Shown here: in pieces, positions 1 to 64,000 of the stretch
Numbering within the stretch: the stretch's first letter is position 1
Layout of the letters: every line of letters starts with the position of its first letter
Origin: Bacteroidales bacterium
GTDB lineage: Bacteria; Bacteroidota; Bacteroidia; Bacteroidales; Muribaculaceae
Length of the DNA stretch: 64,000 nt
Assembly (NCBI GenBank): GCA_020859845.1
Contig: JAJBVL010000050.1
Coordinates: forward strand, 16,070 to 80,069
Direction of reading: 5' to 3'
Notes under the pieces: model-generated
What the model saw: the letters and a program-made list of their open reading frames with translations, nothing else
Database searches by the model: none
Told to the model about the DNA's origin: nothing
Translations under genes and position numbers: made by a program

Positions 1-800
1 GCTGTGGAGCCTATCAGGAGACCTTCGAGAGCATCGTCGCCATTCTCTGCAACGCCAAACTGGCTGTCAACGCCCGAACCCCAGGCGCCGGTAACGTATA
101 CCGACTCTGGAACTATCTTCCACCACATACCTTCGCTGGCATAGCTTGCGGGCAGGTCGGCAAGGATGATAGTAAATACAGGGTCATCGTAAGGACTAGC
201 GTCAGAGTGGGTGAAGGGGAGAGCTGTAGCTACGTCCCAGCCATTGATGGTGCCAAGGAGGTAGTAGTTGTCTTCGATCACGAGCTCGGAGGGCAGCGGC
301 GTCACTACGTAGTTGGCAGCGCCATAATAGGTGTCGGGGCCCACGAGGCGGATGCTGGTCTTTGCTGTCGAGACATACCCTGCCAGACGCACATAGGTGG
401 TCTGTGCCTTGGGACTCTTGCCGTAGAGCGTCTTGTGGGCAGCCTCCCAAGCATCGGGAGCGATGGTCACGAGGCCATCGGTGACGGTGGTCTCCACCTC
501 TACAGGCGAGCTGTAGCTTTCGTCCTTGCTCAGCTGAGCCACAAACGTGGGTTCGTAGCCCGAGGGCATATTGGCGATGGTATCTACGCGTAGCACGGGG
601 ATACCCTCGTTGTTGGTGTTGTAGGTCGACAGGTCGATAGCGCTACCCGAAGAGAGCACGGTCGCAACCTGCACATCGGAGGCTGTCAGCAGTGCCTCCT
701 GGGGATTGGTCTGGGGCTCTGGATTGGGTTCGTCAAAGCCGTCGCAGGCGGTGAAACCCAAGCACAGACCTAGCATGAGTAATGAAGCAATATTTTTCAT
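1..800 (-). CDS. SusF/SusE-like outer membrane lipoprotein (C-terminus beyond left edge)
   Basis: Open minus-strand frame from cat at 798-800: MKNIASLLMLGLCLGFTACDGFDEPNPEP..., lipobox FTAC; co-directional downstream of SusE-like gene. Missing from ORF track because it is truncated. Confidence 0.75.
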   Translation of the reverse strand, partial: MKNIASLLMLGLCLGFTACDGFDEPNPEPQTNPQEALLTASDVQVATVLSSGSAIDLSTYNTNNEGIPVLRVDTIANMPSGYEPTFVAQLSKDESYSSPVEVETTVTDGLVTIAPDAWEAAHKTLYGKSPKAQTTYVRLAGYVSTAKTSIRLVGPDTYYGAANYVVTPLPSELVIEDNYYLLGTINGWDVATALPFTHSDASPYDDPVFTIILADLPASYASEGMWWKIVPESVYVTGAWGSGVDSQFGVAENGDDALEGLLIGST

Positions 801-842
801 GTGAGATTGTTTCTTAGTAGTGAATGTTCAAGGGTCTTGGAG

Positions 843-2096
843 TTATTCTACGGCGTCGACAGTCATCTGGTTGGTGTTGGTGTCGAGTGTCACCTTTAGC
901 TGTCCACCACCCCAGTTGAGTTTCCAGCAGCCTTCGCCCGTGTAGCAAGTGTAGGCTGTGCCTGTCACGATGTCAACGTTGTCGCCTGAGGCGCTGGAGG
1001 AATAGGGTGTTGAGCCCCAGCCTGTCAGCTCAGGATAAATGCGGAAATACCATCCGTCAGCGTCAGAGGGGACTTCGAGGTCGAATGTGCCGGTGTAGAT
1101 GCCGCTATTGTCCTTATCGGCTATGCGCCAGTTGCTGTAGGTCGAAGCGTTGTCCTCGTTAGGCTCGGCCCAGCTAGCTTGGTTGCCTACGATATACATA
1201 TACTTGGCGGTAATCACCTCGTGAGCACCAGCCTGGATGGTGAGTTGTGGCTTGGCACCGCTCATATCCACAGTGATGGTCATCTGGCCGCCTTCCCAGT
1301 TGGTGAAGGTGAACGAGCCCTTGCCAGGATATACCAGCTCGGCAGTAAACTCTTCGTCGATGGTCACCTCGATAGGATTGTCTTCTTCCTGCGAGCCCAT
1401 TGATGCGCCGCCATCCCAACCCGACAGGTCAGCATAGAAGCGGAAGGAAGGCTGAGCGGGAATCTCAAATACTCCACTGTAGACCTTGCTACCGATAGCG
1501 TCGTTGGCTTCTGACAGAGCCCAATTTGCATAATGGGCTGCGTTGGCCTCGCTTGGCTCTGTCCACCCTGATGGTGTACCTACAAGGTAGATTTTGCCAG
1601 GTTGTGGCACGGCGAAGTAAGGCACTATACGATTGTAGCTCACTACGTTGGATACGATGCGGCTATCCTCGATGTTGCTCAGCTCGGCAACGGCGCGGAA
1701 GTAGACGACGCGAGGCTCGGTGCCGAAGTAGGCATCAAACTCCTCTTGGCTGGTGACGCCAGCGAGGTTGCACATAGCCACGGCCACGTCGGCCTGCTTT
1801 ACGGTCATGCGTGCCGAGGTGCTCTCGGTGGTGGAGAGGGTCTCATACGTGCCGAAGCTCTGGTCGAGACTCACCTCTGCTGAGTATTGAGTGATGGCTG
1901 AGTAGCCATAATCGGGCTGCGAGGCCACCAGGTCGAGATATGACCCATCGGTCAGCTCGATATACTGTTCCTGGAGTACAGGAGTGTTAAGCACAAACTG
2001 TGTGGGTGCCTTATACTTGGGGTCGGAGTCTACGCTACAACCGGTGAACCCCATCGTGGCAACCAATGCGCTAAGAAATATGGATAGTTTTTTCAT
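843..2096 (-). CDS. SusE-like outer membrane starch/glycan-binding lipoprotein
   Basis: MKKLSIFLSALVATMGFTGCSVDSDPKYKAPTQFVLNTP..., lipobox, two repeated MYIVG...W domains; follows SusD. Confidence 0.8.
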   Translation of the reverse strand: MKKLSIFLSALVATMGFTGCSVDSDPKYKAPTQFVLNTPVLQEQYIELTDGSYLDLVASQPDYGYSAITQYSAEVSLDQSFGTYETLSTTESTSARMTVKQADVAVAMCNLAGVTSQEEFDAYFGTEPRVVYFRAVAELSNIEDSRIVSNVVSYNRIVPYFAVPQPGKIYLVGTPSGWTEPSEANAAHYANWALSEANDAIGSKVYSGVFEIPAQPSFRFYADLSGWDGGASMGSQEEDNPIEVTIDEEFTAELVYPGKGSFTFTNWEGGQMTITVDMSGAKPQLTIQAGAHEVITAKYMYIVGNQASWAEPNEDNASTYSNWRIADKDNSGIYTGTFDLEVPSDADGWYFRIYPELTGWGSTPYSSSASGDNVDIVTGTAYTCYTGEGCWKLNWGGGQLKVTLDTNTNQMTVDAVE

Positions 2097-2144
2097 CTTG
2101 TTGATTCGCTTTACTGTGGTTGAAGTAAATCTTGTGGGATGGGA

Positions 2145-3821
2145 TTAGTAGCCAGGATTCTGGGTGTAGCCGGCCTGTGACACGACGGTTGAGGGCAGGG
2201 GGAACAGATTGTTGGTCGAGGGGAAGTCTGTGCCGTTGCGGGTAAGATTCTTCCAGTCCCAATTGTAGCCCGAGATCCACTTGCCGTAGCGGATAAGGTC
2301 GGTGCGGCGCACGTTCTCGCAGTAGAGCTCACGGCTGCGCTCTTCCTGAAGGTTGGCCAGGGTGAGGTCGGCGCTGCTCCATGGGTCGAGGCCTGCGCGT
2401 TCGCGGATGTAGTTGACGTAGGTGAGGGCTACGCTCTTGTCGCCACCACCCTGCAAGGCAGCTTCAGCTGCCGAGAGGTAGATCTCGGCGAGGCGGATCA
2501 TAGCATAGTCGCCACCAATCTGACTGGCCTTGGTAGGCGATGCATTGGTGTCAATCTCGCCGTTGTCGTCAAGAGCCCAGTTGATAAACTTGATGGGTAT
2601 GAAGCCATTTGTGCCATAGTGGTCTTGGTCGAGGACGTTGTCGTCAAACGAGAAGCCAGCAGCCGATGTGCACCAATATTTCACGCGGATATCCTTGGAG
2701 GTACCCATCGTAGCATCGTCCCAGTCAAACTGCTCAACAAACTGCTGACGGCTTGACATACACTTCCAGCCACCATCGCCATTGTAGTCGGCCTGACGGA
2801 TGGTCCACTCTGAATCGTCGGGACTGTCGGTGATATAACCCATGAGCATGAACGTAGAGTTGGCAAACGACTTCAAGTAGGTCTCATTCTGAGGTATGTC
2901 CCAGATTATCTCATTGATAGAGCTGGAGCCACCGATTGAGTACTGGTCGTTGTTGTAAGCAAAGAGCTGATGATAGTGGTTGCAGAGACCTGAGCCCTGA
3001 AAACCGCTACCCTTCAGAGCGTTGATGAGGGTGACAGCCTTGGCGTAAGCCTTGTCCCACGCTGCAGTGCCAGTGTAGACACCAGCGTTGAGGTAGAACT
3101 TCACCAGAAGAGCGTCAGCGACAGCCTTGCCTACATAGCCGTAAGGGGCAGTGTAGTCGTTGCCGTATTCGCTTGATACCTCTTCGAGGGTTGCCACTAC
3201 GTTGTTGTAGATCTCGGAGCGTGAGAGCTGTGGGGGTACGGAGTTAATCTCCACGGTCTCGTCGGCGTAAGGCACGTTGCCAAAGAGGTCGATGAGGTAG
3301 AAGTAGCATCCTGAGCGCAGGATTTTGCACTGGCGGATGAAGAGGTCGGCCTTGGCCTGCTGGGTCTCAGTGAGGTCAAAGTAGCCGTTGTTGACGGTCT
3401 GGATGAAGTCGTTGCAGAGTGCCACGTTGATCATCAGGCGCGAGTATGTGCCATAGAGGGCGCCGTTGTTGGCTGCTACGATACCATAGGTGAGCGTACC
3501 AAAGTTGGCGTCGCCAGTGGCAAGCCAGTTGCTCTCGTCGGTGGGTATCTCTTCAAAGTTGAAGATAGCGCGCTGGAAGGTCGACATACCGCCATCGAAG
3601 CCTTCAACGGAGGCTGAACCGTTGGCACCATAGGTGGCAAACTGGAGATATACGTCGGCCATCACCTGCTCCATGTATCCCTCGGGGTCTTCCGAGAAGG
3701 TGCCGGGAGTGACAGTGCGTGGGTCGGTAGGCATAAGGTCGAGGTCACCGGTGCAGGCTCCTAAGCCCAGCATGGCACCGCCTACAGCGATTGTAGCAAA
3801 TATCTTATTTATGGTTTTCAT
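2145..3821 (-). CDS. SusD/RagB family nutrient-binding outer membrane lipoprotein
   Basis: Lipobox LGAC; typical SusD C-terminus (AEIYLSAAEAAL...YVNYIRERAGL...ELYCENVRRTDLIRYGKW...NLFPLPSTVV). Confidence 0.95.
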   Translation of the reverse strand: MKTINKIFATIAVGGAMLGLGACTGDLDLMPTDPRTVTPGTFSEDPEGYMEQVMADVYLQFATYGANGSASVEGFDGGMSTFQRAIFNFEEIPTDESNWLATGDANFGTLTYGIVAANNGALYGTYSRLMINVALCNDFIQTVNNGYFDLTETQQAKADLFIRQCKILRSGCYFYLIDLFGNVPYADETVEINSVPPQLSRSEIYNNVVATLEEVSSEYGNDYTAPYGYVGKAVADALLVKFYLNAGVYTGTAAWDKAYAKAVTLINALKGSGFQGSGLCNHYHQLFAYNNDQYSIGGSSSINEIIWDIPQNETYLKSFANSTFMLMGYITDSPDDSEWTIRQADYNGDGGWKCMSSRQQFVEQFDWDDATMGTSKDIRVKYWCTSAAGFSFDDNVLDQDHYGTNGFIPIKFINWALDDNGEIDTNASPTKASQIGGDYAMIRLAEIYLSAAEAALQGGGDKSVALTYVNYIRERAGLDPWSSADLTLANLQEERSRELYCENVRRTDLIRYGKWISGYNWDWKNLTRNGTDFPSTNNLFPLPSTVVSQAGYTQNPGY

Positions 3822-3842
3822 GTTGATGCTTATTTGAGGTTG

Positions 3843-6800
3843 TTAGAAAGTAGCCACGAGACCGAGGGTGACGGTGATAGGACGTGGATAGGTAGAGTTG
3901 TCAATACCCGAGAATACTTCAGGATCGAGGCCCTTGTAGCGGGTGATGACGAAGGGGTTTTGTACTACGCCGAATACACGCAGGTTGAGCTGGTCCTTGC
4001 AGAGGCCCGAGAAGGTGTAGCCTAGCGAGATGTTGTCGCAGCGTACAAACGAGGCGTTTTCTACAAAGTAGTCGCTGACGCAGAGTTGGCTGTTGTCCAC
4101 CCATGAGGGGAAGATGTATTCGCCCTTCAGCAGGTTGCTGAGCTGGTAGCCCGAAACGCCGCTCATGCGGGTGCGGTCATACTTAGGCCCGTTGTACACG
4201 TAGTTGCCAAAGTTGGCGCGGAGCACGATGCCAAAGTCCCAGTTCTTGTAGTTGAGGGTGTTGTTCCAAGCGAAGGTGGCTTTCGGGTCGCGGCTGTGGT
4301 AAACGATCTTGTCGGCATCGTTGATCACACCGTCGGCGTTCTGGTCAACATACTGGCCGGGGACGGGATCGCCATTGTCGTCGTATACCTGCTGATATAC
4401 CAGGAATGAGAAGGCAGGATAGCCCACCATGTGGTATTGCAGGCCTGTACCTGTACCGCTGGGAGCGGTGGCTGCTTGTATCTGAGAGGTCTCAGCGTCG
4501 CCTGTCAGCTTGGTAATCTTGTTCTTGTTGTAGGAGTAGTTGAGGCTCGTGGTCCAAGTGAATTCCTTGTTGACGATGGGGCGAGCGGTGATGGTAAATT
4601 CCACACCAGTGTTGCGCAGCGAGCCGATGTTGCGCGTCAGGTAGTTGGAGGTGTTGAGCGTCACGATAGGCGCTTTGGCCAGAAGGTCCTTAGTGTTGCG
4701 CAGATACCAGTCGGCTGCAAGGGTGATACGGTTGTTGAGGAATGCGAAGTCCATACCGATGTTCCAAGTCGTTGTCTCCTCCCACTTGATCTGTGGGTCG
4801 TAAGCGTTGGGATACAGAGGATTGATCCACTGGCCATTGACGTTGACATACTGGAAGCCCTGGCTGCTCGATACAGTGTAGGTAGGCATATAGGGGAAGT
4901 CAAGACCGATATCCTGCTGACCAGTGACACCCCAGCCGAGACGCAGTTTCCATTCGTTCCACACCTGCTGAAGGTCTTCCATGAAAGGCATGTTGCTTAT
5001 CTTCCAACCGAGAGCCAACGAGGGGAAGAGGCCCCAGCGGCTATCCTTGCTGAAGCGCGAAGTGGCATCATCACGAAGGGTGAACGTCAAGAGGTAGGTG
5101 TCCTTAAACGAGTAGTTGAAGCGGCCAAAGAACGACACGAGTTGCAGTGGGCTGCTCCAGTAGGTCATGGGAGCGTTGTTGACGCTCTTGCCTACGTTGC
5201 TGCTTGAGCTGCTGTCTACGCTGATGGTGTAGACGCCGTTGTCGTAGGGGATATAGCCACCGTTGGTCTGGTAGCCGAGCGAGTTGACGTATGTGTTGCT
5301 GCGTCCGTGGTAGTCAAACTTCTGCCAGGAGTAACCCACCATGATGTCAAAAGTGCTCTGCAGCACGTCTACATCCTTGCGGTAGTTGGCATAGAAGTCG
5401 AGCAGGGTGTTGCGCTGGAGCTCATACCAGTCGTAGCGGGTCTCAGCACCTGCCGAGCCCATGGCCATCAAGTCGTTGTTGCGCCAAGCCGATGCCGAGT
5501 TGGCAGCGGTGCGGCTGTCTTGCTCGTTCTTCGACACCTGATAACCGAGGTTGAGGTTCAGGTGGAGCTCAGGGAGGAAATGGACTGAGTAGTCCAACTG
5601 GATATTACCGCTCGACGAGTAGACCTTGCTGATATTTTTCACATCGTCAAGCATCTGCAGCGGGTTGAGGCTTGCTTGGGTCTCGAGAGCGCCCGAGCCT
5701 GTGGTGATATTGGTGTAGCCGTTGAAGGCTGTCACGCCAGCATCGCCAGTGGTGTTGTAGGCGGTCTTGACGGGAAGGGTGGGGTTGAAGCCCGAGGCTG
5801 CGCCGATAGCGCCAGTGTCGGCGTTGCGGGTGTGCACGTAGGTGCCACTCACGTTGGCGTTGACGCTCAGGTGGTTTTCAAAGAATTTTGGGTTGAGGTT
5901 GATACCTACAGTGGTACGCTGCATCGACGAGGTCTTCAGGATACCTTGGCTGTCGGTATAGGAGGCTGATACACGATAGGGAAGGATGCCCAGCGAACCG
6001 CCTACGCTCAGGTTGTAGTCCTGCGAGAGGGTGGTGCGGAGCACTTCCTTCTGCCAGTCGGTGCTGGCGTTGCCAAGCATAGCGATGGCAGCGTCAGTGC
6101 CTATATCGTTGCGCACTACGTTGGCAAACTCCTCAGCGCCCATAAGGTCGAGAGAGTTGCGAGCAGTGTTGACGTGCCAGTTGGCAGCGAAGTTGACCTG
6201 CGGACGTCCGCTTTGGCCTTTCTTCGTGGTGATGATAATTACACCATTGGATGCGCGGCTACCATAGATGGCCGTTGCTGATGCATCCTTGAGGATGGTG
6301 AGGCTTTCGATGTTTTGAGGGTTAACCATGGTGAGGGCGTTGGTGCCACCAGCGTTCGACTGGTCGGTCTGAGGCACACCGTCGATTACGATCAGAGGGT
6401 TGTTGTTGGCCGACAGCGACGAGCCGCCACGGATACGTATCGTGGCGTTGCCTGTAGGATCACCACCCGAAGTGGTTACGGTCACACCAGGCGATGCGCC
6501 CACGAGGAGGTCTTGGGTAGAGGTGGCGATACCAGCCTCGATGTCATCGGGCTTGATAACGGCCACGGAGCCAGTAGCGTCCGACTTCTTCACTACACCG
6601 TAACCCACTACCACTACTTCTTGCAGCATCTGGGTATTCTCGGAGAGTGTGACGTCAATCACGGTACGACCATCTACGGGTATCTCTTGTGTGACACACC
6701 CGATGAAAGAAAATACAAGCACTGCGTCAGGCTCAACGTCCAGTCGATACTGGCCGTCAAAGTCAGTTGCCACACCGTTGGAGGTGTCTTTTACCTTCAC

Positions 6801-6947
6801 TGTAGCGCCGATCAGGGGATCGCCCAGGTCGTCGGTCACTGTACCGGTGACAGTAATCTTTTGCGCTAAAGCGGGGAAAGCAAAGCATAGCACTAAGACA
6901 AGCGCAAGCCAGCCTTTCCGACTCATTTGTAAACAAATGTTCTTCAT
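3843..6947 (-). CDS. SusC/RagA family TonB-linked outer membrane protein
   Basis: N-terminal carboxypeptidase-like domain (GTVTDDLGDPLIGATVKVKDT), plug motif LQEVVVVGYG, GSRASNGVIIITTKKG, C-terminal beta-barrel. Confidence 0.97.
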   Translation of the reverse strand: MKNICLQMSRKGWLALVLVLCFAFPALAQKITVTGTVTDDLGDPLIGATVKVKDTSNGVATDFDGQYRLDVEPDAVLVFSFIGCVTQEIPVDGRTVIDVTLSENTQMLQEVVVVGYGVVKKSDATGSVAVIKPDDIEAGIATSTQDLLVGASPGVTVTTSGGDPTGNATIRIRGGSSLSANNNPLIVIDGVPQTDQSNAGGTNALTMVNPQNIESLTILKDASATAIYGSRASNGVIIITTKKGQSGRPQVNFAANWHVNTARNSLDLMGAEEFANVVRNDIGTDAAIAMLGNASTDWQKEVLRTTLSQDYNLSVGGSLGILPYRVSASYTDSQGILKTSSMQRTTVGINLNPKFFENHLSVNANVSGTYVHTRNADTGAIGAASGFNPTLPVKTAYNTTGDAGVTAFNGYTNITTGSGALETQASLNPLQMLDDVKNISKVYSSSGNIQLDYSVHFLPELHLNLNLGYQVSKNEQDSRTAANSASAWRNNDLMAMGSAGAETRYDWYELQRNTLLDFYANYRKDVDVLQSTFDIMVGYSWQKFDYHGRSNTYVNSLGYQTNGGYIPYDNGVYTISVDSSSSSNVGKSVNNAPMTYWSSPLQLVSFFGRFNYSFKDTYLLTFTLRDDATSRFSKDSRWGLFPSLALGWKISNMPFMEDLQQVWNEWKLRLGWGVTGQQDIGLDFPYMPTYTVSSSQGFQYVNVNGQWINPLYPNAYDPQIKWEETTTWNIGMDFAFLNNRITLAADWYLRNTKDLLAKAPIVTLNTSNYLTRNIGSLRNTGVEFTITARPIVNKEFTWTTSLNYSYNKNKITKLTGDAETSQIQAATAPSGTGTGLQYHMVGYPAFSFLVYQQVYDDNGDPVPGQYVDQNADGVINDADKIVYHSRDPKATFAWNNTLNYKNWDFGIVLRANFGNYVYNGPKYDRTRMSGVSGYQLSNLLKGEYIFPSWVDNSQLCVSDYFVENASFVRCDNISLGYTFSGLCKDQLNLRVFGVVQNPFVITRYKGLDPEVFSGIDNSTYPRPITVTLGLVATF

Positions 6948-7166
6948 GCAAATGTTTTTAGGAATGTTGAAAAATACAAGTAAATATGATATCTCTTTTG
7001 GACCCTTGGTTTAGGGACATAACGTGGGTGCAAAGTAAACGAATCTTTTTAAATGTTCAATAACTTTTGACAAAATTATTTTTAGATGAGCGAAGATTTA
7101 ACTAGAGATAACACAAGCAGCTCGCTCTACAGCCGAAAATCTCGCTAAGATTTTGTCATGCAAATC

Positions 7167-7256
7167 CCCAATCTAATGCAACCCCGTCGGGATTGTTTCA
7201 AATAGCCTTCAGGATAGCCCAATCTAATGCAACCCCGTCGGGGTTGTTTCAAATAG
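7167..7256. repeat. Two 39-bp direct repeats (7167-7205, 7218-7256), each with a palindromic CAACCCCGTCGGGGTTG-type core
   Basis: cccaatctaatgcaaccccgtcggg(a/g)ttgtttcaaatag twice, 1 mismatch, 12-nt spacer. Confidence 0.9.
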
Positions 7257-7353
7257 AAATTAGATGAACTATTTATATCTAAATGGAAAAAATCTCTACT
7301 GGACTCGAGGGCATGTTGTGGCCATGAGGCTACAAATGAATTGAAAGAGAAGC

Positions 7354-8547
7354 TCAGACGAAGAAGTCGCTGCGCAGACGATGGCGGATGGCCAGGAAAT
7401 TGCCGGCGGTGATGAAAGCCATTATGATAATTCCAGCGCCAATAGCGCTTAGGCATGAGCCAGGCTCTATGCCCAGACTCTCCAACGAGCCTTTCCAACA
7501 ATGGCGCACGATAAACATTATGGCTAATGCGCCTCCCAATACTGCCAGATTGATGGAGCCAATAATAATGTAATAACAGCGTGCTATTGACTGTGGACTA
7601 TAGCCAAGGAGCATCAACTGGCGCAGCTTGTCGCGGCTCTTGGTGAGCAGGAGCCATACACTGAGCATCAGTATGAAAAAAGCCAACGCGCAGATCACCA
7701 CCCCCACAGCCAACACAATGCCTGTCACGAGCCGCAAGAAGAAAGCAGCACGTCCGTTATCGGCTTTGTCGCCTGCGGCCTCATATCCCTTAGATGCAAG
7801 AAATGTGGCTATGGCTGGATCTCCAGGGGTCTTCACCTTTATTATAAGACGCGATGGCGCTGTCGTAGAGCCTGGCTCTCCATAGATGCCATTGGCCCAC
7901 TCCATAAACTCTTCTGGCACGGCTATGGTGTTGAGGCGCGATGAGAACCCCACTATCTTGGCGTCCATCCAGCGCTGCTGCCCATTGCCGCTCAGCGACA
8001 ACCGCAGGGGGATAGCCCCTATCATTCCTTCGCTTATCTGAGGGAGACCACGCGAGGTGGCGAAACCAAAATTATAGAGCGTTAGATAGTCTTTACTGAT
8101 GACGATAGGCACTGTAGTGTCTACGCCCGGTCGGAAACTCCATCCCTTGGGGTTGATGTCGAAAAACTCTTGCGGTATCGACTCCAGGAAAAGGGCTGTT
8201 GACATGCCTTTACCCCCCATCGACACTGTGGCATAGACATTGAAGTCGGCTGCCCGAAAGCCACCCACATCGCCAGCCCAAGGTTGGCTCTCAATCTCAG
8301 CGATGTCGGCGGTGGAGAAGGAGGTATTGGCCCCCATAAGTGCGCCAAGGCCGCTCACAGTCTTGGATATGATAAGGTAGTCGCGACTCATAAAGGAGTC
8401 GTCGTCGGCCCACAAGCTACGCACGTCGCTGTAAAACCTTACGGCAGTGACCACGATAGCCAATCCAACGAGGCTGGCCAGAGCATACCCAGTCATCTGT
8501 AGAGCGCTGATATTGCGGCGCAGTAGACTACTAACAAGGTTTTTCAT
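7354..8547 (-). CDS. ABC transporter permease (FtsX/MacB-like)
   Basis: N-terminal TM segment, periplasmic region and C-terminal TM segments; stop/start overlap with ATPase gene. Confidence 0.75.
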   Translation of the reverse strand: MKNLVSSLLRRNISALQMTGYALASLVGLAIVVTAVRFYSDVRSLWADDDSFMSRDYLIISKTVSGLGALMGANTSFSTADIAEIESQPWAGDVGGFRAADFNVYATVSMGGKGMSTALFLESIPQEFFDINPKGWSFRPGVDTTVPIVISKDYLTLYNFGFATSRGLPQISEGMIGAIPLRLSLSGNGQQRWMDAKIVGFSSRLNTIAVPEEFMEWANGIYGEPGSTTAPSRLIIKVKTPGDPAIATFLASKGYEAAGDKADNGRAAFFLRLVTGIVLAVGVVICALAFFILMLSVWLLLTKSRDKLRQLMLLGYSPQSIARCYYIIIGSINLAVLGGALAIMFIVRHCWKGSLESLGIEPGSCLSAIGAGIIIMAFITAGNFLAIRHRLRSDFFV

Positions 8548-9212
8548 AACTGAAGTCGAAGGTCGATAGGAAGGTTGATATCATTGCCCACTGACGTGGC
8601 TATTATGGCCGCTCCCTGCTCGCGTGCCTCGCGAGCTATAAGGGCGCCTACAGCGGCGTTGTTGCGCTGGTCGAGATGGCTCACGGGTTCATCGATGAGC
8701 AGGAAGTCGAAGGGCTGGCAGAGGGCTCTGACGATGGCCACCCTTTGCTGTTGGCCTATCGAAAGGTGGGCTGCTGGCTGTTGGCGCTTGTCGGCCACCT
8801 CCAGCTCTTCGAGGGCGCTTTCTATCCATCCTGTAGTGCGAAAGCCAGTGAGGTTGTTTTTGATCAAAAGATTCTCCCACACGGTGAGCTCGGGAAAGAG
8901 GCCAAGGTCTTGAGGCAAGTAGGCCAGTGAATGCTCGCGTAGCCTACACCAGTCGGCTATGGAGAAGGAGCGGATATCCTTTTGGTCCATCGTTATCTTG
9001 CCGTGATAGTCGCGCCGCAACCCATAAATGAAGGCGCAGAGCGACGATTTACCCGTGCCGCTTTCGGCGTGGATAAGGTAATGCTTGCCACGCTCAAAAG
9101 TGAAGCTCTCGCGGAGCCACACCTCTGAGCTGGCTATATGAGCCTCCTCCTCTTGCCCCAGGAACACTGCTGGCAAAAGATTGTGGATGGAGATGCGCGA
9201 TAGGTGAGTCAT
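8544..9212 (-). CDS. ABC transporter ATP-binding protein
   Basis: Walker A GTGKSS, signature LSIGQQQRV, Walker B FLLIDEPVSHLD. Confidence 0.92.
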   Translation of the reverse strand: MTHLSRISIHNLLPAVFLGQEEEAHIASSEVWLRESFTFERGKHYLIHAESGTGKSSLCAFIYGLRRDYHGKITMDQKDIRSFSIADWCRLREHSLAYLPQDLGLFPELTVWENLLIKNNLTGFRTTGWIESALEELEVADKRQQPAAHLSIGQQQRVAIVRALCQPFDFLLIDEPVSHLDQRNNAAVGALIAREAREQGAAIIATSVGNDINLPIDLRLQL

Positions 9213-9215
9213 GTC

Positions 9216-10568
9216 TTAAATAAAGCCACCAAACAGACGTATGAGGGTAGGGACGATAGGCTCGTTGGTGTCCTCAAGATTGATCTGCATACTCATGCTC
9301 TCAGTCTCCATCCCGAAGGTAATCTTTGCGCCAAAGGTGGCTGAGGGATTGACCCATTCCAGAGTGGGAAACAGGAGGTAGGCAGCTGCTTCTTTGCTGA
9401 GGAAAGTGGTGTTGAGCTGATTATTGTGGGTCGATTCGATAGGGGCGTTTGAGACGGTGAAATAGCCATCGTATGCCCCGCCGTAGAAGGTCTTGTCGCG
9501 CCACGAGGCTGTGAAGTGGCCTTCGCGGTCGGTGGTGATGTTGAAACCGTACCCTCCCAGATAGCGGGTTAGAGTAGCCACACCATTGTCAACCATCTCT
9601 TGGGGCATGTGGACCATGGCAAGCCAGTCCCAGGTTGATAGGTCGTCAATCTGCGCTAAATCTTTAGGACCACCAGCGATGGCCACAGTGCCGTCAATTG
9701 ACTGCAAGAAGGGGAGGAAGGTCTGCACCATTCCTTGAGCCTGCAGGCCCCCCATCATTGATACGACGGCGGCCAGTGGCTCCCAATTGAAGTTGGCCTT
9801 GTCGATACCGGCAGCAGCGGCTCCCAGAAAGTAGTCGGGGACGTAGCGCAGGAAGTCGGTGTTGATCTCCTTAAAGCCTGTGTAAGCCACCAGGGTGCCA
9901 TCAGCCTTCATATTTGTGCCATGCACAGCGATAGCGTTTGACTTCACATCGACGTCGAAACAACTAAACACCGGCTCTTTCTCGCCTTCGGCCACGTTCG
10001 CGAGGCCCATTTGGCCGATGATGCTCTGATTGAGAGCAAGAGTGGTCAGATGGTCTACCTCAAGATATTCGGCCGCTCCATAGTTGGAGGTAAAATTCTG
10101 CTTCTCGGCAGATTGCAGTATTGTCTTTACGTGCTCCAGAGGATTAGGTCCCACGATGCTCCACACCTGATGGTCATTCCATACCAGTGGGGTGCCGCTG
10201 CAGCGATAGTATCCTTCTTGTGTGGTCACCTCTGCGTCGCGTGCCTGCTTCAGAAGAGCGTTAAGCTTGGACAGGTCGGTCACCTTGGCCGTTAAGACAT
10301 AGGTATTGCCTGTAAGGAATATTACCAAGTGGTCAAGGTCGATAGCTTCCTTAGCTTGCCCGTAGTAAGTGGTAAACTCTGGGTCGGCAATGGCCGACAG
10401 AGCATCACCGCATTGGTCAACCCACTTGTTGAGGTTGACAATCGAAACGATGCCGGCGTCGGCGGGGATGGTCTCAAGCAGCGACTTCTCTTCATGATGA
10501 CATGCCGAGAGCACCATTAGCATCACTGAGGCTAATAATAGGGTAGAGTGGCGAACAATTGCTTTCAT
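9216..10568 (-). CDS. DUF4836-like lipoprotein
   Basis: MKAIVRHSTLLLASVMLMVLSACHHEEKSLLETIPADAGIVSIVNLNKW; internal ATG (10566-10568) preferred over 10598. Confidence 0.7.
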   Translation of the reverse strand: MKAIVRHSTLLLASVMLMVLSACHHEEKSLLETIPADAGIVSIVNLNKWVDQCGDALSAIADPEFTTYYGQAKEAIDLDHLVIFLTGNTYVLTAKVTDLSKLNALLKQARDAEVTTQEGYYRCSGTPLVWNDHQVWSIVGPNPLEHVKTILQSAEKQNFTSNYGAAEYLEVDHLTTLALNQSIIGQMGLANVAEGEKEPVFSCFDVDVKSNAIAVHGTNMKADGTLVAYTGFKEINTDFLRYVPDYFLGAAAAGIDKANFNWEPLAAVVSMMGGLQAQGMVQTFLPFLQSIDGTVAIAGGPKDLAQIDDLSTWDWLAMVHMPQEMVDNGVATLTRYLGGYGFNITTDREGHFTASWRDKTFYGGAYDGYFTVSNAPIESTHNNQLNTTFLSKEAAAYLLFPTLEWVNPSATFGAKITFGMETESMSMQINLEDTNEPIVPTLIRLFGGFI

Positions 10569-10683
10569 AATCGAGTTGATGTGATATTTAGAAAACAAAA
10601 TTAGTGCTTTTTTGCTCCACTTTCACTAATTTTGTGCGTTTTTATAGCTATACACCCCATTAACTGACACAACAATAGGTAAT

Positions 10684-11868
10684 ATGCTCGAAGTATCTCA
10701 GCGCATACAGGCGCTTGCCCCTTCAGCCACGCTGGCAATGTCGCAGCGCAGCAACGAGCTGCGCGCCCAAGGCGTGGACGTCATCAATATGTCGGTAGGC
10801 GAACCCGACTTTGACACCCCCCACCACATCAAGGAGGCTGCCAAGCGAGCCATCGACGAAAACTATACTCGCTACACGCCGGTCCCGGGCTACATGTCGC
10901 TCCGCAAGGCTATAGTGCAAAATCTCAAGGAGACCAATGGCGTTGAGTACCAGCCCGAACAAATCGTGGTGTCAAACGGCGCCAAGCAGGGCCTCTGCAA
11001 CGTGATCCTGAGCGTCATCAATCCCGGCGACGAGGTGATAATCCCCACACCCGCATGGGTGAGCTACATGGAGATGGTCAAGCTTGCCGAGGGTAAGAAT
11101 GTGCTCGTGCCCGCCGGCTTGGAGCAAGACTTCAAGGTGACGCCCGAGCAACTGCGCGCCGCCATCACTCCTCGCACACGTATGATTATCCTCTGCTCGC
11201 CCTCCAACCCCACTGGCAGTGTCTATACCCCCGATGAACTGCAAGCGCTCGTTGACGTCATCAAGGACTATCCCGATATCCTTGTGATGGCCGATGAGAT
11301 ATATCAGCAGATTAATTATACGGGCACTTTCCGCTCGCTCGGCTCTTTCCCCGAGATTGCCGACCGCGTAGTGGTGGTCAATGGTGTCTCGAAGGCTTAT
11401 GCCATGACTGGCTGGCGTATAGGATTTATCGCTGCTCCTCTGTGGGTGGCTAAGGCCACTACCAAACTCCAAGGACAATACACCTCGGGCGCTTCGTCGA
11501 TAGCCCAAAAGGCCGCCGAGGCTGCCTATCTGGGACCACAGGAGTGTGTCAAGGAGATGTGTGCGGTATTCCAGCGTCGTCGTGATCTCATCGTGGAGCT
11601 GGCTCGCCAGATTCCTGGGGTGAAGGTCAACGTGCCTCAGGGCGCTTTCTATCTCTTCCCCGATGTGTCGAGCTACATCGGCAAGACCGTGGGTGGACGC
11701 GAGATAAAGAGTAGCGGCGACCTATGTATGTACCTGCTCGAGGTGGCACACGTGGCCACTGTCGACGGCGCTGCTTTCTGTTTGCCCGGCTACATCCGTC
11801 TTAGCTACGCTACCAGCGACGACAATATCCGCGAAGCCATGCGCCGTATCCGCGAGGCATTGGCCTAA
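10684..11868 (+). CDS. Pyridoxal-phosphate aminotransferase class I (aspartate aminotransferase)
   Basis: MSVGEPDFDTPHHI..., SNGAKQ, PSNPTGS, VVNGVSKAYAMTGWRIGF. Confidence 0.93.
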   Translation: MLEVSQRIQALAPSATLAMSQRSNELRAQGVDVINMSVGEPDFDTPHHIKEAAKRAIDENYTRYTPVPGYMSLRKAIVQNLKETNGVEYQPEQIVVSNGAKQGLCNVILSVINPGDEVIIPTPAWVSYMEMVKLAEGKNVLVPAGLEQDFKVTPEQLRAAITPRTRMIILCSPSNPTGSVYTPDELQALVDVIKDYPDILVMADEIYQQINYTGTFRSLGSFPEIADRVVVVNGVSKAYAMTGWRIGFIAAPLWVAKATTKLQGQYTSGASSIAQKAAEAAYLGPQECVKEMCAVFQRRRDLIVELARQIPGVKVNVPQGAFYLFPDVSSYIGKTVGGREIKSSGDLCMYLLEVAHVATVDGAAFCLPGYIRLSYATSDDNIREAMRRIREALA

Positions 11869-12542
11869 GGACGCTTTCGGATAATTGACAGCCCATCCCT
11901 CACCGGGAGCATTACCACCTCCAGCTGTGGATTGGCTGCCACCATATCGTTAAACGTCATAATCCCTTGCATCTGGGGGTCCAGATGCAGGGGATTTTCC
12001 ATTACTTTGCCGTCCCAAAGGGTATTGTCGGCCAGGATGTAACCACCGCTCTTGAGGCGAGGCAAAATCAGCTCTAAATATTGAGGATACAGGCGCTTGT
12101 TGGCATCGATGAGGACGAGATCCCAAGGCGCTAAAGCATCGAGCTGAGCCACCACCTCTAATGCATCGCCAATGTGGAGGGTTATGCGGTCGCCTCCCGG
12201 GGTGGTGGCAAATAGTTGGGTGAGCTCGTCCTCCATCTCGTCGTTGATCTCTACTGTGTGGATTTCTCCCTCGGGGGGAAGCCCCTCGGCAAGACACAGC
12301 GTGGCGTAGCCGGTAAAGGTGCCTATCTCCAACACACGCTGCGGGCGTATCATCGTGGTGAGCATGGCCAGCAATCGGCCCTGCACATGGCCTGAGCACA
12401 TCCGTGGGTAGAGGTGGCGCAGATATGTGTGGCGGTAGAGACGTGTCAGGTGTTCTGGCTCCGGGGATGTATGAGCAGCGATGTAATCTTCGAGGTATTC
12501 GGAGGCTTGCATGGGCAGAGGATTGTAGGGGTAAATGCTCAC
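11865..12542 (-). CDS. O-methyltransferase (caffeoyl-CoA OMT-like)
   Basis: VLEIGTFTGYATLCLAEGLP...DLVLIDANKRLYPQYLELILPRLKSGGYILADNTLWDGKV. Confidence 0.92.
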   Translation of the reverse strand: MSIYPYNPLPMQASEYLEDYIAAHTSPEPEHLTRLYRHTYLRHLYPRMCSGHVQGRLLAMLTTMIRPQRVLEIGTFTGYATLCLAEGLPPEGEIHTVEINDEMEDELTQLFATTPGGDRITLHIGDALEVVAQLDALAPWDLVLIDANKRLYPQYLELILPRLKSGGYILADNTLWDGKVMENPLHLDPQMQGIMTFNDMVAANPQLEVVMLPVRDGLSIIRKRP

Positions 12543-13261
12543 TCGCTAATGAGGGCTGCGGCAAGCTCAGGGATGCCTGTGCCTTTGGTGGCTGACACTT
12601 CAAAGAAGCGTAGGCTGGGATTGACCTTGCGAGCATTCTCTTTGATGCGCTCAATGTCGCTGTCGACATAAGGCAGGAGGTCAACCTTGTTGATGACACA
12701 TATCTGGCTGCCGGCAAACATATAGGGATACTTCAGGGGCTTGTCGTCGCCCTCGGTGACGCTAATCACCACTATGCGTTTGTTCTCACCAAGGTCGAAG
12801 GCGGCGGGGCACACCAGATTGCCCACGTTCTCTATGAAAAGCATCGTGCCCTCGGCGAGGTTGAGGTCTTGGATGGCATGACCCACCATATGGGCATCGA
12901 GATGACAGCCATTGGCGGTGTTGATCTGGATGGCGTCGATGCCAAGAGCTTTTATGCGGTCGGCGTCGTTGGTGGTCTGCTGATCGCCTTCGATGACGGC
13001 CAGTGGCTTCTGCCCTTGAAGTTCGCGTAGCAGGGCTTCGAGAAGCGATGTCTTGCCCGAGCCTGGAGAAGACACGATATTGAAAGCTTTGGCTCCTTTA
13101 GCGGCCAGATATCCGCGATTGAAAGCGGCGTGGCGATTGTTCTCGCCCAGAATGTCGGCTTCGAGGGTTACGCGGGTGGGTTGATGATGATCGTGGTCGT
13201 GGTGATGGTCGTGATGATGGTCGTGATTGTCAGGTTGGCCGCAGCCACAGGTGGTACACAT
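12539..13261 (-). CDS. hypB: Hydrogenase nickel incorporation GTPase HypB with His-rich N-terminus
   Basis: MCTTCGCGQPDNHDHHHDHHHDHDHH...FNIVSSPGSGKTSLLEALL...IEGDQQTTNDADRI; start at cat 13259-13261 rather than 13333. Confidence 0.9.
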   Translation of the reverse strand: MCTTCGCGQPDNHDHHHDHHHDHDHHQPTRVTLEADILGENNRHAAFNRGYLAAKGAKAFNIVSSPGSGKTSLLEALLRELQGQKPLAVIEGDQQTTNDADRIKALGIDAIQINTANGCHLDAHMVGHAIQDLNLAEGTMLFIENVGNLVCPAAFDLGENKRIVVISVTEGDDKPLKYPYMFAGSQICVINKVDLLPYVDSDIERIKENARKVNPSLRFFEVSATKGTGIPELAAALISE

Positions 13262-13316
13262 AATGGTTGGTGGGGTTGTTGGAGTTATTGGGGTTGTTGG
13301 AGTTGTTAGGGGAGAG
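13262..13316. repeat. Short-period degenerate tandem repeat (GTTGTTGGAGTTATTGGGG type) in inter-cistronic gap
   Basis: aatggttggtggggttgttggagttattggggttgttggagttgttagggg. Confidence 0.8.
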
Positions 13317-14534
13317 TTAATGATGTGAGGCAAGTCGCGATGCTATCCAGCCGGTGATGTAGCCCACTACTATCACCAGAGCGAGGATAAGAGCCAGGTC
13401 GAGAAGATGCACCTGCACGGGATATACTGAGATAGACAGCTGTGAGGGGTCGCCGTTGAGGCGTATGAATCCTCCCCACTGCTGGGCGAGGCATAATATT
13501 ACCCCCAGCAGAAGGCCTGCCACGCCGCCGGTGACGGTGATAAGCCATCCCTCCCATGTGAAGATGGAGCCTATCATTGCGGGGGTGGCGCCCAGAGCGC
13601 GGAGGGTAGAGATGTCGTCGGCCTTCTCGATAATGAGCATCGACATTGTCGACACTACGTTGAAAGCCGCTATCACCAGTATGAAAGCGAGCATCACGAA
13701 GGTGATCCACTTCTCGATACTTATCATCTTGAATGAGGCCTCTTGCTGTTGCCAGCGGTCGAGCAGCTGCCATTTAGCTGCCTCGGGGAGGGCGAGGATG
13801 GCTTTGCGCGCTTGGCTGAGGTCGACTCCTGGAGCCAGAGCGATGTCGATAGAAGATGCTTCGCTATTGGTGTAGCCCAGGAGATGGCGCGCTGTGGATA
13901 GAGGTATGATAATGCGGTCGGCGTCATATTCTGCTTGGTCGGTCTCATACACTCCGCCTACCAGTAGCGAGTCGGTCACAAAGGCGCTCATGAGGGCTGC
14001 AGGGTTGATGCGTCCCTGTCGGCGCGGGGCATAGAGGCCCAGAGGCTTCACATAGCCAGGCCGCGCACCCAAGCGGATGGCCACACCCACGCTCAATGTG
14101 GCGCAGGGATAGTCGCCTTCGGCCTGTAAGTATGACCCATCGATGAGGATGTCGGCGATGGAGGTGACGCGCTCATATCCCTCGGGCACTCCCTTTATCT
14201 CCACAGGCATCTGATACTCGCCATAGGTGGCCAGCGCATGCTGCTCTAGGGTAGGAAGTGCGTGGCCTATCTCGGGGAGTGTCTCAAGGGTGGTGGCCAA
14301 CTCTTCGCCGTGGCTGAAGGTGGAGCCTGTGGCGGGAACAAGTTTTAGCTCAGGGTCGAGCATTGAGAGGCGAGCCTCTGCCAGATGAGAGAAACCGTTA
14401 AACACCGAGAGAACACACACGATAGCCAGCGTAGCTACAGCTACGCCTATTACGGCTACGCGCGAGATGATGTTGACGGCTTGATGGCTCTTGCGGGCAA
14501 AGAGATAGCGAAGAGCTATTCGCAGAGATGTCAT
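13317..14534 (-). CDS. LolC/LolE-family lipoprotein-releasing ABC permease
   Basis: SLRIALRYLFARKSHQAVNIISRVAVIGVAVATLAIVCVLSVFNGF...; ADDISTLRALGATPAMIGSIFTWEGWLI. Confidence 0.88.
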   Translation of the reverse strand: MTSLRIALRYLFARKSHQAVNIISRVAVIGVAVATLAIVCVLSVFNGFSHLAEARLSMLDPELKLVPATGSTFSHGEELATTLETLPEIGHALPTLEQHALATYGEYQMPVEIKGVPEGYERVTSIADILIDGSYLQAEGDYPCATLSVGVAIRLGARPGYVKPLGLYAPRRQGRINPAALMSAFVTDSLLVGGVYETDQAEYDADRIIIPLSTARHLLGYTNSEASSIDIALAPGVDLSQARKAILALPEAAKWQLLDRWQQQEASFKMISIEKWITFVMLAFILVIAAFNVVSTMSMLIIEKADDISTLRALGATPAMIGSIFTWEGWLITVTGGVAGLLLGVILCLAQQWGGFIRLNGDPSQLSISVYPVQVHLLDLALILALVIVVGYITGWIASRLASHH

Positions 14535-14953
14535 TCAGCGGGGGCTTCGGGGGCTTCGGGAGCTTCGGGAGCTTCGGGAGTGGAGGTGTCGGAGCCTTTA
14601 TCTTCTGAGGGCTTCTCGTCGGCCTTGAGGAGGCTGTCGATATGCTCTATGTAGTCGAGCGAGTCGTCGAGGAAGAACGACAGCTCAGGACACTTGCGGA
14701 GCTGGAAGCGCACCTTCTGCGCCAGCTCGTAGCGGACAGTCTTGGCGCTGCGCTTGATGTTCTCGAGCACTTCTTGAGCCTTTGACGAGGGAAATATCGA
14801 AAGGTAGGCCTTGGCTATGCTAAGGTCGGGCGACACGCGCACATTGCTCACCGAGACGATGGTGCCGTGGGTCTTGGCGGTCTGCTGACGAAATATTTCG
14901 CTGAGCTCCTTTTGAAGGAGACGTGAGATTTTGGCTTGACGGGTTGATTCCAT
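14531..14953 (-). CDS. rbfA: Ribosome-binding factor A
   Basis: MESTRQAKISRLLQKELSEIFRQ...VSNVRVSPDLSIAKAYLSIFPS...LRKCPELSFFLDDSLDYIEHIDSLL; PEAP-repeat tail. Confidence 0.92.
   Translation of the reverse strand: MESTRQAKISRLLQKELSEIFRQQTAKTHGTIVSVSNVRVSPDLSIAKAYLSIFPSSKAQEVLENIKRSAKTVRYELAQKVRFQLRKCPELSFFLDDSLDYIEHIDSLLKADEKPSEDKGSDTSTPEAPEAPEAPEAPAE
14536..14582. repeat. 9-bp tandem repeat encoding the PEAPEAPEAPEA tail of RbfA
   Basis: gggggcttcgggggcttcgggagcttcgggagcttcgggag. Confidence 0.9.
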
Positions 14954-15129
14954 AGTTGAAATTTGGTTGTGGGTTTGTCTATATAACGTATAGCCGGGTG
15001 CAAAGTTAAGCAAAAAATTTTAGAGAGGGCTTATAGGAGAAGTTTCGACCAATTGTTGTGGCACAAAAGGATAATTGGAGCAGAAAAAAGAAAAAAATGA
15101 GCATCGGAGCGAAAAAAGTTGGCGAAAAA

Positions 15130-15161
15130 TTTGCACAGTATCAAAAACCGTCTTAACTTTG
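15130..15161 (+). promoter_or_regulatory. Bacteroidetes-type promoter (TTTG -33, TAACTTTG -7) upstream of tRNA-Asp
   Basis: TTTG at 15130-15133, TAACTTTG at 15154-15161, 20-nt spacing. Confidence 0.7.
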
Positions 15162-15256
15162 CACTCGCAAAACGGCAGTAACACCGTCAAGCACTCTTCC
15201 GAGCGACACCACCAAGCCAAGGCTTAGAGAAGCTCAAAAAAGGTAAGATAACAAAA

Positions 15257-15330
15257 GGTGTGGTAGTTCAGCTGGTTAGAATACCTGCCTGTCACGCAGG
15301 GGGTCGCGGGTTCGAGTCCCGTCCATACCG
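15257..15330 (+). tRNA. tRNA-Asp (anticodon GTC)
   Basis: GGTGTGG...CCATACC acceptor pairing, CTGTCAC anticodon loop, GGTTCGAGTCC T-arm. Confidence 0.97.
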
Positions 15331-15344
15331 CAGAGGAGAGAGGA

Positions 15345-15392
15345 GAATGAGTAATTGTTAAGCTTCGGCTTACGTTACTCATTCTTTTTTTT
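15345..15392 (+). terminator. Rho-independent terminator after tRNA-Asp
   Basis: GAATGAGTAA..GCTTCGGC..TTACTCATTC followed by T8. Confidence 0.9.
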
Positions 15393-15437
15393 AGAGGGAT
15401 AGAGGGATAGAGAGATAGAGAGATAGAGGGATAGAGA
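15393..15437. repeat. 8-bp tandem repeat AGAG(G/A)GAT, about 5.5 units
   Basis: agagggatagagggatagagagatagagagatagagggatagaga. Confidence 0.92.
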
Positions 15438-15515
15438 TAAAAATGGGGGCCTATCTCACGACAGACCCCCATCTCAATGAAAAAAAAGAAATTTTATCTT
15501 TCCTATTTATTTCCT

Positions 15516-16559
15516 TTAGTTATTTTCTGGACGCAGTTGGCGCACGGTGACAGCCGTCTGCCACATCTCGCTCTCGCGTAGGTCCTTGAGCTCTTTCTCA
15601 AGCTTCTCGCGATAGTCGGGCTTGGAGTTGCTGTCAATAGAGATCTGAGCCTCGTTGCCGCTCTTCACGCTCTCATACAGGCGCTGCACTACTGGCTTGA
15701 TGGCGTCGTGGAACGGGCCCATCCAGTCAAGAGCGCCGCGCTGAGCCGTAGTAGAGCAGTTGGCATACATCCAGTCCATACCCTTTTGGGCAAAGAGGGG
15801 CATCAGCGACTGTGTGAGCTCTTCTACAGTCTCGTTGAAAGCCTCGGAGGGCGAGTGGCCATTCTCGCGAAGCACTTCGTATTGGGCGAGCAGGAGACCC
15901 TGGATGGCGCCCATGAGCGAACCGCGTTCGCCGGTGAGGTCGCTTGTAGCTTCACGCACGAAAGTGGTCTCGAAGAGGTAGCCTGAGCCGATGCCGATAC
16001 CAAGTGCTATGGTGCGGTCAAAAGCGCGGCCTGTGGCGTCTTGATAGATGGCGTAGCTGGAGTTAAGGCCGCGGCCTTCCAAGAACATGGTGCGGAGCGA
16101 TGTGCCAGAGCCCTTAGGAGCCACCATGATAACGTCGATGCCTTCGGGGGGCACCACGCCAGTGCGGTCGTTCCAAGTGATAGCGAAACCATGAGAGAAA
16201 TAGAGGGCCTTGCCAGGGGTGAGATATTGCTTGATGCGAGGCCATACCGACATCACGGCAGCGTCGCTGAGGAGGCACATTATGATAGTAGCGCGCTCGC
16301 AAGCCTCTTCGATGCCGAAGAGGGTCTCGCCGGGTACCCACCCGTCGGCTACAGCCTTGTCGAAAGTCTTGCCAGGACGCTGGCCCACGATCACGTTGAA
16401 ACCATTGTCGCGGAGGTTCATGCTTTGGCCAGGGCCTTGCACACCGTAGCCAATCACAGCTATAGTCTCGTCTTTGAGTATTTCACGAGCCTTTTCAAGA
16501 GGGAATTCTTCGCGGGTGATGACGTTTTCTTCAACACCGCCAAAATTAAGTTTTGCCAT
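15516..16559 (-). CDS. ilvC: Ketol-acid reductoisomerase
   Basis: VIGYGVQGPGQSMNLRDNGFNVIVGQRPGKTFDKA...MVAPKGSGTSLR; ilv operon context. Confidence 0.97.
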   Translation of the reverse strand: MAKLNFGGVEENVITREEFPLEKAREILKDETIAVIGYGVQGPGQSMNLRDNGFNVIVGQRPGKTFDKAVADGWVPGETLFGIEEACERATIIMCLLSDAAVMSVWPRIKQYLTPGKALYFSHGFAITWNDRTGVVPPEGIDVIMVAPKGSGTSLRTMFLEGRGLNSSYAIYQDATGRAFDRTIALGIGIGSGYLFETTFVREATSDLTGERGSLMGAIQGLLLAQYEVLRENGHSPSEAFNETVEELTQSLMPLFAQKGMDWMYANCSTTAQRGALDWMGPFHDAIKPVVQRLYESVKSGNEAQISIDSNSKPDYREKLEKELKDLRESEMWQTAVTVRQLRPENN

Positions 16560-16595
16560 TGTTGTTGTTGAGGGTTATTTGGGTTTTTTTGTTCT

Positions 16596-16655
16596 TTTCT
16601 TTTAAGCCTTTCGTCCTTTCGTCCTTTCTTCTTTTCTTCGCCAAAGGGGTAAAGT
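16596..16655. repeat. Low-complexity T/C-rich repeat (CTTTCGTC units) between ilvC and ilvN
   Basis: ttcttttcttttaagcctttcgtcctttcgtcctttcttcttttcttcgcc. Confidence 0.7.
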
Positions 16656-16662
16656 GGGGGGA

Positions 16663-17214
16663 TTAGGAGAGGGAGCGCTGGCGCTCTTCTTGCTGACGCA
16701 GGTAGAGGTCTACGTGCTCCATGGGGCTCTTAGTTACAGCCACTCGGCCAGTGCGAACAAACTGTCGGATGTCATACTTTTTAAGCTCCTCAAAGAGGGC
16801 TTCGGTCTCGTCGCTATGGCCAGTCTTTTCTATCACCGTATACTCTGGCGTGAGCTCGAGAATGCGGGCGTTGTGGCGGCGGATTATTTCTTCGAGGTGT
16901 TGCTCGTGGAGCAGGCGTTCGGTAGGCACTTTGTAGAGGGCCACTTCTTGATATACGATGTCGTCGTCGGTGTAGAGGAATGCTCGTATCACGTCGATTC
17001 GCTTCTCTATCTGCTTTATCACCTTTTCCATCGTGGGGCGATCGCTATAGCAGGTAAGCGTCATCTTATGCACCCCGGGGATGGAACACCGGCTTGCCGT
17101 CACGCTCTCAAGGTTGAGACCGCGCCGAGTGAAGATGATTGACAATTGATTGAGCAGACCTACATGGTTCTCGGCAAAGACTGCTATTGTGTAAAGCGTA
17201 TCAGTGGGATTCAT
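16663..17214 (-). CDS. ilvN: Acetolactate synthase small subunit
   Basis: ACT domain: LYTIAVFAENHVGLLNQLSIIFTRRGLNLESVTASRCSIPGVHKMTL. Confidence 0.93.
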   Translation of the reverse strand: MNPTDTLYTIAVFAENHVGLLNQLSIIFTRRGLNLESVTASRCSIPGVHKMTLTCYSDRPTMEKVIKQIEKRIDVIRAFLYTDDDIVYQEVALYKVPTERLLHEQHLEEIIRRHNARILELTPEYTVIEKTGHSDETEALFEELKKYDIRQFVRTGRVAVTKSPMEHVDLYLRQQEERQRSLS

Positions 17215-17248
17215 AATGACAGTGGGTGGGATGGGTGAGAGGGGGAGA

Positions 17249-18973
17249 TTAGTCGAGAGGATAAATCTCGGTGTTGTTGAGCATCACATAGTCGACGGGC
17301 TTGCCTACAGGCGTCATGGGGAACACCATATCAGCTTCGTCAACGCGGACATTGAGCAGGTAGCTTCCATCGTGGAGCATCATGCGCTCAATGGCATCGC
17401 TGAGCTGCTCACGACATTCCACCGTCTCGCCCGGTATCCCGTAGGCCTTGGCAATCTCCACAAAGTCGGGGTTGAGCATCGGGGTCTGGCTCAGGCGCTC
17501 ATGGAAAAACATCATTTGCCATTGGCGCACATTGCCCAGGAAGTCGTTGTTGAGCACGATGATTTTCACCGCTGTGCCATACTGCATTATGGTGCCAAGC
17601 TCTTGTAGGGTCATTTGTATGCCACCATCGCCGGTGAAGAAGCACACTGTGCGCTCTGGGGCCCCCATTTTTGCTCCTATAGCAGCGGGGAGGCCAAAGC
17701 CCATGGTGCCAAGACCACCCGAGGTGATGATGGAGCGCGGATGGGTGTAGCGGAAGTAGCGCGCCGAGAGCATTTGATTCTGGCCTACATCGGTGACAAG
17801 CACGGCATTGGGACCCGCAGCTCTCGACACCCAGTAGGCCACTTCGCCCATGCAGCAACGGCCGTGAGGGTCGGTGCGAAACACAGCGTCGGCCATTACC
17901 TTCTCGCGCTCCACGGCTTCGGGGATGTTGAAGGTCTCAAGCCAATCGGTGTGCTTGGCTTCGCGCACCAATGGCAGCAGTCGGCTCAACACTTCGCGAG
18001 CATCGCCGTGGATAGAGGCGTAGACGGGGACATTCTTGTTGAATTCGGCAGCGTCGATGTCGATATGCACTATCTTGGCCTGCTTGGCATAGCTGTCAAT
18101 AGTGCCGGTCACACGGTCGTCAAATCGCATGCCTATGGCTATCAAGAGGTCGGCGCGATTAGTGTTGATGTTGGGTCCAATATTGCCATGCATGCCCACC
18201 ATCCCTTTGAATAGACGGTGATCGCTGGGCATAGTAGAGAGGCCCAGCAGAGTGGCTGCTACTGGAATATCGGCCTTGGTGGCCAGGGATTCAAGTTCGT
18301 TTTCGGCGCCAGCAATCATCACACCATGACCTGCGATAATCATGGGGCGTTCGGCCGAGTTGATAAGGTCGGCCACACGTCGGAGATCGCCATCGGGCAC
18401 CTCGGGATACGGCACGTAGGAGCGTATGAAGTTGCACCGCTTGTAGCCGTCCCACTCCATCAGTCCCGTCTGTGCGTCCTTGGTGAAGTCGAGCACCACG
18501 GGGCCTGGACGTCCAGTGTTGGCTATATAAAAAGCACGGCTGACGGCCCACGGCACATCCTCGGCACGGCGTATCTGGTAGGCCCATTTGGTGATAGGCT
18601 GTGTGATGCCTACCACGTCGGTCTCTTGAAAGGCGTCAGTGCCCAGTAGCCCCGAGCTCACCTGCCCAGTGATGACTACCAGTGGGGTGCTGTCGAGCAT
18701 TGCATCGCTCAAGCCTGTCATGACATTGGTAGCAGCTGGCCCGGAGGTGACCAACACTACTCCAGTCCTCTGCGACACACGCGCATATCCCTGAGCGGCA
18801 TGAATGGCGCCCTGCTCGTGGCGCGTTAGGATATGAGTGATGCGGTCGGTAAAGTCGTAGAGAGTGTCGTAGACGGGTATGATGGCGCCGCCAGGATAGC
18901 CAAAGATGCGGTCAACGCCTTCAGCTATAAGGCCGCGCAACAGAGCTTCTGAACCTTTGATTTTTTCTGACAT
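17249..18973 (-). CDS. ilvB: Acetolactate synthase large subunit
   Basis: GSEALLRGLIAEGVDRIFGYPGGAIIPVYD; HEQGAIHAAQGYAR; TPP-binding GDGGIQM...NN. Confidence 0.97.
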   Translation of the reverse strand: MSEKIKGSEALLRGLIAEGVDRIFGYPGGAIIPVYDTLYDFTDRITHILTRHEQGAIHAAQGYARVSQRTGVVLVTSGPAATNVMTGLSDAMLDSTPLVVITGQVSSGLLGTDAFQETDVVGITQPITKWAYQIRRAEDVPWAVSRAFYIANTGRPGPVVLDFTKDAQTGLMEWDGYKRCNFIRSYVPYPEVPDGDLRRVADLINSAERPMIIAGHGVMIAGAENELESLATKADIPVAATLLGLSTMPSDHRLFKGMVGMHGNIGPNINTNRADLLIAIGMRFDDRVTGTIDSYAKQAKIVHIDIDAAEFNKNVPVYASIHGDAREVLSRLLPLVREAKHTDWLETFNIPEAVEREKVMADAVFRTDPHGRCCMGEVAYWVSRAAGPNAVLVTDVGQNQMLSARYFRYTHPRSIITSGGLGTMGFGLPAAIGAKMGAPERTVCFFTGDGGIQMTLQELGTIMQYGTAVKIIVLNNDFLGNVRQWQMMFFHERLSQTPMLNPDFVEIAKAYGIPGETVECREQLSDAIERMMLHDGSYLLNVRVDEADMVFPMTPVGKPVDYVMLNNTEIYPLD

Positions 18974-19012
18974 TTAAAATATCTTGACGTTATCTTCTTA
19001 TTCTTTTTTATT

Positions 19013-19072
19013 CTTTTAGGGGCTCCAAAGGGCCAAAGGACCAAGGGGGTAAAGGGACAACGGGCCAAGGCC
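19013..19072. repeat. Degenerate short repeat (GGGCCAAAGGACC-like units) between ilvB and ilvD
   Basis: ctttttaggggctccaaagggccaaaggaccaagggggtaaagggacaacgggccaagg. Confidence 0.6.
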
Positions 19073-19073
19073 A

Positions 19074-20897
19074 TTAAAGGCGCACGCCGCCCTTGTCGGC
19101 CGAGGTGACCATCGAAGCATAGGCGCGGAGAGCCTTCGACACCTGGCGATCGCGGCCAGCGGGGGTGAAGGCCTCATTCCCTCGGCTCAGCTCCTCCTCT
19201 CGGCGCTTCTCCAGCTCCTCGTCGGTGAGCTCCACTCGGATAGAGCGAGCAGGGATGTCGATAGTGATAATATCGCCATCGCGCACCAGCCCTATAGCTC
19301 CTCCAGCAGCTGCCTCGGGCGAGATGTGGCCTATTGAAAGGCCAGAAGTGCCTCCTGAGAATCGTCCATCAGTGATGAGCGCACACTCTTTGCCCAGGTG
19401 CTTGCTCTTGATGTAGCTCGTGGGGTAGAGCATTTCTTGCATGCCAGGACCTCCCTTGGGGCCTTCGTAAGTGATGACCACTACATCCCCGCTCTTCACC
19501 TTGTCGTGGAGGATGCCATCCACGGCTTCCTCTTGTGAGCGAAACACCTTTGCCGGACCGCTAAAGCGCCAGATGCTTTCATCCACGCCAGCAGTCTTCA
19601 CCACACATCCATCGACAGCGATGTTGCCATGGAGCACAGCCAGACCCCCATCCTTGACATAGGCATGCTCCACGTCGCGTATGCAGCCATGGGCGCGGTC
19701 TTTGTCGAGAGAGCCATAGAAGGCCATCTGCGAACCCAGCTCGGTGGTGCGCTTTTCGCCTGGCGCTGAGCGCCATAGCTCGTCGGCGTCGTCGGTATAG
19801 TCCTTGCCGCCGATGGCAAAGTGGTCAATGGCCTCTTGGAGGGTCATGCCGTCGACACGCTTCACCGAAGTGTCCACGAGGCCAGCGTTGGCTAGCTCCT
19901 TCATGATGGAGAGGATGCCACCCGCGCGGTTCACGTCTTGTATATGGTAATGGGAATTGGGAGCCACCTTGCAGAGCACGGGAGTATGGCGCGAGAGGGC
20001 ATCGATGTCGTCCATTGTGAAATTTGCTTCTGCCTCATGAGCCACTGCCAGCAAGTGGAGCACCGTGTTGGTGCTTCCTCCCATGGCTATGTCGAGGGTC
20101 ATGGCGTTGAGCATGGCCTGACGCGTGGCGATATTGCGAGGCAATACGCTCTCATCGCCATCGCGGTAATAAGCCCAGGTGTTGGCTACTATCTGGCGGG
20201 CCGCTTCCTGGAAGAGCTTGCGGCGATTGATATGAGTGGCGAGGATGGTGCCATTGCCAGGGAGCGCCAAGCCAATGGCTTCGTTGAGCGAATTCATGGA
20301 GTTGGCCGTAAACATACCCGAGCACGACCCGCAGGTGGGACAGCCGAGACGCTCCAGCTGGGTGACAGTGGCGTCGTCAACGCTCTCGTCGGCCGAGTCG
20401 ATCATGATGTCGATGAGGTCGAGGGCACGGTCGCCCAGTCGGCCCGCTTCCATAGGGCCTCCACTGACAAATATCGTAGGTATATTAAGACGCATGGCAG
20501 CCATGAGCATGCCAGGAGTCACTTTGTCGCAGTTGGAGATACACACCATTGCGTCGGCCTTGTGGGCGTTGACCATATACTCTACGCTGTCGGCAATAAG
20601 GTCGCGCGAGGGGAGAGAGTAGAGCATACCATCATGACCCATAGCTATACCATCGTCGATAGCTATGGTGTTGAACTCGGCAGCAAAACACCCCTCCTTC
20701 TCAATCTCTTCTTTTACCAACTGGCCAATCTCGTGGAGATGAGTGTGGCCGGGGACAAACTGCGTGAAGGAATTGACCACCGCGATGATGGGCCGTCCTA
20801 TTTGTTCTTCTTTCATGCCGTTTGCTCGCCACAGAGCACGAGCGCCAGCCATTCGACGCCCTTGTGTGCTGGCGTCGCTGCGTAGCCTATGTGTCAT
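19074..20897 (-). CDS. ilvD: Dihydroxy-acid dehydratase
   Basis: [51 protein letters not shown]; start at cat 20895-20897, so the listed upstream extension to 21224 is rejected. Confidence 0.96.
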
Positions 20898-21003
20898 TTT
20901 TCTTTCTTTACGTGAAATTTTGTGCAAAATTATCATCTTCTCTCCTAATAACCAAATAAAATGTTTAATTTTGCTTTTCGGTAACAACCCTACTAATAAT
21001 TTC

Positions 21004-22737
21004 ATGAAAAAACTCGTTTCAACTCTTGCTATAGGGCTCACGACATTAAGCTCTGTGGCAGCGCAGGCCTGGGAAGAGCCGCGCGACACCACCGTTTGGA
21101 ACTCGGCCGACTGGACTCTCGTAGCCCAACAGCCTCTGACGATGAGCTGGACCACCAGCGATATCCACCACCGACAGTTTAAAGCACCCGTCGACGTAGC
21201 CCTCGCTGCCGACACCGTCGTCACCGCTTGGCGTGGTGAGCGCCTGGGGGTAGAGGCTCTTGTAGTGGCTACTCAAGCCACCCCCGAGCTAAGCGTGCGT
21301 CTTGCCCCGTGGCACACTCCTGCTGGGGCTGCAGCGCCTGAGGCCAATGCAGCCTTTATGCGCTATGTCATCACCAACACCTTCCGCGCCTGCGGAGAGC
21401 CTCCCGAGGGACTACCCACCTATACAGTGCCCGACCTCATCGACCTTCCCGAGGCTTCGGCCCAGCTGGAGGCTCAGTCGGTGCGCCCTATATGGGTGAC
21501 GGTGGAGGTGAGTCGCGAAGCACCAGCCGGAGCCTATACCACGGCGCTTGAGCTGGTGGAGCAGGGGAGTGGGAAGGTTGTGGCTTCGCTACCCTTGCGC
21601 GTCAACGTCCTCGAGCGTCAACTGCCAGCGCCAGCCGACTATGCTTTCTATCTCGACCTATGGCAACAGCCCTATGCCATCTCGCGCTTTGAGGGCGTGG
21701 AGCGTTGGAGTCCAGAGCATATCGAGGCTCTTCGCCCCTATATGGAGATGCTGGCTCGCGCTGGACAGAAGACCATCACGGCCATCCTATTCTATGAGCC
21801 TTGGGGTGTGCAGAGCAACGATAAGTTCTCGCCAATGGTGGAGACTATCCTTGGCAAGGATGGCCAATGGCGCTACGACTATACTATCCTTGACCGCTAC
21901 ATAGAGCTATGCGACGAGTATGGCATCAGCGATGCCATCGAGTGTTTCTCAATGGTGCCCTGGGATATGACCTTCAGATATCTTAATGAAGCCACTGGAG
22001 AGTATGAGAATCTTAAGACCACTACTACCACTCAAGAGTATGCCGACCTATGGACATCTTTCCTCAAGAGCCTCGCAGCTCATATGCAGGAGCGTGGATG
22101 GCTCGACCGCACGATGATAGCCATGGACGAGCGTGGTCTCTCCGACATGCTCAACGCCTACGATATCGCCCAGAAGGCTGTCCCGGGCCTCAAGATGTCG
22201 CTTGCAGGCAATTATCATCCTGAGCTGATCGACGACCTGCAGCTCTACACCCTAATGATTGAGGATTTCTTCCCTGCCGACGTGTTGCAGCGTCGCAAGG
22301 ATGCTGGCCAAGTGTCGCTGATGTACACCTGCTGTGCTTCGCCTGCTCCCAATCAGTTTAGCAACAGCGAGCCAGCCGACAACGCTTACCTCCCTATCTA
22401 CGCCACTGCCACAGGCTTTGACGGATATCTCCACTGGTCGTTCTCCAACTGGACCGATGAGCCATTGACCGACACTCGCTTCAAGCTCTTCGCCCCTGGC
22501 GACACGTATTTCATCTATCCCGGCGGCCGTTCATCGATACGCTATGAACGTATGGTGGAAGGCATACAGCTAAGCGAGAAGCTGCGCATCCTCGAGGCTG
22601 AGGCTTTGGCTGCTGGCGATCTGCAGGCCTATGCAGCTCTGCAACAGGCCATGCTCCCCCTGCGCACCGGAGCCATGACCAAGGCCATCCCCACAAGCCA
22701 GATTGTGACTGCTCTCCAGCGCTATGCCAACCAGTAA
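21004..22737 (+). CDS. Secreted DUF4091-type (glycoside hydrolase-like) protein
   Basis: Signal peptide [93 protein letters not shown]. Confidence 0.8.
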
Positions 22738-22770
22738 GGCAAATCCATCGCTTGCGAGAACCTATCAATA

Positions 22771-23412
22771 TTAATCGCTTGAGGCCATCCGTTGGGTGGC
22801 CTCATTGCTTTTAGGAGCCAGGAGGGGCGAGAGGGCTGAGGAGCCGAGGATATAGGCTGTGCCTCCGAGAAAGTTGCCAATAGCCGTGGCTACCCACCCG
22901 AGGAAGGCATCTACCGACACCACGGGCCAAGCTGCAAGGTAGTAAAACCCATCGGCGATGGAGTGGGTAAACCCTCCGAGGATAAAAGCGGGGATGCCTA
23001 TCAGAAGTGCCCACGGCGAACGGCTCCACATGGTGACGGCAAGCGTCATAATCCAGCCGCAGCCAATGCCGTTGACAAGGCACCGCCAGAAGCCAGCCTC
23101 TCCGCGAGCCATCACTATACGACTACACCCCTCGGCCACAGCAGGGTCGGGGTTGAAGAGCAGGGCCGCTATAAGACACCCCACAAGGTTGCCCAGCAAG
23201 ACACCACCAAGCTCCGGGAGGTCGGCCCATTGACGAGTACGCCAGATGCGACCCGTGTAGAGCTTAAACTGGAAGTGGACTACAGAGAGAAGCCCCACAC
23301 TGAAGAGGCATGCTCCAACGGGTCCACCCACTCTGAGATATACCACAGCGCCCAGCGAGATGGCCACGCCGGCCATTACCGGGCTTAGAAGATTGCGCAA
23401 TGATTGGTTCAT
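22771..23412 (-). CDS. Formate/nitrite transporter (FNT) family protein
   Basis: MAGVAISLGAVVYLRVGGPVGACLFSVGLLSVVHFQFKLYTGRI; GFTHSIADGFYYLAA; GNFLGGTAYILG. Confidence 0.85.
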   Translation of the reverse strand: MNQSLRNLLSPVMAGVAISLGAVVYLRVGGPVGACLFSVGLLSVVHFQFKLYTGRIWRTRQWADLPELGGVLLGNLVGCLIAALLFNPDPAVAEGCSRIVMARGEAGFWRCLVNGIGCGWIMTLAVTMWSRSPWALLIGIPAFILGGFTHSIADGFYYLAAWPVVSVDAFLGWVATAIGNFLGGTAYILGSSALSPLLAPKSNEATQRMASSD

Positions 23413-23549
23413 AGCGCAAAAGTAATAAAAATATTATAAAAATAAGCGGTCTGCTGTCGTTGATGGGAGCAGACCGCTATATCCACTGTTCTCTCTTAAG
23501 GGGAAAAACTATGTAGGTAAGTGATGTAATGCCAAGGGGGGGGAGATGG

Positions 23550-24530
23550 TCAGAAAGTGACGTTGTATTTCTGGAGGATAGCGCAAGGAGCATATGCCAT
23601 CTTGGCTTGGCGCAGCCCGGGGTCGCCAGCATCGTCTTCGCGGTTGACGTAGCGCAGCTCGGGATGACGCTCCAGCATCATTGCAGCAAAGCCGTGGGCC
23701 ACACTCTCTCCGGAACCGGTGACGTCGTGGTCCATCTTTTCGATGTGGACGTAAAGGGTGTCGCCAATAGCCTCGCCCATGGTGAAAGCCACCACTCCAT
23801 GCTCGGGAGTGGACACCACAGCGCCCTCAAATCCATAGAGCTCGGGGCGCTTCAAGACATCCATCACTGCCAGACGTTCATAGTCGGCCATGATGCCCTT
23901 GTCGGCACGCATATGTTGAGCCTCAAAGAAGGCCTTGACGGCGGGCAGATTGGCGGCGGTCAACGGCTCCACCACTGCCTGTGGATTGTCGGCGCGAAAG
24001 CGATTTAGATGGTTGCGCTTCTTGTTGAGATGCTTGCCTGCGAAGGTGGCCATGGCTTGCGCCTCGTAGAGATAGTCGCTCCAGTCGGCCAGCGGTGTTA
24101 TCTCGCGAGCTCCGAGGGCTTGCAGCGCGGGGATGGCCTCTTCAGGGACAGCCGACAGTACCAGCGGTATATTGTGGGCCTCGCAAAAACTACGTAGCAA
24201 AGCGATGCTCTCGCTCAGAGGCAAGGCTCCTACAGGGAGCGAGAAGGCGGTGACATCGAGGTCGTCCTCACGTACACCCATCACGAAGAGGGTGTCGGCC
24301 ACGATGGAGATGGAATAGCGGAAGTAGTCGACCCACATAAGCAGTCCGCCAACGGAGAAGTCGCAGGTGCGGGTGGTGGCTTGACGGAGCATGGGGAGTA
24401 TGGCTGGCACGTCGGAGAGTGTCAGCGTGTGAAAGTCGAGACAGCCCGTAGCAGGGGCAGTCTTTATGGCGCAAGGCCGCATCATCGGCCCACACGAGGG
24501 GTCATCGCCCACTGATTCAAGACAAGGCAT
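23550..24530 (-). CDS. DUF2156 domain-containing protein (phosphatidylglycerol lysyltransferase C-terminal-like)
   Basis: FHTLTLSDVPAILPMLRQATTRTCDFSVGGLLMWVDYFRYSI...GKHLNKKRNHLNRFRADNP...YVNREDDAGDPGLRQAKMAYAP. Confidence 0.85.
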   Translation of the reverse strand: MPCLESVGDDPSCGPMMRPCAIKTAPATGCLDFHTLTLSDVPAILPMLRQATTRTCDFSVGGLLMWVDYFRYSISIVADTLFVMGVREDDLDVTAFSLPVGALPLSESIALLRSFCEAHNIPLVLSAVPEEAIPALQALGAREITPLADWSDYLYEAQAMATFAGKHLNKKRNHLNRFRADNPQAVVEPLTAANLPAVKAFFEAQHMRADKGIMADYERLAVMDVLKRPELYGFEGAVVSTPEHGVVAFTMGEAIGDTLYVHIEKMDHDVTGSGESVAHGFAAMMLERHPELRYVNREDDAGDPGLRQAKMAYAPCAILQKYNVTF

Positions 24531-24582
24531 AGTAAGTGAAAAAATAGTAATTAAGAGTTACCATATATCACTACAACAAGGC

Positions 24583-25731
24583 TCAGCCCTTAGCTGTTCC
24601 CTGCGGAGGAAAAGTATTGGCAAAATATATGTCGAGCACATCGCGGGCAGCCGTAAACGAGCTTTCGCGATTGCCGAGCACCGCGCCTTCTTTGATTTGC
24701 AGCAAGCGCTCAATCTCTGGATTGCGGTAGAAGTGGGAACGGAGTTGCTCGTTGATGGTCTCATACATCCAGTAGCGCGCTTGCTCGCTGCGTTTCTGGT
24801 CGAAGTAGCCATTCTCCTTGACGTGGGCAAAATAGCGATCAATCATCTCCCACACCTCTGCGATGCCCAGCTCATAGTAGCCAGAATAGGTGAGCACCTC
24901 TGGCTTCCACCCCGAAGCGGTGGCTGGGAAGAGGTGGAGAGCGCTGCGAAATTGGGCTTGTGCCAAGCGAGCGCGGTCGATATTGTCTCCATCGGCCTTG
25001 TTGATGACGATGCCGTCGGCCATCTCCATGATGCCGCGCTTGATGCCCTGAAGCTCGTCGCCGGTGCCTGCCAGCTGGATGAGTAGGAAGAAGTCGACCA
25101 TCGAGTGTACGGCTGTCTCGCTCTGGCCTACACCTACGGTTTCCACAAATATGTTGTCGTAGCCGGCAGCTTCGCAGAGCACGATAGTCTCACGCGTCTT
25201 GCGTGCCACACCTCCCAGCGACCCTGCTGAGGGGCTGGGACGTATGAAAGCCTTGGGGTGCACGGCGAGGCGTTCCATGCGCGTCTTGTCGCCGAGGATG
25301 GAGCCTTTGGTGCGCTCGCTCGAAGGGTCGATGGCCAAAACAGCCAGCTTGCCTCCCTCCTTGAGCACGTGGAGACCAAAGACATCAATAGAGGTCGACT
25401 TGCCAGCGCCTGGCACACCCGTGATACCTATACGGCGAGAGCGTCCCGAATGGGGCAGGCAGTGGGCTATCACCTCTTGAGCCTTCGCCTGATGCTCTGG
25501 CACGAGGCTCTCCACTAGCGTCACAGCGCGGCTGAGCATCATGGTGTCGCCCTTGAGGATACCCTCCACCAGCTCGTTGACCGTGGGCTGTCGGCGTTTT
25601 GGTCGGCGTGTGAGGTAGGGGTTGACGCTTGGTGGCTGTTTGACACCAGCATTAACCGTCAGACCGGCAAACTGCTCGTCGTTCTCTATGTGGTGCAAGT
25701 CGTGATGTTCGGGGTGGGAGCACTGTTCCAT
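24583..25731 (-). CDS. meaB: Methylmalonyl-CoA mutase-associated GTPase MeaB (ArgK family)
   Basis: ITGVPGAGKSTSIDVFGLHVLKEGGKLAVLAIDPSS...GSILGDKTRMERL...ETVGVGQSE; start at cat 25729-25731. Confidence 0.93.
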   Translation of the reverse strand: MEQCSHPEHHDLHHIENDEQFAGLTVNAGVKQPPSVNPYLTRRPKRRQPTVNELVEGILKGDTMMLSRAVTLVESLVPEHQAKAQEVIAHCLPHSGRSRRIGITGVPGAGKSTSIDVFGLHVLKEGGKLAVLAIDPSSERTKGSILGDKTRMERLAVHPKAFIRPSPSAGSLGGVARKTRETIVLCEAAGYDNIFVETVGVGQSETAVHSMVDFFLLIQLAGTGDELQGIKRGIMEMADGIVINKADGDNIDRARLAQAQFRSALHLFPATASGWKPEVLTYSGYYELGIAEVWEMIDRYFAHVKENGYFDQKRSEQARYWMYETINEQLRSHFYRNPEIERLLQIKEGAVLGNRESSFTAARDVLDIYFANTFPPQGTAKG

Positions 25732-25750
25732 GGGGTAATATGGGGGGAGA

Positions 25751-26818
25751 TTAATGTTGGGCCACGACTCGTATCGTGGTGTTGGGTTGCTTTGGATCGT
25801 TGGTGATGAGTGTGATGCGGGCGTTGAGGGGCGTGCCAGCGGGTAGACGGTCACCATAAGCCGTCACCTTGAGCTCGGCTGTTTTGCCGGGGGCTATCTT
25901 AGTCTTCTTGAGTTTGATAGCCACAGCCGCGTCGGGAGTGTATATCTTGCGTATGATGAGTGGCGTCTGGCCATTGTTGACCAGCGTCAGGGTCATGGTG
26001 GGCTTCTCGTCGGAGCCGAGGCGCTCAAAATCGGCCATCATGGGCTCTACCTTGAGACGTGGCGCCTTCTCGCGCTCCTCGGAGGTGAGCTTGGAGAAGT
26101 CTTCTTGGACGATGGCCACCGTGGAGATTGCAGTAAAAGGCCCTGAAGGGCTTGGAGCTACATAAATCGAGTCGGAGACGATGCCCCAGTCGTCGACCTT
26201 AGAGGTATTGAGCGTGGCGGAGAATACAAATTGCTCGCCGGGAGGCACGGCTTCGGGGCGTACTGTGACGTTAATGCCCTTGTAGGTCTTGACTGCTGGG
26301 TGGATGGTGTCGGAGGAGGCGTTGTATCCGCGGAGTGTGGCGCTGGCGGTCGTGCCGTAGGTCACCTCGCCAAATGGTATGACGGTAGCCGCCAGCCGCA
26401 TATCGCCAAGGCTTACGGGGTAGCGCCCCTTGAGCGAATTGGATGTGCCGATCACCGTACCTTTAATAGTGAGCACCGATGCCTTCTTGGAGGCATTGGT
26501 GTAGACGTTGACATGCTTGGTGAAGGGGCCCGGGCGCCCGGAAGCTTTGTAGGCCACGGATACTGTCAGCGTGTCGCCAGGGTAGATGGGCTTGCGGGTA
26601 TAGCGTGGGGTGGTACAGCCACAGTTGGCCGAGGCGCGGTTGACCGTCACTGGCTCGTCGCCAGTATTGACAGCCTTGAACGTACACTCCACGCTGCCCA
26701 GGGCCTCGTCAAAGGCACCAAAGTCGTGGACACGTTCTATCCACGTCAGCTGAGGGTCGGCCTTGACGTAGATGGAGAGGAGGGCGATAAGCGCCGAGAG
26801 AATAAACCACCGCTTCAT
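25751..26818 (-). CDS. DUF1573 domain-containing protein
   Basis: VHDFGAFDEALGSVECTFKAVNTGDEPVTVNRASANCGCTTPRYTRKPIYPGDTLTVSVAY. Confidence 0.85.
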   Translation of the reverse strand: MKRWFILSALIALLSIYVKADPQLTWIERVHDFGAFDEALGSVECTFKAVNTGDEPVTVNRASANCGCTTPRYTRKPIYPGDTLTVSVAYKASGRPGPFTKHVNVYTNASKKASVLTIKGTVIGTSNSLKGRYPVSLGDMRLAATVIPFGEVTYGTTASATLRGYNASSDTIHPAVKTYKGINVTVRPEAVPPGEQFVFSATLNTSKVDDWGIVSDSIYVAPSPSGPFTAISTVAIVQEDFSKLTSEEREKAPRLKVEPMMADFERLGSDEKPTMTLTLVNNGQTPLIIRKIYTPDAAVAIKLKKTKIAPGKTAELKVTAYGDRLPAGTPLNARITLITNDPKQPNTTIRVVAQH

Positions 26819-26827
26819 AGCAAGGAG

Positions 26828-26860
26828 TATATGGCTTATATAGCCTATATGGCTTATAAT
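26828..26860. repeat. Short tandem/palindromic repeat TATATGGCTTATATAGCC
   Basis: tatatggcttatatagcctatatggcttata between the two DUF1573 genes. Confidence 0.8.
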
Positions 26861-27321
26861 TATTTGTGGGTAGTGGAGGGGATGATGACGCCGCTAAACT
26901 TCAGCGACTGGCGCTTGCCGCTATTGCTTCGCACCTTCACCTCGCGCGCAAACTCGCCGGAGCGTCCGGTAGGGTCGAAGGTCACTGAGATTTTGCCCTT
27001 CTCACCGGGAGCTACAGGCTCCTTGGGGAAAGAGGGGACTGTGCAACCACATCCGCCGTTGCTCACAGAAATAATAATCAGAGGGGCATCACCAGTGTTG
27101 GTAAACTCATAGTTGGCGGTCACCTTGCCGCCCGATGAAGAAATATTGCCAAAGTCGTGGCTTTGGCTGTCAAACTTCATCTCTGCTTTGCCAGCAGCCA
27201 TCGTAGCGAGGGCCACCATCGTAAGATATAGGATAGCAAGGGAAAGTCTACGTAGGGTTGATGGAGAGACATTGTTGGTGATCGCTGTAGGGATCGCTGT
27301 TGCAAATGTTTTTCTTATCAT
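26860..27321 (-). CDS. DUF1573 domain-containing protein (short paralogue)
   Basis: HDFGNISSSGGKVTANYEFTNTGDAPLIIISVSNGGCGCTVPSFPKEPVAPGEKGKISVTFD. Confidence 0.85.
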   Translation of the reverse strand: MIRKTFATAIPTAITNNVSPSTLRRLSLAILYLTMVALATMAAGKAEMKFDSQSHDFGNISSSGGKVTANYEFTNTGDAPLIIISVSNGGCGCTVPSFPKEPVAPGEKGKISVTFDPTGRSGEFAREVKVRSNSGKRQSLKFSGVIIPSTTHK

Positions 27322-27468
27322 TCTGAATAAAACTTAGGTTTGACCTTTTTGCTTTGCTAAGCAATTAGAGGGCGAAATTACTAAAAATATCAACACGACT
27401 ATCCACTTGGAGGTTTTTAATTATGGTTTTGAGAAGCAAAATTGAAGGGTTGTATCAAATAATGCATA

Positions 27469-27503
27469 ATCTATTGCAACCCCGTAGGGGTCCTTCCCAA
27501 TAG
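27469..27503. repeat. Third, degenerate copy of the CAACCCCGT(C/A)GGGG repeat
   Basis: aatctattgcaaccccgtaggggtccttcccaatag compared with 7167-7256. Confidence 0.65.
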
Positions 27504-27524
27504 CTATAGTAGTTTCAGCTCTCC

Positions 27525-27551
27525 AAAAAAAACGGCGCCTTTGGCGCCGTT
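27525..27551 (-). terminator. Rho-independent terminator for the 27601-29223 gene
   Basis: AACGGCGCC TTT GGCGCCGTT with A8 on the plus strand (T8 on the minus strand). Confidence 0.9.
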
Positions 27552-27600
27552 GGTAAGGGGGTAAATCATTTTAGCTAATTATAAGCAGAGTGGATCGGCG

Positions 27601-29223
27601 TTAGCGGATCAGCACCTTGGTGGTCTTAGAGCCTTGGCGTAGGATGTAGATGCCAGTAGTTGGTGTGGTGACTCTTACACCCTGGAGATTATAATATATA
27701 GGTGTGGTATCCTCTTCGGTGGGAATGCTGATAGTAGAAATAGCGGTGGAGTCGTCAACAGCCTTGTACATATGGATGGCTAGGTGGTCCTCAGGTTTGT
27801 CGGTGGGGTCGTAGTTGAGGAAGCGAGAGGTGCCATCATCCTTAAGATTAAACTTCAGACTGCCAGCCTCGTCGCCATAGCTAATCTCCACTTCGCCATC
27901 CTCGTTGAAAGAGATGGATGCGCGTGTCCCCTTGCTGGCAGAGTCGCTCTTCTTGTAGTCAAGACACTTAAACTCTTCGCAAGCCAGATAGCGGCTATCG
28001 TTGAGATAATTGTTGGTCTCGCCAAAGAGGATAGCCCATGTGGCGTCGCCATCGTCATTGCCCACGAGGGTACATACTGCCACCTTGCGGGTGTCGACTG
28101 TGATAGTGCCATCGGTGGCTATCTCAATCTCCTCAGCCAACTGATATACGCCTCCGTCTTTAGTAGTGCCCCAGGATGAAGCCATGGCATAGGCGTTGGC
28201 CACGTTGACAAGGATAAATTCCATGCCATCCTCAAGAGCGTTGACATCATCAACCAGCTTAAAGACAGCGGGGATAGCCTCTGGAAGAGTGGGGTCATTT
28301 TCCTCGCCACGGGTAGCATTGGCTACCGATGTCCATGTGCCGGTGATGTCGGGTATGCGAGAATAGCTTCCGCCGACGTAGTGGTTGCCATTGTCGGTCA
28401 AGGCATTTGCCTTGCTAAAGGTGTCGAGCACCGTGCCATCCGCCGAGATGAGACGAATGGTGACGTTTTTGGTGTTGGAGATGCCAGCGCTAAATTCGGA
28501 GCCTTTGGAGCATACTATATATTCCCCAGCTGCTATCTCGCTTCCTTCAGGGTAAGTGTAAAGGATGGTGCTCTCACCGTCCTCATCGATTTTCTCTACT
28601 TGAAGCCCTTCAAGAGCCAGGGTAGCATCGGTGGAGTTGACAATTTCAATCCAGTCTTCAAGTCCATCGGTAGTAGCGTCGTCGCCACACACTTCATTGA
28701 TCACCAAGCCCTCCATTGGGTCGGCCTCGGGTGTCGCTCCGTCGGTAGTCCAAGTGATTTCGATAGCCGTAAATTGACAGGCTTTGCCCTTAACCGCCGT
28801 GGAGGTGAGCGCGATATAGGGCCATTCGCCTTCAATCTCAAGAGTGGCTGTTGATGAGGCTGTGAAGGAGATGGTGCCAAGTTCGGTGCCCGTCACTTCG
28901 CAGTCGCTGGCGGTGTAGGGTTCGGTACTTCCATATACGACCATGTCCTCGTTGCTCTTTGAGCCCCAAGTGACGGCAATTGACTGTACTAAGCCAGGCG
29001 AAACGGAGGTGACGATACTGCTGCCGCCAGCCTTAAACTGTGGACCGCTCCCCTCGTCCTTTACCGTGATAAGATATGTGGCGCCAGAGGAAAGGGTGGC
29101 TTCTTGCTGGACATACGAGTCGGGAAATACTACAGTAGTGGCATCTATTACGTCGGTAACGTTTCCTCCCCATGCTGTAGCAGCTATCAGAGAGGCGAGC
29201 CCAAGAGTAAATATTTGATTCAT
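27601..29223 (-). CDS. Secreted lamin-tail-domain-like protein with GIYI-type C-terminal sorting-like tail
   Basis: VINEVCGDDATTDGLEDWIEIVNSTDATLALEGLQVEK (LTD-like); C-terminus YYNLQGVRVTTPTTGIYILRQGSKTTKVLIR. Confidence 0.75.
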   Translation of the reverse strand: MNQIFTLGLASLIAATAWGGNVTDVIDATTVVFPDSYVQQEATLSSGATYLITVKDEGSGPQFKAGGSSIVTSVSPGLVQSIAVTWGSKSNEDMVVYGSTEPYTASDCEVTGTELGTISFTASSTATLEIEGEWPYIALTSTAVKGKACQFTAIEITWTTDGATPEADPMEGLVINEVCGDDATTDGLEDWIEIVNSTDATLALEGLQVEKIDEDGESTILYTYPEGSEIAAGEYIVCSKGSEFSAGISNTKNVTIRLISADGTVLDTFSKANALTDNGNHYVGGSYSRIPDITGTWTSVANATRGEENDPTLPEAIPAVFKLVDDVNALEDGMEFILVNVANAYAMASSWGTTKDGGVYQLAEEIEIATDGTITVDTRKVAVCTLVGNDDGDATWAILFGETNNYLNDSRYLACEEFKCLDYKKSDSASKGTRASISFNEDGEVEISYGDEAGSLKFNLKDDGTSRFLNYDPTDKPEDHLAIHMYKAVDDSTAISTISIPTEEDTTPIYYNLQGVRVTTPTTGIYILRQGSKTTKVLIR

Positions 29224-29458
29224 AAGCGCGATAAGTAAAATGTGATTAAATATTAGAATGAGTGTTGTTTAGCGCAACAAAAGTAGATAAAAGAGATGGT
29301 ACAAGCAAACGAAAAAAGACATTCCACCACTTTTCCACCCTTTTGGCTATCATTTTTGCTTTTTATACCTTTTGTAATTGTGATTTATTAGATGAATAAG
29401 ATATGATGTATCCTCTCAGCTACTGGCTGTATTCATGCCAACTACTCGCCCTCGGATG

Positions 29459-30229
29459 TCATAGAGGCCTGGAAGCCTCTACTCCTATCCCAAAGAGGGC
29501 GTAGTCGTAGAGCACGGGGTCGTCGGGGCGCCAGAGGCGCAGTTGCTCTGTGAGTTCCTCCACTGCGCGCCGGTCGTTGGAGCGTCGTTGGAGGAGACCG
29601 AGCTCACGAGCCGTGTTGCCTACATGAACATCCAACGGGATGAACAATTGGGCCGGGGAGAGCAACGACCATACACCAAGGTCAACGATGCCATCGCGAC
29701 GCACGAGCCAGCGAAGCGCCATATTGATGCGCTTCAAGGCCGACGTATCGACCTGCTGAGGCAGGCAGCGACTATCCGTTGCGCCACCATTGGCCTCCGT
29801 AAGCTCTCGGTTGAGGGCCTTGACGAGCTCCCATGCCGGAGCCTCTGAGAGATGAATCTTTTCGTGGCTGGCAAAGTCGTGGAGCGAGCCATGGCGCTGA
29901 TATATGGCGTGGAGGCCGCGCAGATAATAGCGCATATTGGAGGCGAAGAAGGTGCGATGAATGTTCATGTCGGGAAGCTCCTCGTAGCCTTTGTCCATCA
30001 CGTAGGCGTAAGGCTGCTGATCCATCAGTGAGAGCATTTTCTCGCAGTTGGCGCATATCATGGGCCTCCGGCCCCAAGCGATGGTGGCCGACAGGAGAGC
30101 AGTGATTTCTATATCCTGCAAGATAGAAAAGCGCCGGGGAAACTGTACGGGGTCGTGAGCTATAAAAGATGGTGAATTGATGCGTGCTGCTTCCTCATCA
30201 AGAAGGAGCTTTATATCGGGGGTGAGCAT
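29459..30229 (-). CDS. TIGR02757 family protein
   Basis: FPRRFSILQDIEITALLSATIAWGRRPMICANCEKMLSLMDQQPYAYV; NIHRTFFASNMRYYLRGL; PLDVHVGNTARELGLLQR. Confidence 0.85.
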   Translation of the reverse strand: MLTPDIKLLLDEEAARINSPSFIAHDPVQFPRRFSILQDIEITALLSATIAWGRRPMICANCEKMLSLMDQQPYAYVMDKGYEELPDMNIHRTFFASNMRYYLRGLHAIYQRHGSLHDFASHEKIHLSEAPAWELVKALNRELTEANGGATDSRCLPQQVDTSALKRINMALRWLVRRDGIVDLGVWSLLSPAQLFIPLDVHVGNTARELGLLQRRSNDRRAVEELTEQLRLWRPDDPVLYDYALFGIGVEASRPL

Positions 30230-30235
30230 AGTGGG

Positions 30236-30278
30236 TGATAGGGCTTATAGGGCTTATAGGGGTTATAGGGCTTATAGG
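30236..30278. repeat. 9-bp tandem repeat GGGCTTATA, about 4-5 units
   Basis: gatagggcttatagggcttataggggttatagggcttatagga. Confidence 0.92.
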
Positions 30279-30997
30279 ACTCGGAGGATGTCGAGGGAAT
30301 GGAGGGAGGTGAGGGGCGCTACGTGCATAGAATAGAAGGCCAGCATCTGGTCAAGCACTTGGCTGCGGCTCTGAGAAGACAGGCGGAAGTGGTGCATGTT
30401 GGCAAAGGTGATCCTGCCCAAGAGCGCCACAAAGCGCGATTCCTCGGCCGGAAGCCACGAGCTGTGGAGGGGAGGGGTGGACCGAAAAGTGCCATCCACC
30501 ATGTCAAACACTCGGCCGGGACGCCACGATGCTACATCGGGCTCAATGCCTAAAGCACGCCCCAGTCCATAGAGAAAACATATGCAATAGTTGGGAAGCC
30601 GTTGTGGCTCCAACGCGTCGAGCACCAGAATAGAGGACTTGAGATACTCGTAAAGTTGGGCGTCGGGTTGATGGCTGTCGCGCAACACCGATGCCAGTAG
30701 CTCTCCAAGAAAGAGCGCCACTGCCTGCTTCATAGGATGGGAATATACACCGTGGAGAGCCACGCTGGGCTGTAGCTGGCTCATGGGGTGGATGTCGCGC
30801 CCTGGACGCTGGTGGACTACCGCCTCTACCAGCCCCAAGGGCATAAGAAGTGCACGCCGCCTTGCCGCTTCGCGCGTGGCTCCTCCCGCCACCAGCAGCG
30901 AAAGGATGCCACCCTCGAGAGAGTAGGCTGTGAGGATGGATTTGGAATCGGCATACCTCACTTGACGCAAGGCTATGAGATGCATTGAATTATCCAT
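30272..30997 (-). CDS. recO: DNA repair protein RecO
   Basis: LIALRQVRYADSKSILTAYSLEGGILSLLVAGG...LGLVEAVVHQRPGRDIHPMSQLQP. Confidence 0.85.
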   Translation of the reverse strand: MDNSMHLIALRQVRYADSKSILTAYSLEGGILSLLVAGGATREAARRRALLMPLGLVEAVVHQRPGRDIHPMSQLQPSVALHGVYSHPMKQAVALFLGELLASVLRDSHQPDAQLYEYLKSSILVLDALEPQRLPNYCICFLYGLGRALGIEPDVASWRPGRVFDMVDGTFRSTPPLHSSWLPAEESRFVALLGRITFANMHHFRLSSQSRSQVLDQMLAFYSMHVAPLTSLHSLDILRVL

Positions 30998-31125
30998 ACA
31001 AAAAGCTTTCTGACTACAAAATTACTGACTTACATCAACAATTCTATAGAAAAGTGTCAAATATCTAATTTTTAATTAGTAACTTTGCGTGATTTTTATC
31101 AAGATAGAATATTAGACACGTTTTT

Positions 31126-33390
31126 ATGTTACATCCAATCAAGAAAACCATCAGTCTGCCCGACGGTCGTGAGATTACGCTCGAGACAGGCAAGCTGGCT
31201 AAGCAGGCTGATGGAGCGGTAGAGCTGCGCATGGGCAATACTATGCTCCTCGCCACTGTAGTTTCGGCCAAGGAGGCCGGCGAAGGAGTAGACTTTATGC
31301 CTCTCCAAGTAGAATACAAAGAGAAATTTTCGTCGTTTGGACGCTTTCCTGGCGGCTTCTTGAAGCGAGAGGGCCGTGCTTCCGACTACGAAATCCTTAC
31401 AGCACGCCTTGTAGACCGCGTGCTGCGTCCACTTTTCCCCGACAACTATCATGCCGATACCTTTGTCAACATCACACTCTACTCCACCGATGGCGTAGAC
31501 ATCCCCGATGCGCTGGCTGGCCTGGCCGCTTCGGCTGCTTTGGCAGTGAGCGATGTCCCCTTCCATGGGCCTATTTCCGAGGTGAGAGTGGCCCGCATTG
31601 ATGGTCAGTTTGTCATCAACCCCACCTTTGAGCAACTTGAGAAAGCTGACATGGAGCTGATGGTAGGCGCCACAAAGGAAAACATCATGATGGTCGAGGG
31701 AGAAATGAATGAGGTGTCGGAAAGCGACCTGCTGGCCGCTCTCAAGGCAGCTCACGAAGCTATCAAGACGCAGTGTGAAGCTCAGGAAGAGCTGGCACGC
31801 GAGGTGGGAAGCACTGAGAAGCGCGAGTACTGCCACGAAGTCAACGACGAAGAATTGCGCAAGGATGTACGTGAAAAATGCTATGACAAGGCCTATGCAG
31901 TGGCTAAAGCTGGGTGTGCCGACAAGCATTGGCGCGCCGATCAGTTTGATGCCATCTGCAATGAATATATCGAATCCATCCCCGAAGAGGAGCGTGAAGA
32001 GAAGACCCCTCTGGTGAAGCGCTACTATCACGATGTAGAGAAGGACGCTGTGCGCCGTTGCATCCTCGATGAGGGCATACGCCTTGATGGCCGCAAGACC
32101 ACCGAGATACGCCCCATCTGGTGTGAGGTGGACTATCTCCCAGGCCCTCACGGCTCGGCTATCTTCACTCGTGGCGAGACACAGAGCCTCTCCACCGTGA
32201 CTCTCGGCACTAAGCTCGACGAGAAGATTGTCGACGACGTGATTAACCAGGGCCGCGAGCGCTTCCTGCTCCACTACAACTTCCCCCCCTTCTCCACGGG
32301 CGAGGCTAAGCCTGTGCGCAGCGTCGGACGCCGCGAGATAGGCCATGGCAACTTGGCACATCGCGCCCTCAAGCGTATGCTCCCCGACGACTTCCCATAC
32401 GTGTGTCGTATCGTAAGCGACATCTTGGAGAGTAACGGATCATCGTCGATGGCCACCGTCTGCGCTGGCACCTTGGCTCTGCTCGATGCCGGTGTGAAGA
32501 TGAAGAAGCCTGTGAGCGGTATAGCTATGGGCCTGATCACCGACACCGAAAGCCCCAAGTATGCAGTGCTCTCTGATATCCTCGGCGACGAAGACCACCT
32601 GGGAGATATGGACTTCAAGGTGACAGGCACCAAGGATGGTATCACTGCCACACAGATGGACATCAAGTGTGATGGCCTCTCATATGAAATCCTTGAGCGC
32701 GCCCTCAATCAAGCACGCGATGGCCGCTTACACATATTAAATATAATCAACGAGACCATTCCCGAGCCTCGTGCCGACTACAAGCCCAACGTGCCACGCA
32801 TCGTCACGATGCTTATCCCCAAGGAGCTTATTGGTGCTGTGATAGGCCCGGGCGGAAAGGTGATCCAGGGTATCCAGGAAGAGAGTGGCGCCACAGTGTC
32901 GATCGACGAAATCGACGAGGGCGGCTACATCGAGGTGGCAGCAGCCAACAAGGCCTCGATCGACAAGGCTCTGGAGATGATCAACGCCATCGTAGCTCTC
33001 CCCGAAGAGGGCAAGGTGTATACCGGCAAGGTGCGCTCCATCCTCGACTTTGGCGCTTTTGTAGAGTTTATGCCCAACCGCGACGGCCTGCTCCACATCT
33101 CGGAGATCTCTTGGGAGCGTCTTGACAACATGGAGGCGTCGGGCCTCAAAGAAGGCGACACTGTAGAGGTGAAGCTTATCGAGATCGACAAGAAGACCGG
33201 CAAGTATCGCTTGTCGATGCGTGCCCTCCAGCCCAAGCCCGAAGGCTATGTGGAGCGTCCTGCCCGTCCTCCACGCCAGCAAGGCGAGCGTGGCCCACGT
33301 CCACAGCGTCAAGGCGGCGACCGCGGACCGCGTCGTGAAGGCTCTGGAGGCAACAACAATGGCGGCGGTCAGCGTCCTCCAAAACACTGA
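31126..33390 (+). CDS. pnp: Polyribonucleotide nucleotidyltransferase (PNPase)
   Basis: RNase PH domains, KH domain ([31 protein letters not shown]) and S1 domain ([33 protein letters not shown]); RG-rich tail. Confidence 0.98.
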
Positions 33391-33414
33391 TCTTAACATC
33401 TAAGATACAAGCAA

Positions 33415-33460
33415 AGACGAGCCCTGCTCTTATCGATGAGAGCAGGGCTCGTCTTTTTTT
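33415..33460 (+). terminator. Rho-independent terminator of pnp
   Basis: AGACGAGCCCTGCTCT-tatcgatg-AGAGCAGGGCTCGTCT followed by a T-tract; 16-bp stem. Confidence 0.97.
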
Positions 33461-33678
33461 GTGGGAAGGTGACGACCCAGAAGAGATGTGATGCTGAGCC
33501 GAAAGCTACCAGCAAAAGGGACGTACCACATACTGCCTACGCCTATGGGGTGAGGTGGTTGTATTATAAATAACTGTGCTACAACTATATAAAACGCAGC
33601 CGTAAGACTATGGCCGACCAGGTCCCTGCATGTGTCATATAGTGTGTAGAAGGAGAAGAGTGAAGCGCCTCTGCGCTA

Positions 33679-33891
33679 TCAGATGTCTAGGCGGTCAGTG
33701 TAGATGTCAAAGAAGTTTCTCTTTAAGACATTGCTGATCTTGAGGAGCAACTCGGAGTCGATGCTGTCGCGGTGAAAAATCTTGTAGACGTTGGTGCGGT
33801 TGCATTGCAGCTTGGTAGCGAGCCACACCACCGAACGGTCTTGACTTCTCAGCTCCTCTTCAATCAGTTTTCCAATACATATTTGACTCAT
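33679..33891 (-). CDS. Small helix-turn-helix DNA-binding protein
   Basis: MSQICIGKLIEEELRSQDRSVVWLATKLQCNRTNVYKIFHRDSIDSELLLKISNVLKRNFFDIYTDRLDI; start at cat 33889-33891. Confidence 0.75.
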   Translation of the reverse strand: MSQICIGKLIEEELRSQDRSVVWLATKLQCNRTNVYKIFHRDSIDSELLLKISNVLKRNFFDIYTDRLDI

Positions 33892-33893
33892 AA

Positions 33894-33996
33894 CAATAAA
33901 AAATAAAGGGCGAAACCGATTCCTGCTTATTTCCTGCCTGAGGCACCGCCAAGCGCCTTGTCCTCTAAAATAAGCAAGTATGCGGCCGCCCTTTAT
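33894..33996 (-). promoter_or_regulatory. Candidate terminator/attenuator leader directly upstream of the small HTH gene
   Basis: Nested arms: 33903-33912/33987-33996 (ATAAAGGGCG/CGCCCTTTAT) and 33924-33932/33968-33976 (TGCTTATTT/AAATAAGCA), followed on the minus strand by a T-rich tract ending a few nt before the ATG. Confidence 0.6.
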
Positions 33997-34472
33997 CGTC
34001 AAAAGGGGGGTGGCTAACTGCTATTCCCAGGGACAGTGTGGATTGGCGGTTTCCAGACGAAGGGAATAAGAGCTTTAGCTCAAAAATCTTCATATGGTAT
34101 GTAATTCTTCCGATTGATGGGAATCTCTATTCCGCCGGAAATTTAAGGATGGATTAAACAAGAGTGTAATTGTGTAGAATGATAGACAAAACGAAAATAT
34201 CGCACTTGGCGAAATCTCCCTGTCGCTTCATGTCTGCTACAAAGGTAACTCGAAAAATTGAATATTCAATGACTTTTTCCAACTTTTTTTACAAAAAATT
34301 CACAGAAAATGCAGAATGTCACAATTTGGCAACGTTTTGATTGCCAATCCGTGACGATTTACCATCTTTAACTTAGCCTTTACAACAAGCAAGGTTGCGA
34401 AATTGTTCTGTATATACGACAAAAAAGGGCCAAAAGTGAAAAATAACTAATAGAGAAAAATTTCCTTATTAG

Positions 34473-34506
34473 TTTGTGCTTAGATAGCAGAATTTTATTA
34501 CCTTTG
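34473..34506 (+). promoter_or_regulatory. Bacteroidetes-type promoter for pckA
   Basis: TTTG 34473-34476, TACCTTTG 34499-34506, ~100 nt before ATG 34606. Confidence 0.6.
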
Positions 34507-34605
34507 CAGTCGGAGAGCAAGATGCGGATTCCCCGCCTTTGCTCGTCAACTAATCAGACTAGACTACACAACATTAACCACTTATATTTCAAGCAGTTTA
34601 ACAAA

Positions 34606-36216
34606 ATGAGTACGATTGACTTATCACAGTACGGCATCACTGGCTCAAAGGTGATCCACAACCCCAGTTTTGACCAGCTCTTTATCGACGAGACCAAGCC
34701 CGGTCTTGAGGGCTTTGAAAAAGGTCAGCAGACAGAGCTCGGGGCTGTCAATGTGATGACCGGCGTTTACACCGGCCGTTCGCCTAAGGACAAATTCTTT
34801 GTGATGGACGACACCTCGCGCGACACCATCTGGTGGACCAGCGACGAGTACAAGAACGACAACAAGCCTATCAGCGAGAAGACTTGGGACGTCCTCAAGG
34901 GCATCGCTGACAAGGAACTTTCGGATAAGACTCTCTACGTAGTTGACGCTTTCTGCGGCACCAACCCCGACACCCGTCTGGCAGTGCGCTTCATCATGGA
35001 GGTGGCATGGCAAGCCCACTTTGTCACCAACATGTTTATCCGTCCTACGGAGGAAGAACTCAAGAACTTCAAGCCCGACTTCGTATCGCTCAACGCCTCC
35101 AAGGCAAAGGTTGAGAACTGGAAGGAACTGGGCCTCAATAGCGAGACCTGCGTGGCCTTCAACCTCACCGAGCGCATGCAGCTCATCATCAACACCTGGT
35201 ATGGTGGCGAGATGAAGAAAGGCCTCTTCTCAATCATGAACTACTACCTGCCTCTGCGTGGCATCGCTTCGATGCACTGCTCGGCCAACACCGACATGAA
35301 GGGCGAGAACACCGCTATCTTCTTCGGCCTCTCTGGCACAGGTAAGACCACGCTGTCCACCGACCCCAAGCGTCTGCTGATTGGCGACGACGAGCACGGC
35401 TGGGACGACAATGGCGTGTTTAACTTTGAGGGCGGCTGCTATGCCAAGGTGATCAACCTCGACAAGGAGAGCGAGCCCGACATCTACAATGCCATCAAGC
35501 GCGACGCCCTTCTGGAGAATGTCACCGTAGACAAGGACGGCAAGATCGACTTCACCGACAAGAGCGTTACCGAGAACACCCGTGTAAGCTATCCTATCAA
35601 TCATATCAAGAACGTAGTGCTCAACCTCGTAGGCGCAAGCCGTGGCCCTGCCGCCAAGGAAGTAATCTTCCTCTCGGCTGATGCTTTCGGTGTGCTTCCT
35701 CCTGTGTCGATTCTCACCCCTGAGCAGACCAAGTACTACTTCCTCTCTGGCTTCACCAGCAAGCTCGCTGGCACAGAGCGTGGTATTACCGAGCCTACTC
35801 CTACCTTCTCGGCTTGCTTCGGCGCTGCATTCCTTTCGCTCCACCCAACGAAGTATGCAGAAGAGCTCGTTAAGCGCATGGAGAAGAGCGGCGCTAAGGC
35901 TTACCTCGTCAACACTGGCTGGAATGGTACTGGCAAGCGTATCTCTATCCGCGACACCCGTGGCATCATCGATGCTATCCTCGATGGCTCCATCCTCTCG
36001 GCTCCTACCAAGGAAATACCTATCTTTGACTTCACTATTCCTACCGAACTCCCCGGCGTAGATCCTAAGATCCTCGATCCTCGCGACACCTACGCTAACC
36101 CCGAAGAGTGGTACACCAAGGCTAAGAAGCTTGCCGAGATGTTTATCAACAACTTCAAGAAGTTTGAAAACAACGCTGCTGGCAAGGCCCTCGTAGCTGC
36201 TGGTCCTCACCTCTAA
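34606..36216 (+). CDS. pckA: Phosphoenolpyruvate carboxykinase (ATP)
   Basis: [60 protein letters not shown]; start at internal ATG 34606. Confidence 0.97.
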
Positions 36217-36243
36217 TAGAAGGTGCATATCCCCATAGATATT

Positions 36244-36281
36244 GCCCCGCGCATGGCCACAACGCCCGCGCGGGGCTTTTT
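36244..36281 (+). terminator. Rho-independent terminator of pckA
   Basis: GCCCCGCGC...GCGCGGGGC followed by TTTTT. Confidence 0.93.
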
Positions 36282-36359
36282 ATGGGCTTTTTGGGAAGAG
36301 AATGATAGCTAATTGGAGAAAAATGACTAATTTAGCAGCTTGAATTGAAACCAATCCCC

Positions 36360-37469
36360 ATGAGTCAACATACACCCATCAAAGTAGGCATCACCCATGG
36401 CGATATCAATGGTATAAGCTACGAGTTGATATTAAAAGCCTTGGAGGATAATCGCATTCTTGAACTTTGCACCCCCGTCATTTATGGCTCGGCCAAAATA
36501 GCCGCTCTGTATCGCAAGATGATACAGCATCCAGGGATTCCCTTAGTGCAAGTGGCCTCTGGAGCCGATGCGCGCCACGGAGAGTATAATATCGTAAACG
36601 TGGTGGCTGAAGACACCAAGGTCGATACGGGACAATCCACGCCTGTAGCTGGCCAAGCTGCTTTTGTGGCCTTGGAGCGTGCAGTGGCCGACCTCCGCAA
36701 TGGCGACATCGACGTGCTGGTCACTGCCCCTATCAACAAGCATAATATCCAGAGCCCTACATTCACTTTCCCAGGCCACACTGAGTATCTTGAGGCCTCG
36801 CTTGGCGAAGAGGGCGACAAGGCGCTGATGATATTATGTACCGACAAGCTGCGTGTGGCATTAGTCACAGCCCATACTCCTCTGTCAAAGGTGGCTGAAA
36901 GCATCACCGAGGACAATATCGTGGAGCGATTGAAAGCCTTCAATCTCTCTCTCCAAAAGGATTTTGGGGTGACTCAGCCTCGTATTGCTGTGCTTTCGCT
37001 CAATCCTCATGCAGGCGAGCAGGGCCTCCTTGGCAAGGAAGAGCAAGAAGTGATAATCCCAGCCATCAAGAAGGCGCAGGAGGCCAAGATCAACTGTTTT
37101 GGACCCTATGCTTCCGATGGGTTCTTTGGCAGCGGGCAATTTGCACATTTTGACGGGGTGTTGGCCATGTATCACGACCAGGGCTTGACCCCTTTCAAGA
37201 CACTGGCCATGGACAGCGGCGTCAACTTCACGGCTGGCCTTCCCTACGTGCGCACATCTCCCGACCATGGCACAGCCTACGACATCGCCGGCAAGGGGCA
37301 GGCCTCTCCCTCCTCCATGCGCGAAGCTCTCTATATGGCCATTGACATATGGCGCAATCGTCAGCGCTATGCCACTGCGCATGCCAACCCCCTGCGCAAG
37401 CAGTATGTGGAGAAAAACAAGACCGACAATGTGGTGCTCGACCTCACAAAATCATCCGACGAAGAATAA
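36360..37469 (+). CDS. pdxA: 4-hydroxythreonine-4-phosphate dehydrogenase
   Basis: IKVGITHGDINGISYELILKAL; TAPINKHNIQSPTFTFPGHTEYL; YHDQGLTPFKTLAMDSGVNFTAGLPYVRTSPDHGTAYDIAGKG. Confidence 0.94.
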   Translation: MSQHTPIKVGITHGDINGISYELILKALEDNRILELCTPVIYGSAKIAALYRKMIQHPGIPLVQVASGADARHGEYNIVNVVAEDTKVDTGQSTPVAGQAAFVALERAVADLRNGDIDVLVTAPINKHNIQSPTFTFPGHTEYLEASLGEEGDKALMILCTDKLRVALVTAHTPLSKVAESITEDNIVERLKAFNLSLQKDFGVTQPRIAVLSLNPHAGEQGLLGKEEQEVIIPAIKKAQEAKINCFGPYASDGFFGSGQFAHFDGVLAMYHDQGLTPFKTLAMDSGVNFTAGLPYVRTSPDHGTAYDIAGKGQASPSSMREALYMAIDIWRNRQRYATAHANPLRKQYVEKNKTDNVVLDLTKSSDEE

Positions 37470-37474
37470 GAAGT

Positions 37475-38191
37475 ATGAACTACGCAATTATTGCCGCAGG
37501 CGAAGGTTCGCGCTTGGTGCAAGAAGGAGTGAAGTGGCCCAAGCCGTTGGTGAGACTCAATGGCCAACCCATGATAGAGCGTTTGATCGACATCTTTATG
37601 GCCAATAATCCCGAGTCGCTCACCGTGATCGTCAATGAGCAGATGACCCAAGTGAAAGAATTCTTGGAGAGCCTGACGTTGCCGGTGCCGTTTACTCTCG
37701 TTGTGAAGTCAACGCCGTCGTCGATGCATAGCTTTTATGAGGTGAGCCGCCACCTGCTTGCCCTTCCAGAGGATAAAAAGCTGTGTCTCACCACGGTCGA
37801 CACCATCTTTCGCCCCTCCGACTTCGCAAGCTATATCCGAGCCTTTGAAGATGACAAGGTGGCCGATGGCTATATGGCCGTCACCTCGTTTATCGACGAC
37901 GAGAAGCCGCTCTATATAAAAGTAGATAGCCAGATGGACATCACTGCTTTCTGCGACAAGCCCTTCCCGGGAGTAGAATATATCTCGGGAGGAGTCTATG
38001 GGCTGCGTAGAAGCGCCATACCCGTGCTCGAGGACTGTATGGCAAAGGGTGTGGCTCGCATGCGCAATTATCAGCGCGCCTTGGTAGAGGCCGGCCTTAA
38101 GCTGCGTGCCTATCCTTTCCCTAAGATAGTGGATGTGGACCATGCAGGAGATATAGCCACCGCAGAGGCGTTTCTTAACGACAGGAGCTGA
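37475..38191 (+). CDS. Sugar/inositol-phosphate nucleotidyltransferase-like protein
   Basis: MNYAIIAAGEGSRLVQEGVKWPKPLVRLNGQPMIERLIDIF (NTP_transferase GxGxR...KPL motif). Confidence 0.85.
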   Translation: MNYAIIAAGEGSRLVQEGVKWPKPLVRLNGQPMIERLIDIFMANNPESLTVIVNEQMTQVKEFLESLTLPVPFTLVVKSTPSSMHSFYEVSRHLLALPEDKKLCLTTVDTIFRPSDFASYIRAFEDDKVADGYMAVTSFIDDEKPLYIKVDSQMDITAFCDKPFPGVEYISGGVYGLRRSAIPVLEDCMAKGVARMRNYQRALVEAGLKLRAYPFPKIVDVDHAGDIATAEAFLNDRS

Positions 38192-38242
38192 CCCCGGAGA
38201 AACCAACAACCAATCAAAACGAATATACTTATCCACACTATA

Positions 38243-39118
38243 ATGGCTGAGATAAAAATAGCAGGGGTGATGCGTGCAGGCGCTTATTCCCCCAATCACA
38301 TAGGCAACGATGCCGCTATCTTTAACATCGTGGCCGACCAACTGCGCAAGCGTGGCTGTGAAGTCAATGTCTATAGCGAGGAGCAACTAATCGCCGACAA
38401 AGTGACCGAGCCCATCATCGTCAACATGTGTCGCGAGATGCGCTCGATTGCCAAGCTCCAAGAGAAGGAAGACCATGGAGCGTTGGTGATCAACTCAGGC
38501 TACGGCATCGAGAACTGTACTCGCGAGCGCATGACCCGTATACTCGTGGGTAGCAACATCCCTTATCCCGAAAGCTTGATTGTTGACACCAACGAAGGTA
38601 TTCGCGAGAAGCTCATAAAGAATGGGTTTAACCAATGCTGGATTAAGCGCGGCGACTTCCACGCCATGCACAAAGAGGACGTGAGCTACGTGCGTCATCC
38701 CGAGGAGGCTCAGGAGGTGCTTCAAGAATACTTCCTGCGTGGCATTAAACGCGCAGTCATCAATCGCCATCTCGTAGGCGACTTGATAAAATTTTATGGT
38801 GTGCAGGGCACGCCCTTCTTCTTCTGGTTTTATCCCTTCGACGAGGGCCATAGCAAGTATGGCCACGAAGCTGTCAATGGCAAGTCGCAGGGCCTCCCCT
38901 TTGACAAAGAGCGCCTAAAAGCCATCTGTCAAAACGCCTCGGAGGTGCTGGACGTGAAAATTTATGGCGGCGACTGCATAGTGTCGCCCGAAGGTGATAT
39001 CCGTATTATTGACTTTAACGACTGGCCCAGTTTTGCGCCTTGTCGCAACGAGGCCGCCCCTCATATTGCTAAATGTATTATCAACTCGATAAAAAATCAT
39101 CCTCTCACCAACAAGTAG
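38243..39118 (+). CDS. ATP-grasp-like protein of the inositol-lipid type cluster
   Basis: MAEIKIAGVMRAGAYSPNHIGNDAAIFNIVADQLRKRGCEVNVYSEEQL...VKIYGGDCIVSPEGDIRIIDFNDWPSF (ATP-grasp-like D-x-ND C-terminal motif). Confidence 0.6.
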   Translation: MAEIKIAGVMRAGAYSPNHIGNDAAIFNIVADQLRKRGCEVNVYSEEQLIADKVTEPIIVNMCREMRSIAKLQEKEDHGALVINSGYGIENCTRERMTRILVGSNIPYPESLIVDTNEGIREKLIKNGFNQCWIKRGDFHAMHKEDVSYVRHPEEAQEVLQEYFLRGIKRAVINRHLVGDLIKFYGVQGTPFFFWFYPFDEGHSKYGHEAVNGKSQGLPFDKERLKAICQNASEVLDVKIYGGDCIVSPEGDIRIIDFNDWPSFAPCRNEAAPHIAKCIINSIKNHPLTNK

Positions 39119-39129
39119 CGCGCCAGGAT

Positions 39130-40062
39130 ATGAAAGAGACCTCCGGGTATAAGGCCTCGCTAAAGTCGATGGATACAGAAGAACATATCGACTTGGCGTT
39201 TTATCGCCCTATAGGATATATGTGGGCCTGTCTTGCCAAGCGTCTTGGCATTACTCCCAACGCTATCACAATCGCCTCTATCTTCCTTGGTATAGGAGCG
39301 GGTGTGGCTTTCTATTTCAACGATATTTGGATTAATATAATAGGAGTAGTGTTGCTGGTCTGGGCCAATTCGTTTGACAGCGCCGATGGCCAGCTGGCTC
39401 GAATGACCAAGCAGTATTCGCGTCTTGGCCGTATACTCGACGGCTTGAGCGGCGACCTGTGGTTCCTGTCAATCTACATAGCCATCTGTCTTCGCGAGAA
39501 TTATACCTCCCACTTCTTTATGGCCCATCCATGGCTTATATGGGTCATAGCTGTGGTCACTGGTCTCTGCCACGCCAAGCAGGCGGCTATGGCCGACTAT
39601 TACCGCCAGTTTCACCTCTATTTTCTTAAGGGTGAGGAGGGGAGCGAACTTGAACGCGCCTTCTCGCTAAAACGCAAGCTCGCTAAGCTGACGTGGCGCC
39701 ACAACTTCTGGCAGAAGCTTACCTTGAGCTTCTACACCAACTATACCCTACAGCAGGAGGCTACCACCCCAGCCATGTCGCGGCTGCGCACAGAGCTTTC
39801 CCAGCGCTTCCCCGACGGGAAGATACCTCAGTCGTTTCGCGACGCCTTTCGCAAGGCAAGCCTGCCGCTGATGAAGTACACCAATATATTGTCGTTTAAT
39901 TGGCGCACGATAGCTCTCTTCGTCGCTATATTCCTGTTGATGCCGTGGCTCTATTTCGCTTTCGAGCTGACGGTGCTCAACGTTATACTGCTGATGATGG
40001 TATGGCGTCATGAACGTATCTGCAAACGTTTTACCCAAGAACTGAAAGATGGAAAATACTAA
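39130..40062 (+). CDS. CDP-alcohol phosphatidyltransferase (putative phosphatidylinositol-phosphate synthase)
   Basis: DSADGQLARMTKQYSRLGRILDGLSGD motif; multiple TM segments; start at ATG 39130. Confidence 0.88.
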   Translation: MKETSGYKASLKSMDTEEHIDLAFYRPIGYMWACLAKRLGITPNAITIASIFLGIGAGVAFYFNDIWINIIGVVLLVWANSFDSADGQLARMTKQYSRLGRILDGLSGDLWFLSIYIAICLRENYTSHFFMAHPWLIWVIAVVTGLCHAKQAAMADYYRQFHLYFLKGEEGSELERAFSLKRKLAKLTWRHNFWQKLTLSFYTNYTLQQEATTPAMSRLRTELSQRFPDGKIPQSFRDAFRKASLPLMKYTNILSFNWRTIALFVAIFLLMPWLYFAFELTVLNVILLMMVWRHERICKRFTQELKDGKY

Positions 40063-40762
40063 AATTAAAGGAATAATCTTTGATTACGGTGGGACAATCG
40101 ACACGCGGGGTGTCCACTGGAGCTGGGTGATACGCGATGGCTATGAAGCTGTTGGTGTGCCAGTGGGTCTTCAAGACTTCCGCGATGCCTACGTGTATGC
40201 CGAGCGTGAACTGGCACGCACACGCCACATCTATCCCCATCACAACTTCTATCATCTGCTCAAGATTAAGATGGACATCGAGCTTGGCTATCTCGTAGAG
40301 CATGGGATATTGTCTCAAGGGTCCGTTGAGAAATATGCTGAGCCGGTGGCGGCTTATTGTTATGATGCTGCTCGCAATGCCGTTGAGGATGCGCGCCCCA
40401 CTCTGGAAGCGCTTTATCAACGCTATCCTCTGGTGTTGGTGTCAAACTTCTATGGCAATGTTGAGGCCGTACTGGCCGACTTTGACTTGCTGCGCTACTT
40501 CCGTCAGATTATAGAGAGCGCGGTGGTGGGCGTCCGTAAGCCCGACCCAGCTATCTTCCAGCTCGGAGTAGATGCTTTGGGGCTGAAGCCCCAAGAGGTG
40601 TTGGTGATTGGCGACAGCTACCGTAAGGACATTGAGCCTGCACGTAAGATAGGGTGTCAAGTGGCTTGGCTCAAGGGCCGTGGCTGGACCGCCGATGAAG
40701 ACGCTGTGGAGGACTCAGCAATGATCTCGCAGCTCGGAGATGTGCTAAGGGTAGCGTTATAA
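40049..40762 (+). CDS. HAD-family hydrolase (putative phosphatidylinositol-phosphate phosphatase)
   Basis: GIIFDYGGTIDTRG; LVLVSNFYGN; VGVRKPDPAIFQLGVDALGLKPQEVLVIGDSYRKDIEPARKIG. Confidence 0.88.
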   Translation: MENTKIKGIIFDYGGTIDTRGVHWSWVIRDGYEAVGVPVGLQDFRDAYVYAERELARTRHIYPHHNFYHLLKIKMDIELGYLVEHGILSQGSVEKYAEPVAAYCYDAARNAVEDARPTLEALYQRYPLVLVSNFYGNVEAVLADFDLLRYFRQIIESAVVGVRKPDPAIFQLGVDALGLKPQEVLVIGDSYRKDIEPARKIGCQVAWLKGRGWTADEDAVEDSAMISQLGDVLRVAL

Positions 40763-40973
40763 ATGCTTAACATAAAAACGCCTAATTTAGTTTGAATTTA
40801 AATATATCTAACAATATTCGCAAAATATTATTGATTTTTAGTAAAAATAAGCGCTTTTTAAATTGAAAATATTTTCACACCTTGAAAATTACTACTACTT
40901 TTACGCGCAATTTTTACAAGACAAATAGTAAACCAAGAAATAACACTCAAAAAGACTTATCAACAACCTGATC

Positions 40974-42281
40974 ATGAACAAATCAAATGTTAAGCCTGCA
41001 GAAGGCAAACTTGGAGTTCTCGTAGTAGGACTGGGAGCCGTAAGCTCTACATTTATGACTGGTGTGCTCATGGCTCGCAAAGGGCTTGCAAAGCCTGTAG
41101 GCTCCATGACGCAGTATGACAAAATCCGTGTAGGAAAAGGTGCCGACAAGAAATATCTGAAATATGATGAGATAGTGCCCATGGCCAAGCTCGACGACAT
41201 CGTATTTGGCGCTTGGGACGTATATCCTGCCAACGCCTACGAGAGCGCTATCAATTGTGAGGTGCTGAAGGAGAAGGATATCGAGCCCGTAAAGGATGAG
41301 CTCGTGAAGATCAAGCCTATGAAGGCTGCCTTCGACCACAATTATGCAAAGCGTCTTGATGGCGACAATGTAAAGCAGGTGAAGGATCGCTGGGATATGA
41401 CCGAGCAGATACGCGAAGATATCCGTCGCTTCAAGAAGGAGACTGGTGTTGACCGCGTAGTAGTGCTTTGGGCAGCTTCTACCGAGGTATATGTCCCAGT
41501 AGATGAGAAGATTCATGGCTCGCTTGAGGCTCTTGAGGCTGCAATGAAGGCCGACGACAAGGACCATATCGCTCCCTCGATGTGCTATGCTTATGCAGCT
41601 CTGAGCGAAGGTTGTCCTTTCATCATGGGTGCCCCCAACACCACCGTTGATATCCCCGCCATGTGGGAGCTCAGCGAGAAGACCGGTATGCCTATCGCTG
41701 GTAAGGACTTCAAGACTGGCCAGACACTGGTGAAGAGCGGTTTTGCTCCCATCATCGGCACACGTTGCCTTGGCCTCTCTGGATGGTTCTCAACCAACAT
41801 TCTTGGCAACCGCGATGGTCTGGTGCTCGACGAACCTGCCAACTTCCGCACCAAGGAGGTATCGAAGCTCTCCACTCTGGAATCGATCCTCGTGCCCGAG
41901 AATCAGCCCGACCTCTATACCGACTACTACCACAAGGTACGTATCAACTACTATCCTCCCCGCAACGACAACAAGGAAGGCTGGGACAACATCGACATCT
42001 TTGGCTGGATGGGCTACCCCATGCAGATCAAGATCAACTTCCTCTGCCGCGACTCTATCCTCGCTGCTCCTCTTTGCCTTGACCTCGTGCTCCTCAGCGA
42101 CCTCGCTGCTCGCGCTGGCCGCCACGGCATACAGCGTTTCTTGAGCTTCTTCCTCAAGAGCCCTATGCACGACTACACCAAGGGCGAAGTGCCTGTCAAC
42201 CATCTCTTCCAGCAGTATGTAATGCTGAAGAACGCTCTGCGCGAGATGGGCGGCTATGAGGCCGATGAAGAAATTGACTAA
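40974..42281 (+). CDS. Inositol-3-phosphate synthase
   Basis: KLGVLVVGLGAVSSTFMTGVLMARKGLAKPVGSMTQYDKIRVGK...GKDFKTGQTLVKSGFAPIIGTRCLGLSGWFSTNILGNRDG. Confidence 0.96.
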   Translation: MNKSNVKPAEGKLGVLVVGLGAVSSTFMTGVLMARKGLAKPVGSMTQYDKIRVGKGADKKYLKYDEIVPMAKLDDIVFGAWDVYPANAYESAINCEVLKEKDIEPVKDELVKIKPMKAAFDHNYAKRLDGDNVKQVKDRWDMTEQIREDIRRFKKETGVDRVVVLWAASTEVYVPVDEKIHGSLEALEAAMKADDKDHIAPSMCYAYAALSEGCPFIMGAPNTTVDIPAMWELSEKTGMPIAGKDFKTGQTLVKSGFAPIIGTRCLGLSGWFSTNILGNRDGLVLDEPANFRTKEVSKLSTLESILVPENQPDLYTDYYHKVRINYYPPRNDNKEGWDNIDIFGWMGYPMQIKINFLCRDSILAAPLCLDLVLLSDLAARAGRHGIQRFLSFFLKSPMHDYTKGEVPVNHLFQQYVMLKNALREMGGYEADEEID

Positions 42282-42316
42282 AGAATGTTTTAAGTTAGGT
42301 ATTATTCAAACCAAAG

Positions 42317-42350
42317 CGAGGGCTGCCGTGAGGCAGCCCTCGTTGTTTAT
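42317..42350 (+). terminator. Rho-independent terminator of inositol-3-phosphate synthase gene
   Basis: CGAGGGCTGCC-gtga-GGCAGCCCTCG followed by TTGTTTATTT. Confidence 0.93.
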
Positions 42351-42381
42351 TTACTCTTATAGAAGATACTCGGTCGGGGGG

Positions 42382-43539
42382 TTAGCGCACGATGTATTTC
42401 TTACCGTTGGCGATATAAATACCAGCTGGAAGACCCTCGAGAGAGTTGACCTGTGAGCGCACCTTTACGCCCATAGTGTTGTAGACATCAAAGGGGGCGC
42501 CTGTCGAGAGGTCGGCGTCGACGGTAGTGATGCCAGTGATGTATTCTTCCTTTGTCATAATCTTAAGCTCGCTGGGGGTACCTGAACTTACAGGGAGATA
42601 AGCCGTGTTGGCGTCAATCCACTGGCGTGAGCTGTCTGTGACAAAGCCAATAGAGCCGTCGGCAGTTACCCCCAGCACACGCATTGTGGAGGCTTGATAG
42701 TCGGTGCGGTTGTAGTGCTTACCTTTGGTGCCGCCTGTGGCTGAGTTGCCGTCGTCAAAGTTGAAGTATACGCCCTTGAGGAGGTTGGTGGGGTTGGCCG
42801 ACGACGAGCCGCCGATGTCCAGACGATTGTCAGAGGGAGAATCGGAGGTGAGCTTAAACAACACTGGTGTGTTGGCAGGCACCACTCCCTTCACCTCTTC
42901 AATCACAGCAGCGCCAAAGTCGGGGTCGACCATGGTGACTGTCCATACGCTTACACCAGTGGAATAGGGCGTGAATGGGAAGTCGGCATACATCGTGGCA
43001 TAGTAGCCTTGAGAAGTCTCCTCGGTGGCCTGTACGCCAAAGTAATTATCGTCGTCGGTGGCGTCAATCGCGTCAAAGTACCATAGACGTTCCTCGCCAG
43101 TGCCTTTTTCCGAGAGATAACCCACCTCTTTAGTGAGCACAAACTCGCCGTCGCAGAGATATTTTGTCATGCCACTTTTCGAGCCGTAAGCGTAGAAGCA
43201 ACCATACTTGCCCGCCATAATGCGTACATAGGTGCTAATAATATCATTAATACTCGTGCCCTGAGTGTTAATGTTGTACTGCACGCCCGAATAGTTGACC
43301 ACGTGCATCACGCTTGCAGGATTGCTCGTGGCGCGCGCATGAGTCTTATATAGCTCGATGGCGCCAAGGTCGGCTGTAGAAGCTTGATAGTTGATGGAGC
43401 CTTTGTTGTCGAGCACGAATGCATAACGGTCAGTATAATAGTTGCGTATACGATAATAGCCATCGGCAACCGGAGGATTTGATGCAGCAAATGCAGTGGC
43501 GCAGGTGGCCAGGGTGAGAAGGAGTAAGAGTTTTCTCAT
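42382..43539 (-). CDS. Secreted protein with GIYI-type C-terminal sorting-like tail
   Basis: Signal peptide MRKLLLLLTLATCATAFA; C-terminus FDVYNTMGVKVRSQVNSLEGLPAGIYIANGKKYIVR. Confidence 0.75.
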   Translation of the reverse strand: MRKLLLLLTLATCATAFAASNPPVADGYYRIRNYYTDRYAFVLDNKGSINYQASTADLGAIELYKTHARATSNPASVMHVVNYSGVQYNINTQGTSINDIISTYVRIMAGKYGCFYAYGSKSGMTKYLCDGEFVLTKEVGYLSEKGTGEERLWYFDAIDATDDDNYFGVQATEETSQGYYATMYADFPFTPYSTGVSVWTVTMVDPDFGAAVIEEVKGVVPANTPVLFKLTSDSPSDNRLDIGGSSSANPTNLLKGVYFNFDDGNSATGGTKGKHYNRTDYQASTMRVLGVTADGSIGFVTDSSRQWIDANTAYLPVSSGTPSELKIMTKEEYITGITTVDADLSTGAPFDVYNTMGVKVRSQVNSLEGLPAGIYIANGKKYIVR

Positions 43540-43673
43540 TATTGAAACGAATAGAGTGAGTAGTTAGGGAGGGAAAATGTGATCTGAGGAGAGTGGGATT
43601 ATGTGATTATGTGTTGTAAGTGAACTGCAAAGTTAAGGATTATTATCCAATTGGCCATCACTTTGCGCAGGCG

Positions 43674-44756
43674 TTAACTACCTTTAAGTCTTCGGTTGAT
43701 GAGGCTCTTGGCCTTCTCGATGCTCCCACCGCGATATATCTGGGATCCCGTGGAGTCGGCAACGATGAAAAATGGCACTCTGGGTACAGCCATTTTCCTA
43801 AAAGCCGACGAAGCCACCGACCCGGGGGTCCAAGCCTGTACCCACGAGGCGGAGTCGCCATCCACCGACTGGCGCCAGCGCGCCGAGTCAAGAGCCGTGG
43901 ATATTTCCATCACCTTGAGGCGCCGCTTGGGAAAGGTGTCGCTGAGAGCTCGGAGGCTGGGGACAATCGTGTCGCGCTGGCTGCGTTCAGGCCCTACGAA
44001 AGCAAAGAGAGCGAGGCTCTGTTGGCGAGGCATGTAGCGTATGATGGTGTCGCGGCGGTCATAGAGGCCCATTGATTGCAATTCGGCATTGGCTTCGGTG
44101 GAGAGCAGGGAGGCCATCACCGTGTTAAAGCCTTGCACTACGGCTGTGGGGCGCGCTTTGAGGGGGATAAGGCTCATCAACGAGTCGGCCATCTTTTCGT
44201 ATCCTTCAGAAGAGAAGCGAGTGACCATCAACACTGTCGAGGCCATGCTCTTGGGGTGGGAACCTACATATTTGGCTATAGCTTGATTGACAGCCTCCAC
44301 GTCGCCCTTACGGATGGCATCGGCATTCTCGTGTAGAAAGTCGGCTACGGCGCTCGATGTCTTGTTGCCTTTTACCTCAGCCGCCAGCGGGTCCTCAGCA
44401 GAGAGCTTACACTCTATATTGTCGCCATTCTCAACGACGATGGTGGCCAGAGGGGTGCTGCCACTAAGGTATAGAAAACCGAGGGTAGGGGATGAGGATT
44501 GCCCTTGTAGGATAAACTTGCCTCCTTCGGCAGGCACCGACACGCGCTGCATGGCTCCGCGAGCATAGTAGATAAAGTCGATCATCTGGCCTCCTCCGCC
44601 AGCCACTTCGCCTTGGATACGAAAATTCTCATCATCGCCACACGACGCGAGGCTCAACGTCATAATGGCGGCCACCATAAGGATGGGAATCCTGAGAGAG
44701 GATTTCCTTTTTATGGCATATTTGTGGAAAAAATGGGTAAAGTTGAACTTAATCAT
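43674..44756 (-). CDS. DUF4369-like/thioredoxin-like lipoprotein
   Basis: Lipobox MTLSLASC; FRIQGEVAGGGGQMIDFIYYARGAMQRVSVPAEGGKFILQG; C-terminal VPRVPFFIVADSTGSQIYRGG without CxxC. Confidence 0.65.
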   Translation of the reverse strand: MIKFNFTHFFHKYAIKRKSSLRIPILMVAAIMTLSLASCGDDENFRIQGEVAGGGGQMIDFIYYARGAMQRVSVPAEGGKFILQGQSSSPTLGFLYLSGSTPLATIVVENGDNIECKLSAEDPLAAEVKGNKTSSAVADFLHENADAIRKGDVEAVNQAIAKYVGSHPKSMASTVLMVTRFSSEGYEKMADSLMSLIPLKARPTAVVQGFNTVMASLLSTEANAELQSMGLYDRRDTIIRYMPRQQSLALFAFVGPERSQRDTIVPSLRALSDTFPKRRLKVMEISTALDSARWRQSVDGDSASWVQAWTPGSVASSAFRKMAVPRVPFFIVADSTGSQIYRGGSIEKAKSLINRRLKGS

Positions 44757-44827
44757 GCAACAAAGGTATATAATATTAAACGCTAAACCAAACAAACTCA
44801 TTATCTTTGTAGTGAGATTTTCGCTGA

Positions 44828-45730
44828 ATGCGCATCATTACATATTGTAAAGAAATGCTGATAGGCTTACAACGATCTTCCTTACGAGGCTTTATCGGGG
44901 CTATCCTTATGGGATGGCTAATAGCAGTGTGGCCCTCAACGATAGAGGCTCAGATTGTCACCACGCGCGAAGAAGGGAAAATCAGTGTCGACTCCATTCG
45001 TAAGGCTATGGATGATGCTCCTTATTTTGGCCTCTATAAGGACAACTATTTTATTTTTGGCACCACCATCGGCCAGCGCCCTACGAAGGAAAACTCCAAC
45101 GTGAAGTTTCAGATATCAGTGGCCCAGCGCCTTACAAAGAGCATTCTCCCGGGACATTCTTATCTCTTCTTGTTTTATACGCAGAAGGTGTTTTGGAACA
45201 TCCTCGAAAACTCCATGCCTATGACCGACCTAAATTTCAACCCAGGCATCGGAGTGGCTCGCCCCCTGTTTGTCAAAGACCGATATATCGGTAAGGTGGT
45301 AGGGATGGTGGAGCATGAGAGCAACGGTCGCGATGGACTGGAATCGCGTTCCTGGAATAAGATCTCGCTGGGTGGAAGTATCATGATTGACCCTACGTTT
45401 ATTGTCCATGGGAAGTTTTGGATACCTATCGTAGATGGCGAGAACAATAAGGATATCTTGGATTATTGCGGCATCTATCAGGTGGGGACCTCATTTTCCA
45501 CCCCCAACAAGCGCTTTGGAGCTTCGGTGATCCTCACCAAGCGCAAAGGATGGCAACTCAACTACAATACCATCGTCGAGCTCAATTATCGTCTCTTCCC
45601 ACGCGACAACCAGTATCTCTTCCTCCAGTATTACAATGGTTATGGCGAAGGGTTGTTGGCGTATAAAGAGTTTCATTCAACGGTGCGTATAGGGATAGTC
45701 ATCAAGCCTCCACTCTTTAGCGACTATTAA
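44828..45730 (+). CDS. Phospholipase A (PldA/OMPLA-like)
   Basis: SYLFLFYTQKVFW...MVEHESNGRDGLESRSWNKISL...YLFLQYYNGYGEGLLAYKEF. Confidence 0.88.
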   Translation: MRIITYCKEMLIGLQRSSLRGFIGAILMGWLIAVWPSTIEAQIVTTREEGKISVDSIRKAMDDAPYFGLYKDNYFIFGTTIGQRPTKENSNVKFQISVAQRLTKSILPGHSYLFLFYTQKVFWNILENSMPMTDLNFNPGIGVARPLFVKDRYIGKVVGMVEHESNGRDGLESRSWNKISLGGSIMIDPTFIVHGKFWIPIVDGENNKDILDYCGIYQVGTSFSTPNKRFGASVILTKRKGWQLNYNTIVELNYRLFPRDNQYLFLQYYNGYGEGLLAYKEFHSTVRIGIVIKPPLFSDY

Positions 45731-45739
45731 GACTCTCCG

Positions 45740-46936
45740 ATGAATATCTACTCCTTGCGTCGATATGGCACCTGGGCTTTCCTCCTATTGGCTGTGGTGG
45801 CTGTAGCCTTGTTTCTGATTTATTCCCAAAGCCTGGTCAATGACCTTGCCGAGCAGGAACGAGCGCGTATGCAGATTTGGGCCGATGCCACCCAGCAGAT
45901 AGCCAGCGAAGGGGGAAGCAACGATGAGCAATACCTTGACTTCTTGCTGGGCATCATAGAAGGCAACCGCACGATACCCGTGATCCTCACCAATCAGCAA
46001 GGCGACATCGTGATGCATCGCAACTTCAACCTCCCCGAGCCACCCGACTCTCTCAATCCTCTCTTTATATCCGAAGCCAACAAGAGTTTCTTGGCCAAGA
46101 AACTCACGGCTCTGCGTGCCGGCGACAACGTGATAGACATAGAGATAGCCCCAGGCCTTGTGCAGAAGCTCTACTATGAGGATTCATCCTTGCTGCGCAG
46201 CCTCAGTCGTTTCCCCTATGTGCAGATTGCCATGATGCTGGCCTTTATCATTGTGGTATATTGCGCTGTGACGGCCACCAAGCGTGCCGAGCAGAACAAG
46301 GTGTGGGTGGGGCTTTCCAAAGAGACTGCCCATCAATTGGGCACTCCCATCTCGTCGCTGATGGCGTGGGTAGAGCTTTTGCGGTCGATGGGCGTGGATG
46401 AGGACATGCTCCGCGAGATGAACAAGGATGTCAATCGCTTGGCGGCTGTAGCCTCGCGATTCTCAAAGATTGGATCGAAGCCACGTCTGGAGGAGGCTGA
46501 TTTGCGTCAGTCGCTATCGGGAGTAGTAGAGTATATGCGTAGCCGCATATCCCAAAAGATTGAGCTGGGATATACCCCCTCCTCAGAGTCCCTCTGTGTC
46601 AAGGCCTCTACGCCGTTGCTCGAATGGGTGATGGAGAATCTCATAAAGAATGCTGTGGATGCTATGCCACAAGGCCAGGGAAGCATTCAGGTGGCCTCCG
46701 CCTTGGAAGGCAATCAGGTGGTGATAGAGGTGACCGACAGCGGCAAAGGCATCAGCCGGCGCGACCAGAAGTCGGTGTTCAAGCCAGGATTTACCACCAA
46801 GACTCGTGGCTGGGGCCTGGGACTTACTTTGGCGCGTCGCATCGTGGAGCAATACCACCGCGGCCACATCTTCGTCAAGTGGAGTGAGCCAGGCGTAGGC
46901 ACCACCTTCCGCATCGAACTTCCGCAAGCACAATAG
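45740..46936 (+). CDS. Sensor histidine kinase
   Basis: Two TM segments; H-box SKETAHQLGTPISSLMAWVELLR; N-box ENLIKNAVDAM; DSGKGI; GWGLGLTLARRIVE. Confidence 0.93.
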   Translation: MNIYSLRRYGTWAFLLLAVVAVALFLIYSQSLVNDLAEQERARMQIWADATQQIASEGGSNDEQYLDFLLGIIEGNRTIPVILTNQQGDIVMHRNFNLPEPPDSLNPLFISEANKSFLAKKLTALRAGDNVIDIEIAPGLVQKLYYEDSSLLRSLSRFPYVQIAMMLAFIIVVYCAVTATKRAEQNKVWVGLSKETAHQLGTPISSLMAWVELLRSMGVDEDMLREMNKDVNRLAAVASRFSKIGSKPRLEEADLRQSLSGVVEYMRSRISQKIELGYTPSSESLCVKASTPLLEWVMENLIKNAVDAMPQGQGSIQVASALEGNQVVIEVTDSGKGISRRDQKSVFKPGFTTKTRGWGLGLTLARRIVEQYHRGHIFVKWSEPGVGTTFRIELPQAQ

Positions 46937-47100
46937 TCGATAGGCGCCCCCGGGTCTCAAGGGCCGAGGTTTTTTGAACTGCTACATAGCGCTAAATGTT
47001 AGTAGTATGTAGCTTTTGGCTACTCAAAGAGAAAACTGACAAATACACTTTTTTCAGGCTGGCCTATATTGGCCAGTCAACACTAATCCCCCCTACTATT

Positions 47101-47439
47101 ATGGACGTACATGAATTATTGCGAGGCCAGGTGGCCGGGTTGGTTGAGTTTTACGACGACTCTCCTGAGTGTGACACAGCCAACCGCCTAACAGCCGAAG
47201 TAAAAGAAATATTAGGCCCCGCGGCTCCAGTATATCGTATCAACGTGGCCGACAACGAGCGTGAGGCCCACCTCGTAAAGCTCGAGCAAGTGCCTACCAT
47301 CATCATCTATCGCGATGGGCGCGAGGAATGGCGTATCACGGGCGACTGGCCTTCGGCTCAGACCCTCGCTGCTCGTCTCGAAAGCTCCGACCAGCCTCCG
47401 GGGGCTATCAACCCTCTGAAGGGCGTGCCTCGCTATTGA
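47101..47439 (+). CDS. Thioredoxin-like protein lacking CxxC
   Basis: GLVEFYDDSPECDTANRLTAEVKEILGPAAPVYRINVADNEREAHLVKLEQVPTIIIYRDGREEWRITG. Confidence 0.75.
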   Translation: MDVHELLRGQVAGLVEFYDDSPECDTANRLTAEVKEILGPAAPVYRINVADNEREAHLVKLEQVPTIIIYRDGREEWRITGDWPSAQTLAARLESSDQPPGAINPLKGVPRY

Positions 47440-48698
47440 GGCTCCTTCTTAGCTTTTTCGGTCTTCGCCCAGAGATAAAGGCGGTCGCTGGGGCGTATCT
47501 TGGAGGGAACGGCGATAGAAAAGCTTTCCCCTTTGACGGTGCGCTCCACGCTCTTGAGGTCTACGCGTATGTCGTCGAGCGTAAGGATTATGGCGCCCGT
47601 TGTGGGACCGGTGATTACCACCTCGTCGCCGCGCTTTAGCTCGCCATTTTCCATTTTAAACTCGGCCACTCCGAGCTTGGAGAAATAGCGCACAGCCTTG
47701 GCGGCATACTGCTTGACGCGCGTGGCCGACGAGCCATACTTGGCCGACCACTCACCGAGGCGCTGGCCAAGGTAATAGCCATTCCAAAAGCCGCGATTGA
47801 AGATTTTGTCGAGCTGCTCATCCCAGCGAGCTATCTGAGCTGGATCGCCATACGAGCCATCGCAGATGGCCTGGAGAGCTGCGCTATAACACTCCACGGC
47901 TATCTTTACGTATTCAGGGCCACGCGCTCTACCCTCAATTTTGAAAACCCTCACGCCTGCATCCACCATCTTGTTGAGAAAGTGGATGGTCTTGAGGTCC
48001 TTGGGCGACATGATATATTGATTGTCCACATCGAGTTGGTCGCCGGTCTCACGGTCGGTGACGGTGTAGCCGCGTCGGCATATCTGGGTGCAGCTGCCAC
48101 GGTTGGCGCTTGAGTTGAGTTCGTGGAGACTAAGATAACATTTCCCCGAGACAGCCATACAGAGAGCGCCGTGGCAAAACATCTCCAAGCGTATCCTCTC
48201 GCCACGAGGTCCTCGGATGTCCTCCTTCTCGATGGCTTCATGGATCGCTTTCACTTGGTCGAGCGAAAGCTCGCGGGCAAGAACCATCACGTCGGCCACA
48301 GCGGCATAGAAGCGGACGGCCTCGATGTTGCTCACGTTGACCTGCGTGGAGATATGCACCTCTACGCCTATCTTTCGGGCATAGCTGATAGCCGCTACAT
48401 CGCTGGCTATAATAGCTGTGATGCCGGCTTCTTTTGAAGCGTCGATGATGGAGTGGCACGTGGGAATATCGCTATCGTAGATGATCGTGTTGACGGTGAG
48501 ATATGATTTCATGCCTCGCTGGCTGCAGATAGAGGCTATCTGCTTAAGGTCGTCAACGGTGAAGTTGACGCTTGAGCGGGCACGCATGTTGAGGCCCTCC
48601 ACACCAAAGTAGACAGCATCGGCGCCAGCCTCCAAGGCTGCATACAGGCTGTCGTAGCTCCCCACGGGAGCCATAATTTCAAAATCGCTTCGTTTCAT
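47433..48698 (-). CDS. Peptidase U32 family protein (tRNA/rRNA hydroxylation-type)
   Basis: FEIMAPVGSYDSLYAALEAGADAVYFGVEGLNMRARSSVNFT; EMFCHGALCMAVSGKCYLSLHELNSSANRGSCTQICRRGY. Confidence 0.92.
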   Translation of the reverse strand: MKRSDFEIMAPVGSYDSLYAALEAGADAVYFGVEGLNMRARSSVNFTVDDLKQIASICSQRGMKSYLTVNTIIYDSDIPTCHSIIDASKEAGITAIIASDVAAISYARKIGVEVHISTQVNVSNIEAVRFYAAVADVMVLARELSLDQVKAIHEAIEKEDIRGPRGERIRLEMFCHGALCMAVSGKCYLSLHELNSSANRGSCTQICRRGYTVTDRETGDQLDVDNQYIMSPKDLKTIHFLNKMVDAGVRVFKIEGRARGPEYVKIAVECYSAALQAICDGSYGDPAQIARWDEQLDKIFNRGFWNGYYLGQRLGEWSAKYGSSATRVKQYAAKAVRYFSKLGVAEFKMENGELKRGDEVVITGPTTGAIILTLDDIRVDLKSVERTVKGESFSIAVPSKIRPSDRLYLWAKTEKAKKEPQ

Positions 48699-48860
48699 AT
48701 CGGTTACAAAATTACCAATAAAAACCTTATCTTACACCTTTGACTCTGCTTAGAACGTGGAAATAATTAGAGGGGAGCAACATATAGGCGCTAATCTATA
48801 AAAGGCATCTACTTTTGCCTACTCTCCTACTTCATATTCCTTACTAAACGTCACTCTACC

Positions 48861-49325
48861 ATGTCATTTTCTTTACTGAAAACAGGTGTCAATCTCGCCT
48901 CGGGCCTTTTGGGAGGCCTTTCGGCCTCTAAAGCCCTCAAGAAGGCCCAAAGCAGTGTGAAATCCGAGATCACTCAACTCGATGATTGGTATCAACAACG
49001 CTACAACGAGACAGCCACTGAGCGCGCTGATGCTCGTGCGCTTCTCTCCGAGACCTCAGCCATGCTTAAAGACTCCTCGCGCCGCGCGGCTGCGCGTAGC
49101 GCAGTGGTGGGAAGCACACCCGAGCAAGAAGCTCTCTCCAAAAGCCAATCCACTCAGGCTCTGGCGCAAACCGTAGCTGATATCAGCAGCGACGCGACGA
49201 GCCGCAAAGACCAGTTGGCCACCACCTATCAATCCACTCGCCAGCGCCTTATGGGCAAGCTCCAAGACCTGTATGCCAATCAAGGAAAGGCCTGGCAGCA
49301 GGCGCTGGCCTCACCATTGGCGTAA
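48861..49325 (+). CDS. Hypothetical coiled-coil, Ala/Ser/Gln-rich protein
   Basis: MSFSLLKTGVNLASGLLGGLSASKALKKAQSS...; complete ORF, convergent overlap with Wzz gene. Confidence 0.6.
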   Translation: MSFSLLKTGVNLASGLLGGLSASKALKKAQSSVKSEITQLDDWYQQRYNETATERADARALLSETSAMLKDSSRRAAARSAVVGSTPEQEALSKSQSTQALAQTVADISSDATSRKDQLATTYQSTRQRLMGKLQDLYANQGKAWQQALASPLA

Positions 49326-50474
49326 GAAAGCCCACGCCTTACGAGAGAACCCACCAAGCCACATGTGCCAAACCAGCGCACCGATAGTGGCCAATCCTAC
49401 GCAAACTATAAGAATAAGAATGCGCCGTGGCCCTGCTGGACGGTCGGGGACAGTGGCTGGTTGAAGCACAGTGTAGACAGGAGTAATCTCCTGCACCTGT
49501 GCTTTTGCCATTTGCACACGTTGCGCCGTAGAGTTGTAGAGCGTAAAGGCCAGCGACGCCTCGTTTTGCAGTCGCTCCTCTTCAATCTTGCCTGTACGCG
49601 AGGTGATGCCCTGATTGCGGTCGGCGTAATCAGCATACCGCTTTTGCGCAGCGTAATATTCATCGCGGGCCTCTTCGTTGAGGCGTTCAGCATAGGCCAG
49701 GTCTTGGCGCGCTTTATTGGTGCGATAGTCGATTATATAATCTTTGAGGCGCTCCACCACAGTGTCGGCCACGACAGCCGACACCAAGGGATCTTGCATA
49801 GCCACCGTGATGGTGATAATATCGGTCTTGCTATCCACATCGGCCGATATAGAACCTCTGAAAGCATCTACCACTCGGTTCTCTTCGCGTGTGAGATGAA
49901 AGGGGTCTACTTTACGACCTTCTCCATCTTCCTCATCGTTTAGGAGGCTGTGAATAGCCCCCATAGTGATACGCGGGAAGTTCATCACCGCCATTATCCA
50001 TGGGTCGCTCTCCATCTCTTGTACATAATAGCGCAGGGTGATGGGGCGTGGGATATCTTGAGGGGCATCGGGCAGAGCATGGGTGATGTCGACATCAAAG
50101 AGGTCAACCACAAAAGGCACGGAGGCCACCACCTCGGGATAAAGCTCTGGCGACACAGCGTCGGTGCCAGCGTTGCCCCCGAGGCTGATACCAGCCATGG
50201 CCGCAAGGGAACTGAGGCCGCTGAGTTTGTTGTTGTCGGTGCTTTCTGGAGCCAGTCTCACCTGAGTCACGAAGTCGCGAGGGGTGGTGAGGGCTATCAG
50301 TAGACCCACGGCAGCTCCTATCATCGCCCACTTCAGAAGCAGTCGCCGGCCCTCCCAGAGACGAGTGCCCAAAGCCGAGAGGTTGAGTTCCTGCTCGTCG
50401 CCATTGGAGACTACTACTTTCTGAGGCTCTTGCGAGGGCTTTGGGGTGAATGTGTTATTATCAGACTTGCTCAT
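49311..50474 (-). CDS. Wzz/chain-length-determinant family protein
   Basis: N-terminal TM plus periplasmic domain; C-terminal YTVLQPATVPDRPAGPRRILILIVCVGLATIGALVW. Confidence 0.85.
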   Translation of the reverse strand: MSKSDNNTFTPKPSQEPQKVVVSNGDEQELNLSALGTRLWEGRRLLLKWAMIGAAVGLLIALTTPRDFVTQVRLAPESTDNNKLSGLSSLAAMAGISLGGNAGTDAVSPELYPEVVASVPFVVDLFDVDITHALPDAPQDIPRPITLRYYVQEMESDPWIMAVMNFPRITMGAIHSLLNDEEDGEGRKVDPFHLTREENRVVDAFRGSISADVDSKTDIITITVAMQDPLVSAVVADTVVERLKDYIIDYRTNKARQDLAYAERLNEEARDEYYAAQKRYADYADRNQGITSRTGKIEEERLQNEASLAFTLYNSTAQRVQMAKAQVQEITPVYTVLQPATVPDRPAGPRRILILIVCVGLATIGALVWHMWLGGFSRKAWAFLRQW

Positions 50475-50478
50475 AGCC

Positions 50479-53031
50479 TTACTTCACGAGATTGTAAATG
50501 GTGGCTGCCATTGTTGTTACTGTCGAGAGGCCTGTGATCCAAGTCAAGACTTGGGCTGTGGTCATGCCACTATGCTGCGGCTTGGCTGGCACAATGATCT
50601 GGCAACCTGGCTCTATGGGGGTATTCTTTTTGGCCACTGCCACCTGCCCGTTCATATAGACGATGAAGGCTTTTTTCTTGCGAGCTTCAGGACTATAACC
50701 TCCCGCTTGCTCTATGTAGTGCTTGAGCTTCATGCCAGGCTTGTAGACCACCGTGTTGGGAAACATCACAGCGCCTCCTATCTTGACCGTAGAGGCCTCT
50801 TGAGGTATGATGAGCTGGTCGCCATCCATAAGCACTACATCCTCTTTGCTACCAGGGTGGGCCAGCGCATATTCGAGGTCGATACCCACGCTGTAAGTGT
50901 CGCCAAGGTCCAATTGTGCTGTGCTGATGGAGTCTTCGCTGTTGGCTGTCTGTGTGATAAGGCGGAGAGTAGCGGCTCGCGAAGCCTTCTCGTCGTCGGT
51001 CATGAGGCGCAGCAGACGTGCGCCCTTCACGTAGGCCCCATCAATCACTCCTCCAGCGCGCTCTACGAGTTCGCTCAGGCGCTCATTGCGCTGCTGTAGG
51101 GCATATTTGCCGGCAAAGAGCACTTCGCCCGACACCTCCACCATACGCTGCACCTGATAGCCAGGTGAGGTGCGTATCTCCACGATGTCGTAGGGCTTAA
51201 GCTTGAAGCCAGGGTCGCCCTCCACGGTCAGACCGTCCTTCAGTGCGAAGGTAAAGGTCTGGGCCAAGATGTTGGTCTGTGACGTACTTGATGGGTCGGT
51301 CAATCGGCGCGACACGTCGACGCGCGAGGTGGAGGCTCCTTGGAGCAGACCGCCCGCCATCACTATCAGGTCTTCAACGGTCATCCCTTTGGCGTAGAGA
51401 TAATCGCCGGGGAGGGCCACTTGGCCTTCGATGGTGACGAGGCCTTGGTCTTCGATGTCAAGCACGCTCCAGATGGTGATCACGTCGTTGCGCTGCAGGA
51501 GGATGTCGTCGGCTGTGCCGTTGAGGATGGCAGCCAGGTCGAGCGATATCATCTCCAGGCTCAAGTCGTCGCCCTCGCGCATGAGGAGGGCGCGATTGGT
51601 AAACGCATCCTCGGTGAGGCCTTGCGCTTTGGCTATCAGGGTGGCCACAGTGGCCACATCGGGGGTGATGCCATACACTCCGGGGCGACGCACAGAGCCC
51701 TTGAGCTCAACGCGGTTTTCCACGCGTTCGAGAGGACCGCCGATAGTCACCAAGTCGCCGTCGCGAAGCTCAAACTGGTCAAAGTCGATAGTGTCGATGT
51801 TGTAGAGGAGATTCTGCCTTCCGTCCCAGCGTGCTAGGACAAGCACGTCGGGGTAGGCGTCGCCCTTAAATCCTCCGGCATAGCTGACGAGGTCTTCTAC
51901 CGTCTCGCCGGGCTTCATTTCGTAAGCCATCGGGCGCTTCACGTTGCCTTCTATTGTCACGAGCTCATCGTAGGGGGGCACGATGACCACATCGCCCTCT
52001 TGCAGACGTATATTGTCGCTCGATAAGCCATCGAAGAGATAGCTATAGACGTCGACATCCACAATGCGACGCCCGTCGCGTATCACCTGAATGTTTCTCA
52101 GCGAACCGATATCGTTGATGCCACCAGCGCGATACAGCGCGTTGAACACCGACGAGAAGGGCGACACCCAGTAGGTGCCTGGCACCTCCACCTCGCCCAT
52201 GACGTTGATCTGAATGCTGCGTATCTGGCCTAGGGCAAGGCTTACGTCGGTAGTGCCATCATCGATGCCTGCATATTTTGAAGCCAAAGCTTGACTTACG
52301 CGGCTATTGGCGTCGCGCACGGTGAGGCCGTTGAGGTAGAGAGGGCCTATATTCTCAATTATGATGCTACCCTCGGGCGAGATAGTCTGACGTATCTGGT
52401 CTTCGCTGGCTCCCCATATATCTATCACCACTTCATCGCCGGGGCCCAAGCGGTAGTTGGTCGGTGTGGCAAGATTTTCGTTGGGCTCGAAACTCAGGGA
52501 GTAGCTCTGAAATAGGTCGTGGCCAAAGATAGGCGTTGTTTCCTCTTCCTCTTCCTCCTCCATTAGGTCTTCTTCTTCCATCCCCATCACGAGGGCGTCA
52601 ATGGGATTCACCACCTGAAAGCCTGCCGAGTTGGGAGGTACGGCCGTTGTCGTCGAGGAATTGGAGCCAGAAGAGCTTTTGGAAGTCTTTCCAGTCTTGG
52701 ATGTGGTCTTGGCGTTTTTCTCTATGCGTTGAGTAGCTGCCGAGGTGGTAGAGCCGGCCGTGGAGCGCTGTATGGCCTGGTCGGCGGCGCGCTTTGTGGC
52801 GTCATTGAGCTCCGCGTCGAGCTGGCCGCTCTGATATTGGCTTTGAAGGCGCTTCACTTGGTCGGCGGTCACTCCTTGAGCCAATAGTTCCTTACCGATG
52901 GTCTGGTAATCCTTGCCAGCCGCCACTTGCTCTTTCACATAGTCGATCACTTGCTGGTCGGTCATCTTGGCCTGAGTGGCCACGATGGCCAGCATTAACA
53001 ATAGGGTCGAAAGTAATATTCTGTATTTCAT
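50479..53031 (-). CDS. SLBB-domain polysaccharide export protein (Wza-like)
   Basis: YRLGPGDEVVIDIWGASEDQIRQTISPEGSIIIENIGPLYLNGLTV; several SLBB repeats (VTIEGNVKRPMAYEMKPGETVEDLVSYAGG). Confidence 0.92.
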   Translation of the reverse strand: MKYRILLSTLLLMLAIVATQAKMTDQQVIDYVKEQVAAGKDYQTIGKELLAQGVTADQVKRLQSQYQSGQLDAELNDATKRAADQAIQRSTAGSTTSAATQRIEKNAKTTSKTGKTSKSSSGSNSSTTTAVPPNSAGFQVVNPIDALVMGMEEEDLMEEEEEEETTPIFGHDLFQSYSLSFEPNENLATPTNYRLGPGDEVVIDIWGASEDQIRQTISPEGSIIIENIGPLYLNGLTVRDANSRVSQALASKYAGIDDGTTDVSLALGQIRSIQINVMGEVEVPGTYWVSPFSSVFNALYRAGGINDIGSLRNIQVIRDGRRIVDVDVYSYLFDGLSSDNIRLQEGDVVIVPPYDELVTIEGNVKRPMAYEMKPGETVEDLVSYAGGFKGDAYPDVLVLARWDGRQNLLYNIDTIDFDQFELRDGDLVTIGGPLERVENRVELKGSVRRPGVYGITPDVATVATLIAKAQGLTEDAFTNRALLMREGDDLSLEMISLDLAAILNGTADDILLQRNDVITIWSVLDIEDQGLVTIEGQVALPGDYLYAKGMTVEDLIVMAGGLLQGASTSRVDVSRRLTDPSSTSQTNILAQTFTFALKDGLTVEGDPGFKLKPYDIVEIRTSPGYQVQRMVEVSGEVLFAGKYALQQRNERLSELVERAGGVIDGAYVKGARLLRLMTDDEKASRAATLRLITQTANSEDSISTAQLDLGDTYSVGIDLEYALAHPGSKEDVVLMDGDQLIIPQEASTVKIGGAVMFPNTVVYKPGMKLKHYIEQAGGYSPEARKKKAFIVYMNGQVAVAKKNTPIEPGCQIIVPAKPQHSGMTTAQVLTWITGLSTVTTMAATIYNLVK

Positions 53032-53039
53032 AGCGAGGG

Positions 53040-53477
53040 CTAAAGCTTGTAGAGGGTTAATACCGAGATGGCTGAGCGCATCACGAGTTCATGATCTGTC
53101 AGCTTCTCAATCGTGAAGTGGGTGGTGTTGCCGTCAAGACCAAAGCGCATCAGGGTGTACACATTGTCGTCGGGGAAGTCGAGCGTAAGGCTGGGGTAGT
53201 CGTATACCATGTTGCCCCCAAATGTCTTTGGAGGATCAATTACGGAGCCGGAGGTAGATAGTACGCAGGTGTGCTGATAGAAGTTGTAGTATCGGTCGTC
53301 GTCGGTCTTATCGGTGCTGACGCCCGTCTCTATGTCGAGGATGCTCATCAGATGCCATTGGCCGTCGAGTTTCCCGTTGATGGATCCTTTCATCTCGCAG
53401 CTTTGCAAGGCGGCGAGGCTTGCTGAGAAAATCAGCAAGAGGAGTAGAGGGTGTATCTTTCGGAGTTGTAGTTTCAT
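53040..53477 (-). CDS. Lipocalin-like lipoprotein
   Basis: Lipobox AALQSC; NGKLDGQWHLMSIL... Confidence 0.65.
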   Translation of the reverse strand: MKLQLRKIHPLLLLLIFSASLAALQSCEMKGSINGKLDGQWHLMSILDIETGVSTDKTDDDRYYNFYQHTCVLSTSGSVIDPPKTFGGNMVYDYPSLTLDFPDDNVYTLMRFGLDGNTTHFTIEKLTDHELVMRSAISVLTLYKL

Positions 53478-53514
53478 TTGGTCGAGGGATGGTCAACGTA
53501 TCAGAGTGTTGATG

Positions 53515-55038
53515 TTAGAAAGTGAATAAGGAGCCCACTTTGCGTATCGTCAGCATTAAGCCGGCGCTATGCCCTATCATTGAGCCCCCGTCGGTGGCTC
53601 CAGCCAGTGTGGCGCTCCATCCTTTGAGCTGATGAGGGGTGTAGGTTAGCTCCAGAAGGGTGTTAAAGTTGGTGGCGATGCGTGTCAGGGGTTCGTTGTA
53701 GGTGCCCCAACTGCGGGTGTAGGAGAGGAGCACACGATAGCGCAGGTCGGTCAATGGCTGGCCTTCCCATCCCCAGTGGTGGCCTATGACGCGGTTGTGG
53801 CGAAATTGCAGTATCTTGTCGTCGTTGTAGATAGGGGAGATAAGCAGGGGGTTGCCAATGCCCATGCCCCAATGCTGCCAACCGGTGTAGAATTCGTGAT
53901 TATAATAATTGTCGGCGCCACTCACTTGCTCGGGCACGTTTGGGGTCTTGTCCCAGAGGAGAGGGCCGGCTTGATCCTTGGTGTGGAGATACTCGTAGAC
54001 AAAGGTCGACACTACAGGATTCTTGGGGAGGTCAATTTCGATGCCCAGCAGCATATCTTTCCATTTATACTCCATAAACATCATCGACTGGTCCTCAAAG
54101 TAGTGTTCGAAGTAAGCGCGTATGCGCCAGTCGTTGTTGGGTCGCCATGTGAGGCTCGCGTTCCATTCGCCCAGGTGGTTGCCGAGAGTGTTTTTCTTGT
54201 CGGAACTTGTGGCGTCGTCGCCGCCGTTGGAGGGGAAGAATATCTTAAACCAATCCTTGAGTGAGGAGGGTTGCTTGCGCACACTGTCGCCCCAAATAGT
54301 CTCGCCACCAAACTGAGCAGCCATCTCAAAACCGCCCTCAAACCATAGGGGGTGGCGCTGCGGGTCGCCTATGCGCATGAACGCACCCTTGGAATGAAAC
54401 TTCACGTGGCGGGTACGGCGCCCCTCAAAGGGCGTGAAGTCGCGCTGCCAATTGTCGTCGGTAAACATGCCATACGAGATGTAGCCCTTCACTCCTATCC
54501 AGTGGTTGAGCCCAGGGATATCGAGATAGTCGGGCATCCAGAGCTTGATTTGAGGAATGGGGATGGCGTTGCCTGAGTAGAGGATGTCGCCGCTCGATAG
54601 CCGTGGATTGGCCACGGGGCTACTATACTCCTTGCTACCCACCGTCAGCATGAAAGCGCGGTAGCCCACCTCGCCGTAGAGTTGGTGGACGTAGAAGGAG
54701 GATGAGAAGTTGTAGGCACCGACGATATCGGCCCCGGCGCCCCAGGTCCAAGGATGCTCGCGAGTGGCCCGAGGGGCTAGCTTGCATGCTTGTAGGCGCA
54801 GATATCCATTGGTCTTTTCAATTGAGGAAAGCCCTTGGCGATTGTTGAGGAGCCAGAATGGGGTGTGGTCGCCCGAACTCACCGCCTGTTGTGCTTCCAC
54901 TCCGTAGTATACCGTGTGATAGTCAATCGAGTCAGGCCAGGTCTCAGGCGCTTGGGCGCTAATAGCTATGGGGCTAAGTGTCGTTAGCAGACACCCAGTC
55001 AATAGGCCGCGGCAAGATGATGTGATAAGATGGCTCAT
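53515..55038 (-). CDS. Capsule assembly Wzi family protein
   Basis: HTPFWLLNNRQGLSSIEKTNGYLRLQACKL...GVKGYISYGMFTDDNWQRDF; start at cat 55036-55038. Confidence 0.85.
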   Translation of the reverse strand: MSHLITSSCRGLLTGCLLTTLSPIAISAQAPETWPDSIDYHTVYYGVEAQQAVSSGDHTPFWLLNNRQGLSSIEKTNGYLRLQACKLAPRATREHPWTWGAGADIVGAYNFSSSFYVHQLYGEVGYRAFMLTVGSKEYSSPVANPRLSSGDILYSGNAIPIPQIKLWMPDYLDIPGLNHWIGVKGYISYGMFTDDNWQRDFTPFEGRRTRHVKFHSKGAFMRIGDPQRHPLWFEGGFEMAAQFGGETIWGDSVRKQPSSLKDWFKIFFPSNGGDDATSSDKKNTLGNHLGEWNASLTWRPNNDWRIRAYFEHYFEDQSMMFMEYKWKDMLLGIEIDLPKNPVVSTFVYEYLHTKDQAGPLLWDKTPNVPEQVSGADNYYNHEFYTGWQHWGMGIGNPLLISPIYNDDKILQFRHNRVIGHHWGWEGQPLTDLRYRVLLSYTRSWGTYNEPLTRIATNFNTLLELTYTPHQLKGWSATLAGATDGGSMIGHSAGLMLTIRKVGSLFTF

Positions 55039-55051
55039 TATTCTGTGACAC

Positions 55052-55618
55052 TTATTTGGGCTGGGAGGGCCGGGCCTTCCAGGGCGTTTCTGATTGCGAG
55101 GCCGCCAGATTGCAATAGCGAGCCGCCACAAAGAGGTAGTCGCTCAAGCGATTGATATACCTGAGCACTGTATCGTCGATGGGCGACGTCTCGGCCAAAG
55201 CGGCTATTTCGCGCTCGGCGCGGCGACATACGGCTCTTGCCAGATGAGCTCGTGTGGCGCTCTCGCATCCAGCGGGGAGCACAAAGCATCGCAGGGGCTC
55301 CAACTGCCCATCGAGCATGTCGATGGCCTTCTCTATGCGTTCAATGTCGGCCTCGGCGAGCGCTGGGGCTTTGTAGTCGCCATCGGGGTCGGAGGCCAAG
55401 ATGGCTCCTATGTCGAAAAGGCGACTCTGAACGTCGGGAAGCATCTCGGCTATCTCGGCCGGAAGTTGAGGCTCGGAGCCCAGAAAGCCCAGAAAGGAGT
55501 TGAGTTCATCCACGGTGCCATAAGCCACGAGGCGTGGGTCGTGCTTCGATACACGACGACCGCCGATAAGAGCAGTGGTGCCCTTATCGCCTGTGCGAGT
55601 GTAAATCATGCTTTTCAT
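55052..55618 (-). CDS. Cob(I)yrinic acid a,c-diamide adenosyltransferase (PduO type)
   Basis: IYTRTGDKGTTALIGGRRVSKHDPRLVAYGTVDELNSFLG; CVLPAGCESATRAHLARAVCRRAERE. Confidence 0.95.
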   Translation of the reverse strand: MKSMIYTRTGDKGTTALIGGRRVSKHDPRLVAYGTVDELNSFLGFLGSEPQLPAEIAEMLPDVQSRLFDIGAILASDPDGDYKAPALAEADIERIEKAIDMLDGQLEPLRCFVLPAGCESATRAHLARAVCRRAEREIAALAETSPIDDTVLRYINRLSDYLFVAARYCNLAASQSETPWKARPSQPK

Positions 55619-55694
55619 GGACACAAAGTTACATACTTTCGCGGATTATACCTAATTTTGTTGTTGTATTTAAATACCTTTGACTATTGACTAT

Positions 55695-56759
55695 ATGCCC
55701 AGACTACTAATAGTTGGCGCCGGTGGATTTATCGGCGGTTTCATAGCGGCTGAGGCTCTGCGCCGCGGCTACGACACGTGGGTCACTGTGCGCGAGACCA
55801 CCTCACGCCGCTACCTTCAAGACCCGCGCCTCACCACCCTCGTGCTCGACTACGACGACCCCGAGCAGATGGGCAGCGTACTATCGACGGCTCTCCCTGC
55901 CGGTGAGACGTGGGACGCTATCGTCTACAACCTTGGCGCAACGAAGTGTAGCAACTTTGCCGACTTCAACAAGATCAACTATCTCTACCTACGCACGTTT
56001 CTCGACGTTCTGCGTTCCACAGGCCTTATGCCAGGGCGGTTTATCTACATGAGCAGCCTTAGCGCTCTGGGGGTTGGGGATGAGAAGGGCTACACGCCAT
56101 TTACGGGCCGCGAGATACCCGACCCCAACACCCGCTATGGCCTCTCGAAGATAAAGGCTGAGACGCTGCTCGACACCAGCCCCGACGTACCGTGGACGGT
56201 GCTACGCCCCACGGGCGTCTACGGTCCTCACGAGCAAGACTATCTGATGATGATAAAGTGTATCGACCGTCATCTCGACTTCGGTGTGGGCTATCGTCGC
56301 CAGATGTTGACGTTTATCTACGTCGACGACCTGGCGCGTGCCATCTTCGACGCCTTGGAGAGCCCCAACACCCTCAAGAAGAAGTATATACTCTCTGAAC
56401 CACGCGCCTACACTCAGAGCGAGTTTCGCAAGATAGTGGCCGAGGCCTTAGGACGTAAGGCCGTCGTCCCGCTCCGTCTGCCGTTATGGGCAGCCTACGT
56501 GGCCTGCGTAGTGGCTGAGAAGTATGGCGTGGCCAAGATGCAGGCCACCACCCTCAATAGCGACAAATATAAGATAATGAAGCAGCGCAACTGGGCATGC
56601 GACGTCTCGGCGGCGAAGGCCGACTTTGGCTTTGCGCCTCAGGTAGACCTGAGAGAAGGTATCCGACGCACAGTGGAGGCTTATCGCGAGGCGCAAGCCT
56701 CTGAGCAGGCGGCCAAGCGTGAGGCAAAGAAGGCCTCCAAGAAAGGAGGCCAAGGATGA
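55695..56759 (+). CDS. NAD-dependent epimerase/dehydratase
   Basis: MPRLLIVGAGGFIGGFIAAEALRRGYDTWVTVRE; YGLSKIKAE; TVLRPTGVYGPHEQDYL. Confidence 0.92.
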   Translation: MPRLLIVGAGGFIGGFIAAEALRRGYDTWVTVRETTSRRYLQDPRLTTLVLDYDDPEQMGSVLSTALPAGETWDAIVYNLGATKCSNFADFNKINYLYLRTFLDVLRSTGLMPGRFIYMSSLSALGVGDEKGYTPFTGREIPDPNTRYGLSKIKAETLLDTSPDVPWTVLRPTGVYGPHEQDYLMMIKCIDRHLDFGVGYRRQMLTFIYVDDLARAIFDALESPNTLKKKYILSEPRAYTQSEFRKIVAEALGRKAVVPLRLPLWAAYVACVVAEKYGVAKMQATTLNSDKYKIMKQRNWACDVSAAKADFGFAPQVDLREGIRRTVEAYREAQASEQAAKREAKKASKKGGQG

Positions 56760-57031
56760 TGCCACGATTCAAGACCCCAGTGTGGATGACAGTGGTCATC
56801 ATCATTTTCATGCTACCAGTGCTGCAGACCCCCGAGTTGCTGGCCACAGCGCCAGCCGACCCTCCGGTCGTCGCCACGCTGCTCAAAATTTATCCTTTCT
56901 ACGTGCTTCTGACGGGTTATCTGGCCTACATCTGCTATCCTACGCGCCCGTGGATGTCGTGGATTCTCCTCGTAGTGTCTCTACTCAGCGATGTGGCCGT
57001 ATGGCTGCTCGTCACCCAACCCCTCCAATAA
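56756..57031 (+). CDS. Small membrane protein
   Basis: Starts 4 nt before epimerase stop; three hydrophobic segments. Confidence 0.7.
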   Translation: MMPRFKTPVWMTVVIIIFMLPVLQTPELLATAPADPPVVATLLKIYPFYVLLTGYLAYICYPTRPWMSWILLVVSLLSDVAVWLLVTQPLQ

Positions 57032-57053
57032 TAACCTTCAACCTCATCCCCCA

Positions 57054-57470
57054 ATGATCCTTATCCTTAACGGCCCCAACCTCAACCTCCTCGGCGTGAG
57101 AGAGCCAGGCATCTACGGCAGCCGCGGCATGGAGAGCTACCTCGACGAGCTCCGTCGCCGCTACCCCGATATCGAAATAGAATATTATCAGAGCAACCAC
57201 GAAGGCGCTCTCATCGACAAGCTCCACGAAGTGGGCTTTCGAGAAGATTGTCAAGGAATAGTGTTCAACGCTGGCGCCTATACCCATACGTCGCTGGCCT
57301 TGGCCGATGCCATCAGCGCCATCCCAACGCCAGTGGTGGAAGTCCACATCTCCAATGTCCATTCGCGTGAGGAGATACGCCATCGGTCGATGATTAGCGC
57401 CGTGTGTCGTGGTGTCATAGCTGGTTTCGGCCTCGACAGCTATCGCCTCGCCATCGAGGCCCTTCGTTGA
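57054..57470 (+). CDS. aroQ: 3-dehydroquinate dehydratase, type II
   Basis: MILILNGPNLNLLGVREPGIYGSRGMESYLDELRRRYPDIEIEYYQSNHEGALIDKLHE; NAGAYTHTSLALADAI; EVHISNVHSREEIRHRSM. Confidence 0.97.
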   Translation: MILILNGPNLNLLGVREPGIYGSRGMESYLDELRRRYPDIEIEYYQSNHEGALIDKLHEVGFREDCQGIVFNAGAYTHTSLALADAISAIPTPVVEVHISNVHSREEIRHRSMISAVCRGVIAGFGLDSYRLAIEALR

Positions 57471-57498
57471 AGAGGCATCGTGACAGCATACATGAAAA

Positions 57499-57520
57499 GA
57501 GGCTGTGTCATAATGAACTG
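57499..57520. repeat. 22-bp direct repeat, copy 1 (GAGGCTGTGTCATAATGAACTG)
   Basis: Exact match to 63882-63903. Confidence 0.95.
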
Positions 57521-57563
57521 CATGTCAAAAAGTTTTTGTAACTTTATGGCATACAAAAAATCT

Positions 57564-57695
57564 ATGTCTACAAAGTTACACTTTACATCCTACACGCCCA
57601 ACCAAATGGTGCTTTTCCCGCAAGGGATTGACGAAGACATTGCGTAGAACGACCCCGTGCGCATAGTTGATGCCATGGTTGAGAGCCTGAATGCT
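57564..57695 (+). pseudogene. Transposase N-terminal remnant (IS1182-like), interrupted by in-frame TAG
   Basis: MSTKLHFTSYTPNQMVLFPQGIDEDIA*NDPVRIVDAMVESLN; homology lost after VESLN. Confidence 0.65.
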
Positions 57696-57749
57696 TACTA
57701 TACTTCGGGGAGCGTCAAGGCATGGAGCAGTTTCCGCAAACTCTACGGC

Positions 57750-57969
57750 GGTTTCGACAAGAAACACCGGCCGACGTGGAATGACATCGACCGTACCCTT
57801 TGGCACCACCAACATGTACCTAACCCACCAATTCACCCGACTCCAAATGATGCACGTCAGCGGCCACTTGACCGAGAAAACCTTCATGTACTACATCAAG
57901 CTCTCCTCCGACGAAATCGCCGACGAGATAGACGCCATCATCCACGCCCCCAACCCCGAAGTTTTCTGA
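57750..57969 (+). pseudogene. Tyrosine recombinase C-terminal remnant
   Basis: TNMYLTHQFTRLQMMHVSGHLTEKTFMYYIKLSSDEIADEI: resembles the HxxR...GH-x-T-E-K-Y end of Bacteroidetes integrases, without an intact upstream domain. Confidence 0.55.
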
Positions 57970-58022
57970 GACACTAGGCAATAAACGACTGGAAATCAAA
58001 ATATTTTTGCTAATTTTGTGAT

Positions 58023-59045
58023 ATGAACGACCTCACAGTATCAAATATAGAGCGGCAGAACGTGTTGAACAACCGACATGCTGTTGATGCCCTTCAAGAG
58101 AATCTCGGGTTTACGGGGATGCTCTTTGAGGGAGAATACCGCTTCACCAAGAAAATGGTGGCAGAATTTTATGATGTGGATATATCCACCATAGACAGAT
58201 ACCTCTCTCAGTACGCAGACGAACTGAAACACAATGGATACGTTCTAAGTAAGGGTAAACAGCTGAAAGAATTTAAGTTGCAATTTGCTCACGTCATAAA
58301 TGAGGTGAGCAAAACTACCCAACTCGGACTGTTTAATTTTCGTGCCGTCCTTAACATGGGGATGCTGCTGACTGAAAGTGAGAAAGCCAAACAAGTCCGA
58401 GCCCGCATCTTGGATATCGTCATCTCAACCATCAACATAAGAGCCGGAGGTGGCACGAAATTCATCAACACGCGAGATATTGACTTCCTCCCGGCTGCCA
58501 TAGAGGAGGATAATTACCGCAAGAATTTTACGACAGCCGTAGGCCGATGTGTGCAGGGACACAAGAACTTCAAATACGCTCAGATAACCGACTTCATTTA
58601 TCAAGCTGTATTCAAGGAGAAAGCACGCGAATACCGCGCGTTGCTCCGGCTTGACAAGGATGACAACGTGCGTCGCACTCTTTATGCCGAGGTTTTGCGT
58701 TGCATCTCATCATTTGAGAATGGCATCGGGTTTGCCATAGAGGCCGAGTTCAAAAAGAATGGAGGGCTGCAACTCACCTTGGAGCGTGTGAAAGAACTCA
58801 TAACTGAGCAAGAGCAAACCCCTGCCATGCAGCCGTTCATCTATGATGCCAGGACAAAGATGGCTTCGCGCGATGTTGCATTCCGTGATGTGTTCCACAA
58901 CAACATTGCCGGTTACCTCCGTGCAGTGACCCCCGAAGAGTTCGACCGATTCATCGGCGACAAGTCCATCGACTTCGATGAAATAATGGAACTGCCTGAA
59001 AATCGCGAAGTCCTCAAACGCCTAAAGCAAGCCGAAGATGAGTGA
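58023..59045 (+). CDS. RhuM-like DNA-binding protein (putative partner of Doc)
   Basis: EYRFTKKMVAEFYDVDISTIDRYLSQYADELKHNGYVLSKGKQLKEFKL; INIRAGGGTKFINTRDIDFLPAA. Confidence 0.85.
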   Translation: MNDLTVSNIERQNVLNNRHAVDALQENLGFTGMLFEGEYRFTKKMVAEFYDVDISTIDRYLSQYADELKHNGYVLSKGKQLKEFKLQFAHVINEVSKTTQLGLFNFRAVLNMGMLLTESEKAKQVRARILDIVISTINIRAGGGTKFINTRDIDFLPAAIEEDNYRKNFTTAVGRCVQGHKNFKYAQITDFIYQAVFKEKAREYRALLRLDKDDNVRRTLYAEVLRCISSFENGIGFAIEAEFKKNGGLQLTLERVKELITEQEQTPAMQPFIYDARTKMASRDVAFRDVFHNNIAGYLRAVTPEEFDRFIGDKSIDFDEIMELPENREVLKRLKQAEDE

Positions 59046-59499
59046 AAATCTGAAATATCCCGACTACGATGAGGCGCTGAAGGTCTATCAAAAGACCATC
59101 GACGCCAGCGGAGGAGGTTTGCAGGGCGTCAAGGACGAGGGTGGCATCCGCAAAGTTCTCGATTTTGTGCAAAACGATTTGTATTATCCCACATTCGTTG
59201 ACAAGCTCACGTATCTCGTCTTCGGCCTTTGCACCGGTCATTATTTCGAGGACTCCAACAAGCGCATCGCTCTGACAATAGGTGTTTGGTTTCTTGTACA
59301 TAACGGCCACTACTGGCACGCCTACAACTTCATGCAGTGCATGGAGGCCATCATTTACCATGTAGCCGCCGGACGCATTGACAAAGACCTGCTCCAACGC
59401 ATCATCGAGTGCTTCATGGCCAACCAAGACTACTCCGAATCCCTCAAACTCGACATCATCCACGCCATCAACGACGGGAACGTTGGAATTGAAGAATAA
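59038..59499 (+). CDS. Doc/death-on-curing Fic-family toxin
   Basis: HYFEDSNKRIAL matches HxFxDxNKR Doc motif; GGLQGVKDEGGIRKVLDFVQNDLYYPTFVDKLTYLVFGL; overlaps the RhuM-like ORF by 8 nt. Confidence 0.9.
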   Translation: MSENLKYPDYDEALKVYQKTIDASGGGLQGVKDEGGIRKVLDFVQNDLYYPTFVDKLTYLVFGLCTGHYFEDSNKRIALTIGVWFLVHNGHYWHAYNFMQCMEAIIYHVAAGRIDKDLLQRIIECFMANQDYSESLKLDIIHAINDGNVGIEE

Positions 59500-59569
59500 G
59501 GATTAACTCCCAACGAGAAAAGCATTGAGAATTTTTTCTCTTATTGCTTTTTCTCATCGGTCTATATAC

Positions 59570-59624
59570 AAGTTTGGTTTGGGACGGGAAGTTTACAATA
59601 TATTTCCCGACCCAAACCAAACTT
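59570..59624. repeat. Long inverted repeat, 21-bp arms, one mismatch, 13-nt loop
   Basis: AAGTTTGGTTTGGGACGGGAA (59570-59590) / TTCCCGACCCAAACCAAACTT (59604-59624). Confidence 0.95.
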
Positions 59625-59661
59625 AGTTGGTGATGAGGACAATATTTTGAGAAAAAAGTGT

Positions 59662-59669
59662 TAACTTTG
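59662..59669 (+). promoter_or_regulatory. Candidate -7 box TAACTTTG of the downstream ncRNA
   Basis: ttaactttgca, same context as the tRNA-Asp promoter; canonical -33 TTTG spacing not found. Confidence 0.5.
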
Positions 59670-59672
59670 CAA

Positions 59673-60010
59673 CGCGTCAGCGGCTTCGTGCAATTGACGC
59701 GCCCTCACACTCGGTCAACTGACCGGCAGGGAGGGTTATAGACATAGTAAAAGGCGTTTTTCCAAACGCTGTCTTCTGAGAGTGAAATCCTGAGAACATT
59801 TCAATATAGTCAGAAGGTAGTGCAGCGGTAGACGTCCAGGGCAGATTATATTTCTGTCCGATGGCAGCTCATATCCAGATGTGAGTTGCCTCTTTCGGGC
59901 AACATATATAATCCAAACGTGGGCTGACCGACTGCTTATCTCGACTATATGGGCAGTCTCAGGGCCTCACTCTCAAGATAAGCAGGATTGAGCGACCCAC
60001 GTCTTTTTTT
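59673..60010 (+). ncRNA. Candidate structured non-coding RNA (~335 nt) ending in a Rho-independent terminator
   Basis: Multiple helices (59673-59679/59695-59701; 59754-59759/59764-59769; 59863-59871/59882-59890; 59933-59941/59976-59984; long range 59777-59785/59967-59975) and terminal stem 59917-59923/59996-60002 followed by T7; no long ORF. Confidence 0.6.
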
Positions 60011-60060
60011 ATCAACTTCAATCAGATGCCGAATCCGGGTAGCAATAGGCAAAAATTGCA

Positions 60061-60357
60061 ATGGATAACACTCTGCAAAATCTTATTGTGGATGTTTGCC
60101 AAGGCTTCCCAACCCAAGACGTGGGGGTGAGCAATATCAACGATGCCAAGAGGTTGGCTCGTATGGCTCATTACGCATGGAAGCATGAGATTGGCTTTCA
60201 TCCCGACATGTTCAATGAAGCACTGCGAGGCAGTGCTGTGTTCGCAAATCTCTCCGATGAAGACTTGGAGGATAAAGCTCGCGAGCTTTGCCATCAAGCC
60301 GACTTCGCCAAACTGATGTTTCACGCCGCTTTCGACCTTGAAGGCTTAACCCTCTGA
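60061..60357 (+). CDS. Hypothetical small protein
   Basis: 98-aa complete ORF ending just before the LRR gene. Confidence 0.6.
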   Translation: MDNTLQNLIVDVCQGFPTQDVGVSNINDAKRLARMAHYAWKHEIGFHPDMFNEALRGSAVFANLSDEDLEDKARELCHQADFAKLMFHAAFDLEGLTL

Positions 60358-60361
60358 CACT

Positions 60362-63300
60362 ATGAAGAAACTGATACTCATGCTAATGAGCCTTGTCTCT
60401 TTCATGACCCACGCTTACGACTTTGAGGTTGATGGCTTTTATTACGAAACCAACCTCACAAATATGACGGTCACATTAGTTTCCGGAGATGTGGCATATG
60501 AGGGAAAAGTATCTATCCCTTCAACCGTTACATATAAGAATCGTGAGTTCGAAGTAATCTCAATTGAGGGAGCATTTTCTGATTGCGAAAATCTACAAAG
60601 CGTATTCATTCCGGCCTCAGTGATGAAGTTAGGGGACAATTCTTTTATGAATTGCCCCAAGCTGAACGAAATTTCAGGAATGTCAGGGGTTGCGCTCATT
60701 GGAGACAACTGCTTCAGCAACTGCACAAGTCTGGACAACCTATCACTTCCCTCTACACTTAGAAGCATAGGCAAGAATGCATTTTCTGGTTGCTCTGAAC
60801 TCATTCAATTAGATATTCCGGAAAGCGTACAAGAGATGGGAGAATATGTATTCAAGGATTGTCATAAAATGTCTAATATTTCACTTCCAAATTGTCTCAC
60901 AAACATACCATCTGGCATGTGTTATGGGTGTAGGTCTTTGTCGCAAATATCGCTACCCTCTAGAATTGCGTCCATTGGCGATAATGCTTTTAAGTTGTGT
61001 TCAGCGATAAGTAGTATTGAGATTCCTACAACAGTTAATACCATAGGCGATTCCTCTTTCAGTGGATGCACAAGTCTTACTAGAATTGATTTCTTGGATG
61101 CTAACTCGGAATTACAAATAAACGGCAATTCAACAGCTTTTATAGATTGTCCGATTAACACATTATATTTGGGAAGAGATATTGTATACCCCCGAGATCC
61201 CTCAAATTACGGCATTACACAATATTATTCACCTTTTGAAGGTAAATCCAGTCTTAAAGAAGTGGTAATTGGATCCATGGTCACTAATTTATATTTCTAT
61301 CTTTTTAGAAATTGCAGCCAACTTCAAAGCATCACCATTCCATCCAATGTAACTTATATTTATTACGGCGTGTTTGAAGACTGCACAGCGTTGACCCACC
61401 TTACCATTGAAGACTCAGAATACGAATTGAGTTTTGGAGGAACAGATATGAATCCCCTGAACATAGGGATATTGTTTTTCAATGATGCGCCTTTGCATGA
61501 CGTATATATTGGAAGGGAGTTGCGGGGCAAAGGTGATTCAAGAACTGGATATTCTGCCTTGTATAAGCAGACAGGGCTGAAAACCATTACCATTGGTGAC
61601 TTCGTTAAGAATATTAACTCATTGTTGTATGACGAATCCGGATCATTGAGTACCACACTCGCAAGATATTCTCAATTGGAACGTTTAGATGTTGGCCCTT
61701 CGCTGTCTATTTTGCCAGACTTGTCGCAAAACGATAATTTACAGCAACTCACTATAAGGCGCACAATTCCTCCGGTGGCTAATGGCTTCAGCAATAAGCA
61801 ATATATGGATTTGATCCCTGATATTCCAAGCGGTAGTTTAGATCAATATTCAACTACTGGTCTCTGGCGCAATTTTTGGCAGTTCAATGAAAACGAAGGT
61901 TTGATATCTATGTTCGATGCCGGGGGATTAAGGTACCATCTTAAGGCTGATAATACACTTGAGGTAATAGCGAAAGACGAGTCTTATGATGGAGACATAG
62001 TTATACCGGCTCAAACAACTTATTTAGGGCATCCTTATCCGGTAACGTCAATACGAAACACCGCCTTTGCAAATAGCGCCATCACGTCGATTTTTGTTTC
62101 GGAAAAGGTAACCTCAATCAGAGACGGCAGTTTTTACAATTGTAAGCAATTAAAGGAAGTGGTTTTTCAAGGGGATTTGGAATCCATAGGCTCATCTGCA
62201 TTTAAAGATTGCAAATCCCTTAGCCTCTGTAACATTCCAATGACAGTAACCTCAATTGGAGATTATGCTTTCTGCAACACAGGGCTGATAAAGGTTAGCA
62301 TTCCCGTATCAGTATCATCTATGGGACAAGGAGTATTCTCAGATTGTGCTTTATTGGAAAGTCTTGACATTCAAGCGAACATTGCGGCATTACCCAATGC
62401 CACAGTAACAAATAGCAGCAAGTTAGAAGAAATAATACTCGGTAACGGAATTACAACCATTGAAGAAAAGGCCATTTCCAACTGCACATCTCTTACCTCC
62501 ATTGAATTCCCATCTTCACTCAAGGTGGTTTGTTCAGAAGCATTCCAAGGATGTTCTTCGCTTTCTAGAATCATTCTCAACGAAGGTATAGAAGTATTGG
62601 AAGATAATGCCTTTCATGGACTATGCTCCCTTTATCAGCTTGTCTTGCCCGCCTCCTTGCAATTTGTGGGTTCTGAGGCATTCAATGGATGCTCGTCGTT
62701 AAAGCAAGTGATTATTGCTGATTCGGAAATACCCTTGACTTTATCATCCTACAGTTCGTGGTTCGACAGAGAGCAGCTCAAATATGAGGATATGACATAT
62801 TATTTCGCAGCCTTTTGGCATGGGGCATTTTATTGTTGTCCTCTTGAATATATCTATATCGGCCGTGATTTGAACTATAATCATTATACTCGAACCTGTA
62901 GTATCTATAATGATAGAGACGCTGTCTACCATAACAAATTTGACAGCCCTTTCTATGATATAACAACTATAAAGAAGGTTGAGATTGGCCCGCTTGTAAA
63001 GTATTTGGGAGACGATACGTTTGATATTCCTGAAATAAACAGGAAGGTTTCTCCTGACTTATTCAAGGGTTGTGTAAATATTGCAGAAGTAATATCTTGG
63101 GCGATATTGCCTCCAAAGCGTGTTATGTTCGATTATTCGGTCTACGATACAGCGAACTTGTTGGTGCCAGAGGAGGCAAGGTCAATGTATGAGACCACTC
63201 CTGGGTGGGAAGAATTTATAAAGGTAAACCAAAATGGTATAGAGTCAGTTTCCACGGACTTCGATAGCAACCAATACATTGTTCACAACCTTCAAGGAAT

Positions 63301-63391
63301 TTTGGTCTTGAAGACTCAAGACCAATCACAAATTCAATCTCTACCCAATGGTATCTATATTATCAATGGGAAGAAAGTTCTCATTCAATAA
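60362..63391 (+). CDS. BspA-like leucine-rich repeat (LRR_5) surface protein with GIYI-type C-terminal tail
   Basis: Many repeats of type F.GC.SL..I.IP.SV..IG..AF; signal peptide; C-terminus YIVHNLQGILVLKTQ...LPNGIYIINGKKVLIQ. Confidence 0.9.
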   Translation: MKKLILMLMSLVSFMTHAYDFEVDGFYYETNLTNMTVTLVSGDVAYEGKVSIPSTVTYKNREFEVISIEGAFSDCENLQSVFIPASVMKLGDNSFMNCPKLNEISGMSGVALIGDNCFSNCTSLDNLSLPSTLRSIGKNAFSGCSELIQLDIPESVQEMGEYVFKDCHKMSNISLPNCLTNIPSGMCYGCRSLSQISLPSRIASIGDNAFKLCSAISSIEIPTTVNTIGDSSFSGCTSLTRIDFLDANSELQINGNSTAFIDCPINTLYLGRDIVYPRDPSNYGITQYYSPFEGKSSLKEVVIGSMVTNLYFYLFRNCSQLQSITIPSNVTYIYYGVFEDCTALTHLTIEDSEYELSFGGTDMNPLNIGILFFNDAPLHDVYIGRELRGKGDSRTGYSALYKQTGLKTITIGDFVKNINSLLYDESGSLSTTLARYSQLERLDVGPSLSILPDLSQNDNLQQLTIRRTIPPVANGFSNKQYMDLIPDIPSGSLDQYSTTGLWRNFWQFNENEGLISMFDAGGLRYHLKADNTLEVIAKDESYDGDIVIPAQTTYLGHPYPVTSIRNTAFANSAITSIFVSEKVTSIRDGSFYNCKQLKEVVFQGDLESIGSSAFKDCKSLSLCNIPMTVTSIGDYAFCNTGLIKVSIPVSVSSMGQGVFSDCALLESLDIQANIAALPNATVTNSSKLEEIILGNGITTIEEKAISNCTSLTSIEFPSSLKVVCSEAFQGCSSLSRIILNEGIEVLEDNAFHGLCSLYQLVLPASLQFVGSEAFNGCSSLKQVIIADSEIPLTLSSYSSWFDREQLKYEDMTYYFAAFWHGAFYCCPLEYIYIGRDLNYNHYTRTCSIYNDRDAVYHNKFDSPFYDITTIKKVEIGPLVKYLGDDTFDIPEINRKVSPDLFKGCVNIAEVISWAILPPKRVMFDYSVYDTANLLVPEEARSMYETTPGWEEFIKVNQNGIESVSTDFDSNQYIVHNLQGILVLKTQDQSQIQSLPNGIYIINGKKVLIQ

Positions 63392-63417
63392 TGACAACAA
63401 AATTTTAACTCAATGAG

Positions 63418-63450
63418 GTTCGCCACGAGTTTCTGTAATTCGTGGCGAAC
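63418..63450. terminator. Perfect 11-bp hairpin between the LRR gene and the HEPN-like gene
   Basis: GTTCGCCACGA-gtttctgtaat-TCGTGGCGAAC; weak T-tract. Confidence 0.6.
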
Positions 63451-63461
63451 TTATTCCCAAT

Positions 63462-63869
63462 ATGAGTAAAGGCATCTATAAAATATCGCAGACAGACAAG
63501 ATAGCGTATTATGATTATATCGTGAAGTTTGAAAATGAACTTTCACATTTTGTCTATGATTGGCATGCACAATCGATTCAAGACTTCCTTGTAGAACATC
63601 AAATATCTTCTTCGGAAGGAAGCGGAAAATTTTGGATTCACTTGGTGGCTGGCCATAAGCAACGAGATAAGGCATATTCTATTTTAAAAAGAATACGCAA
63701 TTCAATGGCTCACGGGAATATTCAGAAAGGCAAAAAGTATTATTGCATCAAAGATTTCACAAATAGTGGAAACAAGACGATGGATTGTCAAATTCCGGTA
63801 AAGGTACTTTGGCGGTTGATTGAATTGATAATAGAGACACGTATTTCATCTATTAACTCAGAGCTGTAG
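63462..63869 (+). CDS. HEPN-like domain protein (putative RNase)
   Basis: KRIRNSMAHGNI contains Rx4H motif (R-NSMA-H); all-helical short protein. Confidence 0.5.
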   Translation: MSKGIYKISQTDKIAYYDYIVKFENELSHFVYDWHAQSIQDFLVEHQISSSEGSGKFWIHLVAGHKQRDKAYSILKRIRNSMAHGNIQKGKKYYCIKDFTNSGNKTMDCQIPVKVLWRLIELIIETRISSINSEL

Positions 63870-63881
63870 ATTTATCTCGAT

Positions 63882-63903
63882 GAGGCTGTGTCATAATGAA
63901 CTG
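63882..63903. repeat. 22-bp direct repeat, copy 2 (GAGGCTGTGTCATAATGAACTG)
   Basis: Exact match to 57499-57520. Confidence 0.95.
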
Positions 63904-64000
63904 ACCCCAAAAGTTAGACAAAAAACTTTTGGAGTGCAGTTTATTTGTAAGCATTCGGTAATGCCCGTATTGCGTACTTCGCCGAAGTAGCCCGAACTTC
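63897..64000. mobile_element. IS-end-like sequence, imperfect terminal inverted repeats nearly abutting
   Basis: AACTGACCCCAAAAGTT-agacaaaa-AACTTTTGGAGTGCAGTT; runs off the right edge. Confidence 0.45.

What the first reader, a model, noticed from the sequence alone, without database searches (positions are those of the whole stretch)
59625..60010. Candidate novel structured ncRNA beside a RhuM-like/Doc module
Seen: a ~335-nt segment with no credible ORF, a perfect TAACTTTG box at its start (same context as the tRNA-Asp promoter here), at least five local helices, a 9-bp long-range pairing (TGAGAGTGA 59777-59785 with TCACTCTCA 59967-59975), a 9-bp pairing TGCTTATCT/AGATAAGCA that competes with GACTGC/GCAGTC, and a closing ACGTGGG/CCCACGT stem followed by T7. 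I could not match it to tmRNA, RNase P RNA or SRP RNA signatures. Inference: an independently transcribed structured RNA in a mobile island, possibly connected to the flanking toxin genes.
Basis: partly seen in the sequence, partly recalled or inferred. Interest (0 to 1): 0.8.

Follow-up and report, generated by a model that had tools for sequence, protein, structure and literature searches.

The report
Unlisted Bacteroidales leader RNA class
The stretch is a real, intricately folded ~330-base RNA that sits just ahead of a gene, with relatives ahead of many unrelated genes across the gut bacteria Bacteroidales, and it is probably a previously unlisted class of built-in gene switch.

Summary
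Window 59669-60010 folds far better than shuffles (z -7.9) and matches no Rfam 15 family even at E<10. A covariance model of its 3' domain finds relatives in 275 of 297 family genomes (probably Muribaculaceae, 1 to 14+ copies each) and 62 of 295 across Bacteroidales, but in no other order of the class. A structure with pseudoknots and kissing loops is confirmed by covariation: two long-range helices pair with their own partner far better than with swapped ones (Z 56 and 51, 140 homologues).

The 'independent ncRNA linked to toxin genes' idea is not supported. Neighbours differ at every copy. The RNA lies between a promoter and a same-strand start codon (median 68 nt after the U-tract; 78/85 downstream genes co-oriented versus 42/85 upstream). 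A further covarying helix joins the terminator's 3' strand to a hairpin loop beyond the U-tract, excluding the terminator stem. I read it as a cis-acting leader switch with unknown signal, upstream of diverse accessory genes (LRR proteins, lipoproteins, radical-SAM target peptides, defence genes, a plasmid beta-lactamase). It is a new class of a known kind. Expression and switching are untested.

The parts
59662..59669 (+). TAACTTTG, Bacteroidetes-type -7 promoter box
   Evidence: Read directly; a TAnnTTTG box lies 190-330 nt upstream of the 3'-domain pattern in 88 of 108 homologues
59670..60010 (+). The structured leader RNA (approximate transcript from promoter to end of U-tract)
   Evidence: Fold z -7.9; homologues and covariation
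59673..59735 (+). 5' variable hairpins (59673-59680/59694-59701 and 59702-59706/59731-59735)
   Evidence: MFE fold; the second is recognisable in type-1 homologues
59754..59769 (+). Hairpin P2 GCGTTT/AAACGC
   Evidence: 90.7% of cells paired, 4 of 6 pairs with double changes
59770..59819 (+). Helix P3 (59770-59776/59813-59819), whose loop holds the 5' strands of helices A, K and B
   Evidence: 71-84% paired with double changes
59777..59975 (+). Long-range helix A: TGAGAGTGA 59777-59785 with TCACTCTCA 59967-59975
   Evidence: Own-partner score 10.5 vs swapped 5.1, Z 56, 139 distinct duplexes in 140 homologues
59789..59963 (+). Kissing helix K: loop CCTGAGA 59789-59795 with TCTCAGG 59957-59963
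   Evidence: 100% of cells paired in 40 sequences, 5 of 7 pairs with double changes; Z 16
59806..59948 (+). Long-range helix B: ATAGTC 59806-59811 with GACTAT 59943-59948
   Evidence: Z 51 in the partner-swap test; all 6 pairs with double changes
59822..59935 (+). Helix C: GCAG 59822-59825 with CTGC 59932-59935 (GCAACG/CGTTGC in most relatives)
   Evidence: 98.8% paired, 10 sequences with a double change at one pair
59844..59913 (+). Helix P5 GATTATAT/ATATAATC with variable tip
   Evidence: 64.8% paired, 5 of 7 pairs with double changes; badly aligned tip
59917..60002 (+). Closing stem P1 ACGTGGG 59917-59923 / CCCACGT 59996-60002
   Evidence: 99.6% paired
59936..59981 (+). Helix D TTATCT/AGATAA (GCTTATC/GATAAGC)
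   Evidence: 96.7-98.3% paired, double changes in 17 and 15 sequences at two pairs
60004..60010 (+). U-tract after the closing stem (intrinsic-terminator form)
   Evidence: T-run after the stem mostly 4-8 nt in relatives; poor in the short plasmid type
59992..60043 (+). Helix E: GCGACCC 59992-59998 with GGGTAGC 60037-60043 (one G.A mismatch here); overlaps CCC of the closing stem
   Evidence: Partner-swap Z 15 over 151 homologues; 64 of 80 strong cases overlap the closing-stem strand by 3-4 nt
60028..60050 (+). Post-terminator hairpin GCC...GGC whose loop carries the E 3' strand
   Evidence: Flank pairing Z 9.3 in relatives; conserved GCCGAATCnGGGnAGCnATAGGC
60061..60357 (+). 98-aa ORF, first gene after the leader, no Pfam family
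60362..63391 (+). BspA-type leucine-rich-repeat protein with signal-like N-terminus, 4 nt after the 98-aa ORF
   Evidence: PF13306 E 7e-113

Best explanation
It is a cis-acting 5'-leader RNA, a new class restricted to Bacteroidales as far as searched. Transcription starts at a TAnnTTTG promoter, and the first ~330 nt fold into a compact pseudoknotted body. Two large hairpin loops, those of P3 and D, are zipped together by helices A, K and B, and the 3' domain is closed by stem P1. P1 plus the following U-tract looks like an intrinsic terminator, so in one state most transcripts should stop there. Read-through transcripts contain a small hairpin just before the start codon. Its loop can pair (helix E) with the 3' strand of P1 and would open P1. 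P1 and E share 3-4 nt, so they cannot both form fully. I infer that a signal acting on the folded body (small molecule, protein or RNA, unknown) shifts the balance between the P1/terminator state and the read-through/E state, and so sets expression of the downstream gene. Shown: fold, covariation, leader position, mutual exclusivity of P1 and E. Inferred: transcription, termination, regulation, signal.
For: Structure: (332 cells with double changes vs 136 in shuffles, 0/500; slides drop pairing from 83% to 38-49%). Leader position: ATG median 68 nt after the T-run, quartiles 54-82; nearest downstream gene co-oriented 78/85, upstream 42/85, baseline 64%, P about 1e-16 against the upstream rate. 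Coupling across the terminator: helix E Z 15, E strand in a hairpin loop Z 9.3, overlap with P1 in 64/80. The same layout and E pairing are seen by eye in the short plasmid-borne type, including ahead of blaMUN-1. Multiplicity: 26/26 high-quality family genomes have 1-12 matches (a few of these are antisense echoes of the palindromic stem).
Against: No expression or termination data. The E 3' strand lies after the U-tract, so E itself cannot prevent termination; it can only act on read-through RNA. The short type lacks a good U-tract but keeps E, so termination may not be the universal output. The downstream genes share no function that points to a ligand. In the window copy E has one mismatch.
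Confidence: 0.6

Rival explanations
1. A free trans-acting structured RNA (~340 nt) made from its own promoter and terminator; the downstream gene is merely adjacent or expressed by leak.
For: Own promoter box and terminator form; very diverse downstream genes; size like ornate RNAs of unknown function.
Against: Consistent same-strand gene at fixed distance and a covarying helix reaching beyond the terminator into the gene's 5' UTR.
Confidence: 0.15
2. A self-processing ribozyme in the 5' UTR: the pseudoknotted body cleaves or rearranges the transcript near P1/E and so changes mRNA stability or translation.
For: Size, several pseudoknots and near-invariant core positions; E brings a downstream strand to the core.
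Against: No known ribozyme model matches; the U-tract after P1 is better explained by termination in the long types.
Confidence: 0.1
3. A mobile or recombination element acting as folded DNA (MITE- or attC-like cassette) rather than RNA.
For: Many diverged copies per genome, accessory genes, presence on plasmids.
Against: Fixed orientation to the downstream gene, a promoter box in 88/108, and no shared gene or transposase beside the copies. Target-site duplications were not searched.
Confidence: 0.07
4. RNA antitoxin of a type III toxin-antitoxin module, partnered by the flanking Fic/Doc or RhuM-like genes.
For: Type III systems also place an RNA with a leaky terminator ahead of the toxin gene (own knowledge); a Fic protein lies just upstream here.
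Against: Fic and RhuM are upstream and not conserved beside other copies; there are no RNA repeats, and downstream genes are not ToxN-like among the families listed.
Confidence: 0.02

Closest known systems
Riboswitches and other terminator-containing leader RNAs
   Same: 5' UTR position, conserved body, P1-like closing stem that also serves as terminator stem, mutually exclusive pairing
   Different: Larger than most (~330 nt), unrelated downstream genes, an alternative strand downstream of the U-tract, no known ligand, no Rfam match
Candidate structured RNAs from human microbiomes (e.g. HMP2_1881, 108 bp, Bacteroidetes, near radical SAM domains, expressed; PMC8040213)
   Same: Taxon, length of the 3' domain, and a radical-SAM link that recurs here (TIGR04117 in 7/86 downstream proteins)
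   Different: No alignment could be read here, so identity is unproven; the paper's text reports no 300-nt pseudoknotted body or leader switch
Ornate large RNAs (GOLLD, ROOL, OLE; PMC12286853)
   Same: Large, elaborate bacterial RNAs of unclear role
   Different: No Rfam match; here each copy is the leader of a different gene
FopS sRNAs of Bacteroides thetaiotaomicron (PMC11697453)
   Same: Multi-copy paralogous RNA family in Bacteroidales with sigma-ABfr promoters
   Different: FopS are ~65-70 nt trans-acting sRNAs and mostly intergenic or antisense; these are ~330-nt leaders

Membership tests
Any Rfam 15 family | Score at or above gathering threshold of a curated model | tested here: not met
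   No match in the window at gathering level other than tRNA-Asp; at E up to 10 only sub-threshold, unrelated families around the element; nothing but tRNAs in the homologue loci scanned
tmRNA / tRNA | ARAGORN or Rfam match | tested here: not met
   Only tRNA-Asp at 15257 found
Riboswitch | Located in the 5' UTR with conserved body and mutually exclusive helices | tested here: met
Riboswitch | Direct binding of a small ligand that changes expression | not testable with these tools
   Needs in-line probing and reporter assays
Transcription attenuator | Intrinsic terminator between leader and gene | tested here: inconclusive
   Stem plus T-run mostly 4-8 nt in long-type homologues, weak in the short plasmid type; the simple terminator scan does not list it, as it allows loops of only 3-8 nt; no 3'-end data
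Type III toxin-antitoxin RNA | RNA repeats ahead of a ToxN/AbiQ-type endoribonuclease gene | tested here: not met
   Diverse downstream genes, none ToxN-like among listed families
Mobile/repeat element | Inconsistent orientation to genes, linked transposase or integrase | tested here: not met
   78/85 co-oriented; no shared neighbour among nine loci
FopS sRNA family | Short (~65-70 nt) sRNA with R1 seed | tested here: not met
   Length and structure differ; definition from PMC11697453

The most novel reading that the evidence does not exclude
A large, previously undescribed switch class unique to Bacteroidales senses one shared physiological signal and controls a scattered set of surface, peptide-modification, regulatory and defence genes. 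It uses a multi-helix kissing-loop architecture and a strand exchange between terminator and mRNA hairpin that I know from no described leader.
Probability: 0.4. Interest if true: 0.92.

Novelty: new variant of a known kind. Interest (0 to 1): 0.82.

Why it matters
A ~330-nt pseudoknotted RNA found in over 90% of sampled genomes of one gut family, often in several copies, and in many other Bacteroidales, is missing from the standard RNA library. If it is a switch, one signal may coordinate many accessory genes in these bacteria, including surface proteins, radical-SAM peptide targets and defence genes. The ligand or partner becomes a directly testable question, and the leader could serve as a control element in a group with few genetic tools.

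Tried and rejected
Known family: no Rfam hit at any useful level. Phage or plasmid element: the window sequence has no blastn hit in phages or plasmids; only the short type occurs on a few Bacteroidales plasmids and, in part, in three unannotated phage records. The first IMG/VR pattern scan gave 12 contigs that the covariance model did not support. Link to Fic/RhuM: neighbours of nine loci share only LRR-type or sporadic similarities. RNAalifold alone recovers only P2, P1, D and two further pairs, because the long-range helices are pseudoknots. Literature searches found no description of this RNA; PMC8040213 may hold a fragment of it, but its supplementary tables were not readable. Antisense covariance-model hits are echoes of the near-palindromic closing stem and D and were discounted.

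Full report
What is there. A TAnnTTTG box (59662-59669) is followed by about 340 nt without an ORF, ending in a GC-rich stem and T7. The strand folds with z -7.9 against dinucleotide shuffles. Rfam 15 gives nothing meaningful for it, even at E up to 10.

It belongs to a large family. The window's own genome has three close copies besides this one by blastn (73-85% identity), plus further ones by covariance model. A blastn search with a second copy found matches in 55 of 397 family genomes, many of them short. A covariance model of the 95-nt 3' domain (R1) finds 275/297 genomes of the family and 62/295 of the order. In the class, all four hit genomes are of the same order. In a closer scan 26/26 near-complete family genomes had 1-12 matches, some of them antisense echoes. 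The large scans score at most 14-17 candidates per genome, so the upper copy number is open. Named hits include Bacteroides, Prevotella, Paraprevotella, Parabacteroides, Xylanibacter and Muribaculaceae. I take the window's family to be Muribaculaceae because a named Muribaculaceae locus (L140) and a same-family locus (L087) carry the same downstream protein start; this is inference. A shorter (~200 nt) relative occurs on Bacteroidales plasmids.

The fold. Reading homologues side by side gave a pseudoknotted model. Helix A (variable strand after P3 with the strand after GCC), kissing helix K (P4 loop with the strand before GCC) and helix B (variable strand before P3's 3' side with the strand after D's 5' side) zip two hairpin loops together. 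Helix C joins GCAACG to CGTTGC, D is GCTTATC/GATAAGC, and P1 closes the 3' domain. Pairing each 5' strand with its own versus another sequence's 3' strand gave own 10.5 vs 5.1 for A (Z 56), 9.7 vs 5.1 for B (Z 51) and 9.0 vs 7.0 for K (Z 16), over 140 non-identical homologues with 139, 137 and 14 distinct duplexes. This test does not correct for phylogeny, but the number of distinct duplexes makes shared ancestry an unlikely cause for A and B. On a 40-sequence MAFFT alignment the same model has 83.4% of cells paired (shuffles 72.9), 332 double changes (shuffles 136), covariation score 0.373 (shuffles 0.197), 0/500 in each case, and every slid control is far lower. Helix A counts only 51% there, which I put down to MAFFT shifting it by a column in many rows; the alignment-free test is the better measure.

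Leader, not free RNA. In 108 loci from named genomes the next ATG of an ORF of at least 60 aa lies a median 68 nt after the T-run, quartiles 54-82. The nearest downstream gene is on the same strand in 78/85, the nearest upstream gene in 42/85, and neighbouring genes in general in 64% (crude gene calling). Downstream products are very mixed. Among 86: LRR_5 5, LytTR 3, CxxxC radical-SAM targets (TIGR04117) 7, and singletons or pairs of glycosyltransferases, FHA, UvrD/GajB-like helicases, SspB-like and type III methyltransferase. About half have a hydrophobic N-terminus by a simple hydropathy rule (44/65 and 56/108). In B. uniformis plasmid pBUN1 the short type precedes blaMUN-1 by 67 nt.

A pairing across the terminator. 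The segment just 5' of, and overlapping, P1's 3' strand (AGAUUCCC type) pairs with a segment beyond the U-tract (GGGAAUCU type), own 8.05 vs swapped 6.55, Z 15, 151 sequences. The downstream strand sits in the loop of a small hairpin (flank pairing Z 9.3), and in 64 of 80 strong cases E uses 3-4 nt of P1. By eye E also exists in the short type (L123, L124, L249-L251), where P1's 5' strand has an upstream alternative (CUCACGC-UAUA-GCGUGGG). In the window copy E is GCGACCC/GGGTAGC with one G.A mismatch. This ties the RNA to the mRNA it precedes and gives two mutually exclusive states.

Mechanism. The best-supported reading is a cis-acting switch. P1 with the U-tract gives termination; read-through RNA can exchange P1 for E. 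E cannot act before RNA polymerase has passed the U-tract, so the regulated step may be termination, the fate of read-through RNA, or translation; I cannot separate these. The signal is unknown. The diversity of genes argues for a general physiological cue or a common protein partner rather than a pathway metabolite.

Known or new. The literature held here contains no description of it. PMC8040213 lists thousands of automatic candidates, of which HMP2_1881 (108 bp, Bacteroidetes, near radical SAM, expressed) could be a fragment; I could not read its alignment. Structured leader RNAs are a known kind; this class, its architecture and its breadth appear unlisted.

Limits.

Noticed in passing
59570-59624: 21-bp inverted repeat (AAGTTTGGTTTGGGACGGGAA / TTCCCGACCCAAACCAAACTT, one mismatch) between the Fic gene and the RNA; possibly the terminator of the Fic operon.
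   Followed up: no
L250:2501-2764: The short type of this RNA lies directly upstream of the beta-lactamase gene blaMUN-1 on Bacteroides uniformis plasmid pBUN1.
   Followed up: partly
L042, L071, L083, L089, L150, L164, L177, L178, L186, L225, L242: Recurrent downstream small proteins of the type xELQSRREFFKKAAKGALPILGAI (in the surveyed set of 86, TIGR04117, CxxxC radical-SAM target, matches 7), suggesting a RiPP-like family repeatedly under this leader.
   Followed up: partly
L037, L069, L149, L151, L166, L197, L215: Recurrent downstream ~70-90-aa proteins that look like helix-turn-helix regulators (..SVSWLARKLNCHRSVVYRIFNKNSID..).
   Followed up: no
63462-63869: 135-aa ORF with sub-threshold similarity to HEPN protein pEK499_p136 (E 5e-4).
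   Followed up: no
L018 and L020, variable stem P5: In two copies of genome G086 the tip of P5 is expanded by a repeat-like sequence (TGCACAATG..GAGTGCA..), as if an insertion was tolerated there.
   Followed up: no
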